DNA of 64,000 nt from Bacteroidia bacterium (lineage in GTDB: Bacteria; Bacteroidota; Bacteroidia; Cytophagales; JAAEPT01), in contig JAUIJC010000006.1 in the NCBI GenBank assembly GCA_030431525.1, positions 1 to 64,000 on the forward strand. The letters are read 5' to 3'. This document shows positions 1 to 64,000 of the stretch, in pieces. The translations under genes and the position numbers were made by a program. How positions within the stretch are numbered: position 1 is the first letter of the stretch; each line of letters opens with the position of its first letter. The notes under the pieces were generated by a model, which was not told where the DNA came from, made no database searches, and worked only from the letters and a program-made list of their open reading frames with translations.

Positions 1-63
1 TGGTGGAAACAATACTGTTTGTCCTGGTTCATATTGCTTAAAAGTCTTCTTGGAATGGGCCAT
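1..63 (-). CDS. Transposase N-terminus, IS1182 family (partial)
   Basis: An ATG at 63-61 opens 21 codons that run off the left edge, encoding MAHSKKTFKQYEPGQTVLFP and one further residue. IS1182-family transposases characteristically start with a short basic segment followed by F-x-x-Y-x-x-x-Q-x-x-L-x-P-P, and that pattern is present here (FKQY, Q, LFPP). The DDE catalytic domain would lie outside the window, so whether the gene is intact is unknown. An alternative is a chance short ORF, but its position just inside a probable IS end argues for a real gene. Confidence 0.55.
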   Translation of the reverse strand, partial: MAHSKKTFKQYEPGQTVLFPP

Positions 64-92
64 CCTCAAAGCTAACAATCTGATAAAAATGA

Positions 93-127
93 AAAGAGGC
101 TGACTCAACTTTTGAGACAGCCTCTTT
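93..127 (-). terminator. Hairpin in the IS end, likely terminator for the lipoprotein gene
   Basis: A 10-bp perfect arm, AAAGAGGCTG (93-102), pairs with CAGCCTCTTT (118-127). Inside it is a second 5-bp pair, CTCAA (104-108) with TTGAG (112-116). On the minus strand the hairpin is followed by a T-rich run, so it can terminate transcription arriving from the gene that ends at 149. The same bases form the probable IS terminal repeat, so the structure may serve both roles. Confidence 0.6.
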
Positions 128-148
128 GTATTATGGATTGAAGAAGAA

Positions 149-1948
149 TTACTTCAATGCATTTTTGAATTCTTCGCTTTCTTGGAAGTTAGCGAACTCC
201 AAATCATTAACTGCTTTTTCAGCCAAGCTACGGTCAAGCTTAACAGCTTGAGCGAGGTTCTTGGTCATCAACTCAAGGTTGTTAGTGCGAGCACCAACTA
301 CAGCCAAGAGGTAGTAAGCAGTAGCGTCTTGTTCGTTGATGTAAGAAGCGCTAGAAAGAGCTTGCTCAGCTTTTGGATAGTCTTTGCTCAAGAGGTGAGC
401 CAAGCCCAAGTCCAAAACAGCGTTTTGTACTTCAGTACCTGCAGATCCCAAGTTGCTGATCGCTTGTGGGTATTCGCCACGCTTTACGTAGATCGTACCC
501 AAACCAGCTTGGATGCCTTTCTTAACTTCTGGGTTAGAAGATGGCTTGCTAGAAGCAGCGTTGAACTTCTCCATTGCAGCGTCACGCTCACCTTTAATCA
601 ACAAGCAGATTGCTTCGTTGTTCAAAGCCTCAGCGCTTTCTTCTTTGCTGTTAGCCAATTTGAATTGGTCAAGAGCCTTACCAACCAAAGCGTTCTTGTC
701 AGACTCGTTTCCAGCTTTTTGAGCTTTCTCCAAGTAGATGGCGCCAAGGTTGTTGTAAGCTTGCCACATGTCATACTTAGTAGCAGCCATGTAAAGCTTT
801 TCTTTCTCGTCGGCCAATGGAGTCATTTCAGCAGCGAACATCAACTCCTCGAAAGACAAGGTGTCGTAGTTTGACTTACCGTCAATGATTCCTTTTGCTA
901 GGATGCTGATTTCGGCGTCAGTCTTCTTAGGCTTGACACTCAAAATCTCAGTTTTGGAATAACGAAGACCTGGGTAGATCTCGCTTTCCAAACGGCTGTA
1001 GAAAGGAAGTTGCTCAACAGACTTAGCCTGCTCTTCAAAGGTAGCACCTTGAGAAGTTGCTTGGATAGCCTGTTGTTTTTCCTCAGCTGTGAATTGGTCA
1101 GAAGCGTTCAAAGCCTCTTTGAAACCATCCCAGTTGAAGATGATAGCTTTAGTTTCAAATTTGATGCTGTCGGCAAGACCACGGTAGTCGTACTGACGCA
1201 TTTTCTTGCGGTAGAAATCCTCAACAACTTTAGCACGTTGCTCAGAAAGCTTCTCGTTGATGCGCTCAAGACCCTCTGGAGAGTGGGAACCCATGATGGT
1301 TACCGTGCGAGTCTTGTTCTTGCTTGCGATGAAGGCGTCAAGTTTCTTACCCTCGCCACCTTTGATCTCAGAGCTGCGAAGATTCGCGCTTCCTTTTTCA
1401 AAAAGGAATTCTACGTGAGTAGGAACAAGCTCCTCGCGGTTGTCGTAACCGTGATCAGCGTAAGCGATGTTGTAGGCGTCCTGCACCATGCGTGATGTGA
1501 TGATCACACCCTTGGCAACGGACAACTCTGCAGTTTCCTTGAACTTGGTTTTTTCCAAGTTGGAAGCCACACCTTTGATAACAACCTCACCATTCTGCAT
1601 GTCGTCAGTATAGTAGAAGCTGAAACTGCTGGATTGGCTCGGGTTCTCAACTTTTTGATTTGGGAACTCCGTGTCGGAGAATTCCACAGTTTCGAACTCC
1701 TCACCTTGTGGCGCAGAGTATTTGTAAGAAGTGCGCAGGGTGTAAAGCCTGTTCTTCTTCAACATTTTGGTCGGAAGAACCGCATCCAACTTGAATTTCA
1801 CGGAATCACCATGAAGCTCAAGAGGGCTTGGTGTTACGGTCAACTCTTGGTCCTTAGCGGCCTTGACCATTTGGTTCATCGAACAGCCAGAGAGGGCAAC
1901 CAACCCGGCCAACGGAAGTGCTGTGTAGCGTATTTTAAGCAGATTCAT
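149..1948 (-). CDS. Outer-membrane lipoprotein with OmpA-like region and TPR repeats
   Basis: A 599-residue protein starting MNLLKIRYTALPLAGLVALSGC. The LSGC lipobox marks a lipoprotein with Cys22 as the acylated residue. Residues about 175-260 look like an OmpA-type peptidoglycan-associated domain: a beta strand (THVEFLFEKGSANL), a KLDAFIASK helix, and TVTIMGSHSPEG followed by SEQRAKVVEDF. From about residue 370 to the end there are helical tetratricopeptide-type repeats (for example YNNLGAIYLEKAQKAG and ALNNEAICLLIKGERDAAMEKF). The architecture suits an envelope scaffold protein tethered to peptidoglycan. It is the last gene of the minus-strand group, ends next to an IS end, and no specific function can be assigned. 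Confidence 0.8.
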   Translation of the reverse strand: MNLLKIRYTALPLAGLVALSGCSMNQMVKAAKDQELTVTPSPLELHGDSVKFKLDAVLPTKMLKKNRLYTLRTSYKYSAPQGEEFETVEFSDTEFPNQKVENPSQSSSFSFYYTDDMQNGEVVIKGVASNLEKTKFKETAELSVAKGVIITSRMVQDAYNIAYADHGYDNREELVPTHVEFLFEKGSANLRSSEIKGGEGKKLDAFIASKNKTRTVTIMGSHSPEGLERINEKLSEQRAKVVEDFYRKKMRQYDYRGLADSIKFETKAIIFNWDGFKEALNASDQFTAEEKQQAIQATSQGATFEEQAKSVEQLPFYSRLESEIYPGLRYSKTEILSVKPKKTDAEISILAKGIIDGKSNYDTLSFEELMFAAEMTPLADEKEKLYMAATKYDMWQAYNNLGAIYLEKAQKAGNESDKNALVGKALDQFKLANSKEESAEALNNEAICLLIKGERDAAMEKFNAASSKPSSNPEVKKGIQAGLGTIYVKRGEYPQAISNLGSAGTEVQNAVLDLGLAHLLSKDYPKAEQALSSASYINEQDATAYYLLAVVGARTNNLELMTKNLAQAVKLDRSLAEKAVNDLEFANFQESEEFKNALK

Positions 1949-2122
1949 CGATCGTTATTTCCTTTAGTAAAAGAAATCTTCCCACAATTGAAAACGTGTG
2001 CTAATCTATCGTTTAGATGTTGGATTTCAAACGATGGAGGCAAAGTTTTCCTGAATGAAACGAAAAAATATGGAATCTGCGTGTGTGTTTAGGCCTATTG
2101 TAGAAGGTAATGAAAGCCTTTT

Positions 2123-3133
2123 TTAGAGTTCCGAGAACGTATTTTTCTTGTTGACAAAGTGTTTGTAAACGATGGAATGGCCTAAAACACCGTTCATGTA
2201 GGGAAAGTGTTTTTTTCGTCCGATTTTCTTACGGATAGCTGGTAATGAGGGTAAACTACCATAAAATGCCATATGGGCTTTGAATATGGCCCATGTGTCT
2301 TTTGGTGCTCCACTCAAGATGAATTTCACTCCAGCAATGCCGTCCAATACCATTCTTGGGAAGATGGTTTGCAGAAACTGCCTCTTGGGAAGGTTTTTGG
2401 CTAAAAGGAAGAGCCCGTTTCGGAAGTTCAAATAGGTTTTCTTCGGGTTGGAGGCAGAAAGTGTGCCTCCGCCAACATGATAAACCAAGCTATCTGAGCA
2501 GTAAAAAATCTTCTTGCCAAGGTTTTGTATGCGCCAGCAAAGGTCAATTTCTTCCATGTGGGCAAAGAAGCGCTCATCGAATCCGCCTAACTCATGGAAA
2601 ACTTCTGAACGAATGGTCATGCAGGCACCTGTTGCCCAAAAGATCTCTCTAGAATCATCGTATTGCCCATTGTCCTTCTCCAAGCTTTGGAATAGGCGTC
2701 CTCTGCATAAAGGGAAGCCGTAACGGTCAATATAGCCACCAGCGCCACCAGCGTATTCAAAGCTTTCCTTTTCATGGTAAGCCCTGATTTTTGGTTGGCA
2801 AGCGGCGATGTCTGGATTTTCATCCAAGAGTTTGACTTTAGGTTCCAGCCAGTTTGGGGTGACTTCTACATCCGAGTTGAGTAGGACGTAATAGTCAGCC
2901 TCAATTTGTTTGAGCGCCAAGTTGTAGCCACGGCAAAAACCTTCATTCTTGTCTAATTGGACTATGGTAACCTCAGGGTGGTTCTTCTCAACCCAAGCTA
3001 CAGAGTCATCTGTGGAAGCGTTGTCAGCTACCACTACTTCTGCATTTGGGCTGTTTTCAACGACCCCAGGGAGGAATTTTTCTAAAAAGCTCTTCCCGTT
3101 CCAGTTCAATATGACGACGGCGGTTTTTGCCAT
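2123..3133 (-). CDS. Glycosyltransferase family 2 protein
   Basis: A 336-residue GT-A fold transferase. It has the N-terminal Rossmann-like start (AVVILNWNGKSFLEKFLPG), VVADNASTDDS for nucleotide binding, LLNSDVEV as the DxD-type metal site, and the downstream acceptor region with GGFDERFFAHMEEIDLCWR, the ED-type catalytic segment of GT2 enzymes such as rhamnosyltransferases. No transmembrane helix is obvious, so it probably works at the inner membrane face. It lies 39 bases downstream of ybaB and probably belongs to the hisS-led transcript. Its sugar and acceptor are unknown. It is separated from the large polysaccharide locus by about 6 kb and is on the opposite strand. Confidence 0.88.
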   Translation of the reverse strand: MAKTAVVILNWNGKSFLEKFLPGVVENSPNAEVVVADNASTDDSVAWVEKNHPEVTIVQLDKNEGFCRGYNLALKQIEADYYVLLNSDVEVTPNWLEPKVKLLDENPDIAACQPKIRAYHEKESFEYAGGAGGYIDRYGFPLCRGRLFQSLEKDNGQYDDSREIFWATGACMTIRSEVFHELGGFDERFFAHMEEIDLCWRIQNLGKKIFYCSDSLVYHVGGGTLSASNPKKTYLNFRNGLFLLAKNLPKRQFLQTIFPRMVLDGIAGVKFILSGAPKDTWAIFKAHMAFYGSLPSLPAIRKKIGRKKHFPYMNGVLGHSIVYKHFVNKKNTFSEL

Positions 3134-3172
3134 GGATGTATTCGTGTCTTTTGTGAGCTACAGCGGTGTAGC

Positions 3173-3499
3173 TTATAGATTGAGGTCAAGCCCTGGGATA
3201 TTTGGCAACATGCCAGCAGTCGCTTTTTGCATGTGTTCCTTCACCTTTGGCTCGATTTCCTCACCTGCTTTGTTAATAGCGGCAATGATAAGGTCTTGCA
3301 ACATTTCCTTGTCCTCTTCTTTCAAAAGAGAAGAGTCAATGTCAAGGTTGGTGATTTGACGCTGGCCGTTGATGGTGGCTTTTACCAATCCAGCTCCAGA
3401 CTCACCGTTGGCTGAAATGTTTCCAAGTTCAGCTTGTGCTTGTTTTACTTTCTCTTGGGCTTCTTGCACTTTGCCCATCATTGCATTTAGGTCGAACAT
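3173..3499 (-). CDS. ybaB: YbaB/EbfC family nucleoid-associated protein
   Basis: A 108-residue protein of the usual YbaB/EbfC length, starting MFDLNAMMGKVQEAQEKV. It has the family's helix-strand-helix layout: an N-terminal amphipathic helix rich in Gln, Lys and Glu, a central sheet (GLVKATINGQRQITNLDID), a helical segment (LQDLIIAAINKAGEEI), and a short hydrophobic tail. Family members dimerise and bind DNA without strong sequence preference. The ATG at 3499 is the only sensible start. It sits 62 bases after the T9SS protein gene and 39 before the glycosyltransferase gene. Confidence 0.92.
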   Translation of the reverse strand: MFDLNAMMGKVQEAQEKVKQAQAELGNISANGESGAGLVKATINGQRQITNLDIDSSLLKEEDKEMLQDLIIAAINKAGEEIEPKVKEHMQKATAGMLPNIPGLDLNL

Positions 3500-3561
3500 C
3501 TTTCTGTAGGTTAATGGTTCGTTGGGGTGTCCGTATTGGATTGTCCCAATTATTTTTTAGA

Positions 3562-5493
3562 TCAGCGGATCAGGACAAAAGTTCCTGACCGTATAACTTC
3601 CTCTCCAGTTTTATCTACGGCTTTCGCACGGAAAGTGTAGGTTCCTGACGCACTAAGTTTTTCACGGTAGAAGCCATTCCATCCGTCATCCATGGCGTCA
3701 GATTCAAACACCTCTTCACCCCATTGGTTGAAAATGTGTAGCTCGTATGTGTCTATGAATTTCCCTTTGGGGAAAAACAGGTCGTTTGCCCCATTTCCGT
3801 CGGGGGTGAATGCATTTGGAAAGAACAGGGTAGCGGGTTGCTTGTATCGGATAATGTTTGAAAAGCTTTGGCCTTCATTCAAGTCCGATTGCGCAATGAC
3901 TCTATAATATAACACCTGCCGTTCGGCGTCCAGTTCCGTGTCCGTGAAGCTAAGCGTGTTACCCACATTGACTGATTTGAAGGCAGTTCCCGAGGCATCG
4001 AGCCACTCCAAGATATAGCTGGTATTCCCCTCAAAACCAATAAATGGTGTCCATTCCAAGATGTAGCCTTCCGTCAGGCTTTCTTTTCCTTGGAGAAGCA
4101 TGGAGCAAGTGAGTGGCGTTTCGCTGGTGTCCGAAAGGTTTCCGCAGACATCCACAAAATCCATGAAGTAGCAATAGGGGGCATTCGAAGGAGTCGCAGA
4201 GGAATCAATGTATTGCTGATTCGTGCTTGCGAAACTGCGGTAAAGACTGTCAGCCATTAAAGTGTCTACTTGTCGACCGAGGAAATAGGTAGCAGGGACA
4301 AAAGGGTCTGGAATTTCCCAAGAAAGAAGAATGCTGTCGTTTTCCACTGATGCCAAGAAATCCTCAACAGGATCAGGCGTGTCTTCTGAAATGGCTGTTA
4401 CACATATGGTGTTTGATGCAGACAAAAGGGAAGTCCCTGATTTGTTGAGTTGCTTCAGTTCGGTAACTATTTGATAGCAATATTCCTGTCCACAAATGAC
4501 TTCAGTATCTACATATCGGGCTCTTCCTGTTGAGTCAATCTGAAGATTTTGAGGGAAGATGGAATCAAGTGGCGTACTATTCCTGAAAATCTTGTACTGA
4601 AGTACATCCTGAGGATTTGCATAGCTGTTCCAATTCAGAATAGTCTGGTTGTTTTCTGCTTTGGCTACGACAAGGAAAGTATGGCAAATGGTGTCACTCA
4701 CAATGCTATTCCCACAAACATCAAAACTTGTGAGACGAAAACAATTGTCATCGTTTACATCAAGGCCATTGAACAATAGGGTGCTATCTGCCCCGACAAC
4801 TGAAAAAGTGTCAAGGGTAAGAAAAGCCCCACTGTTAACGCTGACAGCATTTGAATAGGTTAAAAAATCAAAAGCGTTGAAGCTCAACTCAATTTCACTG
4901 TCAGAGCTTGTTAGTGTCTGGGTGATATCGGGTTTGATAAGCTCATTAAATAAGGTGACATCTTTGGTGGCGCTACTTCCGCAAGTTGCTTCCAAGTATT
5001 TCCCTCTAACGGTCACCGTTTTGGGGAGCGTATCTGCATAGGTATATGTGCTACTTTCATTTGGAAGAAGGCTGTCAATAGCTGATCCATCTCCAAAATC
5101 AACTTCATAGATGTCATAATTATCACCTGTAATGGAAATAACCAATTCTCGTCCTTCGCATGGTTTTGCTTCAAATTGAGGGGTTGGGGCACCCAGTACA
5201 GTGATGTAGTTTTCTTTTGTTAAGGTTTTTATACCACCTCCACCTGATTGATTGTTAATGATTTGCGTAATGGAATAAACCCCTTGGGTGAAATATGTAT
5301 GTGTGTCTCCTGGAAGAGGGAAAGTATCTGTCTCAACGAAGCGATATCTTGGATTAAAGTCCTCAGAGCAATTAATCATGGTTACAAAAAAAGGAGCGCA
5401 ACCAACTGTGTCATCTGCGTCAAAACAAGGAGTCTGAGCAGATGAGGATAGAGAAAAGGCAAAGAGAGTTAAAAAAAAGAAAAGGTGTTTCAT
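3562..5493 (-). CDS. Secreted surface protein with T9SS type B (gliding motility-associated) C-terminal domain
   Basis: A 643-residue exported protein when started at the ATG at 5493 (MKHLFFFLTLFAFSLSSSAQ), which gives a clean signal peptide. A longer reading from 5514 would add seven non-signal residues and is less likely. The middle holds PKD-like and fibronectin III-like beta modules, many with paired cysteines. The last 85 residues are a type B T9SS sorting domain: FFPNAFTPDGNGANDLF, then YELHIFNQWGEEVFES and GWNGF. Such proteins are exported by the type IX system and attached to or released from the cell surface. The ligand is unknown. It follows hisS by 41 bases. Confidence 0.87.
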   Translation of the reverse strand: MKHLFFFLTLFAFSLSSSAQTPCFDADDTVGCAPFFVTMINCSEDFNPRYRFVETDTFPLPGDTHTYFTQGVYSITQIINNQSGGGGIKTLTKENYITVLGAPTPQFEAKPCEGRELVISITGDNYDIYEVDFGDGSAIDSLLPNESSTYTYADTLPKTVTVRGKYLEATCGSSATKDVTLFNELIKPDITQTLTSSDSEIELSFNAFDFLTYSNAVSVNSGAFLTLDTFSVVGADSTLLFNGLDVNDDNCFRLTSFDVCGNSIVSDTICHTFLVVAKAENNQTILNWNSYANPQDVLQYKIFRNSTPLDSIFPQNLQIDSTGRARYVDTEVICGQEYCYQIVTELKQLNKSGTSLLSASNTICVTAISEDTPDPVEDFLASVENDSILLSWEIPDPFVPATYFLGRQVDTLMADSLYRSFASTNQQYIDSSATPSNAPYCYFMDFVDVCGNLSDTSETPLTCSMLLQGKESLTEGYILEWTPFIGFEGNTSYILEWLDASGTAFKSVNVGNTLSFTDTELDAERQVLYYRVIAQSDLNEGQSFSNIIRYKQPATLFFPNAFTPDGNGANDLFFPKGKFIDTYELHIFNQWGEEVFESDAMDDGWNGFYREKLSASGTYTFRAKAVDKTGEEVIRSGTFVLIR

Positions 5494-5534
5494 GTAGGTA
5501 ATTCCCCAGCCCAAAATGAACTGGGGAATATGAG

Positions 5535-6914
5535 TTATTTCAATTTTTCAATCAGTTCCTCCACAGAAAGCCCTTCCTGCTCACCGCTCTTCATGTCTTT
5601 GAGGGTAAGTTTTCCAGAGGCCATTTCCTGTGAGCCAACCATGAGTACAAATGGAATCTCTTTGTTGTTGGCAAAGGTCATTTGCTTCTTCATCTTGGCT
5701 TGGTCGGGGTAAATCTCTGCATTGATGTTTGCTTGGCGCAAGGAGCTCAACACCTTGAGTGAATAGCGTTCTGATTCCTCATCAAAGTTGCAAATCATCA
5801 CTTTGGTGCTGTCCTGATGTTGTTCAGGGAAGAGTTCAAGCTCCTCCATTACATCGTAAATACGATCGACTCCAAAAGAGAATCCAACTCCAGGCACGTC
5901 AGGTAACCCAAACACGCCAGTCAAATCATCATATCGTCCGCCACCAGACACGCTTCCGATGCTCACATTATTGACCTTTACCTCGAAAATGGCGCCCGTG
6001 TAATAGTTGAGGCCACGTGCCAAGGTCATGTCAAATTCAAGTTTGGCATTTTCCAAACCAAAGCCAGCGACATAGTCATACACTTTGCGGGTTTCCTCGA
6101 TGCCTTTCAAGCCCGTTTCAGAGCTTGTCAAGAATTCCTCCATGCGAGCCAAGCGCTCTTTGCTACTTCCAGAAGGGTGGAGGATAGGGCGGAGATTTTC
6201 GATGGCCTCATCGGAAAAGCCTTTTTCAGTGAGTTCCTCAAGGACTTTGTCCTCACCGATTTTATCAAGTTTGTCGATGGCGACACAGAGGTCAGTTTCA
6301 TGGCCTTTGGCGCCAATCACTTCCGTGATTCCCGACAAAATCTTACGGTTGTTGATTTTGATGCTGTAGTCCTCGATGCCGAGTTTCCCGAAAACCTCGG
6401 TAATCATCAGCACGATTTCAGCTTCGCAAATCAAAGATTTTGTGCCAACAACGTCGGCATCGCATTGATAGAATTCGCGGTAACGGCCACGCTGTGGACG
6501 GTCCGCACGCCAAACAGGCTGGATTTGGTAGCGCTTGAATGGGAAACTGATGTCGTTTCGGTTCATGACCACGTAGCGCGCAAACGGTACGGTGAGGTCA
6601 TAGCGCAAGCCTTTCTCCGAAATGATAGGGGTGACGTGCTTGTATCCTTTCTCCAGTTCCTGCTCTCCAACCAATGTCTTTCCTCGCTTAGAAAGGAAAT
6701 CACCCGAGTTCAATACCTTAAACAACAACTGGTCGCCCTCGTCACCATATTTGCCCGTAAGGGTGGAAAGGTTTTCCATAGTTGGCGTTTCCAAAGGGAG
6801 GTATCCGAATTTTTGGAAAGTCTCCTTGATGTTCGAGAAAATGTAATTTCTGCGGACCATTTGCTTTGGTCCAAAATCTCGTGTTCCCTTTGGAATAGAG
6901 GGTTTTTTGCTCAT
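5535..6914 (-). CDS. hisS: Histidine--tRNA ligase
   Basis: A 459-residue class II aminoacyl-tRNA synthetase, MSKKPSIPKGTRDFGPKQM at the N-terminus. Motif 2 is visible in FKRYQIQPVWRADRPQRGRY, the histidine-specific region in LDFDMTLARGLNYYTGAIFE-type sequence (here LEFDMTLARGLNYYTG), and motif 3 in GVGFSFGVDRI. A C-terminal anticodon-binding domain ends the protein. It charges tRNA-His. It is the first gene of the minus-strand series leading to ybaB and has its own promoter element at 6990-6997. Confidence 0.96.
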   Translation of the reverse strand: MSKKPSIPKGTRDFGPKQMVRRNYIFSNIKETFQKFGYLPLETPTMENLSTLTGKYGDEGDQLLFKVLNSGDFLSKRGKTLVGEQELEKGYKHVTPIISEKGLRYDLTVPFARYVVMNRNDISFPFKRYQIQPVWRADRPQRGRYREFYQCDADVVGTKSLICEAEIVLMITEVFGKLGIEDYSIKINNRKILSGITEVIGAKGHETDLCVAIDKLDKIGEDKVLEELTEKGFSDEAIENLRPILHPSGSSKERLARMEEFLTSSETGLKGIEETRKVYDYVAGFGLENAKLEFDMTLARGLNYYTGAIFEVKVNNVSIGSVSGGGRYDDLTGVFGLPDVPGVGFSFGVDRIYDVMEELELFPEQHQDSTKVMICNFDEESERYSLKVLSSLRQANINAEIYPDQAKMKKQMTFANNKEIPFVLMVGSQEMASGKLTLKDMKSGEQEGLSVEELIEKLK

Positions 6915-6989
6915 GACGAGAAAATGAAGGTGTTGAAGTATTGAGGTCTTTTATTGGCTGATACCATCAAAGACTTATTCGTGAGACCG

Positions 6990-6997
6990 CAAAGCTA
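6990..6997 (-). promoter_or_regulatory. Bacteroidota -7 element upstream of hisS
   Basis: The minus strand reads TAGCTTTG, matching the TAnnTTTG element of Bacteroidota housekeeping promoters, 76 bases upstream of the hisS ATG. I do not see a well-spaced -33 TTG, so the call rests on the -7 box and on the upstream glgB terminator. Confidence 0.5.
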
Positions 6998-7010
6998 CGT
7001 TTTTTGGTAC

Positions 7011-7041
7011 AAAAAAACGCCCCATCGTGAAGGATGGGGCG
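7011..7041 (-). terminator. Intrinsic terminator of glgB
   Basis: CGCCCCATC (7018-7026) and GATGGGGCG (7033-7041) form a 9-bp GC-rich stem with a 6-base loop. On the minus strand it is followed by seven T residues, 16 bases after the glgB stop codon. A short T run on the other side could give weak termination of plus-strand transcripts too. Confidence 0.85.
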
Positions 7042-7056
7042 TTTTCGTCAATTGTA

Positions 7057-9234
7057 TTATTTCTTAGCCTTTGGCTTCGCCACTTTCTTTGTCGCTTTTG
7101 GCTTCGATTCAGTGGTTTTCGCCTTAGGCTTCTCAGCTTTTTTTGTCGTGGTTTTCTTTGCTGGCGCCTTTTCAACCTTTTTCAATACCAAGGCTGTGCG
7201 GTTGGTGAGGTAGAGGCTAAGCTTTGGAACTTTCTCCGTCCGCTTTTTCCCTTTCTCATCTTCGTGCTCATACTTCTCGACAATGGTTTTGTACACCATT
7301 TTGTCGTCGACACGGCCATGACCACCAAATTCAGGACTGTCCGAGTTGAGGATGATTTCATACTTGCCTTCCTCAGGAACATAGAAGCGGTAATCTTCGA
7401 TGGAATTAGTCGGGGAGAAGTTGAAGAGGTAAATCAAATCACCCTTTTTGAAAATGACCACCTTGTTGTGGGCGTCCAAATTCAATTGGTGAGCAGGATG
7501 CTCGGCCAAGGTTTTTCCTTCCTTGACTGTATTGATCATGGCGCGATCAAAATCGTTGAGCCATTTGTACTTCAAATTCTCATTGTCCACCAAATGCCAT
7601 TGGCGTCGGGCGTGCTTGTAGCTCCAGCCGTTTCCTTCTCGTGGGAAATCCACCCATTCTGGATGTCCAAACTCGTTGCCGATAAAGTTCAAATAGCCTT
7701 CACCGCCCAAGGACATGGTGATGAGACGAATCATTTTGTGAAGGGCGATTCCGCGCTCGATGGTCAAGTCTGGATCATCGGCGTTCATGTGCCAATACAT
7801 TTCCTTGTCCATCAACCAGAAAGCGAGGGTCTTGTCGCCTACCAATGCTTGGTCATGGGATTCTGCGTAGGCGATGGTTTTTTCCTTCCAACGGCGGTTG
7901 ACAAGGGTATGCCAAAGCTCTTCGAGGTTCCAGTCCTCATCACGAGAATGCTTGAGCAACTTGATCCAGTAATCTGGAATGCCCATGCCCAATCGGTAAT
8001 CAAAACCTAACCCACCTTCCTCATTTTTCCTGCAAAGTCCAGGCATCCCGCTCATGTCTTCGGCAATGCTGATGGCCTCAGGCTTGATGCGATGGATCAG
8101 CTCGTTGGCAAGTTGGAGGTAGGTAACGGCATCCCATTCTACACCGTCTTTGAAATATTTGTCGTAATGATCGAAAGTTACATGGTCGCCATGGTGCATG
8201 TACAGCATGGAAGTAACCCCGTCAAAACGGTAACCGTCGAAGTGGAATTCCTCTAACCAATAGCGGACGTTGGAGAGCAAGAACTGTTTGACTTCTCTCT
8301 TGCCGTAGTTAAAGAGTTTCGAGTCCCAACCAGTATGGTAGCCACGGCCTCCTTCATGGAAGTATTGGCCTTCTGTGCCATCGAAATTGTTCAGTCCCTC
8401 TGCGAAGTTTTTCACGGCATGGGAATGGACGATGTCCATGATGACAGCAATGCCAGCTTTGTGTGCCTTATTAATAAGGTACTTCAAATCCTCAGGCGTT
8501 CCGAAGCGTGAGCTTGGCGCGAAGAAGTTGGATACGTGGTAGCCAAAGGAACCGTAGTATGGATGCTCCTGAACGGCCATCATTTGGATGACGTTGTAAC
8601 CGTTGGCCTGAATGCGAGGAAGCACCTCGTCAGCAAATTCACGATAGGTACCTACGCCTTCTTTCTCTTGGGCCATGCCTACGTGGCACTCGTAGATGAC
8701 AGGCTCACCTATGTTCTTCAAAGAGAATTTCCCATCCGACCATTTAAATGGCTTTTCTGGGTTCCAAACCTGACCAGCGAAGTCATAGGTTTCCTCATTT
8801 TGAACAACCTTTTTTACGTAAGAAGGAAGTCGGTCATGGCTACCATTGTCTGCAATGACGTGAACCTTGAAGAGGCTTTCATGAACAAGGCGGTCTTTAT
8901 AGTTTTTGTCCGCCAAGAAAGTTTCCCAAACGCCATTCTCCTTTTTTTCTAAAGGGTTAGCATCCTTGTCCCAGTTGTTGAAATCACCAACCAAGGAAAG
9001 GGCATAGGCGCCTGGAGCCCATTCGCGGTACCACCAACCTTTTTTCTTGGCGTCGTAGTTCAGGCCAAGATAATTATGAGCATTGGCGAATTCCTCCAAT
9101 GAATCTTCCTCTGTTTCGATGTTTTGTAACGCTTGTTCGAAGCGTTCCAAACGAGAGGCGATGTCATATTGGTAGGGCTCGAGCCACGGATCGTCCTTGA
9201 TGAGTTGAATTTCTTGAGTCATTACAGTTTCCAT
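7057..9234 (-). CDS. glgB: 1,4-alpha-glucan branching enzyme, eukaryote-like GH13_8 type, with a lysine-rich tail
   Basis: A 725-residue enzyme from the ATG at 9234 (METVMTQEIQ). An N-terminal CBM48-like module contains WAPGAYALSLVGDFNNW, followed by a GH13 barrel with DGYRFDGVTSMLYMHHGD (nucleophile Asp), SIAEDMSGMPGLC (acid Glu) and AYAESHDQALVGDK. These signatures are closer to plant and animal branching enzymes (subfamily GH13_8) than to E. coli GlgB. It makes alpha-1,6 branches in glycogen. The last 40 or so residues are an extra tail of Lys, Ala, Pro and Thr, resembling histone H1 tails. The start at 9234 is preferred because the promoter element lies at 9313-9320, over any longer start. 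Confidence 0.92.
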   Translation of the reverse strand: METVMTQEIQLIKDDPWLEPYQYDIASRLERFEQALQNIETEEDSLEEFANAHNYLGLNYDAKKKGWWYREWAPGAYALSLVGDFNNWDKDANPLEKKENGVWETFLADKNYKDRLVHESLFKVHVIADNGSHDRLPSYVKKVVQNEETYDFAGQVWNPEKPFKWSDGKFSLKNIGEPVIYECHVGMAQEKEGVGTYREFADEVLPRIQANGYNVIQMMAVQEHPYYGSFGYHVSNFFAPSSRFGTPEDLKYLINKAHKAGIAVIMDIVHSHAVKNFAEGLNNFDGTEGQYFHEGGRGYHTGWDSKLFNYGKREVKQFLLSNVRYWLEEFHFDGYRFDGVTSMLYMHHGDHVTFDHYDKYFKDGVEWDAVTYLQLANELIHRIKPEAISIAEDMSGMPGLCRKNEEGGLGFDYRLGMGIPDYWIKLLKHSRDEDWNLEELWHTLVNRRWKEKTIAYAESHDQALVGDKTLAFWLMDKEMYWHMNADDPDLTIERGIALHKMIRLITMSLGGEGYLNFIGNEFGHPEWVDFPREGNGWSYKHARRQWHLVDNENLKYKWLNDFDRAMINTVKEGKTLAEHPAHQLNLDAHNKVVIFKKGDLIYLFNFSPTNSIEDYRFYVPEEGKYEIILNSDSPEFGGHGRVDDKMVYKTIVEKYEHEDEKGKKRTEKVPKLSLYLTNRTALVLKKVEKAPAKKTTTKKAEKPKAKTTESKPKATKKVAKPKAKK

Positions 9235-9312
9235 ACTTAAAAAGCTTTGAGGAAATGATTTGCTTAAAAATGAATCGTTGCCGAATATTCGACGCGAAAA
9301 ATGCGATTGAAC

Positions 9313-9320
9313 CAAATATA
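9313..9320 (-). promoter_or_regulatory. Bacteroidota -7 element upstream of glgB
   Basis: The minus strand reads TATATTTG, an exact TAnnTTTG match, 79 bases upstream of the preferred glgB ATG. It overlaps the only upstream alternative start (a TTG at 9315), so that start would not be transcribed. No -33 element is convincing. Confidence 0.5.
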
Positions 9321-9371
9321 ATGAAGAGATGATAACTGACGGTCATTTTTTCAGAAAACTTACGTGAGCTT

Positions 9372-10319
9372 ATGGCTTTGAAGATTGTTGTTTTGGATGC
9401 GGATACTTTGGGTGGAGTCGAATATTTTGACCGATTCAAGGAATTCGGAGAGTTGGTTGTCTATCCAGTTACCAGCCCCGATCAAACGGCTGAGCGAGTG
9501 AAGGATGCAAACATTGTTCTGACCAATAAGGTGGTGATAAACGCTAAGGTGCTTGGAAGCGCCAACTCCTTAAAGTTGATTTGTGTGCTGGCCACTGGAA
9601 CCAATAACATTGACTTTGAAGCCACAGAGCGTCATGGGGTGGTTGTAAAGAATGTCGCTGGCTACTCCACGGAAAGTGTTGCACAACACACTTTTTCTTG
9701 CTTGTTCTATCTCATTGGTCAATTGAGGTACTATGATGAGTATGTGAAAAGCGGGAAATACGCTGAAAGTCCAATTTTCACACATCTGGCTCGACCTTAC
9801 TTTGAGCTCAGTGGAAAGAAATTGGGAATTATAGGCTTGGGGAATATCGGAAAACGCGTGGCTGAGATTGCTGAGGTGTTTGGGATGGAGGTGAGTTATT
9901 GGTCAAGTTCTGATGAGGTCCGTTCCACTAAGTTTGAGAAGTTAGCGCTGGAAGAATTATTGAAAAAAAGTGATGTCGTCTCAATCCATGCACCACTGAA
10001 CGAGCGTACATACCGCCTTATTGGTGAAAAAGAGCTCCGTTTGATGAAGCCGAGTGCCATATTGCTAAATATGGGCAGGGGAGGAATTGTTGACGAAGGT
10101 GCTTTGTCGCAGGGAATTGAACAAGAAACAATTGCTGGAGCAGTTCTTGATGTGTTGGAAAATGAGCCGATTGACTCAAAAAATCCTTTGTTGTCGGTTA
10201 GCAAAAAAGAGCGTTTGTTGATAACTCCTCATGTTGCTTGGGCATCTGTGGAGGCAAGGGAGAAACTATTGGAGCTTACTGCTTGTAATATTCGAGAGAA
10301 TTTAGATGGGCTTTCTTAA
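9372..10319 (+). CDS. D-isomer-specific 2-hydroxyacid dehydrogenase (glycerate dehydrogenase-like)
   Basis: A 315-residue NAD(P)-dependent oxidoreductase. The split catalytic domain begins MALKIVVLDADTLGG. The NAD-binding glycine motif is LGIIGLGNIGKRVAEIAEV (about residues 156-174), and the catalytic residues lie in NMGRGGIVDEGAL (Arg), LENEPIDS (Glu) and ITPHVAWAS (His). The family interconverts 2-oxo and D-2-hydroxy acids such as hydroxypyruvate and glycerate. It is divergent from glgB, with 137 bases between the two start codons, and it stands just upstream of the exosortase module, which has its own promoter element. Whether it is part of the polysaccharide pathway or simply a neighbour is unclear. 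Confidence 0.88.
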   Translation: MALKIVVLDADTLGGVEYFDRFKEFGELVVYPVTSPDQTAERVKDANIVLTNKVVINAKVLGSANSLKLICVLATGTNNIDFEATERHGVVVKNVAGYSTESVAQHTFSCLFYLIGQLRYYDEYVKSGKYAESPIFTHLARPYFELSGKKLGIIGLGNIGKRVAEIAEVFGMEVSYWSSSDEVRSTKFEKLALEELLKKSDVVSIHAPLNERTYRLIGEKELRLMKPSAILLNMGRGGIVDEGALSQGIEQETIAGAVLDVLENEPIDSKNPLLSVSKKERLLITPHVAWASVEAREKLLELTACNIRENLDGLS

Positions 10320-10329
10320 GGACTGTGGT

Positions 10330-10337
10330 TATATTTG
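10330..10337 (+). promoter_or_regulatory. Bacteroidota -7 element upstream of the T9SS cargo/exosortase module
   Basis: TATATTTG matches TAnnTTTG 34 bases upstream of the ATG at 10372 and 10 bases after the preceding stop codon. A -33 element is not clear. It would drive the T9SS protein and the small PID-CTERM gene up to the terminator at 12985. Confidence 0.5.
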
Positions 10338-10371
10338 TTGGCAAATATTTTTGGACTCAAAAATTGAAAGT

Positions 10372-12720
10372 ATGAGGTTGACGTTTTTGCATAAATGGCT
10401 CGGTTTGACTTTGGCTTCTCTGGCTATTGTAAATTCCCTTAGTGCCGCCACGGTGACTTGGACTGGAAGTGTAAGCACTGTATGGAATGTTGATGGTAAC
10501 TGGGATACTGGTTCTGTGCCTGGGCCTGACGACGATGTTGTTGTCAATGGTAATGTGACAGGGCCTCCTCTGTTTTTGCCAGCAACTGAAATAAACTTGT
10601 CTACTCCGCAGGTGATTAATTCCCTTACAATAAATAACGGGGTATTAAACTTATATGAGGGGTTGGAGGTTTCTGGTGATATAAATTTGTCAACAGGGTC
10701 TTCAGAGATTAAACTTCAGAATTTTGGTAGTGGGTTTATAGGAAGCTTGATTATTGGAGGAGAATTAAATAGTAGCGGTTCTGTTTCGTCAATTTCAGGT
10801 ACTACCATTGAATATAATGGTGATAATTCTCAGACTGTGGTGCCGTTAGGTTATTCTAATTTGACCCTTTCTGGTGCGGGTGAAAAATTGATTTCTGTCG
10901 TTTCAGGTCTTTCAGTTTCTGGGACATTCGACGGGAGTTCTTCAATCGTGAATTTTAATTCCTCAACTGCTATAAGTGTTCCTAATTTTGGTACATATGG
11001 GAGTGTGAGATTTACAGGTGGTGGAAGTAAAACTCTTCTGGAAGCACTTGTGCTTGAAGGGAGTCTTGAAATTGAAAATGGGACAGCTTTGATTGTAAAC
11101 GGTCAAAGAATCTCATTTGAGGGTTCTGGTGCCAGTGTTTTTGTAAACGGTAATTCATCTTCTTTGTCGTTGGTAGAGTTGGAAATGGCTAAATTCAGTG
11201 GCTCACTTACTCTTTCAGGTAGTTTTGAGATTCCTACAAATGGTGCTATTCTGTTTGGCTCAGGTTCAGGTAATTTTGATACAGGAGGAGATTTGTTGAT
11301 TAACGCCCAACAGGGTGCTAACGGTCGAATTGGTTCCTATTCCAACTATACAGTAACAGGGGAGGTTACCTGTGAACAGTATATTAACTCGCAAAGCAAG
11401 GTTTGGTGGCACATGGGGATGCCTGTGTCTCCAGTGTCTGTTTCTGATATTCAAGATGATTTCCCAGTTACAGGAAGTTTTTCTGGCGCTGATGAAATCG
11501 CTTTGAGTGCTAATGGTCCTTCTGTGAAGGGATATACGGAGTCTGGGATTTCTAGTACAGGTAATTTTTTGGATGGGTGGACTAATTTCCCGTCCTCGTC
11601 TAATTCTGAGACTTTTACCGTCGGGCAGGGTTATAGGGCCTTTATTCGTCAGGATACAGCCTCAGCCGATCCAGTAACGATAGATGTTACAGGACAACTT
11701 ACAAAGGAGGTTACTTATGGTCCACTAAGTAGAGGTGCTTGTTCTGAGTGTGGTTGGCATTTACTTTCCAATCCGTTTATGAGTTCAATTAGTACTTCAA
11801 AAATAAATTCTGCTTCCGAATCAGGGGTGTTTGTGTGGAATGCTACTGCGGCAGATTGGGAGTCGCCAGCTGAGATCGCTCCTTTCCAGGCATTTATGAT
11901 GGAGTCAAATGGTTCTACGACATTCACCCTTGATCAAACAGATAAGGTTGATGGGTTTGTGTCATTTATGAAACAAGCTGCTGATGAAAATGTTTTGAAG
12001 GTTGTTTTCCGATCCTCCCATTCTAACGGGGATAATGAGAAGATGGTAAAGGTAGTGGTGGATGAGTTTGCCACTTCTGGATTTGATCAAGGATTGGATT
12101 TGGGCTACCTGCCAAGAAATATGTTTGTTGTAGATTCCTTCGAGCATTACTTGGATATGGCTACCGTAATTGAGGGTGGTCGTAAATCTTTTGAAAACCA
12201 TATTCCAGTGGCTGAAGAAGAAAGGGTTCAGTTGGTTGTAGAATATGGTGACCAGAATGATTATACACTATCTGTTCTGAAGTCAAACTTCTCTGTAAGT
12301 GCTGATGTTGTTCTGGTTGATAACTTGACTGGTGAAACTATCGAGTCAGAGGGTGACGCTTTGGTTTACAATTTTAGCGTTGATAATGCTTCCCATAGAA
12401 CTGTAGATGAAGATAGGTTTGAGTTGGTGGTCACTAGCCGAATTGCTGGTAGTGAAGATGCGTTGTCATCTTCATTTGAACTTTATCCTAATCCTACTGA
12501 TGGTCAGCAATTGACTGTTCGTTCATCGAAGGTTTATGGTGATGTAGAGGTTTCCGTAGTTGATATGACTGGAAATGTTCTTTTTTCAAAGTTGATGGAA
12601 AACGACAAAAGCTCTTTTGAAGAGGTCTTGAGTTTAGAAGGTGTATTGGAGAGTGGGGTTTACTTCCTTAACTTGAAATCTCAGGGTGCTATTGAGACAA
12701 AGAAGTTTGTCGTTAAATGA
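10372..12720 (+). CDS. Large secreted protein with T9SS type A sorting domain, next to the exosortase module
   Basis: A 782-residue protein from the ATG at 10372 (MRLTFLHKWLGLTLASLAIV, signal peptide ending near SLSAA). After the signal comes a TWTGSVSTVWNVDGNW segment typical of secreted beta-helix proteins, then a long Ser/Gly/Asn-rich repetitive beta region. Residues about 450-520 contain a cysteine pair (GACSECGWHLLSNPF). The C-terminal 80 residues are a type A T9SS sorting domain (ELYPNPTDGQQLTV, then VSVVDMTGNVLFS and SGVYFLNL). It is probably exported and anchored on the cell surface. The next gene, for a PID-CTERM protein, starts 7 bases after the stop, so the two are probably co-transcribed. 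The function is unknown. Confidence 0.85.
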   Translation: MRLTFLHKWLGLTLASLAIVNSLSAATVTWTGSVSTVWNVDGNWDTGSVPGPDDDVVVNGNVTGPPLFLPATEINLSTPQVINSLTINNGVLNLYEGLEVSGDINLSTGSSEIKLQNFGSGFIGSLIIGGELNSSGSVSSISGTTIEYNGDNSQTVVPLGYSNLTLSGAGEKLISVVSGLSVSGTFDGSSSIVNFNSSTAISVPNFGTYGSVRFTGGGSKTLLEALVLEGSLEIENGTALIVNGQRISFEGSGASVFVNGNSSSLSLVELEMAKFSGSLTLSGSFEIPTNGAILFGSGSGNFDTGGDLLINAQQGANGRIGSYSNYTVTGEVTCEQYINSQSKVWWHMGMPVSPVSVSDIQDDFPVTGSFSGADEIALSANGPSVKGYTESGISSTGNFLDGWTNFPSSSNSETFTVGQGYRAFIRQDTASADPVTIDVTGQLTKEVTYGPLSRGACSECGWHLLSNPFMSSISTSKINSASESGVFVWNATAADWESPAEIAPFQAFMMESNGSTTFTLDQTDKVDGFVSFMKQAADENVLKVVFRSSHSNGDNEKMVKVVVDEFATSGFDQGLDLGYLPRNMFVVDSFEHYLDMATVIEGGRKSFENHIPVAEEERVQLVVEYGDQNDYTLSVLKSNFSVSADVVLVDNLTGETIESEGDALVYNFSVDNASHRTVDEDRFELVVTSRIAGSEDALSSSFELYPNPTDGQQLTVRSSKVYGDVEVSVVDMTGNVLFSKLMENDKSSFEEVLSLEGVLESGVYFLNLKSQGAIETKKFVVK

Positions 12721-12727
12721 TATTGAA

Positions 12728-12958
12728 ATGATTCAGAAGATGTTTCTAAAAGGAATTGTTAAGAAGGGGCTTCTTCTTACTCTTTTTTCTTGTTTTTTTG
12801 GAGTGGCATTAGCTAACCCTCCAGGTGGAGGTGATGGCTCTGGCTCTGGTTCAGGTAGTGAGCCAGATAATCCAGATGTGCCAGTTGATGGAGGTGTTTC
12901 ATTTCTTGTTGTAGCTGGAGCCGTTTACGGTGTTTCTCGCCTTAAAAGAAAAAAGTGA
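12728..12958 (+). CDS. Small protein with PID-CTERM-like sorting tail, probable exosortase substrate
   Basis: A 76-residue protein with ATG at 12728 (a second ATG at 12740 would also work). It has three parts: a signal sequence (residues 1 to about 29, LLLTLFSCFFGVALA), a Gly/Ser/Asp/Pro-rich linker (30-51), and a C-terminal tail of PVDGG (52-56), a hydrophobic helix (57-70) and RLKRKK (71-76). The tail follows the tripartite plan of PEP-CTERM signals recognised by exosortases, and the P-[IV]-D-G-G form resembles the PID-CTERM signal reported in Bacteroidota. The exosortase gene follows within 62 bases. A weak lipobox (LFSC) in the signal leaves lipidation possible. After processing only about 25 residues would remain, so it may act as a small anchor or linker. 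Confidence 0.75.
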   Translation: MIQKMFLKGIVKKGLLLTLFSCFFGVALANPPGGGDGSGSGSGSEPDNPDVPVDGGVSFLVVAGAVYGVSRLKRKK

Positions 12959-12984
12959 TTTGAGGAACTAGTTCTTTTTAAAAA

Positions 12985-13014
12985 GGCTTTCACCTTGGTG
13001 AAGGTCTTTTTTTT
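12985..13014 (+). terminator. Intrinsic terminator between the PID-CTERM gene and the exosortase gene
   Basis: GGCTTTCACC (12985-12994) pairs with GGTGAAGGTC (12997-13006), with two G-T wobbles, and is followed by eight T residues (13007-13014). The exosortase ATG is at 13021, just 6 bases beyond the T run, so no room exists for a separate promoter between them. The structure should lower exosortase expression relative to the substrate gene. Confidence 0.8.
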
Positions 13015-13020
13015 GTGCTC

Positions 13021-13551
13021 ATGGATAGAAAACAAAAGCAGTTGTTTCGCTTCCTTCTTTCGGTAGTGATGGTGTTTCTTGGTTGGATAATCATTTCCCA
13101 TCTTTTTTTGCAAGATGGAAATCCGGTGGATGATTTTCTGCGTATTTCGGAAGCGAATTGGGTGATTAGGTTGTTGGGGCTGGTTGGGTATGAGGTCTAT
13201 GTTGAGGTAGGTGGGCTTACCAAAACTGTCTTGTTTCTTGATGGAGGGGAGCGTCTGATTGGTATAGAGGATAGTTGCAATGGACTTGTTTTGCTGGTTG
13301 TTTTTGTGGGCTTTGTGTTGAGTTTTCCAAGTCGCTGGATTGATCGATTGAAGTTTATTCCGGTTGGTGTGCTGTTTATTTATGTGATGAATGTTGTTCG
13401 AATTTTTGCTTTGGCTTTGATTCAGATTCATTACCCTCAGTACCTTGATTTTAATCACCATTATACCTTTACCATTTTGGTTTATCTGGATATTTTCCTG
13501 TTGTGGATGGCATATGTTAAGAAGTATGGTAGGCAGTTGGAAGTGGTCTAA
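13021..13551 (+). CDS. xrtX: Exosortase (XrtX-like transmembrane cysteine protease/transpeptidase)
   Basis: A 176-residue polytopic membrane protein, MDRKQKQLFRFLLSVVM. The exosortase catalytic triad is visible: Cys86 in EDSCNGL, Arg127 in MNVVRIF and His146/His147 in DFNHHYTF, each at the edge of a hydrophobic helix. The length fits the compact Bacteroidota exosortases. Exosortases cleave after a short motif in C-terminal sorting signals and may transfer the protein to another molecule, often in exopolysaccharide producers. The ATG at 13021 is preferred to an upstream GTG at 13015, which overlaps the end of the terminator region. The XrtX label is from memory of the Bacteroidota subtype and needs a profile search. 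Confidence 0.85.
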   Translation: MDRKQKQLFRFLLSVVMVFLGWIIISHLFLQDGNPVDDFLRISEANWVIRLLGLVGYEVYVEVGGLTKTVLFLDGGERLIGIEDSCNGLVLLVVFVGFVLSFPSRWIDRLKFIPVGVLFIYVMNVVRIFALALIQIHYPQYLDFNHHYTFTILVYLDIFLLWMAYVKKYGRQLEVV

Positions 13552-14029
13552 GTCAAATGTTGCAAGCGTATTGAAGCTTGTTTTCAGGGTTCTTGCTTTT
13601 TTGGGATTAGCTGGGGGGTATTTATTCCTCGGTTATCATCTTCGTGATTATGTGATTGATTTTTCCGAAATGCGTTTTATCCAGCATCCAGGAGTCGTTA
13701 AGGGGGATTATGTGAATAGTGTAGGTGGGTTGTATGATGTGTTTGGTTTGCAGTCAAGATGGATGACCAATCTTGTAGTAACGGTAACTATGGTTTTGGC
13801 GGTTTCAGGGATGGTTTATCTTATTTTTTTGAAGAAAAAGCATTTTTGGATTGCGCTGGGGTTTTATTCTGGTGTAGTAATGTTGGCTTTGTTTGTTGTC
13901 GCTGTTGGAGTTGGTGTGGGTGCTTCTGAAATGGGTTATTCATTTGCAAGGGTGATCAAGGATAATCTGATACATACCCCCTTTGTGTTTATTCTCCTTG
14001 TAGCCACATTAAGGGGGTTTGAAGTCTAA
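13526..14029 (+). CDS. Exosortase-associated multi-pass membrane protein
   Basis: A 167-residue protein from ATG 13526; it overlaps the end of the exosortase gene by 26 bases, and an upstream in-frame ATG at 13514 would lengthen the overlap to 38. Four hydrophobic helices are visible (near residues 15-38, 80-100, 105-130 and 148-162), with a periplasm-exposed loop of about 45 residues between the first two. No enzymatic motif is recognisable. The translational coupling and membrane character match what NCBI families call an XrtX-associated membrane protein, though I cannot confirm this without a search. It may support exosortase assembly or present the acceptor molecule. Confidence 0.65.
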   Translation: MVGSWKWSKSNVASVLKLVFRVLAFLGLAGGYLFLGYHLRDYVIDFSEMRFIQHPGVVKGDYVNSVGGLYDVFGLQSRWMTNLVVTVTMVLAVSGMVYLIFLKKKHFWIALGFYSGVVMLALFVVAVGVGVGASEMGYSFARVIKDNLIHTPFVFILLVATLRGFEV

Positions 14030-14052
14030 GGGTAAAATTTGAATGGAGTTGG

Positions 14053-14081
14053 TTGTGTTGCCTATAAAATGATTAAATTTG
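14053..14081 (+). promoter_or_regulatory. Bacteroidota promoter of the polysaccharide export and kinase genes
   Basis: TTG (14053-14055), an 18-base spacer and TAAATTTG (14074-14081) form a well-spaced -33/-7 promoter. It stands 39 bases upstream of the ATG at 14121, so the 5' leader would be about 30 bases. This is the clearest promoter in the locus and makes the export/biosynthesis genes independent of the exosortase transcript. Confidence 0.65.
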
Positions 14082-14120
14082 TCACTGAAACATTCATGCC
14101 TGGTGAACGGGTGCTTTGAG

Positions 14121-14873
14121 ATGAGGTTTGGGATAATTCTTTCTCTTTTATCGATAGTCTTCTTTTTTTCTTGTGTTCCGCACAAGAAGACGCTTTTGTT
14201 GAAATCTTCAGATGAGCAGGCTGTAGTCGCGTTGCCTTTGAAGGTTGGAGATGTTTATTATAAAGTTCAGGTAGAGGATTTGATTGATGTGAAGGTGGCT
14301 AGTCCTGATGTTGAATCAATGCAAATTTTTAATCCTGGAGGGGGTGGGGGAGGTGAGTCTTCTTTTTATCTTAATAGTTACCAGGTTGATAGAGAAGGGA
14401 ATATTCAGTTTCCTTTGTTGGGAGATATTTATGTTTTGGGTTTGACTACTACAGAGATTAAGGATTTGATTTCTGAGAAACTTGAAAGTTATTTTAAGCA
14501 GATGACTGTAGCTGTTCGGTTAGTTAGTTTTAAAGTGACTTTTCTTGGTGAGGTGAATAATCCTTCAACAATTTCATTGTATAGTGAACATACAAATTTT
14601 TTTGAAGCACTTAGTAAAGTTGGAGGGTTGAGTCAATTTGCAAATTCAAGGAGGGTTAAGATTGTTAGGAAAGATGGGGGTGAAGCAGAGGTGTATTGGG
14701 TAGATATAAGTACTCAAGATTTTCTTTCTTCGGAGTATTTTTACTTACAACCCAATGATATTGTTTATATAGAGCCTTTGAAGGCAAAAGCAGTTAGGGG
14801 TAATTTAACCTTGTGGACGTTTGTTACAGGTGCAATTACATTGACGTTATTGGTGGTAAGGACTTTTAGGTAA
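14121..14873 (+). CDS. Polysaccharide export outer-membrane lipoprotein (OPX, Wza-like)
   Basis: A 250-residue protein starting MRFGIILSLLSIVFFFSC at ATG 14121; FFSC is a lipobox with Cys18 as acylation site. A polysaccharide-export domain covers about residues 45-125 (YKVQVEDLIDVKVASPDVES, then GNIQFPLLGDIYVLGLTTTE), followed by an SLBB-like domain (VTFLGEVNNPSTISLYSEHT). A C-terminal hydrophobic segment (about residues 228-246) could cross the outer membrane. The protein would form the exit channel for the polymer. It ends 7 bases before the kinase gene. An upstream in-frame alternative start is less likely because it adds a non-signal segment. Confidence 0.9.
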   Translation: MRFGIILSLLSIVFFFSCVPHKKTLLLKSSDEQAVVALPLKVGDVYYKVQVEDLIDVKVASPDVESMQIFNPGGGGGGESSFYLNSYQVDREGNIQFPLLGDIYVLGLTTTEIKDLISEKLESYFKQMTVAVRLVSFKVTFLGEVNNPSTISLYSEHTNFFEALSKVGGLSQFANSRRVKIVRKDGGEAEVYWVDISTQDFLSSEYFYLQPNDIVYIEPLKAKAVRGNLTLWTFVTGAITLTLLVVRTFR

Positions 14874-14880
14874 TTTGGGT

Positions 14881-17286
14881 ATGGAGGAGAAAGTACAGCA
14901 GATAGATTTTAAGTTATATGCCCTTAGGTTGTTACACTATTGGTATTTGTTTTTAATAGGTGGTTGTGTGGCTTGGTATTCTTCAGGGGTGTATTTGAAG
15001 TATCAGGCCAAGGTTTATATGGCTTCTGCAAAATTGATGATTCGAAGTCAGAAAGATGCTAGCTATTTGTCAACTGTTGTGGATGATTTGGCAATGGCTA
15101 GTGGTTATAAGAATATTTCTAATGAAAAGGTCATATTGAGTTCTTATGATTTGGTCAAAAGGACATTGTTGAAGTTGCCATTTTATGTTTCGTTGTATAA
15201 GGAGGGAGATATTAAGGTAACTCCTTTTTATAAGGATGCTCCTTATGTTGTTAATGCAGATTCGTCTTTTATTATTCCTACTGGGGTTACTTTTTTTATA
15301 TCCCCTGTTAAAAATGATAAGTTTCGATTGAAAGCTACTGGTACTGTATTCAATGTGTTCTTTCCGTTAGACTCGGTTTGCGGAAGTCACTCAATTTCCA
15401 TGGATGAGATTTATTCATATGGTGAAACAATAACCGTGGGCGTGGGGAGGTTCACGGTAGATAGGAGGGTAGATAAATGGAGTCTTGGTGAAGATGAGTC
15501 TCACTATTTTCGATTTAACAGATTGGACAAACTTGTCCGTAGTTATCGTGGTAAGGTGAGTATGGATTTAAGTGATGAAGGAGGTTCTATTTTGACTCTA
15601 AGTATTCAGGAACAAAAAATTCAGAAGGGAGTAGATTACCTTAACGAGTTGATGAAACAATACCTCCTTATTGATTTGGAGGAGAAGAATATGGTTTCTG
15701 AGAATTCTATTCGATTTATAGATGAACAGCTTGCATTGTTGGGTTTAAAACAACAAGCTTTCGAGAGTGAGCTTGAGGGTTTAAGACGAGATCGTAATCT
15801 ATCAATGGATCTGGATAGAGTTTCGGAGGTGGCATATGATAAATTAATTAACTATGATAAGGAACAATCGGTGCTCCAATTTGAATTAAAGCATTATCAA
15901 AAATTGTTAGAGTATGTTGATGGCTTAAATGAGGTGGATACTGATTTAATAGCACCAAGTATTGTTGGGATTGGAGATCCTTTGCTTTCAAATCTTATTT
16001 TGGGCTTGTCATCCAAGTACGAAAAAAGGGCGTCGTTGAGATTAAGTGCGGGAGGGGATAATCCTGCTTTGAAACAATTAAATGCTGAAATTGAAGAGCT
16101 TCGTCAAACTATTCTGGCAAATCTAGAAAACATTATTTCCTCAACTAAGTTGAAGCTCTCGGATTTAAGTGTTAAGATTTCCTCTACTAATGATGTGCTT
16201 GCTAGTCTTCCAGAAGATGCTAGGGATTTGGTTAATGTACAGCGTAAATTAGATTTGAATAATCATCTATACAATTATTTACTTGAGAAGAGGGCCTCGG
16301 CAGGAATTGCTAAATCATTGAATTCACCAGACAATAAGATAATTGATAAGGCGAGAATAAAATCGTTTTCACCAGTGAAGCCTGATGTGAGGCGAATTCA
16401 TCTATCTTTTATGCTTCCTGGACTTTTAATTCCATTGCTATTTGTTTTTTTGAAGGAGTTTATGGATATGAAAGTGTTTAGTAAAGAGCAGCTTGAAGGG
16501 CGTTTGGATGTTCCTCTTCTTGGATTCGTGGGTCATTACTCAGGGAAGAACGAGATGCCATTGGTAGAATCCCCAAAGTCAGCTATTGCAGAGTCTTTTA
16601 GGTCTCTTAGAGCAAATATTAAATACCTGAATGCGGATTTTGATAATAGGGTAGTGGGTTTTACTTCTTCTATTAGTGGAGAAGGAAAGACATTTTGTTC
16701 TATGAATTTTGCAATTTCATTATCTATGACGGGGGCTAAAGTGTTATTGCTTGGTGCTGACATGAGAAAACCCCGTTTGGGTAAAGAATTGGGGTTGGAT
16801 ATGGATAATGGTTTAAGTTCAGTTTTGGCTAAAATTAAAAGTCTTGAAGAAGTTCTTCAAGTTATCCCTGAAGTGAAAAACCTGTCTGTTGTTACTTCAG
16901 GTAATGTGCCTCCTAATCCTGGTGAACTTTTAGGTTCTTCTCGAATGAGGAAGTTAATGGAAGAGGCTAAGACGAAGTTTGATTATATAGTTGTAGACAC
17001 ACCTCCAGTTGGGTTGGTTTCTGATTATTATCAGATTGATGCCCTTATTGATGTAACATTGTACATTGTTCGCAATGGTTATACAAAGGTCAAGTCCCTT
17101 GAGGTTGTAGAAGATTTTTCTGAGAGAAAGGGGAATACAGGAGTGCTTATGGTTCTTAATGATTTTAAGACTACTTCATACGGCTACGGCTACGGCTACG
17201 GCTATGGTTATGGCTACGGCCAGGGCTATTATGAGGATGATAAGAAGGATTCAAGTTTTGTTAAAAGACTTTTAGGAAAAGCATAA
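14881..17286 (+). CDS. Tyrosine-protein kinase / polysaccharide co-polymerase (Wzc-like)
   Basis: An 801-residue protein fused from a chain-length domain and a BY-kinase. An N-terminal transmembrane helix (about residues 20-40) is followed by a periplasmic region with a coiled coil (about 250-480), a second helix near residue 510 and a cytosolic ATPase. Walker A is SSISGEGKT, Walker A' is KVLLLGADMRKPR and Walker B is IVVDTPP. The C-terminal tyrosine cluster has YG repeats, normally the site of autophosphorylation that controls polymer length. The gene uses ATG 14881 rather than a TTG six bases earlier. Its stop overlaps the start of tviB (TAATG). Confidence 0.94.
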   Translation: MEEKVQQIDFKLYALRLLHYWYLFLIGGCVAWYSSGVYLKYQAKVYMASAKLMIRSQKDASYLSTVVDDLAMASGYKNISNEKVILSSYDLVKRTLLKLPFYVSLYKEGDIKVTPFYKDAPYVVNADSSFIIPTGVTFFISPVKNDKFRLKATGTVFNVFFPLDSVCGSHSISMDEIYSYGETITVGVGRFTVDRRVDKWSLGEDESHYFRFNRLDKLVRSYRGKVSMDLSDEGGSILTLSIQEQKIQKGVDYLNELMKQYLLIDLEEKNMVSENSIRFIDEQLALLGLKQQAFESELEGLRRDRNLSMDLDRVSEVAYDKLINYDKEQSVLQFELKHYQKLLEYVDGLNEVDTDLIAPSIVGIGDPLLSNLILGLSSKYEKRASLRLSAGGDNPALKQLNAEIEELRQTILANLENIISSTKLKLSDLSVKISSTNDVLASLPEDARDLVNVQRKLDLNNHLYNYLLEKRASAGIAKSLNSPDNKIIDKARIKSFSPVKPDVRRIHLSFMLPGLLIPLLFVFLKEFMDMKVFSKEQLEGRLDVPLLGFVGHYSGKNEMPLVESPKSAIAESFRSLRANIKYLNADFDNRVVGFTSSISGEGKTFCSMNFAISLSMTGAKVLLLGADMRKPRLGKELGLDMDNGLSSVLAKIKSLEEVLQVIPEVKNLSVVTSGNVPPNPGELLGSSRMRKLMEEAKTKFDYIVVDTPPVGLVSDYYQIDALIDVTLYIVRNGYTKVKSLEVVEDFSERKGNTGVLMVLNDFKTTSYGYGYGYGYGYGYGQGYYEDDKKDSSFVKRLLGKA
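17179..17220 (+). repeat. In-frame 6-bp tandem repeat encoding the YG tail of the kinase
   Basis: Seven consecutive 6-base units (mostly TACGGC, with TATGGT and TATGGC variants) encode Tyr-Gly pairs. Each unit is six bases, so slippage would change the number of tyrosines without shifting the frame. Confidence 0.9.
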
Positions 17287-18584
17287 TGTCTGAGATTAAA
17301 GTTGCGGTTATTGGCTTGGGGTATGTAGGTCTGCCACTTGCTGTAGAGTTTGGAAAGAAGTACTCTACGATTGGGTTTGATATTAATGTACAGCGTGTTA
17401 ATGAGCTGAATAATGCTATTGATCATACCTTAGAGGTTGATGAAGAAGGGTTAAAGGAATCTTTAGTTGAATTTTGCCCTGAGCTTGTTGCTAAAGGAAA
17501 AGGGTTGAAATGTACATCATCTGCTGATGATTTAAGTGATGCGAATTTCTTCATTGTGACAGTTCCAACACCTACTGATAAATACAATCGTCCAGTTTTA
17601 ACGCCGCTTTATAAGGCTTCGGAAACTGTAGGTAAGGTGTTAAAGAAGGGTGATATAGTTGTCTATGAGTCAACAGTCTATCCAGGGGTGACTGAAGATG
17701 AGTGTGTTCCTGTGCTAGAGAAAGTTTCAGGTCTCAAGTTTAATGAGGATTTCTTTTGTGGTTATTCTCCCGAGAGAATTAATCCCGGAGATAAAGAACA
17801 TACGGTAACAAAAATTCTCAAAGTTACATCTGGTTCAACACCAGAAGTAGGGAGAAAGGTAGATGACGTTTATCGCTCTGTAATTACGGCAGGCACCCAT
17901 TTGGCTCCATCAATGAAGGTTGCGGAAGCTGCAAAAGTGATTGAAAATTCACAGAGGGATATCAATATTGCTTTTGTGAATGAGTTATCTAAGATTTTTG
18001 GGTTGCTTGAAATTGATACCTTAGAGGTTCTTGAGGCTGCAGGAACAAAATGGAATTTCCTGCCCTTCCGTCCAGGCTTAGTAGGTGGTCACTGTATTGG
18101 TGTGGATCCCTTTTATTTAGCTCAAAAGGCACAAGAAGTAGGTTACAATCCTGAAATTATTTTGTCTGGTCGCCGTCTGAATGATGGAATGGGTAAATAC
18201 GTTGCTGATCAGGTTGTAAAGCGAATGATTGCAAATGACTTGAAGGTGAAAGATTCTCGTGTATTGATGTTAGGTATAACATTTAAGGAGAATTGCCCTG
18301 ATATTCGCAATACACGAGCGATAGACATCATTGGAGAACTTGAAGAGTTTGGTGTAAAGGTCGATACTTACGATCCTTGGGCCGATAATGGAGAGGTCAG
18401 GGCTGAGTTTGGGATTGAGTTGGTTGATAAGCCAGTTGTTAATGGTTATGACGCAGTTGTATTAGCTGTGGCACATAAGGAGTTCTTGGAATCTGATGTT
18501 GATGGATATAAGTCTTCAGATAGTTCTGTGGTATTTGATGTGAAGGGTATCCTTCCAAAGGAGAAAATTACTGCTAGGCTCTAA
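17286..18584 (+). CDS. tviB: UDP-N-acetylglucosamine 6-dehydrogenase (TviB-like)
   Basis: A 432-residue nucleotide-sugar dehydrogenase. The Rossmann motif is VAVIGLGYVGLPLAVEFGKK at the N-terminus; the catalytic cysteine lies in GGHCIGVDPFYL (about residue 262), and YSPERINPGDKEHT and NTRAIDIIGEL are also visible. The N-terminal and central sequences recall Salmonella TviB, which oxidises UDP-GlcNAc to UDP-GlcNAcA. The product can be used by the next gene (TviC-like) and by the WbpB-like gene at the end of the locus. The start codon overlaps the kinase stop by one base. Confidence 0.9.
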   Translation: MSEIKVAVIGLGYVGLPLAVEFGKKYSTIGFDINVQRVNELNNAIDHTLEVDEEGLKESLVEFCPELVAKGKGLKCTSSADDLSDANFFIVTVPTPTDKYNRPVLTPLYKASETVGKVLKKGDIVVYESTVYPGVTEDECVPVLEKVSGLKFNEDFFCGYSPERINPGDKEHTVTKILKVTSGSTPEVGRKVDDVYRSVITAGTHLAPSMKVAEAAKVIENSQRDINIAFVNELSKIFGLLEIDTLEVLEAAGTKWNFLPFRPGLVGGHCIGVDPFYLAQKAQEVGYNPEIILSGRRLNDGMGKYVADQVVKRMIANDLKVKDSRVLMLGITFKENCPDIRNTRAIDIIGELEEFGVKVDTYDPWADNGEVRAEFGIELVDKPVVNGYDAVVLAVAHKEFLESDVDGYKSSDSSVVFDVKGILPKEKITARL

Positions 18585-18599
18585 AAGCCTTGAAATCTG

Positions 18600-19583
18600 A
18601 TGGAAAGAACTACGAATAATGTACTGGTAACTGGAGGGGCAGGATTTATTGGCTCAAACCTCGTTGGAGCCTTATTGGATTCTAAAGGGGTTGGTAAAGT
18701 TCGGGTGCTTGATAACTTATCAACAGGCCATTGGCATAATATTGAAGAGTGGAAGGATAATTCAAATTTTGAGTTCTTAGAAGGTGATATTAGGGATTAT
18801 GAAACTTGTCTTAAAGCATGCCAAGATATTGATGTAGTCTCACATCAGGCTGCTTTGGGTTCAGTGCCACGTTCAATTAATGATCCTTTGACTACCAATG
18901 AGGTGAATATTTTGGGAACACTTAATGTTTTTACAGCGGCAAAGGAGTCTGGGGTTGATAGGGTAGTATATGCGGCTAGTTCTTCTACCTATGGAGATCA
19001 TCCGGGACTACCCAAGGTTGAGGATCAGATCGGGAATCCATTGTCTCCTTATGCGGTTACCAAATTGGTGAATGAACAATATGCATCTGTGTTCCAGAGA
19101 GTGTATGGTTTTGATACTATTGGCTTAAGGTATTTCAATATTTTCGGTCCAAAGCAAGATCCAAATGGAGCGTACGCAGCAGTAATTCCATTATTTGTTA
19201 AGGCGGCACTCTCAAATGAGGCCCCATTTATTAATGGAGATGGTCTGACTTCCCGTGATTTTACCTTTGTGGATAATGCGGTTCAGGCTAACATTAAGGC
19301 CTTGTTTACAACAGAAAGGCAAGCATTGAATCAGGTTTATAATGTAGCCTGTAACCAACGTACAACCTTGTTGGATTTATGGAATGCCTTGAAGAATGTT
19401 TCAGGTATAGATATAGAGCCAATTCATAAGGAAGAGCGGAAGGGGGATGTGAAGCATAGCTTGGCTGATATTTCAAAGATCAGGACTTTGTTAGGGTATG
19501 AGCCTACTGTACTTGTTGAAGAGGGGATTGTGAAGGTGTATGAATGGTATAAGGAACAATCCGAAAGGGTGACAACAGAATGA
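18600..19583 (+). CDS. tviC: UDP-N-acetylglucosaminuronate C4-epimerase (TviC-like)
   Basis: A 327-residue short-chain dehydrogenase/reductase-type epimerase. The NAD motif is [14 protein letters not shown], the catalytic Ser/Tyr/Lys set is in [14 protein letters not shown] and [14 protein letters not shown], and [15 protein letters not shown] matches the TviC/WbpP signature. It would convert UDP-GlcNAcA to UDP-GalNAcA, an acidic building block. It lies 15 bases after tviB and its stop overlaps kdsA by four bases (ATGA), so it is translated as part of one operon. Confidence 0.9.
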
Positions 19584-20359
19584 GTCTTTTCAAAGAATTA
19601 AAAAAGAAGCCTTTCTTTATTCTTGGTCCTTGTGTGATCGAAAACCAGGAGCTTCTTTATGAAGTTGCTGACGTTCTTTCAGATATTAAAGAACGTTTGG
19701 ATGTAGAAATAATATTCAAGTCATCATTTGATAAGGCGAATCGAACTTCTGTTTCTGCTTTTCGTGGTCCGGGTCTTGAAGAAGGGCTTCGGATGCTTGA
19801 AAATGTGAAGGAAAAGTTTGGGTTCCCCTTGTTGACGGACTTGCATGAATCCTCACAGGCTAAACCTGTTGGTGAGGTAGTGGATGTCCTACAAATTCCT
19901 GCTTTCCTTTGTAGGCAGACTGATCTGTTGGTCGAGGCCGCCAGAACCGGGAAAATTGTCAATATCAAGAAAGCCCAGTTTCTTTCTGGAATGGATATGA
20001 AGTTCCCTACAGAGAAGATGGTGGAGTCTGGTAATGATCAAGTTATGCTGACCGAGAGAGGGAACATGTATGGATACAACAATCTCGTGGTAGATTTCAG
20101 GAATATTCCAGATATGAAGTCCTTCGGTTTTCCAGTGGTGATGGACTGTACACATGCGGTTCAACGTCCGGGAGCAGGTGGAGGAAAGACATCCGGAAAT
20201 CGTGAATTCGTTCCTGGGATGGCCATGGCAGCCAAGGCTTTTGGTGCCGATGGCTTCTTTATGGAAGTACATCCTGACCCTGAAAAGGGACTTAGCGATG
20301 GTCCTAATATGCTTTATTTGGATCAGGTAGAAGCTTTGATTAAGAGGTTATTGGTTTGA
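19580..20359 (+). CDS. kdsA: 3-deoxy-8-phosphooctulonate synthase (KdsA, metal-dependent type)
   Basis: A 259-residue enzyme that condenses phosphoenolpyruvate with arabinose 5-phosphate to Kdo 8-phosphate. Recognisable stretches are [48 protein letters not shown] and a [19 protein letters not shown] loop. The Cys in GPCVIE is the metal ligand of the metallo-KdsA class, as in Aquifex; the metal-free E. coli type has Asn there. It overlaps tviC by four bases. Kdo here may feed either lipopolysaccharide or the polymer itself. Confidence 0.93.
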
Positions 20360-20386
20360 TATTAGGGAAGTTGATAATAGGATAAA

Positions 20387-21316
20387 GTGGATTATCTAAA
20401 AATTGCTAAAGATGTAATTGCCATTGAGCGTGAGGCGCTTGAACATATGGCAGGTAATCTTGACAATTCCTTTGGTCAAGCGATTCAAACCATAGTCAAG
20501 TCTAAAGGAAAGTTGGTAGTCTCTGGGATGGGTAAGTCAGGACTAATTGCCAAAAAAATGGCTGCTACCTTTGCCAGTACAGGAACGCCAAGCTTCTTTG
20601 TGCACCCCGCAGAGGCCTATCATGGTGATCTTGGAATGATAGAGCCTTCGGATGTGGTACTCTTGATATCCAACTCAGGAGAGACGAATGAGGTTTTGCA
20701 ATTGATAGCATACCTTTCTGAAAACGGAAATATGATTATTGCGATGAGTGGTAAATCAGATTCCTCTTTGGCAAAGCATGCTGATTTTCATTTGAATATC
20801 CAAGTACCTCAAGAAGCCTGTCCTCTGGAACTTGCTCCAACTTCTTCTACAACTGCAACCTTGGTGATGGGGGATGCATTGGCTGTGGCTTTAATGGAAG
20901 CCAAAGGTTTTCAGGTTGAAAATTTTGCGCGTTTTCATCCTGGAGGGAGTTTGGGAAGAAAGCTATTAACTCGTGTAGGTGATGTGATGAGAATCGATAG
21001 TCTTCCATTTATTTCTCCTGAAGCAAGCTCTAGTGATCTTGTTATTAAACTTTCCGAAGGTAAGTTAGGATTAGTCATTGTTGGTACTTCTGATCAGGTT
21101 TTAGGGGTTGTTACAGATGGAGATTTAAGGCGAGCTTTATTAGGCTCATCTTTTGACTCAATCTCTCCTCGATCAATTATGACTAAAACGCCTGTTTTTT
21201 TTGATTCAAGTACAAAACTTCAAAAAGTGGAGGCATGTATGGTTGAAAAGAAGATAGCTACTGTACTTATAGGATCCCAATCATCTCTTGAGGGGGTATA
21301 CCAAATTTATTCTTGA
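20387..21316 (+). CDS. kdsD: D-arabinose 5-phosphate isomerase (KdsD/KpsF)
   Basis: A 309-residue protein with an N-terminal SIS domain (SGMGKSGLIAKKMAATFAST, AEAYHGDLGMI, SNSGETNEVL) and two C-terminal CBS domains. It converts ribulose 5-phosphate to arabinose 5-phosphate, the substrate of the neighbouring KdsA. HPGGSLGRKL after the SIS domain is characteristic of the family. The start is a GTG at 20387, because no ATG allows the conserved N-terminal helix (LKIAKDVIAIEREALE) to be included. It follows kdsA by 27 bases. Confidence 0.92.
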   Translation: MDYLKIAKDVIAIEREALEHMAGNLDNSFGQAIQTIVKSKGKLVVSGMGKSGLIAKKMAATFASTGTPSFFVHPAEAYHGDLGMIEPSDVVLLISNSGETNEVLQLIAYLSENGNMIIAMSGKSDSSLAKHADFHLNIQVPQEACPLELAPTSSTTATLVMGDALAVALMEAKGFQVENFARFHPGGSLGRKLLTRVGDVMRIDSLPFISPEASSSDLVIKLSEGKLGLVIVGTSDQVLGVVTDGDLRRALLGSSFDSISPRSIMTKTPVFFDSSTKLQKVEACMVEKKIATVLIGSQSSLEGVYQIYS

Positions 21317-21327
21317 TTAGAAAAGTA

Positions 21328-22200
21328 ATGAAAGAACATCATTTAGAAATGGAGAAACAATGGACAACAACCATTGAACCAGATAAGGGGAGTTTTAATT
21401 TAAATCTTAAAGAGGTCTGGAAGTACCGTGATTTGTTAATGATGATGGTAAAGCGTGACTTTGTTACATTTTACAAACAGACTATTCTTGGTCCTATTTG
21501 GTTTTTTATACAACCATTGTTTACAACCTTAGTCTATACCGTAATTTTTGGTAAAATTGCGTCTATTTCAACAGATGGGTTGCCGCAACTTTTGTTTTAT
21601 ATGTCTGGCGTGACAATATGGAACTATTTTTCGGATTGTTTTACAAAGACATCTACAGTGTTTAAGGATAATCAAAATATTTTCGGAAAGGTGTATTTCC
21701 CAAGGCTGATAACCCCGCTTTCTATTGTTATTTCAAGCTTAGTTAAGTTTGGGGTACAAATGCTATTGTTTCTTGGGTTTATGTTTTTTTTTATGATTAA
21801 TGGAGCGCCAGTCTCTCCTAATTCAACCCTCCTTCTTCTTCCATTATATGTGTTAATGATGGCAGGTTTAAGTCTTGGTTTTGGGATGATTTTCAGTTCT
21901 TTAACTACTAAGTATCGAGATTTGACTTTTTTGTTGCAGTTTGGTATACAGTTGCTTATGTATGCAACACCCGTAATTTACCCATCTTCATTAATAGCTG
22001 AGAAAAATAAGTTGATAGGAAAGGTTTTGATGGCAAACCCAATGGCACCAATAGTTGAGGCATTTCGTTACTCTTTCCTTGGAGCTGGAGATTTCCAATG
22101 GGGTGGTCTGTTGTATACCTTTTTATTCACGATTTTCATCTTTTTGTTGGGTACAGTGATTTTTAATCGGACAGAAAAGACATTCATGGATACGGTTTGA
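21328..22200 (+). CDS. wzm: ABC-2 type polysaccharide exporter permease (Wzm)
   Basis: A 290-residue membrane protein of the ABC-2 permease family with about six transmembrane helices. KQTILGPIWFFIQPLFTTLVY near residue 55 is the characteristic start of Wzm/KpsM-type permeases. It partners the ATPase encoded next to it. The ATG at 21328 is used in place of a TTG at 21313 that overlaps kdsD. It would move the finished, lipid-linked polymer across the inner membrane. Confidence 0.93.
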   Translation: MKEHHLEMEKQWTTTIEPDKGSFNLNLKEVWKYRDLLMMMVKRDFVTFYKQTILGPIWFFIQPLFTTLVYTVIFGKIASISTDGLPQLLFYMSGVTIWNYFSDCFTKTSTVFKDNQNIFGKVYFPRLITPLSIVISSLVKFGVQMLLFLGFMFFFMINGAPVSPNSTLLLLPLYVLMMAGLSLGFGMIFSSLTTKYRDLTFLLQFGIQLLMYATPVIYPSSLIAEKNKLIGKVLMANPMAPIVEAFRYSFLGAGDFQWGGLLYTFLFTIFIFLLGTVIFNRTEKTFMDTV

Positions 22201-22220
22201 TTGCTTAAAGGATTTGTGTC

Positions 22221-23525
22221 ATGGAGAAGAATAATGTTGCAATTTCAGTTTCGAATCTTTCGAAACAATATCGATTAGGTGAGGTAGGTACTGGTACTAT
22301 TAGCCATGATTTAAATCGTTGGTGGCATAGGATTAGAGGTAAGGAAGATCCGTATCTTCGGGTTGGTGAGACTAATGCCCGGGAGTCCAAAGGAGAAAGT
22401 AATTACGTTTGGTCATTAAAGGATATTAATTTTGACGTAAAGGAGGGTGAAGTTATTGGTATTATTGGAAGGAATGGGGCAGGTAAATCAACTCTTTTAA
22501 AGGTTCTTTCTAAGATTACTGCGCCTACTACAGGCTTAATCAGAGCTAATGGACGAATAGCGTCATTGTTGGAGGTTGGTACTGGTTTCCATCCAGAAAT
22601 GACTGGGCGGGAAAATATTTTTATGAATGGAACAATCATGGGGATGAGTCGCTATGAGGTAAGTTCTAAGCTTGATGAAATTGTGGCTTTTGCAGGAGTA
22701 GAGAGGTATTTAGATACACCTGTGAAAAGGTATTCTTCAGGAATGAAAGTTCGGCTTGGATTTGCAATTGCAGCTCATTTGGAACCAGAAATTCTAATTG
22801 TGGATGAAGTGTTGGCTGTTGGCGATGCCGAATTTCAAAATAAAGCTATTGGTAAAATGAAGGAGGTCAGTTCTAGTGGTGGTAGAACGGTTCTATTTGT
22901 GAGTCACAATATGGCTGCAGTGAAGAATTTATGTACCTCTGCAATTGTGATGGATCAAGGGAGGGTTGTTTATTCAGGTACGGTAGATAAAGGTATTAGT
23001 TATTATTTGAAATCATCAATTCAAAAAAGTAATGACTTGCTTATTGATAGGAGGGGAATGGATGTTTCGGATAGATTTTTAATAAAGGCTATTGAGCTAT
23101 CTGATGGGCTTAATGAAGGGGTTTCATGTGCCCAAAATGGTTCGAAATTGGTGGTTTCTGTTAGTTATTTTTCCCCTAAACAGATAGATGAGGTGTATTT
23201 CAGGTTGCAAATAACCTCTAGTGATGGTGGGGTTTTGTTTACTTTGAATAATCTGCATACAGATGCATTATTTCAAATATTGGAGGGGGAAGGTTTAGTT
23301 AAGTGCCTTATTCCAGATTTGCCATTGTTCGCTGGTAAATATAATATAAGTGTCTTGTGTGCACAACGTTTTTCAGGTGTGTTGGATGAGGTTAGAGATG
23401 CTAAAGAATTGGTGGTTATCGATGGTAATTTTTTTGGAACAGGTAAGGTTCCTTCGGTTAAACAAGGTGTTTTACTTCGTCATAATTGGTATAAGCCAGA
23501 AATTGTAACATCTTTTGGACTGTAA
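22221..23525 (+). CDS. wzt: ABC exporter ATPase with C-terminal polymer-recognition domain (Wzt)
   Basis: A 434-residue ATPase. The nucleotide-binding domain has Walker A (GIIGRNGAGKST, about residues 79-90), the signature YSSGMKVRLGF, Walker B (ILIVDEVLAVGD) and the H-loop (VSHNMAAVKN). The C-terminal 150 residues after about 280 form a separate beta-rich domain like the Wzt carbohydrate-binding domain that recognises the terminal modification of its cognate polymer. Such a domain implies that the polymer is capped before export. The sulfotransferase-like gene 11 bases downstream is a candidate source of the cap. Confidence 0.93.
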   Translation: MEKNNVAISVSNLSKQYRLGEVGTGTISHDLNRWWHRIRGKEDPYLRVGETNARESKGESNYVWSLKDINFDVKEGEVIGIIGRNGAGKSTLLKVLSKITAPTTGLIRANGRIASLLEVGTGFHPEMTGRENIFMNGTIMGMSRYEVSSKLDEIVAFAGVERYLDTPVKRYSSGMKVRLGFAIAAHLEPEILIVDEVLAVGDAEFQNKAIGKMKEVSSSGGRTVLFVSHNMAAVKNLCTSAIVMDQGRVVYSGTVDKGISYYLKSSIQKSNDLLIDRRGMDVSDRFLIKAIELSDGLNEGVSCAQNGSKLVVSVSYFSPKQIDEVYFRLQITSSDGGVLFTLNNLHTDALFQILEGEGLVKCLIPDLPLFAGKYNISVLCAQRFSGVLDEVRDAKELVVIDGNFFGTGKVPSVKQGVLLRHNWYKPEIVTSFGL

Positions 23526-23536
23526 TATTTACTTCA

Positions 23537-24286
23537 ATGATTAAGTATATTTTCTGTATAACGACAGGTAGGTCTGGCAGCGCCTATTTGAACCGAGTGT
23601 TTGAATGTGTTTCTTCTTGCTCATCAAATCATGAACCAAAACCAAAAATGAATGATGGTCTAGTAAGGGATTACTTCTCGGGTAATAAGGACTCAATGAG
23701 GAATATGATGTCCGAGAAATTAAATGCAATTAATGAAGCTCGTGGAGAAGGTTTGTATGTGGAAACAAATCATGCTTTTATAAAAGGGTTTGGTTGGGAA
23801 TTGCCCAATTATATTCCTGAAGAGGAGATAGGTGTTGTGATTCTAAAACGAGAAAAACAAAAAGTAGTTGATAGCTTCTTTCGAATAGGTTCTGATTTAC
23901 ATATGAATAGGGGTAGGTATTGGCTGTTATCTCCTTACAAAAAGTCTTGTTGTCCTTTGCCCATATCAATCCTTAGATATAACTTTAATCGATTAGTGAT
24001 GGCTCTGATAGGTTTCTTAGTTCGAAGGGGTGTGATGTCGTTCTTTTATCCAAAGTGGATAGCAAGAGACTCCAAAAAGTTGCTTTCATGGTATTATGAT
24101 GAAACCTATGCTTTGGCTGAGCGATACAAGCAATCTTTCCCTAAGATTAGTTTTTTTAATGTGAATACTGATGAGCTAAACAATGAGATGAAGGTAAGGG
24201 AGCTCTTGTCATTTTTTGGTTTAGCGGATGCTTTGTCATCTGATATTAAGGGTGTTGTTGGAGTGCCTGTCAACTTGAAGAGGTAA
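23537..24286 (+). CDS. Sulfotransferase-like protein
   Basis: A 249-residue protein, MIKYIFCITTGRSGSAYLNR at the N-terminus. ITTGRSGSAYL fits the phosphosulfate-binding loop that binds the 5'-phosphate of PAPS in sulfotransferases. A later VVILKREKQKVVDSFFRIG segment resembles the 3'-phosphate-binding region (R..S). The rest is diverged, so the acceptor cannot be predicted. The position just after wzt suggests that it decorates the polysaccharide, perhaps at the end recognised by Wzt. It is followed by a glycosyltransferase after 30 bases. Confidence 0.65.
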   Translation: MIKYIFCITTGRSGSAYLNRVFECVSSCSSNHEPKPKMNDGLVRDYFSGNKDSMRNMMSEKLNAINEARGEGLYVETNHAFIKGFGWELPNYIPEEEIGVVILKREKQKVVDSFFRIGSDLHMNRGRYWLLSPYKKSCCPLPISILRYNFNRLVMALIGFLVRRGVMSFFYPKWIARDSKKLLSWYYDETYALAERYKQSFPKISFFNVNTDELNNEMKVRELLSFFGLADALSSDIKGVVGVPVNLKR

Positions 24287-24316
24287 AGTCTTGTATTATG
24301 GCTTCGATAAAAATCT

Positions 24317-25276
24317 ATGGATAGGTTTGTTTCCATAATTATCCCTCTATTTAATAGAGAAGGTTTAGTGAGTGAAACTCTTGATTCTATTTCTAAACAG
24401 AAATATTCTAATTGGGAGTGCATCATAGTTGATGATGGTAGTACAGATGATTCTGTCAAAGTTGTTAGTGAATATATACTCACAAATTCAAGGTTTATTC
24501 TTTATAAAAGACCAACATCCTATCTGAAAGGAGCGAATTCTTGCCGTAATTTTGGTCTTGAGCAATCGAAAGGGGAATTTGTTCATTTTTTAGATTCTGA
24601 TGATATACTTCATGAGAACTTCCTAAGTGAAGTAGTTAGTGTATTTTCAGATGAAAAAATAGATGCAGTAATTGTCTCTAGTCGTTTTTTTGACGGTAGT
24701 TCTTTAAACTTGCTTGGTCAGTGGAGGAATGTTAGTCCAAATGGTCTGGAGTATTTTGATCTTCTAGAGGGTTTTTTGGCTGACACAACTGGTTGGCCAA
24801 TAAGTGCGCCTGTTTGGAGGAGAAAAAGCCTTGTGTCCTCTCCTTTTGATGCTTTTTTGTATTCTTCGCAAGATTGGTTGTTTCATGTTCAGGTTTTGTT
24901 AAGTGAGCCTAATTTGGTTTTTTTGGAGAAAGAGCTTCTTTATATTAGGAGGGATGGTGAAAGAATAGGTAATGTTAAGTCATTTGAAAAATTGATGTCT
25001 ACTTTTTGTTCTAGAAGAAAAGTTTTAAAAGAAATAAATATACGTTTTCGAAACGTTGAACGTGATACTTTTTTTTTACCACTTCTTAGGTCTCATTTTT
25101 CGGTTATTCGAACTGCATTGGAGGAACGAGAGTTTTTATTTTTTGTAAGAGTCTTGCTTTCTGTGCTTCAAGACTTTCCTATTCGTGTAAGTTTTGTGCC
25201 TTTGTGTAGGTTGATTTTCCTTGGTTTGCCGTTATCTCTTGTTTTGGGGAGAGGGTACTCTTTCTTTAAGATTTAA
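24317..25276 (+). CDS. Glycosyltransferase family 2 protein
   Basis: A 319-residue transferase with the GT2 N-terminus (VSIIIPLFNREGLVSETLDS), the nucleotide-binding sequence IIVDDGSTDDS and the metal-binding HFLDSDDILH (DxD type). The C-terminal half has hydrophobic stretches (LFFVRVLLSVLQ, then CRLIFLGLPLSLVLG) that could attach it to the membrane. It probably adds one sugar to the repeat unit on the cytosolic side. The gene is strikingly AT-rich compared with the flanks of the locus. Confidence 0.87.
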   Translation: MDRFVSIIIPLFNREGLVSETLDSISKQKYSNWECIIVDDGSTDDSVKVVSEYILTNSRFILYKRPTSYLKGANSCRNFGLEQSKGEFVHFLDSDDILHENFLSEVVSVFSDEKIDAVIVSSRFFDGSSLNLLGQWRNVSPNGLEYFDLLEGFLADTTGWPISAPVWRRKSLVSSPFDAFLYSSQDWLFHVQVLLSEPNLVFLEKELLYIRRDGERIGNVKSFEKLMSTFCSRRKVLKEINIRFRNVERDTFFLPLLRSHFSVIRTALEEREFLFFVRVLLSVLQDFPIRVSFVPLCRLIFLGLPLSLVLGRGYSFFKI

Positions 25277-25291
25277 AAAAATACCAAGTAT

Positions 25292-26419
25292 ATGTCAAAA
25301 GTAATGTCCGTTCTGATTTCACATATTCCTATACCAAGTGTTAAAAATGGTAGTTGGAATAAAATGTTAGAATATTTCTTCTTGGATTATGATGGGGCAA
25401 AAGTTGATTGCCTGATAGATGTTTTAAATGGTGATGAGATTACTAATGGTCAGTTTCCATGTGAGAAACACTCTATTTATGAAGCTAATATTTTTGAGAG
25501 AAAGTTTCTTAGGAAGGATAAATATTATAAAATAATTCGGGTAATTAGAAGGCTTTTGGATGAAAATGATTATTTGATTCTTGGTGTAGTTGATAATATA
25601 AAGATGTTAACACTCTTATCCAGAGAATTATCAGCTGATGAGCGTTCCAGGTGTAAAATAATTTTTTTTATACATGGTTTTAGCTACCACTTCTCTAACC
25701 GGGATGCTTTGAGCTTTTTTTCCAAAATGGACCATATTGTTTATCTGACCATTGATTCCTATTTGGCTGAGAAACAGAGGTATCATTCAATTTCCTGTGA
25801 AGTTTCTATTCTTCATAATGGTATTGATAATCAAAGGTTCATGATTCCTTCCTCTTTCGAGAAAGAAAAGGTTAGAAGGAAATTGGGATGGCAATCTGAA
25901 GGCTATGTGTTTATTTGGGTATCTCATGATAGGCCAAAAAAAGGTTTATTTCTATTATTAAATCTATGGCCTAAAATTCTTGAGAAGTATCCTAATTCTA
26001 CTTTAAAAGTCATTGGTGCTTCTAGGGATTTTGATATTAAGGGTGTAACATTTTATGGGAAAGTTCCCAATAGTGAGCTCCCTGAATTTTATATGGCGTC
26101 AGATATATTTCTTTTTACTACTCTTTGTGAAGAGGGTTACCCCTTGTCATTATCGGAGGCTATAAATTGTGGTTTGTTTCCCATTGGTTCGGATTTGGGA
26201 GGAGTTGCTGAAACGATGAATGGTAACGGTATTTTAATTAAGTATCCACATTTCGAGAGTGATTGGCTAAAAGGTGTTTCTCAAGCTATTGAAATTTTAG
26301 ATAAAAATAATAATGTTAATCCTTATCTAAGTCAAGTTAAAGAGGGGGTTTATACAATAAATCATTGGTGTTATGATTTTAATCACATTTTTGAACAATG
26401 GAAAAAACGTTTATCATAG
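25292..26419 (+). CDS. Glycosyltransferase family 4-like protein
   Basis: A 375-residue GT-B fold transferase. The C-terminal domain shows HNGIDNQRF, WVSHDRPKKGLFLLLNLWP and the sugar-nucleotide-binding EEGYPLSLSEAINCGLFPIG, which ends with the E-x7-E pattern used by GT4 retaining enzymes. The N-terminal domain is much diverged. The stop codon lies inside the following neuB gene, giving a 22-base overlap, so translation is coupled. Donor and linkage are unknown. Confidence 0.82.
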   Translation: MSKVMSVLISHIPIPSVKNGSWNKMLEYFFLDYDGAKVDCLIDVLNGDEITNGQFPCEKHSIYEANIFERKFLRKDKYYKIIRVIRRLLDENDYLILGVVDNIKMLTLLSRELSADERSRCKIIFFIHGFSYHFSNRDALSFFSKMDHIVYLTIDSYLAEKQRYHSISCEVSILHNGIDNQRFMIPSSFEKEKVRRKLGWQSEGYVFIWVSHDRPKKGLFLLLNLWPKILEKYPNSTLKVIGASRDFDIKGVTFYGKVPNSELPEFYMASDIFLFTTLCEEGYPLSLSEAINCGLFPIGSDLGGVAETMNGNGILIKYPHFESDWLKGVSQAIEILDKNNNVNPYLSQVKEGVYTINHWCYDFNHIFEQWKKRLS

Positions 26420-27402
26420 CCGAAATTGGCCAAGCTCACGACGGTAGTCTTGGTATTCTACATTCCTATATTGATGCTTTGGCCGAAACAGGTGTTGATG
26501 CTATCAAGTTTCAGACTCACATTGCTAAAGCTGAGAGTAGTGTTCACGAACCGTTTCGCGTGAAGTTTTCCTATGAGGACAAAACCCGCTATGATTATTG
26601 GAGGCGAATGGGGTTTACCTTAGGGCAGTGGAAGGAAATCAAGGCTCACTGTGATGAGGTTGGTTTAGAATTTATGTCCTCTCCTTTTTCGCAAGAGGCA
26701 GTGGACTGGTTGGAAGAAGTTGGAGTTAAAAGGTATAAAATAGGTTCAGGGGAAGTTAATAACTTTCTAATGTTAGAGAAGGTAGCAAGGACGGGTAAGC
26801 CAGTGATTCTGTCTTCTGGTATGAGTTCTTTTGAAGAGCTGGATAGGGGAGTATCCTTTTTAAATGATAGAGGTGTTGATGTTTCTATTCTCCAGTGTAC
26901 TACAGCATATCCTACACAGCCGAATGAATGGGGGTTAAATGTCATTGGTGAACTGAAAGATCGCTATAAAATCCCTGTTGGGTTTTCCGATCATTCTGGT
27001 CAGCCTTATGCCTGTTTAGCAGCGACTTCGTTAGGGGCCTCCGTAATTGAGTTTCACGCGGTGTTTGACCGTAGGATGTTCGGGCCAGACTCTCGTTCTT
27101 CTTTAACCATTGATGAGATTTCATTTTTGGTGGAAGGAGTTAGAAAAATTGATGAGGCATTTGCCAATTCCGTAGATAAACATGATAATTCAAAGTTCTC
27201 AAACCTCAAAGGAATTTTTGAAAAGTCTTTGGCCTTAAACAAGGATTTACCTGAAGGACATATAATAACCTTTGAAGATTTAGAAACCAAAAAACCAAAA
27301 GGTTTTGGACTTGCCGCGGCAGACTTTGAGAAGGTCCTGGGGAAACGGCTTCGGAGAACAATGTCTAAGTGGGATTTCTTGAATGAAGAGGATATCAATT
27401 AA
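26398..27402 (+). CDS. neuB: Nonulosonic acid synthase (NeuB family, with C-terminal SAF domain)
   Basis: A 334-residue enzyme starting MEKTFIIAEIGQAHDGSLG. The TIM-barrel catalytic domain contains DAIKFQTHIAKAES, YKIGSGEVNNF and PVGFSDHSGQPYACLAA; the last 70 residues are a SAF (antifreeze-like) domain that closes the active site of a neighbouring subunit. NeuB-type enzymes condense phosphoenolpyruvate with an N-acetylmannosamine-type sugar to give sialic or legionaminic acid. Which of these is made cannot be told from sequence alone. A terminator follows immediately after the stop. Confidence 0.88.
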   Translation: MEKTFIIAEIGQAHDGSLGILHSYIDALAETGVDAIKFQTHIAKAESSVHEPFRVKFSYEDKTRYDYWRRMGFTLGQWKEIKAHCDEVGLEFMSSPFSQEAVDWLEEVGVKRYKIGSGEVNNFLMLEKVARTGKPVILSSGMSSFEELDRGVSFLNDRGVDVSILQCTTAYPTQPNEWGLNVIGELKDRYKIPVGFSDHSGQPYACLAATSLGASVIEFHAVFDRRMFGPDSRSSLTIDEISFLVEGVRKIDEAFANSVDKHDNSKFSNLKGIFEKSLALNKDLPEGHIITFEDLETKKPKGFGLAAADFEKVLGKRLRRTMSKWDFLNEEDIN

Positions 27403-27409
27403 TGTTAAG

Positions 27410-27440
27410 GCCCTCAATGATGTTGAGGGCTTTTCTATTT
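27410..27440 (+). terminator. Intrinsic terminator between neuB and neuC
   Basis: GCCCTCAA (27410-27417) and TTGAGGGC (27423-27430) form a perfect 8-bp stem with a 5-base loop, followed by TTTTCTATTT. It ends the transcript just after neuB, although neuC and neuA act in the same pathway. Confidence 0.85.
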
Positions 27441-27456
27441 TGAGTTGAATAGTTTT

Positions 27457-27464
27457 TATCTTTG
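27457..27464 (+). promoter_or_regulatory. Bacteroidota -7 element upstream of neuC
   Basis: TATCTTTG matches TAnnTTTG, 17 bases after the T run of the preceding terminator and 48 bases before the neuC ATG at 27513. There is no well-placed -33 TTG, so the call rests on the -7 box and its position. It would restart transcription for the second half of the locus. Confidence 0.5.
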
Positions 27465-27512
27465 TGTTTTGGGGTAAACGTTTGGTCTGCTCCATTATAC
27501 CGATATTCATTG

Positions 27513-28673
27513 ATGGGTTCGAAAAGAAAAATATGTGTCGTTGTAACGGCAAGGCCTTCCTATAGTAGGGTGAAGACGGCATTAAGGGCAATTGATAACC
27601 ATCCAAGCTTGGAATTGCAACTTGTTGTTGCTGGTTCTGCACTTTTGGGTAGATATGGTAATGCTGTTGATTATATTGAAAATGATGGATTCAAAATTTC
27701 CGAAAAGGTCTATAATGTTTTGGAAGGCGAGAATCCTACATCAATGGCTAAAACCACAGGTATAGGTCTGATGGAATTAGCTAATGTCTTTTATAATTTA
27801 CAGCCTGATGCCGTTGTAACGATTGCTGATCGGTTTGAAACAATTGCAACTTCAATTGCAGCTTCTTATCAAAATATTCCCTTGATTCATATTCAAGGTG
27901 GAGAAGTAACAGGCAATATTGATGAAAAGGTTCGGCATGCAAATACCAAATTAGCGGATATTCATCTTGTTGCTTCGGATAGCGCCCGAGAGAGGGTGTT
28001 AAGGATGGGTGAACATGATGAATATGTGTTTAATACGGGTTGTCCTTCCATAGATTTGGCTGCAGATATCCTAAATTCTCCTCAACTTGATTTTGAACCA
28101 ATTGAGAAATATGGAGGAGTTGGTGCAAATGTATTAGCGAATCAGGATTACTTGGTGGTTATGCAACATCCTGTTACCACTGAGTATGGTGCTGCACGAA
28201 GGGACGTTGAGGAGACCCTGAAAGCTGTTCATGAGTTAGGAGTTCCCACTTTTTGGTTTTGGCCAAATGTCGATGCAGGAGCTGATGGCACCTCAACGGG
28301 TATTCGATCCTTTAGGGAAAAGCATAATTTGGATAATATTCGTTTTTTTAAAAATATGGCGCCTCAGGATTTTTTACGTCTTCTTTTGAATTCAAAATGT
28401 TTGATTGGCAATTCCAGTGTTGGAATTAGGGAGTGTTCTTTCTTGGGCGTTCCGGTTGTCAATATTGGTACTCGTCAACATGGTAGGGATCGAGGTCGGA
28501 ATGTAAAGGATGTAGGATATGATTCCCAATTAATCAAGGATGCCATTACTAGCCATTTGAATAATGGCCAATACGAACAGGAATACATTTATGGCGATGG
28601 AAAGTCAGGAGAAAGAATAGCAGCTCTTTTGTCAAATGTGGAGTTGAGATTTCATAAAACAATTACCTACTGA
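27513..28673 (+). CDS. neuC: UDP-N-acetylglucosamine 2-epimerase, hydrolysing (NeuC-like)
   Basis: A 386-residue GT-B fold enzyme from ATG 27513 (MGSKRKICVVVTARPSYSRV). VVTARPSYSRVKTAL, VVTIADRFETIATSIAA, HIQGGEVTGNIDEKVRHANT and GNSSVGIRECSFLGVPVVNIG are all features of the hydrolysing 2-epimerases. It would release an N-acetylmannosamine-type sugar, the substrate of NeuB, from its UDP precursor. The sequence alone does not tell whether the substrate is UDP-GlcNAc or a bacillosamine derivative. It overlaps the next gene at TGATG. Confidence 0.88.
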   Translation: MGSKRKICVVVTARPSYSRVKTALRAIDNHPSLELQLVVAGSALLGRYGNAVDYIENDGFKISEKVYNVLEGENPTSMAKTTGIGLMELANVFYNLQPDAVVTIADRFETIATSIAASYQNIPLIHIQGGEVTGNIDEKVRHANTKLADIHLVASDSARERVLRMGEHDEYVFNTGCPSIDLAADILNSPQLDFEPIEKYGGVGANVLANQDYLVVMQHPVTTEYGAARRDVEETLKAVHELGVPTFWFWPNVDAGADGTSTGIRSFREKHNLDNIRFFKNMAPQDFLRLLLNSKCLIGNSSVGIRECSFLGVPVVNIGTRQHGRDRGRNVKDVGYDSQLIKDAITSHLNNGQYEQEYIYGDGKSGERIAALLSNVELRFHKTITY

Positions 28674-29374
28674 TGAGGGTTTTAGGATTAATACCTGCGC
28701 GTGGCGGATCTAAAGGGGTTAAAAGGAAGAACGTGAAGCTACTTGATGGGAAACCTTTAATCTCCTACGCCATTGAATGTGCGCAAGCAAGTGAGTTTAT
28801 TTCCACAGTTGCTGTAACCTCAGATGATGAAGAAATAATTGAGGTGGCATCAACTTTCGAAGGAGTAGAGGTAATCAAGAGACCTAATGATCTTGCTCAG
28901 GATACCTCGTCAGTAGTTCCGGTTGTTGAACATGCGCTTAAGTATCTTGATGAACAGTTTGATTTCATTGTCTTATTGCAGCCGACCGCGCCAATTCGTA
29001 CAGGAGTTGATGTAGATAATGTCTTGAAGTTGTTTGGTGAAGATACTTTGCTTGAAGCTGTTATTTCTGTGATACCCATGGATGATGTTCATCCCTCCCG
29101 AATGTACGTCCTGGAAAGTGATGCAAGTTTACTTCCATTTACAGGGGAAGCGGAAACTGCAAGGAGGCAAGAGTTAGAACCAGTATATTATAGAAATGGC
29201 TGCATTTATGCAGTTAGGACTGAGGTGTTTATTAAACAGAAAACATTAATGCCTCCGCGTAAGAAAGCTTATGTTATGCCTGCAGATTGGTTGGCAAATA
29301 TTGATAGTCCAAGAGATTGGATTGTGACAGAGGCTTTAGTAAAGGCTTGGAAAAAAGGAGAATTATGCGACTAA
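28673..29374 (+). CDS. neuA: CMP-nonulosonate cytidylyltransferase (NeuA-like)
   Basis: A 233-residue nucleotidyltransferase. The CTP-binding loop LIPARGGSKGVKRKN is at the N-terminus, and VVEHALKYL, VLLQPTAPIRTGVDVD and YYRNGCIYAV are typical of acylneuraminate cytidylyltransferases. It activates the acid made by NeuB to a CMP-sugar donor. The family also includes CMP-Kdo synthetases, but the neighbouring neuB and neuC point to a nonulosonic acid. The start overlaps the neuC stop by one base and its own stop overlaps the next gene by 10 bases. Confidence 0.88.
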   Translation: MRVLGLIPARGGSKGVKRKNVKLLDGKPLISYAIECAQASEFISTVAVTSDDEEIIEVASTFEGVEVIKRPNDLAQDTSSVVPVVEHALKYLDEQFDFIVLLQPTAPIRTGVDVDNVLKLFGEDTLLEAVISVIPMDDVHPSRMYVLESDASLLPFTGEAETARRQELEPVYYRNGCIYAVRTEVFIKQKTLMPPRKKAYVMPADWLANIDSPRDWIVTEALVKAWKKGELCD

Positions 29375-30327
29375 GAATTTTGAATGCTGAACCAAAGGAC
29401 TACAGCCGTCAAGCTTTTGAAATTCTTTCAACAGTTGGTAAAATTAAAGAGACTTCTTTAACTCAGGAGTCTATAATTGATGAATTAGAAGATATTGACG
29501 CCCTAATTGTGAGATTAGGTGTTCATGTTACAAAAAAAGTACTTGATTCAGCACCAAGGCTCAAATATGTTATTAGTGCTACAACTGGGACCGATCATAT
29601 TGATGTACAAGAATGTGAGGCTCGTAGTATTAGGGTTATTTGTCTAAAGAATGAACAGGAATTTCTTAGGACAATTCCTTCAACTTCTGAACATACTTGG
29701 GGGTTACTACTTTCATTGTTAAGAAAGACTCCATTTGCATTCGATTCTGTAAGAAAGGGGGAATGGAGCCGTCAGGAGTTTAGAGGAAATAATTTGTTAG
29801 GAAAGACTGTTGGGATTTTAGGTCTTGGGAGGATAGGGCAACATGTTGCAAGGTATGCATTAGCATTTGGGTGTAAGGTGATTGCTTATGATCCCTCTCC
29901 GTTATCATGGGTTGAAGGGGTAAAACGAAAATCCTCTGTTGAAAAATTATTGAGTTCATCAGAGATACTCCTAATACATATTCCATTTGATGATAATACA
30001 AAGCAATATTTGAATCAAGAGAAATTAACCTTGCTTCCTCATGGGGCTGTTGTTATAAATACCTCAAGGTCAGGTGTTTGGGATGAGGTGGCTGTTTTGG
30101 ATATGCTTCAATCTGGAAGATTAGGTGCAGTTGCTACTGACGTTTTAAGTGGTGAACAAGATGGAATATCACTAGTGAATCATCCTATGATTGTATATGC
30201 CAAATCAGCAAAAAATTTGTTAATCACTCCACACATTGGTGGTGCTACTCTTGAGTCAATGCATATGACAGAGGAATTCATTGCTGAAAAGTTTGTAAAA
30301 GTTTTAGAAGGTGACCTTAGATCTTAA
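29365..30327 (+). CDS. D-2-hydroxyacid dehydrogenase family protein in the polysaccharide locus
   Basis: A 320-residue protein from ATG 29365. The cofactor motif is GILGLGRIGQHVARYALAFG (about residues 152-171) and the catalytic residues are Arg in NTSRSGVWDE, Glu in SGEQDG and His in ITPHIGGATLES. The family reduces 2-oxo acids or oxidises hydroxy acids. Its overlap with neuA (10 bases) places it in the same operon and suggests it makes or removes a hydroxy-acid group, for example a glyceryl or lactyl decoration; this last point is speculation. A longer upstream reading that begins in neuA is unlikely. Confidence 0.8.
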   Translation: MRLRILNAEPKDYSRQAFEILSTVGKIKETSLTQESIIDELEDIDALIVRLGVHVTKKVLDSAPRLKYVISATTGTDHIDVQECEARSIRVICLKNEQEFLRTIPSTSEHTWGLLLSLLRKTPFAFDSVRKGEWSRQEFRGNNLLGKTVGILGLGRIGQHVARYALAFGCKVIAYDPSPLSWVEGVKRKSSVEKLLSSSEILLIHIPFDDNTKQYLNQEKLTLLPHGAVVINTSRSGVWDEVAVLDMLQSGRLGAVATDVLSGEQDGISLVNHPMIVYAKSAKNLLITPHIGGATLESMHMTEEFIAEKFVKVLEGDLRS

Positions 30328-30335
30328 TTACCAAA

Positions 30336-31775
30336 ATGAAAATTTGTCTTTTTGTACCTGACGGTGTTGGGATAAAGAATTATTTGTATTCATCAATTGT
30401 TCCCAAGCTCATTTCTAATGGGCATGAGGTGATTCTTTGGCATCGATTGTCTCCGAAAGTTATTAAGGAGGTTAACGATTTGCATGGGTTTAAATTGGAT
30501 TCAGTTTCTATCCCAAAGTATAGGGAGGGTGTTTGGGAAAAGTTTTATAGGGAAGCAGCTGCTCTAGCGAGACTTAGATATAATTCTAAAATAAGAAAAA
30601 ATAGGACCATTTTAAGTAATAATTGGAAGCACAGGGAGCGAAGGTGGTCTAAGAAGTTTTTTTACAGGTTAATTGCGCTGTATGTTTTCTTTTATGGTAA
30701 AACTTATGATCAAGTACTCAAGATTGAAGAAAAACACTCTAAGTTTCTAAATCAATCTAAATTTTTAGATGGATTTAGGAAGGTGATTAAGGATGTGAAT
30801 CCTGATTTATTGTTTTGTACTCATCAACGAGCAATTTTGGCTATACCTGCTGTGAAGGCTTCTAATTTAGAGGGGGTTAGGTCTGTAACGGCAGTGTATT
30901 CATGGGATAATTTACCAAAAGCTAGGATGCCTATTCGTACTGATCAATATTTGGTTTGGTCTGACTATATGCTTAATGAATTAAGTATTTACTATCCAGA
31001 AATTGATTTGAATCAAGTTAAAGTTGTAGGTACGCCTCAATTTGAATTTTATAAGGAGGGGGCTACTGTTTCAAGGAGCCTTTTTTGTAAAGAATTTGGG
31101 CTTGATGAAAATAAGAAAATTATTTGTTTCTCTGGAGATGATTTAAGGACCTCTCCCTATGATCCAGATTACCTAAAAGATATCGCATCTGCAATTTTAG
31201 AAATACCTGAAAAAAATCGACCACAAATTCTACTTCGAAGATGTCCTGTAGATTTTTCTGAAAGGTTTAAAAAGGTGGTGAAAGAGTTTCCAGAAATAAT
31301 CAAGGTGTCAGAACCTTTATGGTCTTTCGAAGGGAGTAGTAAAGATTGGAGTCTTATCTATCCGAAACATGAAGATGTTAAGTTATTGGTTAATGTAGCA
31401 GCTCATTGTGAAGCAGTAATTAATGTTGGCTCTACAATGGCACATGATTTTTCAATATTTAATAAACCAGCTATTTACATCTCATATGATCAACCTTATG
31501 CTCTTGGTTGGTCCACTGAAGTCATATATCAATTAGAGCACTTCCAATCAATGGAAGGATTGGATCCAGTTGTATGGTTACACTCAAAGGGAGATCTTGT
31601 TAAAGTGATTGGTGATGTCCTTAATCACCCTAATAAAGTAGCAAAAGATAGAGGTAAGTGGTTTAATAGAATTATGAGTGTTGATCTTTCAGAGGCATCG
31701 TCTGAAATTGTTCAAGTACTAGTAGGGGAATATCATGAAGCTTTTCAAAAAGGGCAGTCTGAAATTTTAGATTGA
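30336..31775 (+). CDS. Unrecognised cytosolic protein of GT-B-like appearance, probable polysaccharide synthesis
   Basis: A 479-residue protein without signal peptide or clear membrane helix. The N-terminus, MKICLFVPDGVGIKNYLYSS, looks like the start of a GT-B Rossmann domain. Later VINVGSTMAHDFSIFNKPAIYISYDQP resembles the nucleotide-sugar pocket of some surface-carbohydrate transferases, in which GSTMAHDF would bind the phosphates. I do not recognise the family with confidence. Its position between neuA/dehydrogenase and three GT4 genes, with 8 bases to the previous gene, indicates that it transfers a residue of the polymer, perhaps the nonulosonic acid. A missing DxD motif fits GT-B. Confidence 0.5.
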   Translation: MKICLFVPDGVGIKNYLYSSIVPKLISNGHEVILWHRLSPKVIKEVNDLHGFKLDSVSIPKYREGVWEKFYREAAALARLRYNSKIRKNRTILSNNWKHRERRWSKKFFYRLIALYVFFYGKTYDQVLKIEEKHSKFLNQSKFLDGFRKVIKDVNPDLLFCTHQRAILAIPAVKASNLEGVRSVTAVYSWDNLPKARMPIRTDQYLVWSDYMLNELSIYYPEIDLNQVKVVGTPQFEFYKEGATVSRSLFCKEFGLDENKKIICFSGDDLRTSPYDPDYLKDIASAILEIPEKNRPQILLRRCPVDFSERFKKVVKEFPEIIKVSEPLWSFEGSSKDWSLIYPKHEDVKLLVNVAAHCEAVINVGSTMAHDFSIFNKPAIYISYDQPYALGWSTEVIYQLEHFQSMEGLDPVVWLHSKGDLVKVIGDVLNHPNKVAKDRGKWFNRIMSVDLSEASSEIVQVLVGEYHEAFQKGQSEILD

Positions 31776-32923
31776 TGAATACAATGCATATATGCTTTCT
31801 AACTCATGAATACCCGCCATTACAACATGGAGGCATAGGCTCCTTTGTTCAGGCATTGGGTCGTGAGATGGTTCAGTATGGAATTAATGTTTCTGTGGTC
31901 GGTCCAGGGGGAGAAGAAACAGAGGTGGTTGAGAATGATTTTGGAGTGAAGGTTTATAGACTTCCACGCCCTAGCTGGAAAATTGGGCGTTTCTACCAAA
32001 ATGCTAAAAATATAAATAAAAAACTTTGGGAACTTCATTCCCAACATCCTATAGACGCCATAGAGACTTCGGAGTTGGGAATGGCCTTTGTTGATGCTAA
32101 TCTTCCTGCTCAAAAGGTGATTCGTATGCATGGTGGGCATCATTTTTTTGCAAAGACGCTAGGTAAGAAACCTGCCTTTTGGCGGTCTTATCAAGAAAAA
32201 AAATCATTTAGAAAAGCTGATCATATCATTGCAGTTAGCCGGTTTGTTGGTGAAGAAACAAGGAATTTGTTGCGGTTGGGGAATCGTAAAATTGATGTTA
32301 TTTACAACCCAATAAATGTTAAGAAGTTTTTTAGAGCAGATTCTCAAAAGGTTTTAAAGGGTAAACTGTTGTTTGTGGGGACTGTTTGTGAGAAGAAGGG
32401 TGTCCAACAATTAGTTGAAGCGATGCCTGAAATAGTTCGTAAACATCCTGAAGCCAGTTTAGATATTGTTGGTAGAGATTGGGTGGATCCTAAAACGAAA
32501 GAAAGCTATACGGAGTGGCTTAAAAATCATATACCTTTAGATGTAAAACATTGTGTGAACTTTGTTGGTGCAGTACCACATGATGAAATTCCAGTGTATA
32601 TTGAACGAGCTGAAGTTTGTGTATGTCCATCCTTGATGGAATCTTTTGGATTGATGTGGGTTGAAATGCTTGCGATGGGAAAGCCTGTAGTTGGAAGTTC
32701 TGTTGGTCCAGCAAATGAATTATTTATACATGATGTAACGGGGTTCTTGGCAAACCCTTATTCTCCTTTTTCTATTGCCCAAAATGTAAATTCTATCCTT
32801 TCAAATCCTGAGAAGGCTAAGAAAATGGGAGAAAGGGCAAGAGAGGATGTCTTGAAACGTTTCAATTTAGATGTCCTAGTGATTCAAAATATTGAGGAGT
32901 TTCGACGTATTTGTGGAAAGTAG
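31775..32923 (+). CDS. Glycosyltransferase family 4 protein
   Basis: A 382-residue GT-B enzyme. ICFLTHEYPPLQHGGIGSFV at the N-terminus is the classical acceptor-side loop of GT4 proteins, and the C-terminal domain has FVGTVCEKKGVQQLVEAMPE and ESFGLMWVEMLAMGKPVVGS with the E-x7-E pattern. The ATG at 31775 overlaps the preceding stop (TGATG). It probably works on lipid-linked intermediates at the inner membrane. The linkage is unknown. Confidence 0.9.
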   Translation: MNTMHICFLTHEYPPLQHGGIGSFVQALGREMVQYGINVSVVGPGGEETEVVENDFGVKVYRLPRPSWKIGRFYQNAKNINKKLWELHSQHPIDAIETSELGMAFVDANLPAQKVIRMHGGHHFFAKTLGKKPAFWRSYQEKKSFRKADHIIAVSRFVGEETRNLLRLGNRKIDVIYNPINVKKFFRADSQKVLKGKLLFVGTVCEKKGVQQLVEAMPEIVRKHPEASLDIVGRDWVDPKTKESYTEWLKNHIPLDVKHCVNFVGAVPHDEIPVYIERAEVCVCPSLMESFGLMWVEMLAMGKPVVGSSVGPANELFIHDVTGFLANPYSPFSIAQNVNSILSNPEKAKKMGERAREDVLKRFNLDVLVIQNIEEFRRICGK

Positions 32924-32932
32924 GTGAGGGCT

Positions 32933-34051
32933 ATGAAGTTTTTGATTGTTGGGCATGCGATACATCGTAAGAATACAAAGGGCGAAGTCGGAGGATATGG
33001 CCCATATGTTAGGGAAATGAATTTGTGGTTCAAGCATGTGAATCAGGTTCGTGTGGTTGCGCCCTTTTCGGAGGAACCCTTCCAGTCAATTGATTTGGCT
33101 TATGATCACAGAAATTTAACTTTCGATGTTATTCCAGGACTTGATTTAACCTCAGTTCGAAAAATTCTTTTGAGTCTTTGTGTTTTACCAGTTGTTTTCT
33201 TTAAGGTTTTTAGGGGGATGTTCTGGGCGGATCACATACACTTGCGCTGTCCAGGAAATGTGGGCTTAGTGGGATGTATAGCGCAGGTATGTTTCCCCTT
33301 CAAAGTGAAAACGGCAAAGTATGCAGGGAACTGGGACTGGAACAGCCATCAGCCTTGGTCTTATCGATTGCAGCAAAGATTATTAAGAAATACTTTCCTG
33401 ACTAAAAAAATGAAAGTGTTGGTATATGGGGAATGGCCTGACAAAAACAAAAATATTTTACCCTTCTTCACAGCGACATATCAGGAATCAGATAAGAAGC
33501 AAATGCAGGCTAGGAGTTTTGATGGTCTCATTCGCTTAGTTTTTGTGGGTAGTCTTAGTACAGGAAAACAACCTCTTCTTAGTGTTCAGGCAGTAAGAAG
33601 GTTGAGGGCAAAGGGCATAAATGTTAGCTTAGAACTTTTTGGAGAGGGACCTGAGCGTTCAAAGCTTGAAAAATTCATTTCTGAAAAAAACCTCGATGAG
33701 TTTGTATCCTTACGTGGGAATGTAGCTTCAGAGGAGGTCAAGAAAGCTTTCCAAAGAAGCCATTTCCTTTTGTTTATTTCTAAGTCGGAAGGCTGGCCAA
33801 AAGTAGTTGCAGAGTCGATGTTTTGGGGTTGCTTGCCTATTACTACTGCAGTCTCATGTGTGCCTTATATGGTTGGTAATGGTGATCGTGGTGAGCTTGT
33901 CCAGCCTCAAGTTGATGAGATTGTTGGAAGGGTTGTTGGATTGATTGAGGACTATCAGCTGTATGTTAAGAAGGTTGAGAACGCAATGGGATGGTCAAGG
34001 CAGTTTACGCTGGATTTCTTTGAGAAGGAAATAAAGGGTTTATTGTTATGA
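32933..34051 (+). CDS. Glycosyltransferase family 4 protein
   Basis: A 372-residue enzyme starting MKFLIVGHAIHRKNTKGEVG; a GTG at 32924 is a possible earlier start. The N-terminal domain has GGYGPYVREMNLW, and the C-terminal half has LVFVGSLSTGKQPLLSVQAV, LFGEGPERSKLEKF and ISKSEGWPKVVAESMFWGC, which belong to the GT4 nucleotide-binding site. It overlaps the next gene by four bases (ATGA). It probably adds one residue in the repeat unit. Confidence 0.87.
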   Translation: MKFLIVGHAIHRKNTKGEVGGYGPYVREMNLWFKHVNQVRVVAPFSEEPFQSIDLAYDHRNLTFDVIPGLDLTSVRKILLSLCVLPVVFFKVFRGMFWADHIHLRCPGNVGLVGCIAQVCFPFKVKTAKYAGNWDWNSHQPWSYRLQQRLLRNTFLTKKMKVLVYGEWPDKNKNILPFFTATYQESDKKQMQARSFDGLIRLVFVGSLSTGKQPLLSVQAVRRLRAKGINVSLELFGEGPERSKLEKFISEKNLDEFVSLRGNVASEEVKKAFQRSHFLLFISKSEGWPKVVAESMFWGCLPITTAVSCVPYMVGNGDRGELVQPQVDEIVGRVVGLIEDYQLYVKKVENAMGWSRQFTLDFFEKEIKGLLL

Positions 34052-35127
34052 GGGTGTTACAGCTGATTGATTCACTTGCTGTGGGCGGTGCAGAAAGGGT
34101 TGCAGTGAATATTGCCAATGATCTCTCTCAAGTTAAGGGCGTAAAAAGTTTTCTTTGCTCAACTCGAGGAGGTGGTGGATTGCAGGAGGCTCTGTTTCCC
34201 GATGTGAAACAATTGATATTGGCAAAAAGGAGCTTCTATGACTGGAATAGCCTCTTCTGCCTAAAGGCTTTTGTGAAGGAGTATAATATGGATATTGTTC
34301 ATGCACATTCCTCATCAGTTTTCTGGGCAGTGTTGTTAAGGATTTTTGTTCCCAAGTTAAAGGTAGTCTGGCACAACCACAACGGGAAAACTGTAGAGTT
34401 GCCTTTTAGTCAACAGTTTCCTCGTAAATTCTTTTCTCTTGGCCTTTCGGCTGTTTTGAGTGTGAATGAGAAACTGAACCAGTGGGCACAAGAGAAGTTG
34501 TTTGTTCCAGCCTCTCAAATGATATATTTGCCTAATTACCCAGCCCTTGGTAAAGGGGAACCATCATTTCCCCTACATGGGGTAGATGGTAAACGCGTAG
34601 TTATTTTGGCGAACTTGAGGGATCCCAAGAATCACCATATTTTGGTTCGAGCATTCAAGAAAGTAGTGGATTGGGATTCAGATTACACCCTGCATTGCTT
34701 TGGAAAGGCTGAAGGTGATAATTATCACCAGACTCTTTTGAGCTTGATTGAGGAGCTAAGGCTCGAGGATAATGTCTTTATTCATGGTATGCACCCAAAT
34801 TCATTTCCTTACTTAAAGTGTTGTGATATTGGGGTGTTGGCATCCCATTATGAGGGGCTTCCCATGGCATTGCTGGAGTATGGATTGGCTGGTTTGCCGG
34901 TAATCTGTACTGAGGTAGGAGAATGCCCAAAAGTATTGGATGGTGGTAAGTTAGGAAAGTTAGTCCCACCTTCGGATGTGGTTGCTATGGAAGAGGCACT
35001 GTTGAATTTACTTAGCAATCAGGAACTGAGGAACAAGTTTTCAATTAGTTTCAAGGCCAAAGTGGCACAGGGGTATTCAAAAACTATGGTATTGCAAAGC
35101 CTTTTGGGGGTTTATCAAGGCCTTTGA
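34048..35127 (+). CDS. Glycosyltransferase family 4 protein
   Basis: A 359-residue GT-B enzyme. MRVLQLIDSLAVGGAERVAV is the well-known GGAE start of GT4 proteins; DIVHAHSSSVFWAV and HYEGLPMALLEYGLAGLPVI lie in the donor-binding half. It overlaps the preceding gene by four bases and is the last of three adjacent GT4 genes, so it likely acts in sequence with them. A gap of 55 bases to the Wzy-like gene follows. Confidence 0.9.
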   Translation: MRVLQLIDSLAVGGAERVAVNIANDLSQVKGVKSFLCSTRGGGGLQEALFPDVKQLILAKRSFYDWNSLFCLKAFVKEYNMDIVHAHSSSVFWAVLLRIFVPKLKVVWHNHNGKTVELPFSQQFPRKFFSLGLSAVLSVNEKLNQWAQEKLFVPASQMIYLPNYPALGKGEPSFPLHGVDGKRVVILANLRDPKNHHILVRAFKKVVDWDSDYTLHCFGKAEGDNYHQTLLSLIEELRLEDNVFIHGMHPNSFPYLKCCDIGVLASHYEGLPMALLEYGLAGLPVICTEVGECPKVLDGGKLGKLVPPSDVVAMEEALLNLLSNQELRNKFSISFKAKVAQGYSKTMVLQSLLGVYQGL

Positions 35128-35182
35128 GAAATGGTTGTTTGGGAATGGTTTATAGTCTTTGGTGCATTAAAAGGAAGAAATA

Positions 35183-36526
35183 ATGTTTGCTTCAGGGAAT
35201 TTGGGTGAGAGACGGAGGTTGAAATGGGTGGTTGGGCATCTAATATTGGGAGCGGTACTTTCAATTCTTCCAATATTAGGGGTTTTCTATTTTTTGGGAA
35301 TTGTCTATTTTTCTCTTTCAGTTTTTAAGATGGAAAGGAAGGAAGGGGAGAAGATGACTATGATGTTTCTAGCTTATTTTGTGTCCTTTGAGTTGGCATT
35401 GAAGATTCTCAAAGTGCCACTTCCCTATGACGTTAGTAAGTATTATGTTATGGTTTACATGGTGGCAGTTCTATTGCACTTCAAGGGGTGGCAAGCTTTT
35501 TTTTCAACACCATTGACTTTGTTTATATTTTGTCTTTTGCCTGCATGTTTTTTGGTTGATTTTCCTGAAGGAGAGTTTCGTAGGCAATTTATGGCCACAG
35601 CAGGTGGACTTTTGTTGATTTATTTGCTTTCCATTTTTTGCTACCTATCCAAGCTATCACTTGATGATTTGTATTTTTTGCTTTTTTGCTTTGGGCTTCC
35701 TGTTATTGCAATTTCAGTTGTTCTCTTTTTAAAGACCCCTGATTTTTCTTCAATTAAGTTTACTACCGCCTCAAACTCGGCTACTTCTGGTGGTTTTGGA
35801 CCTAACCAGGTATCAACAATTCTTGGTTTGGGAGTATATGCTGTTGGTGCTCTGATAATTATTGGAAGACCATTTTCTGGATATCGATGGCTAGATTTTT
35901 CTCTGTTCGGAATGATGGTATTTCGGAACCTAATTACTTTTTCAAGAGGAGGGTTTATTACCGCGGTTATTGGATTAATTATTATTTTAATTGGAGTGTT
36001 TGTTTTAGGCAGGAACCTTAAGCAAGTAAAGAAGCTTTTAGTTACGATGTTGGTCATTGGTGCTGTTTCGGGAATGGCATTTCAATACATTGATGGAGTT
36101 ACAGGTGGATTGATTACTAACAGGTATGTTGGTAAAGACATTAAAGGCAATGAAAAGGAGGACATCACTTCAAACAGGGGAGAGATCATTGCGCATGAAA
36201 TGGAGGGATTTTACCGTTATCCTGTCTTTGGAGTAGGGTTGGGTATGGGTAAGTATTTTAGAGTGGAGGAGCTAGGGCTCTATCTAACAAATACTCATAA
36301 TGAAATTTCACGAATGGTTTCAGAACATGGGGTCTTCGGAATATTTGCTTTGTTGGTACTTTGTGCGACTAGCTTTAAGAGGATGAAACGAGGTGAAAGT
36401 TTAATGTTTTCTTTGTCTTTTCTAGCGATTGCCTTTTTAACAGTTAATCATTCGGCAATTCGTCTTGTTATGCCTACTTTTCTATTTGCGTTATCGAATT
36501 TAAAATTGGTTAGTGAAAATGACTAG
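35183..36526 (+). CDS. O-antigen ligase/polymerase family protein (Wzy/WaaL-like)
   Basis: A 447-residue integral membrane protein with about ten to twelve hydrophobic helices. After a large loop, TNTHNEISRMVSEHGVFG fits the H-N-x6-E-x-G pattern of the Wzy_C domain, the site implicated in polymerase and ligase activity. Both Wzy (repeat-unit polymerase) and WaaL (O-antigen ligase) have this layout and cannot be told apart here. The gene partly overlaps the following acyltransferase (8 bases). A polymerase would be unexpected in a Wzm/Wzt system, so a ligase role deserves attention. Confidence 0.82.
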   Translation: MFASGNLGERRRLKWVVGHLILGAVLSILPILGVFYFLGIVYFSLSVFKMERKEGEKMTMMFLAYFVSFELALKILKVPLPYDVSKYYVMVYMVAVLLHFKGWQAFFSTPLTLFIFCLLPACFLVDFPEGEFRRQFMATAGGLLLIYLLSIFCYLSKLSLDDLYFLLFCFGLPVIAISVVLFLKTPDFSSIKFTTASNSATSGGFGPNQVSTILGLGVYAVGALIIIGRPFSGYRWLDFSLFGMMVFRNLITFSRGGFITAVIGLIIILIGVFVLGRNLKQVKKLLVTMLVIGAVSGMAFQYIDGVTGGLITNRYVGKDIKGNEKEDITSNRGEIIAHEMEGFYRYPVFGVGLGMGKYFRVEELGLYLTNTHNEISRMVSEHGVFGIFALLVLCATSFKRMKRGESLMFSLSFLAIAFLTVNHSAIRLVMPTFLFALSNLKLVSEND

Positions 36527-37682
36527 TTGGCTAGATAGGTTGCAGCGTAAAGTTTCTGGGAAAAGATATTTTCCAGAAATTGATGGTTTAAGATTTTTGG
36601 CAATTTTCGGGGTGCTGCTGTTGCATTTTCAGACGCAGTTCGTCCGTGTTAGCCAAGGGATCTATGAGGAAATACCTGTGGGAAGTTGGCTTTATTGGCT
36701 TTGCTCTAAAGGTGGGGCAGGAGTTCCTTTGTTCTTTGCAATTAGTGGTTATGTACTTTACAAGCCTTTTCATTCCTCTTTTTTGGAGGGTAAGAATATT
36801 AAGTTATCCAAATATTTTTTGAAGAGGTTAGTGAGGATTGAGCCTCCTTATATAATTATCATGGTGGGGCTTTATCTCGCATACCCATTGTTTTTTGGTG
36901 GTGGGTTTTTAGATGAGCTTCCGCACCTACTTTTTGGGTTAGCTTATGTACACTTATTAGTTTACGGTGTTTGGAATCCAATTAATCCAGTTTCTTGGAG
37001 TTTGGAGGCTGAAGTTCAGTTTTATTTATTGGCTCCATTGATTTTCAAGATTGGAAAGTTATCATCCAGTGTTCGTGTTGTTGTTTGGACTCTCATAATT
37101 GTATTTGGGGTTCTATTAATTCGTGATCAATCAGTCTTTTTGAAGGAATACCACTTGGATAAATCATTAGTACGTTACCTCCATTATTTTATTGTTGGAG
37201 TATTCATTGTGGAGGTCCTAGATGAGGAAAAGGCAAGGTCTTATCTTTGGGATTTAGTCATGATTATTGGGTTTTATTTTTTCTTTCTATTTGAATGGCC
37301 TAGTAATGTATTGATAAAAGCACTTGGTGGTGATATCGCCTTAGGGGTATTTATGTATTCGGTCTTTAGGTCACGACTTGGTCATAAGTTATTTTCTGTG
37401 CGTTTGTTTACTGTTTTCGGAGGGATGTGTTATACAATATATTTAATTCATTATCCCTTTTACGTGTTTGTTATGAGTTTTTTAGTCATAAGAACTGGTG
37501 TGGGTTATTTTGTTGATTTTTTGGTGAATAGTTTTGTGTTTATACTATTGTTGGCACTTGTTTCAGTAGCTGTTTTTTGTTTGGTGGAAAGACCATTTAT
37601 GAACTCAAGGCTTACTGATAAGTTGTTAAGTTGGTGGAATAACAAGCGGATTAATCCCAGGAAAAAAGCAATTCTAAATTAG
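36519..37682 (+). CDS. Acyltransferase 3 family (OafA-like) membrane protein
   Basis: A 387-residue membrane protein with about ten helices and the family's opening, FPEIDGLRFLAIFGVLLLHF, where His follows a hydrophobic helix. A second motif, RLVRIEPPYII, and WSLEAEVQFYLLAPLIF complete the family pattern. Members transfer acetyl or other acyl groups to sugars during polymer synthesis or after export. The ATG at 36519 overlaps the Wzy-like stop codon; a GTG at 36513 is an alternative. It probably O-acetylates the polysaccharide. Confidence 0.9.
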   Translation: MTSWLDRLQRKVSGKRYFPEIDGLRFLAIFGVLLLHFQTQFVRVSQGIYEEIPVGSWLYWLCSKGGAGVPLFFAISGYVLYKPFHSSFLEGKNIKLSKYFLKRLVRIEPPYIIIMVGLYLAYPLFFGGGFLDELPHLLFGLAYVHLLVYGVWNPINPVSWSLEAEVQFYLLAPLIFKIGKLSSSVRVVVWTLIIVFGVLLIRDQSVFLKEYHLDKSLVRYLHYFIVGVFIVEVLDEEKARSYLWDLVMIIGFYFFFLFEWPSNVLIKALGGDIALGVFMYSVFRSRLGHKLFSVRLFTVFGGMCYTIYLIHYPFYVFVMSFLVIRTGVGYFVDFLVNSFVFILLLALVSVAVFCLVERPFMNSRLTDKLLSWWNNKRINPRKKAILN

Positions 37683-37726
37683 TGTAAGGTATTGATAATG
37701 TTTTTTTGAAACATTAAAGTTTAGTT

Positions 37727-38749
37727 ATGAATGATTCAAAGATAATTCTATATCTAGGAAACAAACTCCAAAAGCATGGTAAGAATCCTACAGGGGTTGA
37801 GTTCTTGGGTCGGTTATTAAAGGAAAGGTTTGAGGTGATATCAGCTTCTGATAAACTCAATCAATTTTTACGTGCTTTGGATATGCTCCGTGTTTTTTGG
37901 GGAATCAGGAACAAGGTGGATTATGTCTTTATTGATACGTATAGCACTTTGAATATTTATTATGCTTGGGTATTTGCCAAGCTTTCACAGTACTTTGAAA
38001 TACCATATATTCCTTTATTGAGAGGTGGGGATTTACCAAGTAGGTTGGATAAAAGTACTAAACTTTGTGGATCAATATTCTCTCATTCATTGATGAATGT
38101 GGCTCCCTCTACCTATTTAGTAGAGGAATTTGAGAAAAGGGGGTATTCAGTCCAGCATATTCCTAATACCTTTGAACTTCATAAATATGACTTTAAGGAA
38201 AGGGATGTATTTGCTCCTAGATTGCTATATGTCAGGGCCTTTCAAAGAATTTATAATCCATTGATGGCTGCTGAAGTATTGGCTAACCTTGTTAAGGATT
38301 ATCCGATGGCTGAATTATGTATGGTTGGCCCAGACAAGGATGGGTCAATGCATGAATTTAAACAACGCATTCAAGAGTTTGGCTTAGAAAATAACGTAAA
38401 GATTACAGGGCGTCTGCCAAAGGAAGAATGGTTGGACTTGGCTAAGGACTATGATATTTTTATTAATACTACAGATTTTGATAACACTCCAATGAGTGTT
38501 ATGGAGGCTATGGCATTAGGGTTAGTCGTTGTAAGTACTAATGCTGGAGGGCTCCCTTATCTGATTGAAAACAATGTTGATGGTTTGCTTGTTCCTGTTG
38601 GAGATTCAAAGGGCATGGTACAAGCAATTTGTGGAGTGATTAATGATCCTTTTTTTTCGAAAAAAATGGTTCTGCAAGCCTTTGAAAAAGTTAGTAGCTT
38701 TGATTGGAATGTTGTAAAACATTCATGGTTTGATTTGTTGGAAAAGTAA
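37727..38749 (+). CDS. Glycosyltransferase family 4 protein
   Basis: A 340-residue GT-B transferase. The C-terminal domain has LLYVRAFQRIYNPLMAAEVL, AELCMVGPDKDGSMHEFKQ and TTDFDNTPMSVMEAMALGLV with the E-x7-E pattern. The N-terminal Rossmann domain is diverged. It lies 44 bases after the acyltransferase and 57 before the CapK-like gene. A short AT-rich inverted repeat upstream is not convincing as a terminator. Confidence 0.85.
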   Translation: MNDSKIILYLGNKLQKHGKNPTGVEFLGRLLKERFEVISASDKLNQFLRALDMLRVFWGIRNKVDYVFIDTYSTLNIYYAWVFAKLSQYFEIPYIPLLRGGDLPSRLDKSTKLCGSIFSHSLMNVAPSTYLVEEFEKRGYSVQHIPNTFELHKYDFKERDVFAPRLLYVRAFQRIYNPLMAAEVLANLVKDYPMAELCMVGPDKDGSMHEFKQRIQEFGLENNVKITGRLPKEEWLDLAKDYDIFINTTDFDNTPMSVMEAMALGLVVVSTNAGGLPYLIENNVDGLLVPVGDSKGMVQAICGVINDPFFSKKMVLQAFEKVSSFDWNVVKHSWFDLLEK

Positions 38750-38806
38750 CTCAAGTCAAAGGGAGCAAATGAGTGACTTATGTAGTATATCTTAAATTTT
38801 ATTGCT

Positions 38807-40147
38807 GTGAATGTCTATTCTAAATTACTTAAAAATATAGTTCTTCCTATTGGAGACTTAGTTAATCGTTCATCCTATAGAAAGGACCTTTTGAATATTC
38901 AAAAGGAAGTGGAGTGGAGTGAGGAAGCACTTGTTAAATTGGGGGAAAATAGGTTGGAGAAGATTTTGAGTTTTACTTCTACTTCGGTTCCTTATTACAA
39001 AAAAAAGGGCCTTTTAAGAAGAGACGATGAGAATATCTATGATTGGCTTGGTAGGTTTCCTATACTTAAAAAGAAAGATGTTGCTGAAAATCTTAATGAA
39101 TTATTAACAGTACCCAAAAAGGGGCTTATTTCATATTCAAGTAGTGGGTCTTCAGGTAATCCTGGAACAGTTTACATGGATAAAAATGAACAGTCTCGAA
39201 TTAGAGCTATTCAAACATTATGGTGGATGTGGGCTGGTTATGATTTAGGTAAGCCTATGGTTCAAATTGGGGCCACACCAAAAAGAGGGGTTCTGAAAGG
39301 AATGAAGGATTTTTTTTTCAGAACAAAATATATTTCTGCATTTGAACATACAAATGTTCAAATCCAAAAATTGTTTCATGAACTTGGGGAGAAGAACGGT
39401 TATTTTTTTGGAGGGTACGCATCTTCTCTTTTTAGTGTAGCGCAAATTGCGGAAAAAGAAGGCGTTAGTAATTTTCGATTTGATAGTGCTGTAAGTTGGG
39501 GGGATAAGTTATTTCCTCATTATAAAGCTAAGATTAAAGAAGTTTTTGGGGTCGAAGTTAAAGATACTTATGGCTGTAATGAAGGGCTATTGATAGCTGC
39601 TCAAAAAGATTTGGATTTTTATTATATAATGAGTCCTCATGTACATCTTGAATTAGTTAATTCTGATGGTCAACCTGTGCCTGATGGGGAACTAGGTCAT
39701 GTGGTTGTTACTCGTTTAGATAACTACTCTATGCCTTTGGTCCGATACTGGAATGGTGATTTGGCAGTTAAGTTGCCTAGGAATCGTTATCCTCACCAAC
39801 GAAATCTTAAATTGCCTTTATTGGAAAGAGTAGTCGGAAGGGAAACTGATATTGTGTTGACCCGGTCGGGACAAATACTGGTCGTACATTTTTTTACAGG
39901 GATATTCGAGTTTATTAAAGAGATTAAACAATTTCGTGTTATTCAAAGGAATTTGGATGGAATTGAAATTGAAATAATTTCTGGTAGGGGGTACTCAAAA
40001 GATATTCTAATAGGTTTGGAAAAGCAACTTTTGGAGTCCATTAGGGACAAAGGTTTTCAGATCAGATTTAAAGAAGTTGAAGAGATTATGCCAACAAAAT
40101 CTGGAAAACCTCAATTAATCGAATCCTTGATTGATTTGAAGATATAA
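38807..40147 (+). CDS. Adenylate-forming ligase, phenylacetate-CoA ligase/CapK family
   Basis: A 446-residue adenylate-forming enzyme. SYSSSGSSGNPGTVYMD is the P-loop with the usual Ser/Gly/Thr pattern; DTYGCNEGLLIAAQ and VVTRLDNYSMPLVRYWNGD are family motifs that position AMP and the carboxylate. In polysaccharide loci such proteins (CapK) are presumed to activate an acid or amino acid for attachment to a sugar. GTG 38807 is the only reasonable in-frame start; it is uncertain because no RBS-like sequence is seen. Stop to wecB is 4 bases. Confidence 0.8.
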   Translation: MNVYSKLLKNIVLPIGDLVNRSSYRKDLLNIQKEVEWSEEALVKLGENRLEKILSFTSTSVPYYKKKGLLRRDDENIYDWLGRFPILKKKDVAENLNELLTVPKKGLISYSSSGSSGNPGTVYMDKNEQSRIRAIQTLWWMWAGYDLGKPMVQIGATPKRGVLKGMKDFFFRTKYISAFEHTNVQIQKLFHELGEKNGYFFGGYASSLFSVAQIAEKEGVSNFRFDSAVSWGDKLFPHYKAKIKEVFGVEVKDTYGCNEGLLIAAQKDLDFYYIMSPHVHLELVNSDGQPVPDGELGHVVVTRLDNYSMPLVRYWNGDLAVKLPRNRYPHQRNLKLPLLERVVGRETDIVLTRSGQILVVHFFTGIFEFIKEIKQFRVIQRNLDGIEIEIISGRGYSKDILIGLEKQLLESIRDKGFQIRFKEVEEIMPTKSGKPQLIESLIDLKI

Positions 40148-40151
40148 TTCA

Positions 40152-41258
40152 ATGAAACTGACTATAGTTGCAGGCGCACGCCCAAATTTCATGAAGATTG
40201 CCCCTATTACTCATGCTATTCAAAAGGCACAGAGTGAAGGGATTGATATTTCATTTCGTCTGGTGCACACAGGACAGCATTATGACAAAAAAATGAGTGG
40301 TGATTTTTTTGAACAGCTCAATATTCCTGAGCCTGACAATAATTTGGAGGTGGGTTCAGGAAGCCAGTCGGAACAAACGGCCAACATCATGGTCCGTTTT
40401 GAAAAAGAGCTTTTGGAGAACCCATGTGATGTGGTCTTGGTTGTTGGTGATGTAACCTCAACGATGGCATGTACCATTGTTGCCAAGAAATTGGGAATCA
40501 AGGTTGCCCATGTGGAGGCTGGTATCAGATCGTTTGATATGTCCATGCCTGAGGAAGTAAATCGTTTAGTAACAGATTCTATCACCGATTATTTCTTCAC
40601 AACTTCTGAGGTAGCCAATGACAACCTAAAAAAGGCTGGTGTTGAAGAGGGGATTTTCTTTGTGGGGAATACCATGATTGATACTCTCAATGCAAATCTT
40701 GGTAAGTTGGAACGTCCAGAGGTTCTTTCTGAGAATGCCATTGAAGACAAAGAGTATCTTTTGTTGACGATGCACCGACCTGCCAATGTTGACGCTGAGG
40801 AGAAGTTGGCTACCACATTGAATGAGATTGCTCGTTGCAGTCAAGGTAAGAAGGTTGTTTTTCCAATTCACCCACGTACCCGAAAAGTATTGGAGGGGCT
40901 TTCTCTTTCGTTAGACAATTTTGTTTTCTGTGAAGCCTTGGGCTATCAACAGTTTATCTATTTGGTCAAAAATGCCTTTGGTATTTTGACCGATTCAGGA
41001 GGTATTCAAGAAGAGTCAACGGTTCTTGGTGTGCCATGTCTAACACTTCGTGATAATACTGAGCGTCCTGAAACTTGTACTGTAGGCACCAATGAATTGA
41101 TTGGTACCAACCCAGCGAATATTGCTCCTGCAATGGAACTATTGATGGCTGGGAAATGGAAAAATGGAGGCGTACCGGAATTGTGGGATGGTAAGTCTGC
41201 CGAACGAATTGTGAGTAAGCTGATTGAGTTGCACGTACCTTGCGAGCAACCTTCTTGA
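40152..41258 (+). CDS. wecB: UDP-N-acetylglucosamine 2-epimerase, non-hydrolysing (WecB/WbpI-like)
   Basis: A 368-residue enzyme of the WecB family. MKLTIVAGARPNFMKIAPI at the N-terminus, HTGQHYDKKMSGDFFEQL, VEAGIRSFDMSMPEEVNR and GGIQEESTVLGVPCLTLRDN are all family signatures, including the catalytic acidic and histidine residues. It epimerises at C2 to the manno configuration. Given the WbpE- and WbpB-like genes downstream, it could instead be WbpI-like, acting on a 2,3-diacetamido-glucuronic acid derivative. From about here on the DNA looks less AT-rich than the upstream glycosyltransferase genes. Confidence 0.92.
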   Translation: MKLTIVAGARPNFMKIAPITHAIQKAQSEGIDISFRLVHTGQHYDKKMSGDFFEQLNIPEPDNNLEVGSGSQSEQTANIMVRFEKELLENPCDVVLVVGDVTSTMACTIVAKKLGIKVAHVEAGIRSFDMSMPEEVNRLVTDSITDYFFTTSEVANDNLKKAGVEEGIFFVGNTMIDTLNANLGKLERPEVLSENAIEDKEYLLLTMHRPANVDAEEKLATTLNEIARCSQGKKVVFPIHPRTRKVLEGLSLSLDNFVFCEALGYQQFIYLVKNAFGILTDSGGIQEESTVLGVPCLTLRDNTERPETCTVGTNELIGTNPANIAPAMELLMAGKWKNGGVPELWDGKSAERIVSKLIELHVPCEQPS

Positions 41259-41263
41259 GTCTA

Positions 41264-42460
41264 ATGAAGATTTTATACTTCTATCAATATTTTGCCACTC
41301 CCAAGGGTTCTTGGGGAACTCGAGTTTATGAGTTTGCCAAAAACTGGGTGGACGAGGGGCATGAGGTGACGGTTGTTTCCAGTATTTATGCCAAGTCTGA
41401 TCTTCAAGCTGAAAAGTTGATTGAGGATCAGGTATTTGATGGTATCAACGTGAAGGTCATAAACGTTCGGGTTGACAATAAGCAACCTGTTTGGAAACGT
41501 ATCTGGACCTTTGTGGCTTATAGCTTTCTTTCCTGTTGGTATGCCTTGACCATGAAGGCGGATGTTGTGGTGGCCAGTTCAGGTCCCATTACAGCTGGAT
41601 TACCTGGCTTGGTCGCCCGTTATTTACGTGGAAGGAAGTTTGTTTTTGAGGTCAGAGATTTATGGCCAGAGGGCGCTATCGAACTTGGCATTATCAAGAA
41701 TTCCTTCGTTTCTAAATTAGCTTATTGGTTTGAAAAGCGTTGTTACAAGGCTTCTCGATTGGTGGTTTCTCTTTCACCTGGAATGCGGGATAATATCTTA
41801 AAAAGGTATCCTTGGGCCAATGTGATTTCTGTTCCCAACTCAGCCAATATTTTCCTGTTCTCAGAGAAGAAGTCGACTGATGTTCTTCCTTCGATTTACA
41901 AGGATAAAAAAGTAGCCATTTACACTGGTAACATTGGAATGGTGAACAATTCTGACCTTCTATTCAGGGCAGCTGCTCGCCTTAAGGAAATCGGCAGGAA
42001 CGATATTGCCATTGTCATGGTAGGGGAAGGTCAGCAAAAACAAGAATTGCTTGACAAGTCTCAGGAGCTCGACAACTTTACGATTCTTGATTTGATGCCA
42101 AAAGATAGATTGGTGGCATTGGTTCAAAATTCTTTAGCATCCTTGGTTCCCTTGAAAGGTTCTCCAGTACTTGATACCTCTTCTCCAAACAAATTGTTTG
42201 AGTCCTTGGCTGCTGGTGTTCCAGTGATTCAGACCACTGGAGGTTGGATTAAAGATTTTCTTGATGAAGAGAAATGTGGTGTTACTGTAGATGCTTCGGA
42301 TGAGGACCAATTGGTAGAACAACTTATTTACTTGGCTGATAACCCTGAGGCTGTAAAGCGGATGGGAGAAAGAGGAAAAAAGGTTGCTGCCGAGAAATTT
42401 GATAAAGATTTTCTTTCCGAGGAAATGTTATCAGGAATTGAAGAGGTGCATTCTTCCTAA
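41264..42460 (+). CDS. Glycosyltransferase family 4 protein (WbuB-like)
   Basis: A 398-residue GT-B enzyme from ATG 41264 (MKILYFYQYFATPKGSWGTR), the N-terminus of WbuB/fucosamine transferases. ASSGPITAGLPGLVARYLRG, FEVRDLWPEGAIELG and a C-terminal domain with AIYTGNIGMVNNSDLL and SPNKLFESLAAGVPVIQT are consistent. It begins 5 bases after wecB and is followed by a terminator, so it closes this transcript segment. WbuB-type enzymes commonly add an N-acetylamino sugar. Confidence 0.88.
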   Translation: MKILYFYQYFATPKGSWGTRVYEFAKNWVDEGHEVTVVSSIYAKSDLQAEKLIEDQVFDGINVKVINVRVDNKQPVWKRIWTFVAYSFLSCWYALTMKADVVVASSGPITAGLPGLVARYLRGRKFVFEVRDLWPEGAIELGIIKNSFVSKLAYWFEKRCYKASRLVVSLSPGMRDNILKRYPWANVISVPNSANIFLFSEKKSTDVLPSIYKDKKVAIYTGNIGMVNNSDLLFRAAARLKEIGRNDIAIVMVGEGQQKQELLDKSQELDNFTILDLMPKDRLVALVQNSLASLVPLKGSPVLDTSSPNKLFESLAAGVPVIQTTGGWIKDFLDEEKCGVTVDASDEDQLVEQLIYLADNPEAVKRMGERGKKVAAEKFDKDFLSEEMLSGIEEVHSS

Positions 42461-42485
42461 GAAAAGTTCTTTCAATAATTGATAA

Positions 42486-42515
42486 GCCACCCATAAAGGG
42501 TGGCTTTTTCTTTTT
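42486..42515 (+). terminator. Intrinsic terminator before the DegT gene
   Basis: GCCACCC (42486-42492) and GGGTGGC (42498-42504) form a 7-bp GC-rich stem with a 5-base loop, followed by TTTTTCTTTTT. It lies between the WbuB-like gene and the aminotransferase, so the last two genes of the locus may have their own promoter or rely on readthrough. Confidence 0.88.
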
Positions 42516-42544
42516 CCTGATGATCGGCTTTGTATTTTTATAAC

Positions 42545-44660
<2,116 letters not shown>

Positions 44661-44674
44661 TTGTAAAATGATTT

Positions 44675-44721
44675 AAACAGAAAAGGCTCAAATCCACATT
44701 GGATTTGAGCCTTTTCTGTTT
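44675..44721. terminator. Bidirectional hairpin closing the polysaccharide locus
   Basis: A perfect 21-bp inverted repeat, arms 44675-44695 and 44701-44721, with a 5-base loop. Each outer arm is A-rich or T-rich, so the structure can end transcription in both directions. It serves the plus-strand polysaccharide genes ending at 44660 and the minus-strand helicase gene ending at 44738. Confidence 0.9.
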
Positions 44722-44737
44722 GGTAGATAAATGGAAC

Positions 44738-45856
44738 TTAATCCATCACGGTGAGCTTGAAGTTCAGTTTTTGGGAAATGTCCTTCAATCGGCCCAATTC
44801 CTTTTCAGTCACAAAGCTTAGAGAAAGTCCTGTTTTTCCTCCACGTGCTGTACGACCGCTTCGGTGCGTATAGAACTCTACTTTTTCTGGAAGCTGGAAA
44901 TGGAGCACAAAGGCCAAGTCCTGTACGTCAATGCCACGTGCGGCAATATCCGTTGCAACCAGGATTTGAAGGCTTTCATTTTTAAAGGCCCGCATCACCT
45001 TGTCCCTTTCCTTTTGGTTCATGTCGCCTTGGATGGCGTCAGCAGTGATGTTTCGGCTCGCCAACTGTTTGGCCAAACGCTTCGCCTGAGATTTTAAACG
45101 ACAGAAAATTACACCACGTCCATCTTCTTGAGAGCGAATGAAACGCATGATGCTCTCTGTCTTTTGCTCCTCGCTAGTGCATTCAAAGTAGCGGTGCTCG
45201 ATGTTTTGGTTGATCTGGTTATCCTTGTCAGCCCTGATGTGCAAGGCATCTTGGGCCATATTGGTTTTAATCAATTCCAAAACGCCGTTAGGCATGGTAG
45301 CAGAGAAAAGCCAAACGCTACGCTGTGGTTTAGGGATCAGTTTGAGGATTTTCTCCATGTCCTTACGGAATCCCATGTTGAGCATCTCATCAGCTTCATC
45401 CAAAACGACTTGCTTCACGTTTTCAAGGTCAATAACCTTTTTCTCAACCAATTCCATCAAACGACCAGGCGTGGCTACAATGATGTGCGTTGGGCGACTC
45501 AAACGTCTTTTTTGTTCGTTGATTGGAGCACCACCATATACAGCCTCTACAAAAATTTTATCCGTGTATTTCGTGAAACGGAAAAGTTGTTTGGCGATTT
45601 GCTGACACAATTCCCGCGTAGGGGCGAGTATCAGGGATTGAATGACCTTATGGTTAGGGTTGGTCCGTTGGATAACTGGAACCCCGAAAGCGGCAGTTTT
45701 TCCAGTGCCCGTTTGGGCCATGCCCACCAAATCGCGGTCGGAGTTAAGTAATTGTGGAATCGTTTGGAGCTGAATCGTTGTCGGCTCGATGATGCCAAGT
45801 TCCTTTAACCCTTTGACGATGTCTTTGCGAACCCCTAAATCTTTAAAATTTCCCAC
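44738..45856 (-). CDS. DEAD-box RNA helicase
   Basis: A 372-residue ATP-dependent RNA helicase. The motifs run in order: Q motif region (TTIQLQTIPQLL), Walker A (AQTGTGKT), PTRELCQQ, TPGRL, VLDEADEML, FSATMP, VATDIAARGID and HRSGRTARGG. It remodels RNA, for example in ribosome assembly or mRNA decay. The start is a GTG at 45856, because no in-frame ATG precedes the Q motif. The C-terminus ends shortly after the helicase core, with no long basic tail. It has its own -7 element at 45894-45901. Confidence 0.94.
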   Translation of the reverse strand: MGNFKDLGVRKDIVKGLKELGIIEPTTIQLQTIPQLLNSDRDLVGMAQTGTGKTAAFGVPVIQRTNPNHKVIQSLILAPTRELCQQIAKQLFRFTKYTDKIFVEAVYGGAPINEQKRRLSRPTHIIVATPGRLMELVEKKVIDLENVKQVVLDEADEMLNMGFRKDMEKILKLIPKPQRSVWLFSATMPNGVLELIKTNMAQDALHIRADKDNQINQNIEHRYFECTSEEQKTESIMRFIRSQEDGRGVIFCRLKSQAKRLAKQLASRNITADAIQGDMNQKERDKVMRAFKNESLQILVATDIAARGIDVQDLAFVLHFQLPEKVEFYTHRSGRTARGGKTGLSLSFVTEKELGRLKDISQKLNFKLTVMD

Positions 45857-45893
45857 GGCCGTGTCCCTAATAAATAGTTGAATGTCTTGGATG

Positions 45894-45901
45894 CAAAATT
45901 A
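45894..45901 (-). promoter_or_regulatory. Bacteroidota -7 element upstream of the DEAD-box helicase
   Basis: The minus strand reads TAATTTTG, a TAnnTTTG match, 37 bases upstream of the GTG start. No -33 element of the right spacing is visible. The position supports the use of the GTG start rather than a longer reading. Confidence 0.45.
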
Positions 45902-45946
45902 CATCGGCAACGGATGGAAACCTAAAAAGGGGGAGAGGCGATTTTC

Positions 45947-47512
45947 TTAATAGACCAAAACTTTTCTGTAAGCCTTTTGGCCATCTGAAAACTCCAGCGT
46001 CAGAAGGTAGGTCCCGTTTTCCAAATCGGATAGGTCTAATGGCTGAGTAGAAGGAGTCAACGTCTGAATGAGTTGCCCCATATTGGTGCTGAGATTTATC
46101 TGGAGGATTTCAGCACCGCTTTCAATATAAAGTAACCCATTTGTGGGGTTTGGATAAACCAATGGCAAGTTGTCAACGGCAGGATGGGTTGCCTTTAGTC
46201 GGATGACTTGGGCTTGGTAAGTAACATCCTCATTGTACTGTTTTCCGCAAAGGATAAGATCTTGTGTTTGCGGGTCAATTACAGCTCTTGTGCAACCTGA
46301 TTCGTTTCTTTCATCCAGTTTCAAACTGAATAGACCACTATCCCCAAAGGAGTTCTCAAGCTTGAAGTCTTGGTCAATTTCTAAAATCAAAAGTTCCTCG
46401 GAATAGGATAGATAGAACAGGTAGTTTTCAATTGGAATTCGTCTGCCAATCAAAAAGATTCTTTCCTCTGAAAAGAGAATTTCCGAAAGGATATCTGCAT
46501 AATCTTCAAAAGGAAAATTATGACTGCTAAGGGTTTCGCTCTCTATTTTTATAATTGAAAAATGCTGATCGCCGTCTTCAAAGGATTGAATTAAAAATGC
46601 ATCCCTGTTGGGCATTGGATAAATCTTACCCAAGGATGAAACATGCAATGAATCAGGTAGTAGGAGAATTCCAGTGTCAAAAAAGCTTGAATCCAATGCT
46701 CCGTTTTCATTGATTTGGGCGATGAACGGTTGGAAGTTAAAACCATCCGCGATTCTTCCAGAGATTAAATATTTGCCATTCGAGGTAATGGCCACATCTC
46801 CAGCATCGCCACCGACCACGTGAGCAACACGTTGTTCAAAAGTGTGAAGGTCAATCGGGGTGGATGAAAATACAAGTTGTCCCGTACCACCAAAGGTTGA
46901 ATCAATTTCACCATCGGGAGTAAGTCGGGTCAATGCAGGAAAAGCGCTGTATTCATCGTTGGGGTTGACGGTTAGTCCCAAAACAATGATTCGGCCTTGT
47001 TGGTCTATGGCCATCGAGAAGCCAGTCGAGGATACCCCGAAGTATTCAATGATTTTTTTGCCTTGATCACCAAAGGTGGTGTCAATGTTCCCGTCAAAAA
47101 AGTGTGCTTCTACGATGATGTCAGACGAGTTTTCAGAGGCCTTTTTTATGGCATTGCCTAATAAAAGAATTCTGGAATTTACCACTTCAATATCCTTCCC
47201 CTCAGAGTCTTCATATCCTTCAAAATCGAAGATCAACTGGCCATTTTGGCCAAAATCATCCATTAATTCACCTGAGTCATTTAGCCTTGTCAGGTAGATA
47301 TCATGCTCATAGCCTTCACCCGAATCCCCATAGGTATTGCTTAAGGTCAATGTGCCTCCTTCTGGGTGGATGATGGTTTTTATGCCATCGTGATATTCTC
47401 CATCTTCCATTAGCACCTTTCCCTCATTCCCAAAGTTTCCATCAAGGGCATATTGTCCCAAAGACGGAAATAAGAAGGAAATAAAACTAAGGAGGAAGAG
47501 GGTAAGGCGCAT
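45947..47512 (-). CDS. Secreted delta-60 repeat protein with T9SS type A sorting domain
   Basis: A 521-residue exported protein. The signal peptide is MRLTLFLLSFISFLFPSLGQ. It has delta-60-type repeats, marked by LDGNFGNEGKVLM, LMDDFGQNGQLIF, IDTTFGDQGKKII, IDSTFGGTGQLVF, SSFFDTGILLLP and ENSFGDSGLFSL, which form a beta-propeller-like arrangement of about 60-residue units. The C-terminal 80 residues contain LPLVYPNPTNGLLYIE and a final beta strand typical of T9SS type A sorting domains. It is probably anchored on the cell surface. Function unknown. It lies 90 bases upstream of the helicase in transcript order. Confidence 0.85.
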   Translation of the reverse strand: MRLTLFLLSFISFLFPSLGQYALDGNFGNEGKVLMEDGEYHDGIKTIIHPEGGTLTLSNTYGDSGEGYEHDIYLTRLNDSGELMDDFGQNGQLIFDFEGYEDSEGKDIEVVNSRILLLGNAIKKASENSSDIIVEAHFFDGNIDTTFGDQGKKIIEYFGVSSTGFSMAIDQQGRIIVLGLTVNPNDEYSAFPALTRLTPDGEIDSTFGGTGQLVFSSTPIDLHTFEQRVAHVVGGDAGDVAITSNGKYLISGRIADGFNFQPFIAQINENGALDSSFFDTGILLLPDSLHVSSLGKIYPMPNRDAFLIQSFEDGDQHFSIIKIESETLSSHNFPFEDYADILSEILFSEERIFLIGRRIPIENYLFYLSYSEELLILEIDQDFKLENSFGDSGLFSLKLDERNESGCTRAVIDPQTQDLILCGKQYNEDVTYQAQVIRLKATHPAVDNLPLVYPNPTNGLLYIESGAEILQINLSTNMGQLIQTLTPSTQPLDLSDLENGTYLLTLEFSDGQKAYRKVLVY

Positions 47513-47596
47513 TGGAAAGAATATTACGGAGCGGGGAGCTCTTTGGCAGAGGAGAGTTCGATTGGAGAACCAGATTTCCCCAACTCCTAAGTTGAC

Positions 47597-48982
47597 TTAC
47601 TGTACAATCAATTGCGTGGAATAGGTGCCTTGTTCACCAACCACTTGCACGATGTAATTACCTGTTGCAAGTTTGCGTAGGTCAAGCTGGTGAATCATGG
47701 TATTCACATGGACCTTCTCAACTTGATAAGTGATGCCCATGCCATCGAGAATGCTAATTTCAACATTTTGTCCCATAAGGTTGGCCATTTGCAAACTTGA
47801 GAAGTCGGTAGCTGGGTTCGGATAGCTAATCAAAGCATTCCCTTGTTCCTCGTCTTCCACCGCCAAAACATCACCCGGAGTGAAGGTCTCGACAGGTTCG
47901 GAAACGGTGTTCAGTCCACGAGCATTCAGAATTGACTGATCTACTTTTCCGTAGAAAGCTTCTCCGATAAAATAGGGATAGGCGGGAGTCATGTCCGCAT
48001 TGATGGTTGCGTAGTAGCAGTATGTGCCATTCGGATATTCTGGCGTTACAGCGAATCGACCATTGTACTCATCCAAATGTCCTGCGCCAGATTGATAGTA
48101 ATAGTCTTCGTAGAAAGCACCCAATGGATAGGTTTTACCGTTCACTGTTTCATCCACGTCCGGTCCTTGCAAATCCTGAGGAAGGTCTTGAGGGTCATTC
48201 TCATTCAAGCGAGTACGCTTGCCATTAGGGTAGGAGCGGGTCACATATGAGCTTTGAATGCGTACAATTTCACCGGTACCGTCAGTATTTTCATAGCCAT
48301 ATGGGCCGTAAATCGGGTAACCGTCAATGGCAAATCCAATCAATGGAGAGTGTTTCGATGCATCCAAAGTCATGAGTCCTTCCGCAGGGTAATCCACACA
48401 GACGTCAGTTGCCACGGTCATAGCATCGCTTGATGGTACAATATGGTGGTGGTATGCGCCTTGTTGTTGTGGGTGTCCGCCTCCACAATCTTGTCCCTCC
48501 AACTCCATGATGCCGGCATTTCGTTGCCAAAGTTGTTGAGGACCAGAGGAGATATAGTACTGGTCATCTGAAGGATCATAGATAGGTGTGCCATCAACCA
48601 AAACCCCAATAGCCATGGCGTCAAAAGTGGTTTTTGTGCCAGTTTCTTCCTGTGGGTTACGTGGGATTTTCCAAGTGTATCCTTGGTCAGAGGCTTGCGA
48701 AGGGTTTCCGTCCAAGTATGGGCCAACTTGATATTCAGGAAGACCTGTGGCTTGCACGTAGACGTAGTTGTTGGAGTATTGGACAAGCTGAACATTCACC
48801 TCATCATTTGTTTCTACCGTGTTGGCACCAACAGTGTCTTTTTTGTTGATGATCAGTTCATAACGGGAGTGTGTTTTTCCTTCCGTATTCTGAATCCAAG
48901 AGGTAACCTCTGGAGCTTGGTTTTGGGCTTGCGCCAAAAGGCAGGATGCCAATCCAAAAAGAGTGAGTGATTTTTTAATCAT
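47597..48982 (-). CDS. YHYH domain protein with T9SS type A sorting domain
   Basis: A 461-residue exported protein from ATG 48982 (MIKKSLTLFGLASCLLAQAQ). A YHYH domain covers about residues 120-350: GAYHHHIVPSSD (metal-like histidine cluster) and LIGFAIDGYPIYGPYGYE, with a C-terminal YCYYATINADMTPAYPYFIG. The last 75 residues are a T9SS type A sorting domain (SYPNPATDFSSLQ). YHYH proteins are widespread in marine bacteria and their function is not established. The preferred start removes eight residues compared with a longer reading that has a poor signal peptide. Confidence 0.87.
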   Translation of the reverse strand: MIKKSLTLFGLASCLLAQAQNQAPEVTSWIQNTEGKTHSRYELIINKKDTVGANTVETNDEVNVQLVQYSNNYVYVQATGLPEYQVGPYLDGNPSQASDQGYTWKIPRNPQEETGTKTTFDAMAIGVLVDGTPIYDPSDDQYYISSGPQQLWQRNAGIMELEGQDCGGGHPQQQGAYHHHIVPSSDAMTVATDVCVDYPAEGLMTLDASKHSPLIGFAIDGYPIYGPYGYENTDGTGEIVRIQSSYVTRSYPNGKRTRLNENDPQDLPQDLQGPDVDETVNGKTYPLGAFYEDYYYQSGAGHLDEYNGRFAVTPEYPNGTYCYYATINADMTPAYPYFIGEAFYGKVDQSILNARGLNTVSEPVETFTPGDVLAVEDEEQGNALISYPNPATDFSSLQMANLMGQNVEISILDGMGITYQVEKVHVNTMIHQLDLRKLATGNYIVQVVGEQGTYSTQLIVQ

Positions 48983-49049
48983 AAAATGAAACTTTAGTGA
49001 AGTCATTAGGAAAACAGTGTATCAAGCGAATACCCTACCTATGTGTAAT

Positions 49050-49089
49050 AAAAACAAAAACGGTTGAAGAAAACTTTCCTCAACCGTTT
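49050..49089 (-). terminator. Intrinsic terminator of menB
   Basis: AAACGGTTGA (49058-49067) and TCAACCGTTT (49080-49089) form a 10-bp stem around a 12-base loop. On the minus strand a T-rich run follows. It lies 33 bases after the menB stop codon and upstream of the YHYH gene. Confidence 0.8.
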
Positions 49090-49122
49090 GGGTAATCGTA
49101 TTAATTGGTGCTCAGACCTTCA

Positions 49123-49965
49123 TTATGGAATCCATTTGATGTCTCTAAAGTTTGGCTTCCGTTTTTCAAGGAAGGCGTTACGTCCTTCTTTCGCCTCTTC
49201 TGTCATGTAAGCCAATCGGGTGGCCTCACCAGCAAATACTTGTTGGCCTACCATGCCGTCGTCCGTAAGGTTCATGGCAAACTTGAGCATTTTGATAGAG
49301 GTAGGGGATTTCTCCAAAATCTCTTGAGCCCATTGATAGGCGGTGTCCTCCAGCTCATCGTGTGGAATAACAGCGTTTACCATGCCCATTTCATAAGCGT
49401 CCTGAGCGGAATAGTTTCTTCCTAAGAAGAAAATTTCACGGGCTTTTTTCTGTCCCACCATTTTAGCCAAGTAAGCCGATCCGTAGCCAGCGTCAAAGCT
49501 GGTTACATCAGCATCGGTTTGCTTGAAGATGGCGTGCTCCTTACTCGCCAAAGTCAAGTCACATACAACATGAAGGCTGTGTCCGCCACCTACTGCCCAT
49601 CCTGGAACCACGGCAATCACAACCTTTGGCATAAAGCGAATCAGGCGCTGAACTTCCAAAATGTTCAATCGGTGCATACCGTCCTGACCGACATACCCTT
49701 GGTGGCCACGTGCTTTTTGATCCCCACCACTGCAAAATGAATAAATGCCGTCTTTTGGTGAAGGACCTTCAGCAGATAACAGCACTACACCAATGGAAGT
49801 ATCCTCATGAGCGTCATGAAAAGCATCCAATAGTTCACTGGTGGTATTTGGGCGGAAGGCGTTGCGTACCTCTGGGCGGTTGAAAGCAATTCGTGCTACG
49901 CCATTACATTTTTTATAGGTGATGTCCTCGTATTCCTTGACAGTTTTCCAGTCTATCGTGCTCAT
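49123..49965 (-). CDS. menB: 1,4-dihydroxy-2-naphthoyl-CoA synthase
   Basis: A 280-residue crotonase-fold enzyme from ATG 49965 (MSTIDWKTVKEYEDITYKKC). FNRPEVRNAFRPNTTSEL, FCSGGDQKARGHQGYVG, VAVVPGWAVGGGHSLHVVCD and TSFDAGYGSAYLAKMVGQ are all signatures of MenB, which closes the second ring of menaquinone. The length is typical. A longer reading from 50064 would add an atypical N-terminus. It is separated from the sulfatase gene by 109 bases on the same strand. Confidence 0.96.
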   Translation of the reverse strand: MSTIDWKTVKEYEDITYKKCNGVARIAFNRPEVRNAFRPNTTSELLDAFHDAHEDTSIGVVLLSAEGPSPKDGIYSFCSGGDQKARGHQGYVGQDGMHRLNILEVQRLIRFMPKVVIAVVPGWAVGGGHSLHVVCDLTLASKEHAIFKQTDADVTSFDAGYGSAYLAKMVGQKKAREIFFLGRNYSAQDAYEMGMVNAVIPHDELEDTAYQWAQEILEKSPTSIKMLKFAMNLTDDGMVGQQVFAGEATRLAYMTEEAKEGRNAFLEKRKPNFRDIKWIP

Positions 49966-50074
49966 GAGAAAAGGTGATTCGTTGAAAATTTCCCATGAAA
50001 TTAGTCCTTTTGGAGACTGAAAAAAAGCGGATAAGCCGTGGCCTATCCGCTTTATAAGGAACAAGGTGTTCCAA

Positions 50075-51607
50075 TTAGTTATTTGTCGGCGTGTTCAGCG
50101 TTTCTATCACCTTTTCCAGAGAGAAACTTGCTGCTTTTTGCCTTGGTGGATACTTCTTGAAAGTTTCAAGGAAATTCGCCACGTATGCTTGAGCAGGTAC
50201 GATAATATAGGCATGATCCAACCACCAGTCGTAGTAAGTGTTTGAAGTGATGTTCGCCTTTTCGAATGGGTCTCTCCTCAAGTTGAAAACCAATGGGATT
50301 CGAAGAGGTACAAAAGGTTCTGCCCAGATTTGCAACGTTCCTTTCACTCGTTGTTCCATGAAAACTAATTTCCAATCCTTAAAGCGAAGGGCAGAGATGT
50401 CACCATCATCCGTGAAATAGAAGATTTCCTTCCTTGGCGATTCCTCTGTTTGGCCAGTGAGTAGTGGGAGGATGTTGTATCCATCCAGATGGACCTTGTA
50501 TTTTCTCTTATTGACCTTTGACCCTTTAAGGAGTTCCTCAGTTAAGTTTTCATTTCCAGCAAGTGCAGCAAATGTGGGCATCCAATCCATGTGATGCACA
50601 ATTTCATTGGTAACTGTGCCAGGTTGAATTTTTCCTGGAAAGCGTACGGCAGCAGGTACTCGCCATCCGCCTTCCCAGTTTGTGTTTTTTTCACTTCTGA
50701 AGGGAGTGGTTCCAGCATCTGGCCAAGTGTTAACATGAGGACCATTGTCAGTACTGTAGAAGACCATGGTATTCTCTGCAATGCCCAGTTCATCAAGAAG
50801 TTTGAGGAATTTTCCAATGTGCATATCATGCTCTACCATGCCATCGCCATACTCATCCTGCCCGGAAATTCCTCGGTTTTCGGCTTTCACATGCGTTCGG
50901 AAGTGCATTCGTGTTCCATTCCACCAAACAAAGAAGGGCTTGCCAGCACTCACTTGTTCACGGATAAATCGAATGGCCGCATCAGACGTTTCATCGTCAA
51001 TGGTTTCCATTCGTTTTTTGGTTAGTGGTCCGGTATCTTCAATGCGTCCATCTGCATAGGAGTGGATCACACCTCTTGGGCCAAATTTTTTGCGGAACTC
51101 AGGGTCCTTAGGGTAATCCTCGTTTTCTGGCTCTTCTTCGGCATTTAGGTGATAAAGGTTTCCAAAGAATTCATCAAAGCCATGATTTGTTGGCAAGTGC
51201 TCATCACGGTCGCCTAAATGGTTTTTGCCGAACTGTCCTGTGGCGTAACCCATAGGTTTAAGTATTTCAGCAATGGTTGGGTCTTCCTCACTTAAGCCTT
51301 CTTTAGCTCCAGGCATTCCAACTTTACTAAGACCAGTTCGGAATACACTTTGGCCAGTGATGAATGATGAACGACCTGCTGTACAGCTTTGCTCTCCGTA
51401 ATAATCCGTGAAGGTCATTCCTTCTTCATGGATACGGTCAATGTTTGGGGTCTCGTAGCCCATCATACCACGGTTGTTGTGGCTGATGTTCCAATAGCCA
51501 ATATCATCACCCCATAGGACAAGTATATTTGGCTTTTTCTCTTCATTTTGAGCCCAACTTGATGCCGTAATTAATACGGTCATCAGGGCAAGAATCATCT
51601 TTCTCAT
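50075..51607 (-). CDS. Exported arylsulfatase (formylglycine-type)
   Basis: A 510-residue sulfatase with a cleavable signal peptide (MRKMILALMTVLITASSWAQ). KPNILVLWGDDIGYWN has the metal-binding Asp pair, and CTAGR at residue 75 is the C-x-A-x-R site whose Cys is converted to formylglycine. STDNGPHVNTWPDAGTTPFR is the second metal-binding part. Its substrate is unknown; it could hydrolyse sulfated polysaccharide or aryl sulfates in the periplasm. The gene is 9 bases downstream of the formylglycine-generating enzyme, its likely maturation factor. Confidence 0.92.
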   Translation of the reverse strand: MRKMILALMTVLITASSWAQNEEKKPNILVLWGDDIGYWNISHNNRGMMGYETPNIDRIHEEGMTFTDYYGEQSCTAGRSSFITGQSVFRTGLSKVGMPGAKEGLSEEDPTIAEILKPMGYATGQFGKNHLGDRDEHLPTNHGFDEFFGNLYHLNAEEEPENEDYPKDPEFRKKFGPRGVIHSYADGRIEDTGPLTKKRMETIDDETSDAAIRFIREQVSAGKPFFVWWNGTRMHFRTHVKAENRGISGQDEYGDGMVEHDMHIGKFLKLLDELGIAENTMVFYSTDNGPHVNTWPDAGTTPFRSEKNTNWEGGWRVPAAVRFPGKIQPGTVTNEIVHHMDWMPTFAALAGNENLTEELLKGSKVNKRKYKVHLDGYNILPLLTGQTEESPRKEIFYFTDDGDISALRFKDWKLVFMEQRVKGTLQIWAEPFVPLRIPLVFNLRRDPFEKANITSNTYYDWWLDHAYIIVPAQAYVANFLETFKKYPPRQKAASFSLEKVIETLNTPTNN

Positions 51608-51616
51608 AATTCAGTA

Positions 51617-52696
51617 TCATTTTGAAGATGGTGGTGTGTCCGATACACATCGGAAACCGATATGTGACATGCCGCTGTCGAAGGCTGTTCCAACTCGTGC
51701 GGAAGGTCGGTAGCTTGCGCAATAGGAATCACTACAAAGGAAAGAGCCTCCCTTGGTCACTCTTTCTTTTGCATAGGGATTGTCGGGAGCCCAACTTTTT
51801 TGGGGGCCTTGTGGATTGGCAGTTTCTTTTGTGTCGCAACGTACTTTGTAGAGGCTGGCATCATACCAATCGGAGCACCATTCCCATACATTTCCTGCCA
51901 TGTCATGGAGTCCATATCCATTAGGAGGATAATTCCCCACTGGAGCAGTTCCAGCGTAGCCATCCTTTTTGGTATTCTCATGTGGGAAGTTACCTGTCCA
52001 TATATTGGCTTTTGTATGGTCAATCCCATCATTACCCCAGGTATTGATATTCTTTTTTAACCCACCACGTGCCGCATATTCCCATTCAGCTTCGGTTGGG
52101 AGACGTTTTCCTGCCCATTTGGCGTAGGCCATGGCATCTTCATAGGAAATATGGACTACGGGGTGGTTTTCTCTGCCTTCGATTGAACTTTCAGGTCCTT
52201 CTGGACGACGCCAGTTTGCACCTTTGACCCATTTCCACCAGCGGTTCATATCGTTGAGTGGAATAGCATGATTGGGTGGAGAGAAGACTAATGAGCCAGG
52301 TTGAAGGTCTTCTTCGGGCGGTTTGGGTGTATTGGGGGGTACTTGTTTTTTAAGCTCTTCCCAATCGACTGGACGTTCAGCAACGGTTGTATATCCTGTG
52401 GCTTGCACAAAAGCCATGTATTGGGCATTCGTTACTTCCTTGGTATCCATCCAAAAGCCTTTGATTTTTACCTGATGTACAGGTTGTTCAGTAGGCCAAG
52501 AAAGAGGATCCGTACTTCCCATTTGAAAGGAGCCTCCATCAATCCAAACCATTTCGTTGTTGGGGTCTTGTGATTTTTCCTCAAAGGGAGTACTTGTACT
52601 TTCCGCTTCGGCTGGGTTCTTTTCCAGTAACCAGCTCATAAAGGCAATAGTGGAGGCCAAGAAAATAAAGAAGGAGTTGGTTGGTTTTGCTCGCAT
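51617..52696 (-). CDS. Formylglycine-generating enzyme family protein, membrane-anchored
   Basis: A 359-residue protein with an N-terminal hydrophobic segment (about residues 8-24, FFIFLASTIAFMSWLL) that should export or anchor it. The FGE domain begins MVWIDGGSFQMGSTD and includes FWMDTKEVTNAQYMAFV, RLPTEAEWEYAARGG, GLHDMAGNVWEWCSDWYD and GGSFLCSDSYCASYRPSAR. The two cysteines in the last segment (about Cys321 and Cys326) are the copper-binding active-site pair of true FGEs. It would oxidise the CTAGR cysteine of the adjacent sulfatase. Its export with the sulfatase is unusual, since bacterial FGE is usually cytosolic. Confidence 0.9.
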   Translation of the reverse strand: MRAKPTNSFFIFLASTIAFMSWLLEKNPAEAESTSTPFEEKSQDPNNEMVWIDGGSFQMGSTDPLSWPTEQPVHQVKIKGFWMDTKEVTNAQYMAFVQATGYTTVAERPVDWEELKKQVPPNTPKPPEEDLQPGSLVFSPPNHAIPLNDMNRWWKWVKGANWRRPEGPESSIEGRENHPVVHISYEDAMAYAKWAGKRLPTEAEWEYAARGGLKKNINTWGNDGIDHTKANIWTGNFPHENTKKDGYAGTAPVGNYPPNGYGLHDMAGNVWEWCSDWYDASLYKVRCDTKETANPQGPQKSWAPDNPYAKERVTKGGSFLCSDSYCASYRPSARVGTAFDSGMSHIGFRCVSDTPPSSK

Positions 52697-52774
52697 GCCA
52701 AACAGTTTGGTGAAACTCTTTTTGCTTACGTTAATTGACGTCTAAGGCTTCAAAAAGCTCGGTGAAGTGAGAGT

Positions 52775-53842
52775 TTACTTGGATGGAGGGTTTTGTTCTT
52801 GGGAGGAGTGATTGTCAGGAAATACCGTTTTGAAATCATTTCTCATGCTGACCATTAGCCAATCCCATTTTTCAGCTTCCTTAAACCCTTGTTTTAATTG
52901 GCCAATTGAGGAGAGACTGTCGTAGGCATATTCTCGGTCAGCATCATCATGATGAAGGATAATACCCATGCCGGTAGCAAATTGAAGCATCTGAATATCT
53001 CCGTCTGAGTTTCCTACAGCAAGAAGCGGTCGTTGACCAATGGTACGATAGAGGTTTACAGGTTTACCTTCCTTATCATCAATTGGAGGAACAATTTCAG
53101 CTTGGCGGATAAGCTTAGCTTCACCTGAAGTGGAGTCAAATTCAAAAGTGGCTTGCATGGTGGTACCAATCACTCGATCAGCAGGAATCCCATATATATC
53201 TTCTGAAAAGGCACGAATAAAATCCCTTCCGCCACCACTGACAATGAATACCTTAAACTCATTTTTATGGAGAAGGTCAATCAGTTCCAGCATTGGCTGA
53301 TAGACCATTTGAATAAGCAGTTTCTCCCGTTCTGGATGGTGAAAGGTTTGAAGGAATTCTTTGGCGTCTTTTGTGAATTCCTCTTGAGTCATGCCTGCGT
53401 GGGTAGCTCCCACAATGGTCATGATATCCTGCATGGAGAACTTGGCCATGCTTTCTTTGTCATGTTCCAGGACAGCTTGGAATGGCATTTTCCCTTTCCA
53501 TTCTGGATGTTGGTCGGCCTTTTTTTGTACTTGGTCAAGAGCAAAAAGTAGTTGGAAGTAAACAGGCTGTTCACACCACAGCGTACCGTCATTATCAAAG
53601 ACCGCAATTCGGTCCTCTGGGGGAACGAAGGAGGTTTTTTGGGGATCGGTGCTTAGCGCAATGAAATCGAGGATTCTCGTTTTTGCGGAATCATCTTTCC
53701 ATGAGGGCAATTGATCAGTATCCTTCTCTGTTGGTGTTTCGGTTTGAGGCTTATTGGATTGCTCTGTGTTGGTACACGAATGGACAAGAAAGGAGAGGGA
53801 AAGGAAAATGGGTAGGAATAACCAATGATTCAGTCGTCTCAT
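52775..53842 (-). CDS. HAD-superfamily phosphatase lipoprotein
   Basis: A 355-residue lipoprotein (MRRLNHWLFLPIFLSLSFLV, then HSC with an acylated Cys23). The HAD core contains IAVFDNDGTLWCEQPV with the nucleophilic Asp, the helical cap with several Met and Glu, FIVSGGGRDFIRAF (motif II with Ser) and LAVGNSDGDIQML (motif IV Asp residues). It resembles phosphoserine phosphatase-like HADs and would act on a small phosphorylated substrate in the periplasm. It is the first gene of a three-gene group with the FGE and sulfatase genes; the spacing to the next gene is 78 bases. Confidence 0.87.
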   Translation of the reverse strand: MRRLNHWLFLPIFLSLSFLVHSCTNTEQSNKPQTETPTEKDTDQLPSWKDDSAKTRILDFIALSTDPQKTSFVPPEDRIAVFDNDGTLWCEQPVYFQLLFALDQVQKKADQHPEWKGKMPFQAVLEHDKESMAKFSMQDIMTIVGATHAGMTQEEFTKDAKEFLQTFHHPEREKLLIQMVYQPMLELIDLLHKNEFKVFIVSGGGRDFIRAFSEDIYGIPADRVIGTTMQATFEFDSTSGEAKLIRQAEIVPPIDDKEGKPVNLYRTIGQRPLLAVGNSDGDIQMLQFATGMGIILHHDDADREYAYDSLSSIGQLKQGFKEAEKWDWLMVSMRNDFKTVFPDNHSSQEQNPPSK

Positions 53843-53956
53843 CGCACAAAGGAAGGTTGCCTGATATTCCTCTTTACGGGGTGTGGTAGAGATGTGCCGG
53901 AAATGGGAGCGTGGAATGTGAAAATTTCCAACAATGGGAGCTATTCAAAAAAGGGC

Positions 53957-53990
53957 AAAAAAAAATGCTGTCCCAAAATGGAACAGCATT
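53957..53990 (-). terminator. Intrinsic terminator of the cold-shock gene
   Basis: AATGCTGT (53964-53971) and ACAGCATT (53983-53990) form an 8-bp stem with an 11-base loop; on the minus strand it is followed by a run of T residues. It lies 29 bases after the cspA stop and protects the following HAD gene from readthrough. Confidence 0.85.
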
Positions 53991-54019
53991 GAATGCTTTT
54001 AATTGGGGATACCAATTAA

Positions 54020-54214
54020 TTAGGCGTTCTGCTTAACGTTAACGGCGTTGAGCCCTTTACGTCCTTCAACAAGTTCAAAGGTTACGGTGTCACCTTCCTT
54101 GATCTCGTCGATCAAGCCAGTAACGTGTACAAAAAACTCTTGTTGAGATTCATCGTCCTTGATGAAACCATAACCTTTGGTTTCATTGAAGAACTTTACT
54201 GTTCCAGTTTGCAT
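54020..54214 (-). CDS. cspA: Cold-shock domain protein
   Basis: A 64-residue protein, MQTGTVKFFNETKGYGFIKD, a single cold-shock (OB fold) domain. RNP1 (KGYGFI) and RNP2-like (EFFVHV) are present. It binds RNA and single-stranded DNA and can act as an RNA chaperone. The ATG at 54214 gives the standard length; a reading from 54310 would overlap the end of the M1 peptidase gene. The 73-base leader to the peptidase stop may hold its promoter and a structured 5' UTR, but I see no convincing -7 element. Confidence 0.95.
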   Translation of the reverse strand: MQTGTVKFFNETKGYGFIKDDESQQEFFVHVTGLIDEIKEGDTVTFELVEGRKGLNAVNVKQNA

Positions 54215-54287
54215 TGGTATTGAATTATGATTTAGTCTAAAGGTAGGGGTAAAAAACTCTATTCCAACCCTTTTTACTGAGTTTATT

Positions 54288-57200
54288 TTAAAAACTTCTT
54301 TCAAACCCAATCAGATAGCGCCAGGCGAAATTTTTTTCCAATGAATCATCCAAAACAAAGAAGGGCATATCGAAGCGAATGGTGAACGGTTCCCAGCGTA
54401 AGTGTCTGTCCCACTTGATTTTGAGGGAGGAGCCAATTCCAGCGTCAGCTTTCACTGGACTGAGCGACTCTTCGTTTTCAGAATCGATACTATATATGGT
54501 GCCGACATCCCCAAAAAGGTAGGTGTTCAATTCAAAGTGCTCTCGAAGGAATTGGTCTTTAAAGGACACGAATCTGTTGAAGTCAATCTCCACATTTGCC
54601 GAAAGGCCGGAGTTGCCAATTAGGTTGTTGCCTGTGGTCACCACACTTGGGAAGAAACTATAACCTCTCAGGTTCAAACCACCTCCATAATGGACATGAC
54701 CGTCCTCTGCCCAACTGCGAGCAAGGAATCCACGAGCCCGCATGAATTTGTTGTTATCCATTTGCTCGGGATTGGTACCATTTAAATAGAGGTACGATTC
54801 CAAGGCGGGTGTCCCAAAGCCCAGACGACCATAAACACGGGTACGAATATCAAGTTTCCCCCATTTTTTCTGGTGTTTCAATTCACCTTCTAAATAGGAA
54901 CCCGTCACATCAGCGAAGAATCCAGGGGTTCTGAGGTTGATACGCCAATCCTGGATACCCCAATGTCGTCGGATATGACGCTTGATGCCCACATCCAAGG
55001 TGTTGTTAAATACGCCCAAGGACCAATATTCAGGGTAAAGCAAGTATTCCGCATCCGAGCTGTCCGATCGATAGCGCAATCCAAGGTTTAGGTAAATACT
55101 GGTCAAGTCGGGGTTCCGTTGGTCTTGGGGTTTGAATTGCTTTTCAAGCTCCAAATAGCCCTTGAACAAACCAGTGTTGTAGCTGAAATACTGACTGAAA
55201 TAGGTTTTAGGTGCAAGCTTTCGCAATTGCGACTTGTGCCACAATTCTACCGAGATGCGGTTATAGTCATCTTCAAGTGCATCCGGAGTTTCGTACTGTC
55301 CTAGTTTTGTGTTGAACCAAACAGTTCCTTTATAGAATCCAGTTTCCTGAAAGTAATTGCCTTGAGCCGTAATGCCTGCCTGAATACCGTCATAGCCATT
55401 GTACCACAGGTTAGGCCCGATGAAATCCTCAGGAGCATACCAATAGGCCAAATTTTTTGTGGCATGATCCAGCTCCAAACTGTGAACACCTTTCCACTTG
55501 TTATCCCTTATATCGACGTCAGCTAAATAATGTTTCGGGTCGATTTCGATATTCTGGATTTTTCCTGAAATAGGAATTTTAACTGTGTGCGTTGGATTGA
55601 TATTGTCCCAGCCGTACCATTTAGGGAGTACCGTCGCTTCCGTTTCCTTCTCAAACCAAGTATTTGGAATATGATAGTTTAATGTATCACCGTCTTCCGT
55701 GTACACCGAAAAATCAATGGGCATCTGCATGTCACCCTTGCGCTCAAAAGTGATGGCATATCCATCCTTTTCCCGTTTTACCTTCTTAATAGCGTAATCT
55801 ATGGACTTCGTGGTCTCAATCCATTGGTCAAAAAACCAGTTCAAATCGACCTTGGTGTATTCAATGATACTTTGGCGAAAATCCTCAGGATAAGGGTGCG
55901 CCATTTTCCATTGGTCGAAATAATGTTTCATGGTCTTTTGGAAAAGCTCCTCACCCAAAACATAGCGCAGGTTATAAAGCATCACACCAGTCTTATAATA
56001 GACCAATCCATAACCACCGCCATGACGAACAGCTCCTCGAAAACCTGATGAATGCGTGTTCAAAGGGAAGTCATAACCTTGGTGAACGGCTTTCAAATAC
56101 GGATAGTACAAACGGCCATAGCGGTTGCACCAAGGGTAGAGGTGTTTTCTATAATAGGTGGAAGGAGAATATTCATTGACCTCGCCGTCAATTTTGTCCA
56201 AGCTCCACACCGTTAGAAACTGAGTAAAACCCTCGTCCATCATGGCCCGATAGGTTTCGTTGGATCCTACCATGCCATAAAACCACATGTGGCCTACCTC
56301 ATGGGCAAGCAAACCTTTATGCCCTGGAAAAGTATGGCTATCCAAAGTGAGCATTGGATATTCCATACCATCCTCGGCATCGGCGATAATGATTTTCGGC
56401 CAAGCGTACATGCCGAAATCCTCTGAATAAACTTGGATGACCTTTTTGGTGAATTCTCCAGATTGTTGCCAACCATGAGCATTGGGTTCACGGACAAGGG
56501 TTACGACCTTGATGCCTTTCCATTCTACCTCGCCAATGCGGTAGGTGGGATCGGCGGTAAATGCAAAGTTGTGGACATTCTCAGCGTGGAATTTCCAAGT
56601 TTTGGTGGAATCTGGAATCCGTGGGACAATGGTAGAAATAGAGTCCGAACGTTTTGCAAAATGTTTGATATCCAGCTTTTCCCGAAGGCTGTCAGGCAAA
56701 ACTTCCTGTCGATTTTGCAAGGTTCCCGTGGCGTCCACGATGTAGTCATTGGGAAAGGTGAGTTCCACATCCCAAGTGCCAAAGTCTGAGTAAAACTCCT
56801 TGTCCAAATGCTGTTCGGTGGTCCAGCCAAACTTTTGGTCATACATGCAAATGCTCGGATACCAATGGACTCCGTCAAAATGTTTTCGACCCCAAGAGTC
56901 AAACTGCTTCATGCGCCGGCGGATATCGCCGTTGTCAAAATAGGTTTTGAAGTCGATGGAAATGATGGTGTTCCTTTGTGGAAGCAGGGGACGGTTCAAG
57001 GTGATTTTTAGGATTGAAAAATCGTGAACCGTATCCACGGATTGCCCATCCACCGCAAGATTTTCAATGATCGTACAAAGCCCCTTTTTCTCATTCTCAC
57101 CAAACTCCACCTTTTTATGGTTGTTTTCATACAGGCTGTGCATGTGGGAGCCTGGCTGAAAGGAGTTTTGATACAGGTGAAAATAAAGCTCCCGCAGGGT

Positions 57201-57425
57201 GTCTGGGGAGTTGTTGGTATAGATGAGTTCCAGTTTGGCGTCGATGAGATTCAGGGAATCATCGATTTCAGCCTTAATGGTATAATGCACGTCCTGTTGC
57301 CAATAGCCTGGACGCGGAGGCCTGTTTTTCCAATAATAGGGATTGTCGGATGACGATGTTTCTTGTTGTTGGCTAAACGCTAAAAAGGGAATTGAAAGAA
57401 GGATTGTCAGTAGAATTCGGGTCAT
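54288..57425 (-). CDS. Exported M1-family metallopeptidase with C-terminal membrane-associated domain
   Basis: A 1045-residue protein with signal peptide (MTRILLTILLSIPFLAFSQ). After an N-terminal beta domain comes the M1 catalytic domain: LLAHEVGHMW (zinc site HExxH, near residue 374) and RAMMDEGFTQFLT with the third ligand Glu. The C-terminal 450 residues have beta strands with long alternating aromatic stretches (for example FFADVTGSYLEGELKHQKKW and FYKGTVWFNTKLGQY), ending in Phe (RSF), which suggests an outer-membrane beta-barrel. It overlaps dprA by four bases. The likely role is cleaving peptides at the cell surface. Substrate unknown. Confidence 0.87.
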   Translation of the reverse strand: MTRILLTILLSIPFLAFSQQQETSSSDNPYYWKNRPPRPGYWQQDVHYTIKAEIDDSLNLIDAKLELIYTNNSPDTLRELYFHLYQNSFQPGSHMHSLYENNHKKVEFGENEKKGLCTIIENLAVDGQSVDTVHDFSILKITLNRPLLPQRNTIISIDFKTYFDNGDIRRRMKQFDSWGRKHFDGVHWYPSICMYDQKFGWTTEQHLDKEFYSDFGTWDVELTFPNDYIVDATGTLQNRQEVLPDSLREKLDIKHFAKRSDSISTIVPRIPDSTKTWKFHAENVHNFAFTADPTYRIGEVEWKGIKVVTLVREPNAHGWQQSGEFTKKVIQVYSEDFGMYAWPKIIIADAEDGMEYPMLTLDSHTFPGHKGLLAHEVGHMWFYGMVGSNETYRAMMDEGFTQFLTVWSLDKIDGEVNEYSPSTYYRKHLYPWCNRYGRLYYPYLKAVHQGYDFPLNTHSSGFRGAVRHGGGYGLVYYKTGVMLYNLRYVLGEELFQKTMKHYFDQWKMAHPYPEDFRQSIIEYTKVDLNWFFDQWIETTKSIDYAIKKVKREKDGYAITFERKGDMQMPIDFSVYTEDGDTLNYHIPNTWFEKETEATVLPKWYGWDNINPTHTVKIPISGKIQNIEIDPKHYLADVDIRDNKWKGVHSLELDHATKNLAYWYAPEDFIGPNLWYNGYDGIQAGITAQGNYFQETGFYKGTVWFNTKLGQYETPDALEDDYNRISVELWHKSQLRKLAPKTYFSQYFSYNTGLFKGYLELEKQFKPQDQRNPDLTSIYLNLGLRYRSDSSDAEYLLYPEYWSLGVFNNTLDVGIKRHIRRHWGIQDWRINLRTPGFFADVTGSYLEGELKHQKKWGKLDIRTRVYGRLGFGTPALESYLYLNGTNPEQMDNNKFMRARGFLARSWAEDGHVHYGGGLNLRGYSFFPSVVTTGNNLIGNSGLSANVEIDFNRFVSFKDQFLREHFELNTYLFGDVGTIYSIDSENEESLSPVKADAGIGSSLKIKWDRHLRWEPFTIRFDMPFFVLDDSLEKNFAWRYLIGFERSF

Positions 57426-58516
57426 TTGCGGACGAGTTGAAACTTTTTCCCAGGCATGGGGCGCACCAGGTTATAAAGTTCCAAATTTAGCAAAAGCGAC
57501 GGGAGCTTGTGAATAGGAATTTGGCTCATGCGCGATAGTCTGTCCACATCCGTGGTGCCCTGTTTCGTAAGCACCTCCACAATGGCCCTTTCCTCGGGTT
57601 TTAGGCTGTCTGGAAATAGGATTTTCTCCTGCATGGTCTTGGACTCCTGCCAATGCCAGTTGAGGAAATGCTCCAGTTGTTCCACCGAGGTAAAGATGTT
57701 GGCCTTTTGTTGTTTGATCAATTCATTGCATCCCTGCGAGCATTCATCCGTAAGGCGTCCTGGTACGGCAAACACTTCCTTGTGGTAGGAAAAAGCGATT
57801 TCGGCAGTGATGACTGCCCCACCTTTCTTTTTGGCTTCCACCACAATTACGGCATCACTCATGCCTGCGATAATGCGGTTTCGCGCAGGAAAGTTGATGG
57901 CATTCGGCTTTTCGCCAAAGGGCTGTTCCGAGAGCAAACCACCGTGTTCCAGCATTTCCATGGCCGTATGTTGATGGGCTTTCGGATAAATCACATCCAC
58001 ACCGGAGCCCAACACCCCAAGGGTGGGGAGCCCATGTTTGAGGGCCGAACGGTGGGCCTCGATATCAATGCCATAGGCCAAACCGCTGACGATAAGCGGG
58101 GAATAATGGGCCAACTGCCCAATGATTTCCTGACAAACACCCTTGCCGTAGGCCGTTGCATTTCGAGTGCCCACAATGCTGATGGATCGCCGTTTGTTCA
58201 GGTTGCCATTCCCACGGGAATAGAGCAAACAAGGAGCGTCTTTAATATCCTGTAGGCGTGATGGATAATTTTTGTCGGTGTAAAACAGGAGCTTGACATC
58301 TTGTTTTTCAGCCTGTTCAATAATGGCTTGGGCGCGGTCCAGTGTGTGGTGGGAGGCAATGATTTCCGCGAGTTTTGTACCGATGCCTGGAACCTTCTGC
58401 AACTTTCCACGGCCTTCCTTGAACACTGCTTCGGCGGAACCACAATAGCTAATCAGTTGGCGGACCAACACAGGGCCCAAGTTTGGTAAAAGCGTAAGTG
58501 CTACTTCGTAAAGCAT
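57422..58516 (-). CDS. dprA: DNA-processing protein DprA
   Basis: A 364-residue protein. An N-terminal helix-hairpin-helix region (KLQKVPGIGTKLAEII) precedes the Rossmann-like DprA domain with ISIVGTRNATAYGKGVCQ, VSGLAYGIDIEAHRSAL and LGSGVDVIYPKAH, and a C-terminal winged helix (about residues 300-360, ERAIVEVLTKQGTTDVDRL). It loads RecA onto incoming single-stranded DNA during natural transformation. It is followed by the M1 peptidase gene, which it overlaps by four bases. Confidence 0.95.
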   Translation of the reverse strand: MLYEVALTLLPNLGPVLVRQLISYCGSAEAVFKEGRGKLQKVPGIGTKLAEIIASHHTLDRAQAIIEQAEKQDVKLLFYTDKNYPSRLQDIKDAPCLLYSRGNGNLNKRRSISIVGTRNATAYGKGVCQEIIGQLAHYSPLIVSGLAYGIDIEAHRSALKHGLPTLGVLGSGVDVIYPKAHQHTAMEMLEHGGLLSEQPFGEKPNAINFPARNRIIAGMSDAVIVVEAKKKGGAVITAEIAFSYHKEVFAVPGRLTDECSQGCNELIKQQKANIFTSVEQLEHFLNWHWQESKTMQEKILFPDSLKPEERAIVEVLTKQGTTDVDRLSRMSQIPIHKLPSLLLNLELYNLVRPMPGKKFQLVRK

Positions 58517-58721
58517 AAAAGTCTATCATTTTATATTGCCCCAATTCGGCCCACGGAAAAAACGATTTGGCCTTCGGGGTACATGATTTTTACGAGCAGA
58601 AACGGCAGAATGTTGATTTTGGGCTTTTTGGGGATGTTAGGGTAGGAGGAACCTTTTATCTTCGGGGGATGGGTTTTGGGGAGTGAATTGGTAGAATATA
58701 GTATTCGTGACTTCTAGTGAA

Positions 58722-59078
58722 ATGATTTTTTTTGGAATAGAAATATTTGATGGAATCCCTTATGGTCCAATGTTATTAGATGAGAACACTCCATTAGAAG
58801 AACAATGGGAATTTCTGACAGAAGATATTGTATGTATTGATTATAAGCTTGAGGGAGGGTTTGAGTTTTGTATTGATGTTGGTTGGGTTAGTAATTCAGA
58901 TAAAGGTTATTTTCTAATAAAGATTTTGGAAGGCCCAGTCACAGATGGAGGAGTGTTTTTCAACGATTGTTGTTGTGATATACAGCGCTTAAAAGTGAAA
59001 ATATGTGAAGCAGTAGCTTTGATTCAGTCCATGAAAAAAATGGAAAAAAAAGAAATAATTAACTTTCAGATTCAATAG
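58722..59078 (+). CDS. Hypothetical acidic protein, orphan
   Basis: A 118-residue protein from ATG 58722 (a GTG at 58707 would add five residues). It is acidic in the first two thirds (GPMLLDENTPLEEQWEFLTE), has no signal peptide or membrane helix and carries a CCC triple near residue 86. It is AT-rich and on the plus strand, between dprA and merR on the minus strand. I do not recognise the family; the composition would fit a small immunity-type or phage-derived protein, but nothing nearby supports that. A near-match to a -7 element (TATCTTCG, 58657) lies upstream. Confidence 0.55.
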   Translation: MIFFGIEIFDGIPYGPMLLDENTPLEEQWEFLTEDIVCIDYKLEGGFEFCIDVGWVSNSDKGYFLIKILEGPVTDGGVFFNDCCCDIQRLKVKICEAVALIQSMKKMEKKEIINFQIQ

Positions 59079-59133
59079 TTCTCCCCTAAGCATTTTTCAT
59101 AAGTATCTGAGTAGGCGATCATTTTTAGAACAC

Positions 59134-59166
59134 AAAAAAACAGCAAGTCTACCGAGGCTTGCTGTT
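59134..59166 (-). terminator. Intrinsic terminator of the MerR-family gene
   Basis: AACAGCAAG (59139-59147) and CTTGCTGTT (59158-59166) form a 9-bp stem with a 10-base loop, followed on the minus strand by a T run of about seven. It lies 24 bases after the merR stop and would also slow transcripts from the orphan gene in the other direction. Confidence 0.85.
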
Positions 59167-59189
59167 CAATATTTTTAGAGCGAAATGGC

Positions 59190-59525
59190 TTAAAGCTGGT
59201 CGCGCAAATCAGAGAGGAAGGAGCGGATTTCCTTGAGCTTCTCGATGGCGCGCATGGATTTCTCAATGTTCTTGCGGTTGCCTTGGATGGCGTCGCGCGC
59301 ACCATTCAGAGTGTAGCCCTTTTCCTTGACCAAGTGATAGACCAAGCGGATGCTGTCGATGTCGTCTTTGCTGAACATCCGATGCCCCTTTTTGCTCTTC
59401 TTGGGGCAAATGATATCAAACTCTTCCTCCCAAAAACGAATCAGGGAGGCCGAGACGTCAAACATCTTGGCCACTTCTCCAATGGAGTAGTACTTTTTCT
59501 CTATGGTCTTTTCCTTGTAGGGCAC
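59190..59525 (-). CDS. MerR-family transcriptional regulator
   Basis: A 111-residue regulator started at GTG 59525 (MPYKEKTIEKKYYSIGEVAK). YYSIGEVAKMF begins the winged-helix DNA-binding domain, SLIRFWEEEF is the recognition helix, and the C-terminal 45 residues form the dimerising coiled coil (EKSMRAIEKLKEIRSFL). No effector-binding domain or cysteine cluster is present, so the signal is unknown. The longest reading starts at a TTG (59624) that lies inside the promoter, so the shorter start is preferred. It is separated from lpxR, upstream on the same strand. Confidence 0.9.
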   Translation of the reverse strand: MPYKEKTIEKKYYSIGEVAKMFDVSASLIRFWEEEFDIICPKKSKKGHRMFSKDDIDSIRLVYHLVKEKGYTLNGARDAIQGNRKNIEKSMRAIEKLKEIRSFLSDLRDQL

Positions 59526-59621
59526 TATCAAAAAAATTGAGTGTTTTTGTTTGGAAACACGGGCTTCCCGTCTCAGCGCTTTTAAGAATGATTTAACAAA
59601 CTCTCGATTGAATTGAGCTGA

Positions 59622-59653
59622 CAAAAATATGCCTCTGGGAACAAACTAGCAAA
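59622..59653 (-). promoter_or_regulatory. Bacteroidota promoter of the MerR-family gene
   Basis: On the minus strand TTTG (59653-59650), a 20-base spacer and TATTTTTG (59629-59622) form a good -33/-7 pair. It gives a 5' leader of about 90 bases to the GTG at 59525 and makes the longer TTG start untranscribed. Confidence 0.6.
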
Positions 59654-59703
59654 CAATTTCGGCATAGCCATCACATTTTTGTACTAATGTGAAAAGGGTC
59701 GAT

Positions 59704-60621
59704 TTAAAAGGAATAGGTGACCCCGATGCCTGCCCATGAATGTTTGCCGAGGTGGCGGATTTCTGAGCTGAGCCAGTTTAGTGTGAATGAACAGTCCAGA
59801 GGACCAACGCCCAAGCTCGCTCGCGCCTGAAGGTGACCCACCACTGGGGAGAGGTCGCTTTTGCTCAAATGGTAGGGGCTTCTGCCGTTAATCAACCCGC
59901 CCTGAAGCGTGGCGTCATAAATGGGAATAATTCCCTTTCCCTCGAGATGAAGGCCATATCGAAATGGCGTTTTTGTCTCAAAATTTCCTACTCGAAGCGC
60001 AAGACCCGTACCAATGTTAGTGTACAGGTTTCCCACATTCACAAAGGTTTGAGGCTCGATGCGGAGATGGCTTGTCTTCACAAGTTCTTTTCGGAGGTTC
60101 AGCGAGAGGTTTGCAATCGGTTCGTTGGCAATTTGGTATTTCCAGCCCATTGGTGGAGTGGAGCCTGTCCAGTCGTGGATTTCCTCTTGTAAGAAGTCTC
60201 CTTGAGCATTGGCACCCAGCCATCCGAATCGCCATGACTTATCCAGAAAGAAACCATTGCCCAAGTCCCTCTCCCCAAAAAAGCTGACCGTAAGGGTGGA
60301 AGCATAGGGACGGTCGCCTCGCAGTATTTCAGAGGTGTAGATGTCGGTGGGCGTGAAGATGTTGCTGGTCAAACGGATGCCTGACTGAATATTATGTTTC
60401 TTACCAATTAAGAACGGGAGTTTCGAAAGCTCAGGGTTAATGAAGTATAGGTCAACGCCATTAGAGTAAAACTGGTCGGTGGTAAGCATCACATCGTTAT
60501 CGAACTGGAAGCCGATCATTCTGTCATCAGCCTTGTTCGTGCGATAGCGCGTCTTAAAAAATTGAGCTTGCGCCGTGAAGCCAAAAGTGAATAGAAGGAG
60601 GGCAAATAAGGGTCTTTTCAT
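59704..60621 (-). CDS. lpxR: Lipid A deacylase LpxR family protein
   Basis: A 305-residue outer-membrane beta-barrel from ATG 60621, with signal peptide MKRPLFALLLFTFGFTAQAQ. IGFQFDNDVMLTTDQFYSNG (near residues 36-55) contains the N-D and TD-x-Y-x-N-G pattern of LpxR, and RGDRPYASTLTVSFFGERD is the second signature. LpxR removes the 3'-acyloxyacyl group of lipid A in the outer membrane. The C-terminal residue is Phe (VTYSF), typical of outer-membrane proteins. The neighbours give no further clue. Its -7 element lies at 60677-60684. Confidence 0.9.
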   Translation of the reverse strand: MKRPLFALLLFTFGFTAQAQFFKTRYRTNKADDRMIGFQFDNDVMLTTDQFYSNGVDLYFINPELSKLPFLIGKKHNIQSGIRLTSNIFTPTDIYTSEILRGDRPYASTLTVSFFGERDLGNGFFLDKSWRFGWLGANAQGDFLQEEIHDWTGSTPPMGWKYQIANEPIANLSLNLRKELVKTSHLRIEPQTFVNVGNLYTNIGTGLALRVGNFETKTPFRYGLHLEGKGIIPIYDATLQGGLINGRSPYHLSKSDLSPVVGHLQARASLGVGPLDCSFTLNWLSSEIRHLGKHSWAGIGVTYSF

Positions 60622-60676
60622 CCCTTGGAAAACAACCCTGAGTTGAAGAAAGTTCAACGGGGGATTTTTGCGTTGC

Positions 60677-60684
60677 CAAACATA
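60677..60684 (-). promoter_or_regulatory. Bacteroidota -7 element upstream of lpxR
   Basis: The minus strand reads TATGTTTG, an exact TAnnTTTG match, 55 bases upstream of the lpxR ATG. No clear -33 element is visible. It is the only such match on the minus strand in this gap. Confidence 0.45.
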
Positions 60685-60759
60685 CTATGGGCTGTCGGGC
60701 GGTCGTATTATAAAGTGAGGGGAAGAGAGAAGGGATGGAATCATTAAAACTGTGGAGCG

Positions 60760-60882
60760 ATGACTGACCAACTGCTAATTGACGCCGCTTATGTTTCCTT
60801 AGGCCTCCCGATGGCAATTGCATTGGGGATGCTCCTCTGGATTGAATTCGGGGGAGGGAAAACGGTCAAGGAAATATTTTAA
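60760..60882 (+). CDS. Possible 40-residue membrane protein in the lpxR-iscA gap
   Basis: ATG 60760 opens a 40-codon frame, MTDQLLIDAAYVSLGLPMAI followed by ALGMLLWIEFGGGKTVKEIF. A central hydrophobic segment (about residues 12-29) could form one membrane helix, with a short charged tail. It is followed 55 bases later by a strong bidirectional terminator, which makes transcription of this strand plausible. I do not recognise the family and no promoter is clear. The 337-base gap between lpxR and iscA otherwise holds the lpxR -7 element, the terminator and nothing else I can identify. Confidence 0.35.
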   Translation: MTDQLLIDAAYVSLGLPMAIALGMLLWIEFGGGKTVKEIF

Positions 60883-60937
60883 TCTATAAGCCATTTTTCC
60901 GTTTTGGGATGCCTCGAGTTCTTCGAAGCATCTAACG

Positions 60938-60973
60938 AAAAGAAGGCCACTACGCACGTAGTGGCCTTCTTTT
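60938..60973. terminator. Bidirectional terminator next to the iscA-like gene
   Basis: Perfect 17-bp arms at 60938-60954 and 60957-60973 are separated by two bases; the outer arms end in A-rich and T-rich runs, so the hairpin can terminate in both directions. It sits 22 bases from the iscA-like stop codon on the minus strand and 55 bases from the small plus-strand ORF. Confidence 0.9.
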
Positions 60974-60994
60974 ATGGTTATTTCTAAATGGGGC

Positions 60995-61321
60995 TTAGAT
61001 GGAGAAGCTCTCCCCACAACCACAAGTGCGCTCGGCATTTGGGTTGATGAACTGGAAGCCTTTACCGTTCAAGCCGTCAGAGAAATCAAGGGTAGTGCCC
61101 AAGAGGTAAAGCAAGCTTTTTTTGTCCACCAAGATTTTCATCCCCTTGTCCTCGAAAATTTCGTCGCTATCAGAGGTGTTTTCATCAAATCCCAAGTCAT
61201 ACATCAGGCCTGAGCATCCACCGCCTTTTACGGAAACCCTAAGGTTGTGGTCCTCACTGTGACCTTCTTCTTCTCTCAATTTGATGAGTTGCTCCTTAGC
61301 TTTATCTGTGATGTTAATCAT
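60995..61321 (-). CDS. Iron-sulfur cluster assembly accessory protein (HesB/IscA/ErpA family)
   Basis: A 108-residue A-type carrier. The three conserved cysteines are visible: Cys36 in VKGGGCSGLMYDL and Cys100 and Cys102 in ERTCGCGESF near the C-terminus. Such proteins receive Fe-S clusters and pass them to target enzymes in the cytosol. Length and start (MINITDKAKEQLIKLREEEG) are typical. It diverges from the epimerase gene at 61456 and ends at a strong terminator. Confidence 0.95.
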   Translation of the reverse strand: MINITDKAKEQLIKLREEEGHSEDHNLRVSVKGGGCSGLMYDLGFDENTSDSDEIFEDKGMKILVDKKSLLYLLGTTLDFSDGLNGKGFQFINPNAERTCGCGESFSI

Positions 61322-61455
61322 GTCAATGCACTATTTTAAGCGGGTTTTACAACCCTGTCCTACAAATTGAAGTAAAAAAATATGTCGTTCGTCAGGTTTA
61401 GCCTTAATTGGAACGAATATAAAGTTACAGATTAAAAACGTTTTTTCGAGACAGA

Positions 61456-61860
61456 ATGTTCGGTCCACTTGATCATATTGGTATTGCGGTGAAGAATTTG
61501 AAGGAGGCCGAACGACGGTTTTCTCTGCTCTTTGGTTTTGAATCCCTTGGTCGAGAGGAGGTTGACTCAGAAGGGGTTGCCGTGTCCTTTTTTGATACTG
61601 GAAATACACACGTTGAGCTATTGGAGGGAATGGGTGACGAAAGCGCTATTTCAAAGTTTGTGGCCCAAAAAGGGGAGGGCATTCATCATCTGGCCTTTCG
61701 CGTGGAGAATATTGAGGAGGAAATGAAGCGCCTTTCCGAGGCTGGATTTCAATTGCTCAGCGATGCACCAAAAAAGGGCGCTGGAGGAAAATTGGTGGTG
61801 TTCATTCATCCAAAGTCTACGGGAGGGGTGTTGGTTGAACTTTGTCAACTTGCCCCATGA
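61456..61860 (+). CDS. mce: Methylmalonyl-CoA epimerase
   Basis: A 134-residue vicinal-oxygen-chelate fold enzyme, MFGPLDHIGIAVKNLKEAER. The metal ligands are visible as His7 (DHIGIAV), Glu56 in THVELLE, His77 in IHHLAFRVENIEEEM and Glu in GVLVELCQ at the C-terminus. It interconverts the R and S forms of methylmalonyl-CoA in propionate or odd-chain degradation. The length and start fit the family. It is divergent from the iscA-like gene and precedes the acyltransferase by 34 bases. Confidence 0.93.
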   Translation: MFGPLDHIGIAVKNLKEAERRFSLLFGFESLGREEVDSEGVAVSFFDTGNTHVELLEGMGDESAISKFVAQKGEGIHHLAFRVENIEEEMKRLSEAGFQLLSDAPKKGAGGKLVVFIHPKSTGGVLVELCQLAP

Positions 61861-61894
61861 TGCCTAATTTCGCTCAAAATCATTGGTTGGGTAC

Positions 61895-62992
61895 ATGGGC
61901 TTTTTTGACCGTCCAAGGCAAGTTTTAGGGGCGCCTCAACGCGAGGTGGGTGTAGATGTGCTCCGTGGGTTGGCGGCACTGGCGGTGCTTATTGGCCATT
62001 TTGAAGGCATCTGGCCATTCTTCAATACCTATGGAGGCTTGGGTGTGGACCTGTTTTTTGTCCTTTCAGGTTATTTGGTCAGCCGACCTTTGGTGGACAG
62101 CCTTGAAGCAGGTCAGCGTCCTCGAATGAGACTATTTTTTGGAAAGCGGTTTTCCAAAATTCTTCCGTCCTACCTTTTCTTTTTGGTTGCTGGAATGCTG
62201 TTGGCGATAATCCTTGTTCGTCCTTTTGCTCCCGAGATGCTTCCCACGTGGAAGGAGATTCCCCAATACCTGTTCTTTTACCGAAACTATGGTGGGCCGC
62301 CGCCGAGGCTATTGTTTGAGCATACGTGGTCGCTCTGCGTGGAAGAGCATTTTTACCTAATTCTTCCAGTGATTTGCCTTTTGCTTTGGAAATTCAAAAG
62401 GGAAGCTTCCTTGTTCCCATTAGCCATTTTCATTTTGGTGGCTGGCATTCTAATTCGGCTTTACACAGCATCGAGCGGATTCGCAGAGTATCCAACCTAT
62501 ACCCATAACCGCATTGACGCCTTGGCTTGGGGTGTGTTGGTCACCATCATGGGAAGGAAATGGACAAAGCTTCATGGCAAGGATATTTTCTTGCTTTTGG
62601 GTGTGGTGATGTTCCCTCTGGGTTTATGGATTAGCGACCAATGGGAAGGGTTTATGCGCTTGTTTTTTCTCCATACGCTGGCTCCATTTTCCTTTGCCCT
62701 AATTCTTGGAGGGTTGTTGGGCAGAACCATCCCCGTTTGGTTCAATCCTTTGCGGTGGGTGGCTTACTACAGTTATAACCTTTATTTGTGGCATTTTTTC
62801 ATTCTTCACCCTGTCCGTCATTTTATTGGCCAAAAAGAAACAGGGTTCCTCGTATATGCTGTGTTGTCGGGCATTTTCGCCTTGTTGACAACGGCATTTA
62901 TCGAAGAACCCTGTTCAAAATTGGGTAGGAGGTGGTTAAATAAAATTAGTCCACCGACTGATATAAAGGCTGAGGAACAGGAAGCAGGTTAA
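61895..62992 (+). CDS. Acyltransferase 3 family (OafA-like) membrane protein
   Basis: A 365-residue membrane protein with about ten helices, from ATG 61895 (MGFFDRPRQVLGAPQREVGV). VDVLRGLAALAVLIGHFEG contains the family R and H residues; SYLFFLVAG, EHTWSLCVEEHFYLILPVI and YSYNLYLWHFFILHP are also typical. Such enzymes O-acylate cell-surface glycans. It is a second family member in the window, unrelated by position to the one in the polysaccharide locus. Its 3' end overlaps the opposite-strand small gene by 47 bases. Confidence 0.87.
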   Translation: MGFFDRPRQVLGAPQREVGVDVLRGLAALAVLIGHFEGIWPFFNTYGGLGVDLFFVLSGYLVSRPLVDSLEAGQRPRMRLFFGKRFSKILPSYLFFLVAGMLLAIILVRPFAPEMLPTWKEIPQYLFFYRNYGGPPPRLLFEHTWSLCVEEHFYLILPVICLLLWKFKREASLFPLAIFILVAGILIRLYTASSGFAEYPTYTHNRIDALAWGVLVTIMGRKWTKLHGKDIFLLLGVVMFPLGLWISDQWEGFMRLFFLHTLAPFSFALILGGLLGRTIPVWFNPLRWVAYYSYNLYLWHFFILHPVRHFIGQKETGFLVYAVLSGIFALLTTAFIEEPCSKLGRRWLNKISPPTDIKAEEQEAG

Positions 62993-63137
62993 TGCGTGCT
63001 TGAGTTTCCATGGTTCTCATAAAGCTAATGGCTTTTTTGAAGGTTCTGAAGCCATACCGAATGGCCGCAGAAAGGAGTAAAAGAGTAGAAAGGGCTACAA
63101 AGAGAACAAGCATTGGATAGAAAAGAGCTGCTTTCAT
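62946..63137 (-). CDS. Small hypothetical membrane protein
   Basis: A 63-residue frame from ATG 63137: MKAALFYPMLVLFVALSTLL at the start, giving one hydrophobic helix (residues about 5-28), then a basic, amphipathic segment (RYGFRTFKKAISFMRTMET) and a Pro/Gln-rich end. It fills the gap between the acyltransferase and thiL, on the other strand, and overlaps the acyltransferase by 47 bases. I do not recognise the family. The hydrophobic segment followed by positively charged residues is typical of small single-pass membrane proteins. Confidence 0.5.
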   Translation of the reverse strand: MKAALFYPMLVLFVALSTLLLLSAAIRYGFRTFKKAISFMRTMETQARINLLPVPQPLYQSVD

Positions 63138-63201
63138 GGTACTGAGCAATTAAAAGTTGAAATCCCCGTTTTACTATTCGGCCTTATGGAGCGGCTTTTT
63201 G

Positions 63202-63209
63202 TAGCTTTG
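63202..63209 (+). promoter_or_regulatory. Bacteroidota -7 element upstream of thiL
   Basis: TAGCTTTG matches TAnnTTTG, 36 bases before the thiL ATG at 63246, giving a leader of about 30 bases. A correctly spaced -33 TTG is not evident. Confidence 0.5.
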
Positions 63210-63245
63210 TGCTCCTAAACGTAAGGCCAAATCAAAAGTTGTTAG

Positions 63246-64000
63246 ATGGATATCAATAAGGATGCCAGAACTGAACTCGGAGAGGTGGGAGAGTTCGGAC
63301 TCATTGAAAGATTGGGTAAAAATTTTGGGTTGAAGAACCCTTCCTCGGTGAAAGGAATCGGCGATGATGCTGCCGTAATTGATGCGGGGGACAAATATTT
63401 ACTCCTTTCAACGGATTTCTTGGTCGAAGGGATTCATTTTGATTTGAGTTATGTGCCTCTGAAACATTTGGGGTACAAAGCCGTTTCGGTGAATGTTTCG
63501 GATATCGCCGCGATGAACGGTATTCCACAACAGATTACCGTTTCCTTGGCCATCAGCAACCGTTTTTCTGTGGAGGCCTTAGAGGAATTGTATGAGGGAA
63601 TCAGGTTGGCTTGTGATGATTATCAAGTGGACTTGGTTGGTGGTGATACTACTTCCTCACTTTCTGGCTTGGTGATTTCTGTCTCTGTGGTTGGCGCTGC
63701 TGAAAAAGACAAAGTGGTTTACCGAAATACCGCCAAGGAGGGAGATGTGGTTTGCGTAACAGGTGATTTGGGCGCCGCTTATCTTGGACTTCAGATTTTG
63801 GAGCGGGAGAAGCAAGTCTTCATGGCGAATCCAGAGATGCAACCAAAAATGGAAGGCAAGGAGTATTTGATTCAACGCCAGTTGCGTCCACAGGCCCGTA
63901 TGGATATCATCCATATTTTACGCGAGGTGGGATTGGTACCTACGTCCATGATGGATATTTCTGATGGTTTGGCTTCGGAGTTGTTCCATATCTGTACTCA
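63246..64000 (+). CDS. thiL: Thiamine-monophosphate kinase, 5' part
   Basis: From ATG 63246 an uninterrupted frame runs to the right edge (251 complete codons visible). It starts MDINKDARTELGEVGEFGLI, and GIGDDAAVI, STDFLVEGIHFDLSYVPLKH, AVSVNVSDIAAMNGIPQQ, DLVGGDTTSSLSGLVISVS, VCVTGDLGAAYLGLQIL and SMMDISDGLASEL are ThiL signatures (the ATP- and Mg-binding Asp residues included). ThiL phosphorylates thiamine phosphate to thiamine diphosphate. The stop codon is beyond the window. Confidence 0.95.
   Translation, partial: MDINKDARTELGEVGEFGLIERLGKNFGLKNPSSVKGIGDDAAVIDAGDKYLLLSTDFLVEGIHFDLSYVPLKHLGYKAVSVNVSDIAAMNGIPQQITVSLAISNRFSVEALEELYEGIRLACDDYQVDLVGGDTTSSLSGLVISVSVVGAAEKDKVVYRNTAKEGDVVCVTGDLGAAYLGLQILEREKQVFMANPEMQPKMEGKEYLIQRQLRPQARMDIIHILREVGLVPTSMMDISDGLASELFHICT

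Follow-up and report, generated by a model that had tools for sequence, protein, structure and literature searches.

The question raised by three consecutive genes at positions 12,728 to 14,029 of the window (the whole 64,000-nucleotide stretch of Bacteroidia DNA analysed here) is what an exosortase accompanied by so small a substrate might be sorting, and for what. An earlier note, made from the sequence alone, had recognised a PID-CTERM-like substrate, an exosortase and a membrane partner side by side, and had proposed that the substrate, which it took to be unusually short, was a linker or peptide primer serving the adjacent polymer locus. The gene assignments were correct: all three open reading frames are present (Table 1), and NCBIfam has models for precisely these three. 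The proposed role fared less well, and a different partner for the peptide emerged.

Identity of the three genes

The trio is of a kind already named in NCBIfam (NF046080, NF046081 and NF046082), and of its members the peptide alone exceeds its own NCBIfam cut-off. By translation, the 76-residue precursor consists of a signal peptide, a mature segment of about 22 residues and a PVDGG-helix-RLKRKK tail. It passes the PID_CTERM cut-off over residues 51-75 of 76, the model requiring a 25-residue C-terminal P-[VI]-D-G-G motif, helix and basic tail at more than 26 bits. The predicted mature peptide, NPPGGGDGSGSGSGSEPDNPDV, is rich in Gly, Ser and Pro, and its 22-24 or so residues agree with the roughly 25 that the earlier note had expected to remain after removal of signal and tail.

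The enzyme carries the general exosortase/archaeosortase signature (TIGR04178, 57.1 bits against a cut-off of 23; PF09721, 27.6 against 25.7), about four strongly hydrophobic segments and the active-site Cys, Arg and His of exosortase X. Cys86, Arg127 and His146 are each conserved without exception in an alignment of 60 enzymes; the first two had been named correctly, and the third had been placed at His147, the adjacent residue. Against the exosortase X model itself the enzyme reached 165.5 bits, slightly under the curated cut-off of 170 and so outside formal membership. Assignment to the PID-CTERM and exosortase families was thereby upheld by PID_CTERM and TIGR04178 and fell just short for NF046081. 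Several relatives with a PID-CTERM gene directly upstream of the enzyme also scored below 170 bits (e.g., G064, G281 and G133). The XrtF model TIGR04128 gave 84.0 bits (cut-off 90), half the XrtX score, and a search of PDB sequences gave no useful match. Cleavage by the enzyme and transfer to an acceptor would correspond to its predicted transpeptidase activity.

The third open reading frame overlaps that of the exosortase and has a likely ATG at 13514. Its product matched the model for the XrtX-associated membrane protein weakly, far enough below the cut-off of 75 bits to lie outside membership, and matched a profile of the genes found at the same place elsewhere with 32.8 bits (E = 5.6e-8), the position being conserved. 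The gene is thus divergent and placed where the XrtX-associated membrane protein belongs.

Table 1. Features of the trio and its neighbours, with positions in the window.
Feature	Position	Strand	Evidence
T9SS type A surface protein, RemA/RemZ-like adhesin by sequence	10372..12720	+	TIGR04183 48.6 bits, residues 726-804
370-aa module common to PID-paired T9SS proteins and RemA/RemZ	11353..12474	+	Alignment, genome searches, PDB sequence matches
T9SS type A sorting tail	12481..12717	+	TIGR04183
PID-CTERM peptide precursor, 76 aa	12728..12958	+	NF046080 43.3 bits; translation
Intrinsic terminator in the gap between peptide and exosortase genes	12980..13011	+	14-pair stem and T run
XrtX-type exosortase, 176 aa; Cys86, Arg127, His146	13021..13551	+	NF046081, TIGR04178, PF09721, invariant residues
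Membrane protein at the XrtX-associated position	13514..14029 (ORF from 13445)	+	NF046082 22.8 bits; neighbour profile
OPX (Wza-type) polysaccharide export protein	14079..14873	+	PF02563, SLBB domains
BY-kinase / Wzc-type chain-length protein	14875..17286	+	TIGR01007 142.2 bits, cut-off 108
Nucleotide-sugar dehydrogenase of the polysaccharide locus	17286..18584	+	TIGR03026 382 bits

Size and number of the cargo

Short cargo is the rule in the PID-CTERM family and not the exception. Of the 295 genomes of the class, 132 have a PID_CTERM match, in most cases a single one, and the open frames concerned are mostly 60-100 residues long; the idea that the peptide is peculiar to this genome was rejected on this ground. 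Across 119 non-redundant, readable related PID-CTERM genes, the mature segment (taken as the stretch from a crude signal-peptidase site to the PID motif) has a median length of about 24 residues. The window peptide has this same length, and the substrate can therefore no longer be called unusually short. A Cys pair, often CWPPPC, lies right before the PID motif in about half of the peptides and is absent from the window peptide.

A PID-CTERM gene is found beside the enzyme in the window and at 52 of the 80 loci found by the enzyme alone. The system had also been described as having one substrate only, which was not the case: a second strong PID-CTERM gene lies on contig 25 of the source genome, making two in total. 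Genomes hold one to five PID-CTERM genes, nearly all encoding tiny proteins, and hence no broad set of cargo. A 973-residue protein of genome G188 (L044:9115-12036) was rejected as long PID-CTERM cargo, because it belongs to another system, as an MSEP-CTERM protein (742.9 bits), and its tail reaches 28.9 bits against the PID_CTERM cut-off of 26 through a cross-match of sorting tails. The notion that the source genome has a single exosortase was likewise wrong, XrtN (301 bits, cut-off 200) being encoded on contig 22 together with a VIT-domain protein that bears a PEP-like tail (L224:4243-5616 and 465-2426).

Pairing with T9SS adhesin genes

The last gene before the peptide gene ends 7 bp upstream of it. 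Its open reading frame begins at 10306 and spans 804 residues, with a likely start Met at 10372 as judged from the sequence, and its product carries a T9SS type A sorting tail well above the TIGR04183 cut-off of 23. This arrangement recurs widely. When the neighbours of 72 PID-CTERM genes were read, most of these genes proved to lie a few dozen bases or less downstream of a large, co-oriented gene with a T9SS type A tail. Over two surveys a gene of this type was directly upstream of 66 of the 119 PID-CTERM genes, against 93 of 2047 genes (4.5%) in a control set that contains some near neighbours of the pair. The gaps range from -34 to 232 bp with a median of about 40.

The TIGR04183 tail was detected in 33 of 35 large proteins picked upstream of PID-CTERM genes. 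The head domains of the 35 vary according to Pfam and NCBIfam, with ice-binding, PKD, G8, FG-GAP, SprB and Kelch types, and alignment revealed that the proteins have in common a module of about 370 residues ahead of the tail. No Pfam or NCBIfam model covers this module. A profile of it, searched against PDB sequences, retrieved the Flavobacterium johnsoniae adhesins RemZ (1e-35) and RemA (1.7e-35), to which the module is homologous; the window module sequence alone gave no match there. By the presence of this module ahead of its tail, the upstream gene is classed as a putative RemA/RemZ-like adhesin gene. No informative match in fold was obtained with the structure model of the module, which was mediocre (pLDDT 73.6), and a fold search with a module-plus-tail model of moderate quality returned a good match for the DUF3244-like tail alone.

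The source genome (4.2 Mb) encodes 128 T9SS type A tails. The module occurs in two proteins only, and both strong PID-CTERM genes of the genome lie directly 3' of the T9SS type A genes that encode them; a further module match, on contig 61, is a fragment at the contig end and supplies what the truncated copy on contig 25 lacks. Within the surveyed loci, a PID-CTERM gene comes next after 64 of 90 module proteins, compared with 6 of 98 T9SS proteins without the module, most of these six being short open reading frames that are probably truncated; this contrast is partly circular, since proteins encoded beside PID-CTERM genes served to build the module model, a concern that applies less to the counts within the source genome and across the class. 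The pairing is not one to one, as modules outnumber peptides in several genomes, by 11 to 1 in one. In a complete listing of 33 genomes, a module gene stands before 25 of 37 PID-CTERM genes, and a PID-CTERM gene stands after 25 of 77 module matches.

Among the PID-module pairs of both surveys, peptides with two Cys residues go with modules bearing a CxxLxD motif in 25 of 32 cases and peptides without the Cys pair in 0 of 29, a pattern confounded by lineage. A disulfide between peptide and module was not relied on, because this match tracks lineage and bonds may form among the module cysteines themselves.

The signals for transcription were also informative. The hairpin between the peptide and exosortase genes has a predicted stability of -15.4 kcal/mol (z -4.4), which none of 200 shuffled sequences reached, and among relatives terminator-like hairpins occupy 3 of 66 gaps between T9SS and PID-CTERM genes against 24 of 93 gaps between PID-CTERM and XrtX genes. 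From these counts, the 7-base gap to the adhesin gene and the terminator before XrtX, it follows that the peptide belongs first with the adhesin.

A different tiny peptide was encountered in one flavobacterial genus, in which a secreted protein of about 51-71 residues ending in SPEPPGGGF or similar is encoded directly after module T9SS genes (L200, L206, L208, L215 and L217-L223). It has no exosortase tail, and six copies are present in one genome without detected XrtX, at least five of them beside module genes. Searches of NCBIfam and Pfam gave no NCBIfam match and no convincing Pfam family. This one genus suggests that the tiny peptide, and not the exosortase, is the constant need.

Tight T9SS-PID operons with few terminators, and a tailless peptide placed after the same adhesins in that genus, would be expected if the peptide aided the export or anchoring of its paired T9SS protein, either as an escort or as an amine acceptor for the T9SS sortase, with no involvement of polysaccharide. 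We nevertheless hold this to be quite unlikely. In the source genome 126 of the 128 type A tails do without such a peptide, which is therefore not a general need of T9SS, and the frequent exopolysaccharide (EPS) loci nearby would be left unexplained.

Polysaccharide neighbours

OPX and BY-kinase genes adjoin the trio, as the earlier note had stated, followed by a nucleotide-sugar dehydrogenase gene (Table 1). In the first survey a BY-kinase gene lay within the fetched flank at 36 of 59 XrtX loci, and in the named-genome set found by the enzyme alone, which is rich in Hymenobacter, at just 15 of 80. For the second PID-CTERM gene of the source genome, no polysaccharide locus was seen in the contig-end stretch read; its 1220-residue neighbour, recognised by eye, is presumably PurL.

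A link between the trio and polysaccharide is thus plausible, and this part of the original proposal stands. The more specific role, with the peptide as linker or primer of the adjacent locus's polymer, XrtX joining the two and the T9SS gene incidental, appears unlikely. The adjoining OPX and BY-kinase genes would suit it, as would a report that PEP-CTERM proteins stabilise contact between EPS and cell in other bacteria (PMC12188702). Against it stand the second PID-CTERM gene away from any such locus in the stretch read, the low BY-kinase count in the named-genome set and the terminator between the peptide and XrtX genes. It is moreover with the T9SS adhesin gene that the peptide gene is most tightly paired, and a primer role accounts neither for this pairing nor for the co-occurrence with the module described below. 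In our reading the peptide is probably tied to exopolysaccharide and is unlikely to be a primer for the neighbouring polymer alone.

Co-occurrence of XrtX and the module

The 295 genomes of the class comprise 153 with both XrtX and the module, five with XrtX only, 31 with the module only and 106 with neither (p ~1e-44); the module is present in 153 of 158 XrtX genomes and in 31 of 137 without XrtX. At a looser threshold, a weaker exosortase match appeared in 11 of the 31 module-only genomes compared with 1 of 49 genomes without the module, leaving module adhesins without detectable XrtX in about 20 of 184 genomes. Stratification by family, which reduces the effect of kinship and is not a full phylogenetic test, gave a Mantel-Haenszel odds ratio of 14.8 (p 2e-6) over the 18 families with both states. 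Among the families with a single state, the module was found in 25 of 26 that are all exosortase-positive and in 5 of 21 that are all negative.

These figures also bear on whether XrtX may be a general sorting enzyme, its adjacency to T9SS genes reflecting gene order alone and no shared function. About 45% of PID-CTERM genes have no T9SS gene directly upstream, and some genomes encode module proteins without detectable XrtX, both of which would be in keeping with such a role. The association is, however, far above controls, is confined to one class of adhesin and holds within families, and the few, tiny PID-CTERM proteins of each genome do not resemble general cargo. We therefore regard a general sorting role as very unlikely.

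Proposed mechanism

Exosortases act on the outer face of the inner membrane, where they cleave C-terminal tails, and T9SS carries adhesins across the outer membrane. We consider it reasonably likely that the two meet here, the peptide being the partner of a T9SS-secreted RemA-like adhesin, matured by XrtX, carried to a glycan or glycolipid and engaging the 370-residue module. The adhesin encoded at 10372-12720 would be exported by the type 9 system via its type A tail, and the peptide would be exported by Sec, with its PID-CTERM tail holding it in the inner membrane. Cutting at the PVDGG motif, XrtX would then release the Gly/Ser/Pro peptide of about 22 residues onto a carrier or transfer it there, the likeliest carrier being a glycan or glycolipid that belongs to the neighbouring polysaccharide pathway. 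The peptide, by itself or attached to the polymer, may engage the module of the adhesin at the surface, and adhesin and matrix would therefore be joined. We infer the processing, the acceptor, the route across the outer membrane and the contact between peptide and module.

Overall, the results suggest joint action of the processed peptide with the module adhesin, in which two known export machines would serve one surface-attachment device. Published data fit such joint action. Overexpression of RemA is reported to lead to cell aggregation through a galactose-containing EPS (PMC8481357), and F. johnsoniae deleted for xrtF or its partner loses biofilm, as do sprA, porV and porU deletions (PMC10936215). 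More tentatively, and with some doubt, it may be that XrtX, perhaps also XrtF, mainly makes a short peptide ligand for RemA-like T9SS adhesins, that two unrelated machines for export and sorting cooperate in this way to join surface adhesins to the matrix, and that a tiny exosortase-free peptide can take the place of this ligand in some lineages.

Comparison with known systems

The XrtX/PID-CTERM/XrtX-associated trio described by NCBIfam has the same three genes in the same order as the window, with a PID-CTERM score over the cut-off, the catalytic Cys, Arg and His and a tiny cargo; the window differs in that its enzyme lies slightly under the cut-off and its partner well under. The trio is therefore of a kind already known. 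The open-access papers searched contain no description of its pairing with a RemA-like T9SS adhesin, no mention of PID-CTERM and no use of XrtX for an exosortase; the pairing seems to be undescribed as far as these papers reach, which does not establish that it is new. The pairing links two secretion and sorting systems usually studied apart. For the exosortases of Bacteroidota, whose substrates and purpose are at issue, it names a concrete partner, and the question of their purpose therefore becomes testable in strains with genetics.

The XrtF system of F. johnsoniae (TIGR04128) resembles the window in its short exosortase and adjacent membrane partner (the Exosortase F system-associated protein), both of which are needed for biofilm formation and surface colonisation (PMC10936215). 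The window enzyme falls below the cut-off of its model, and the substrates of XrtF have been stated to be unknown (PMC12188702). Among the short open reading frames downstream of module adhesins in XrtF-type flavobacteria, mostly no PID-like gene was found, with one variant ending in APIHFLIPLAIAAGVALGIRKLK. This variant tail belongs to a 63-residue protein encoded 25 bp after a module T9SS gene (L197, genome G165), in a genome with only a low-scoring exosortase match to XrtX. RemA and RemZ, gliding adhesins of F. johnsoniae, share with the window adhesin the 370-residue module before a T9SS type A tail, and differ in their head domains.

The PEP-CTERM/XrtA (EpsH) exopolysaccharide system is alike in its exosortase, its C-terminal sorting tail and its frequent EPS locus, and is known for long and numerous cargo. 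The cyanoexosortase system of Nostoc punctiforme has 35 PEP-CTERM proteins (PMC12188702). In contrast to PEP-CTERM/XrtA, the cargo here is a handful of tiny peptides per genome paired with T9SS adhesins, and this small size has a possible reason, in that the cargo may be a ligand and not an enzyme.
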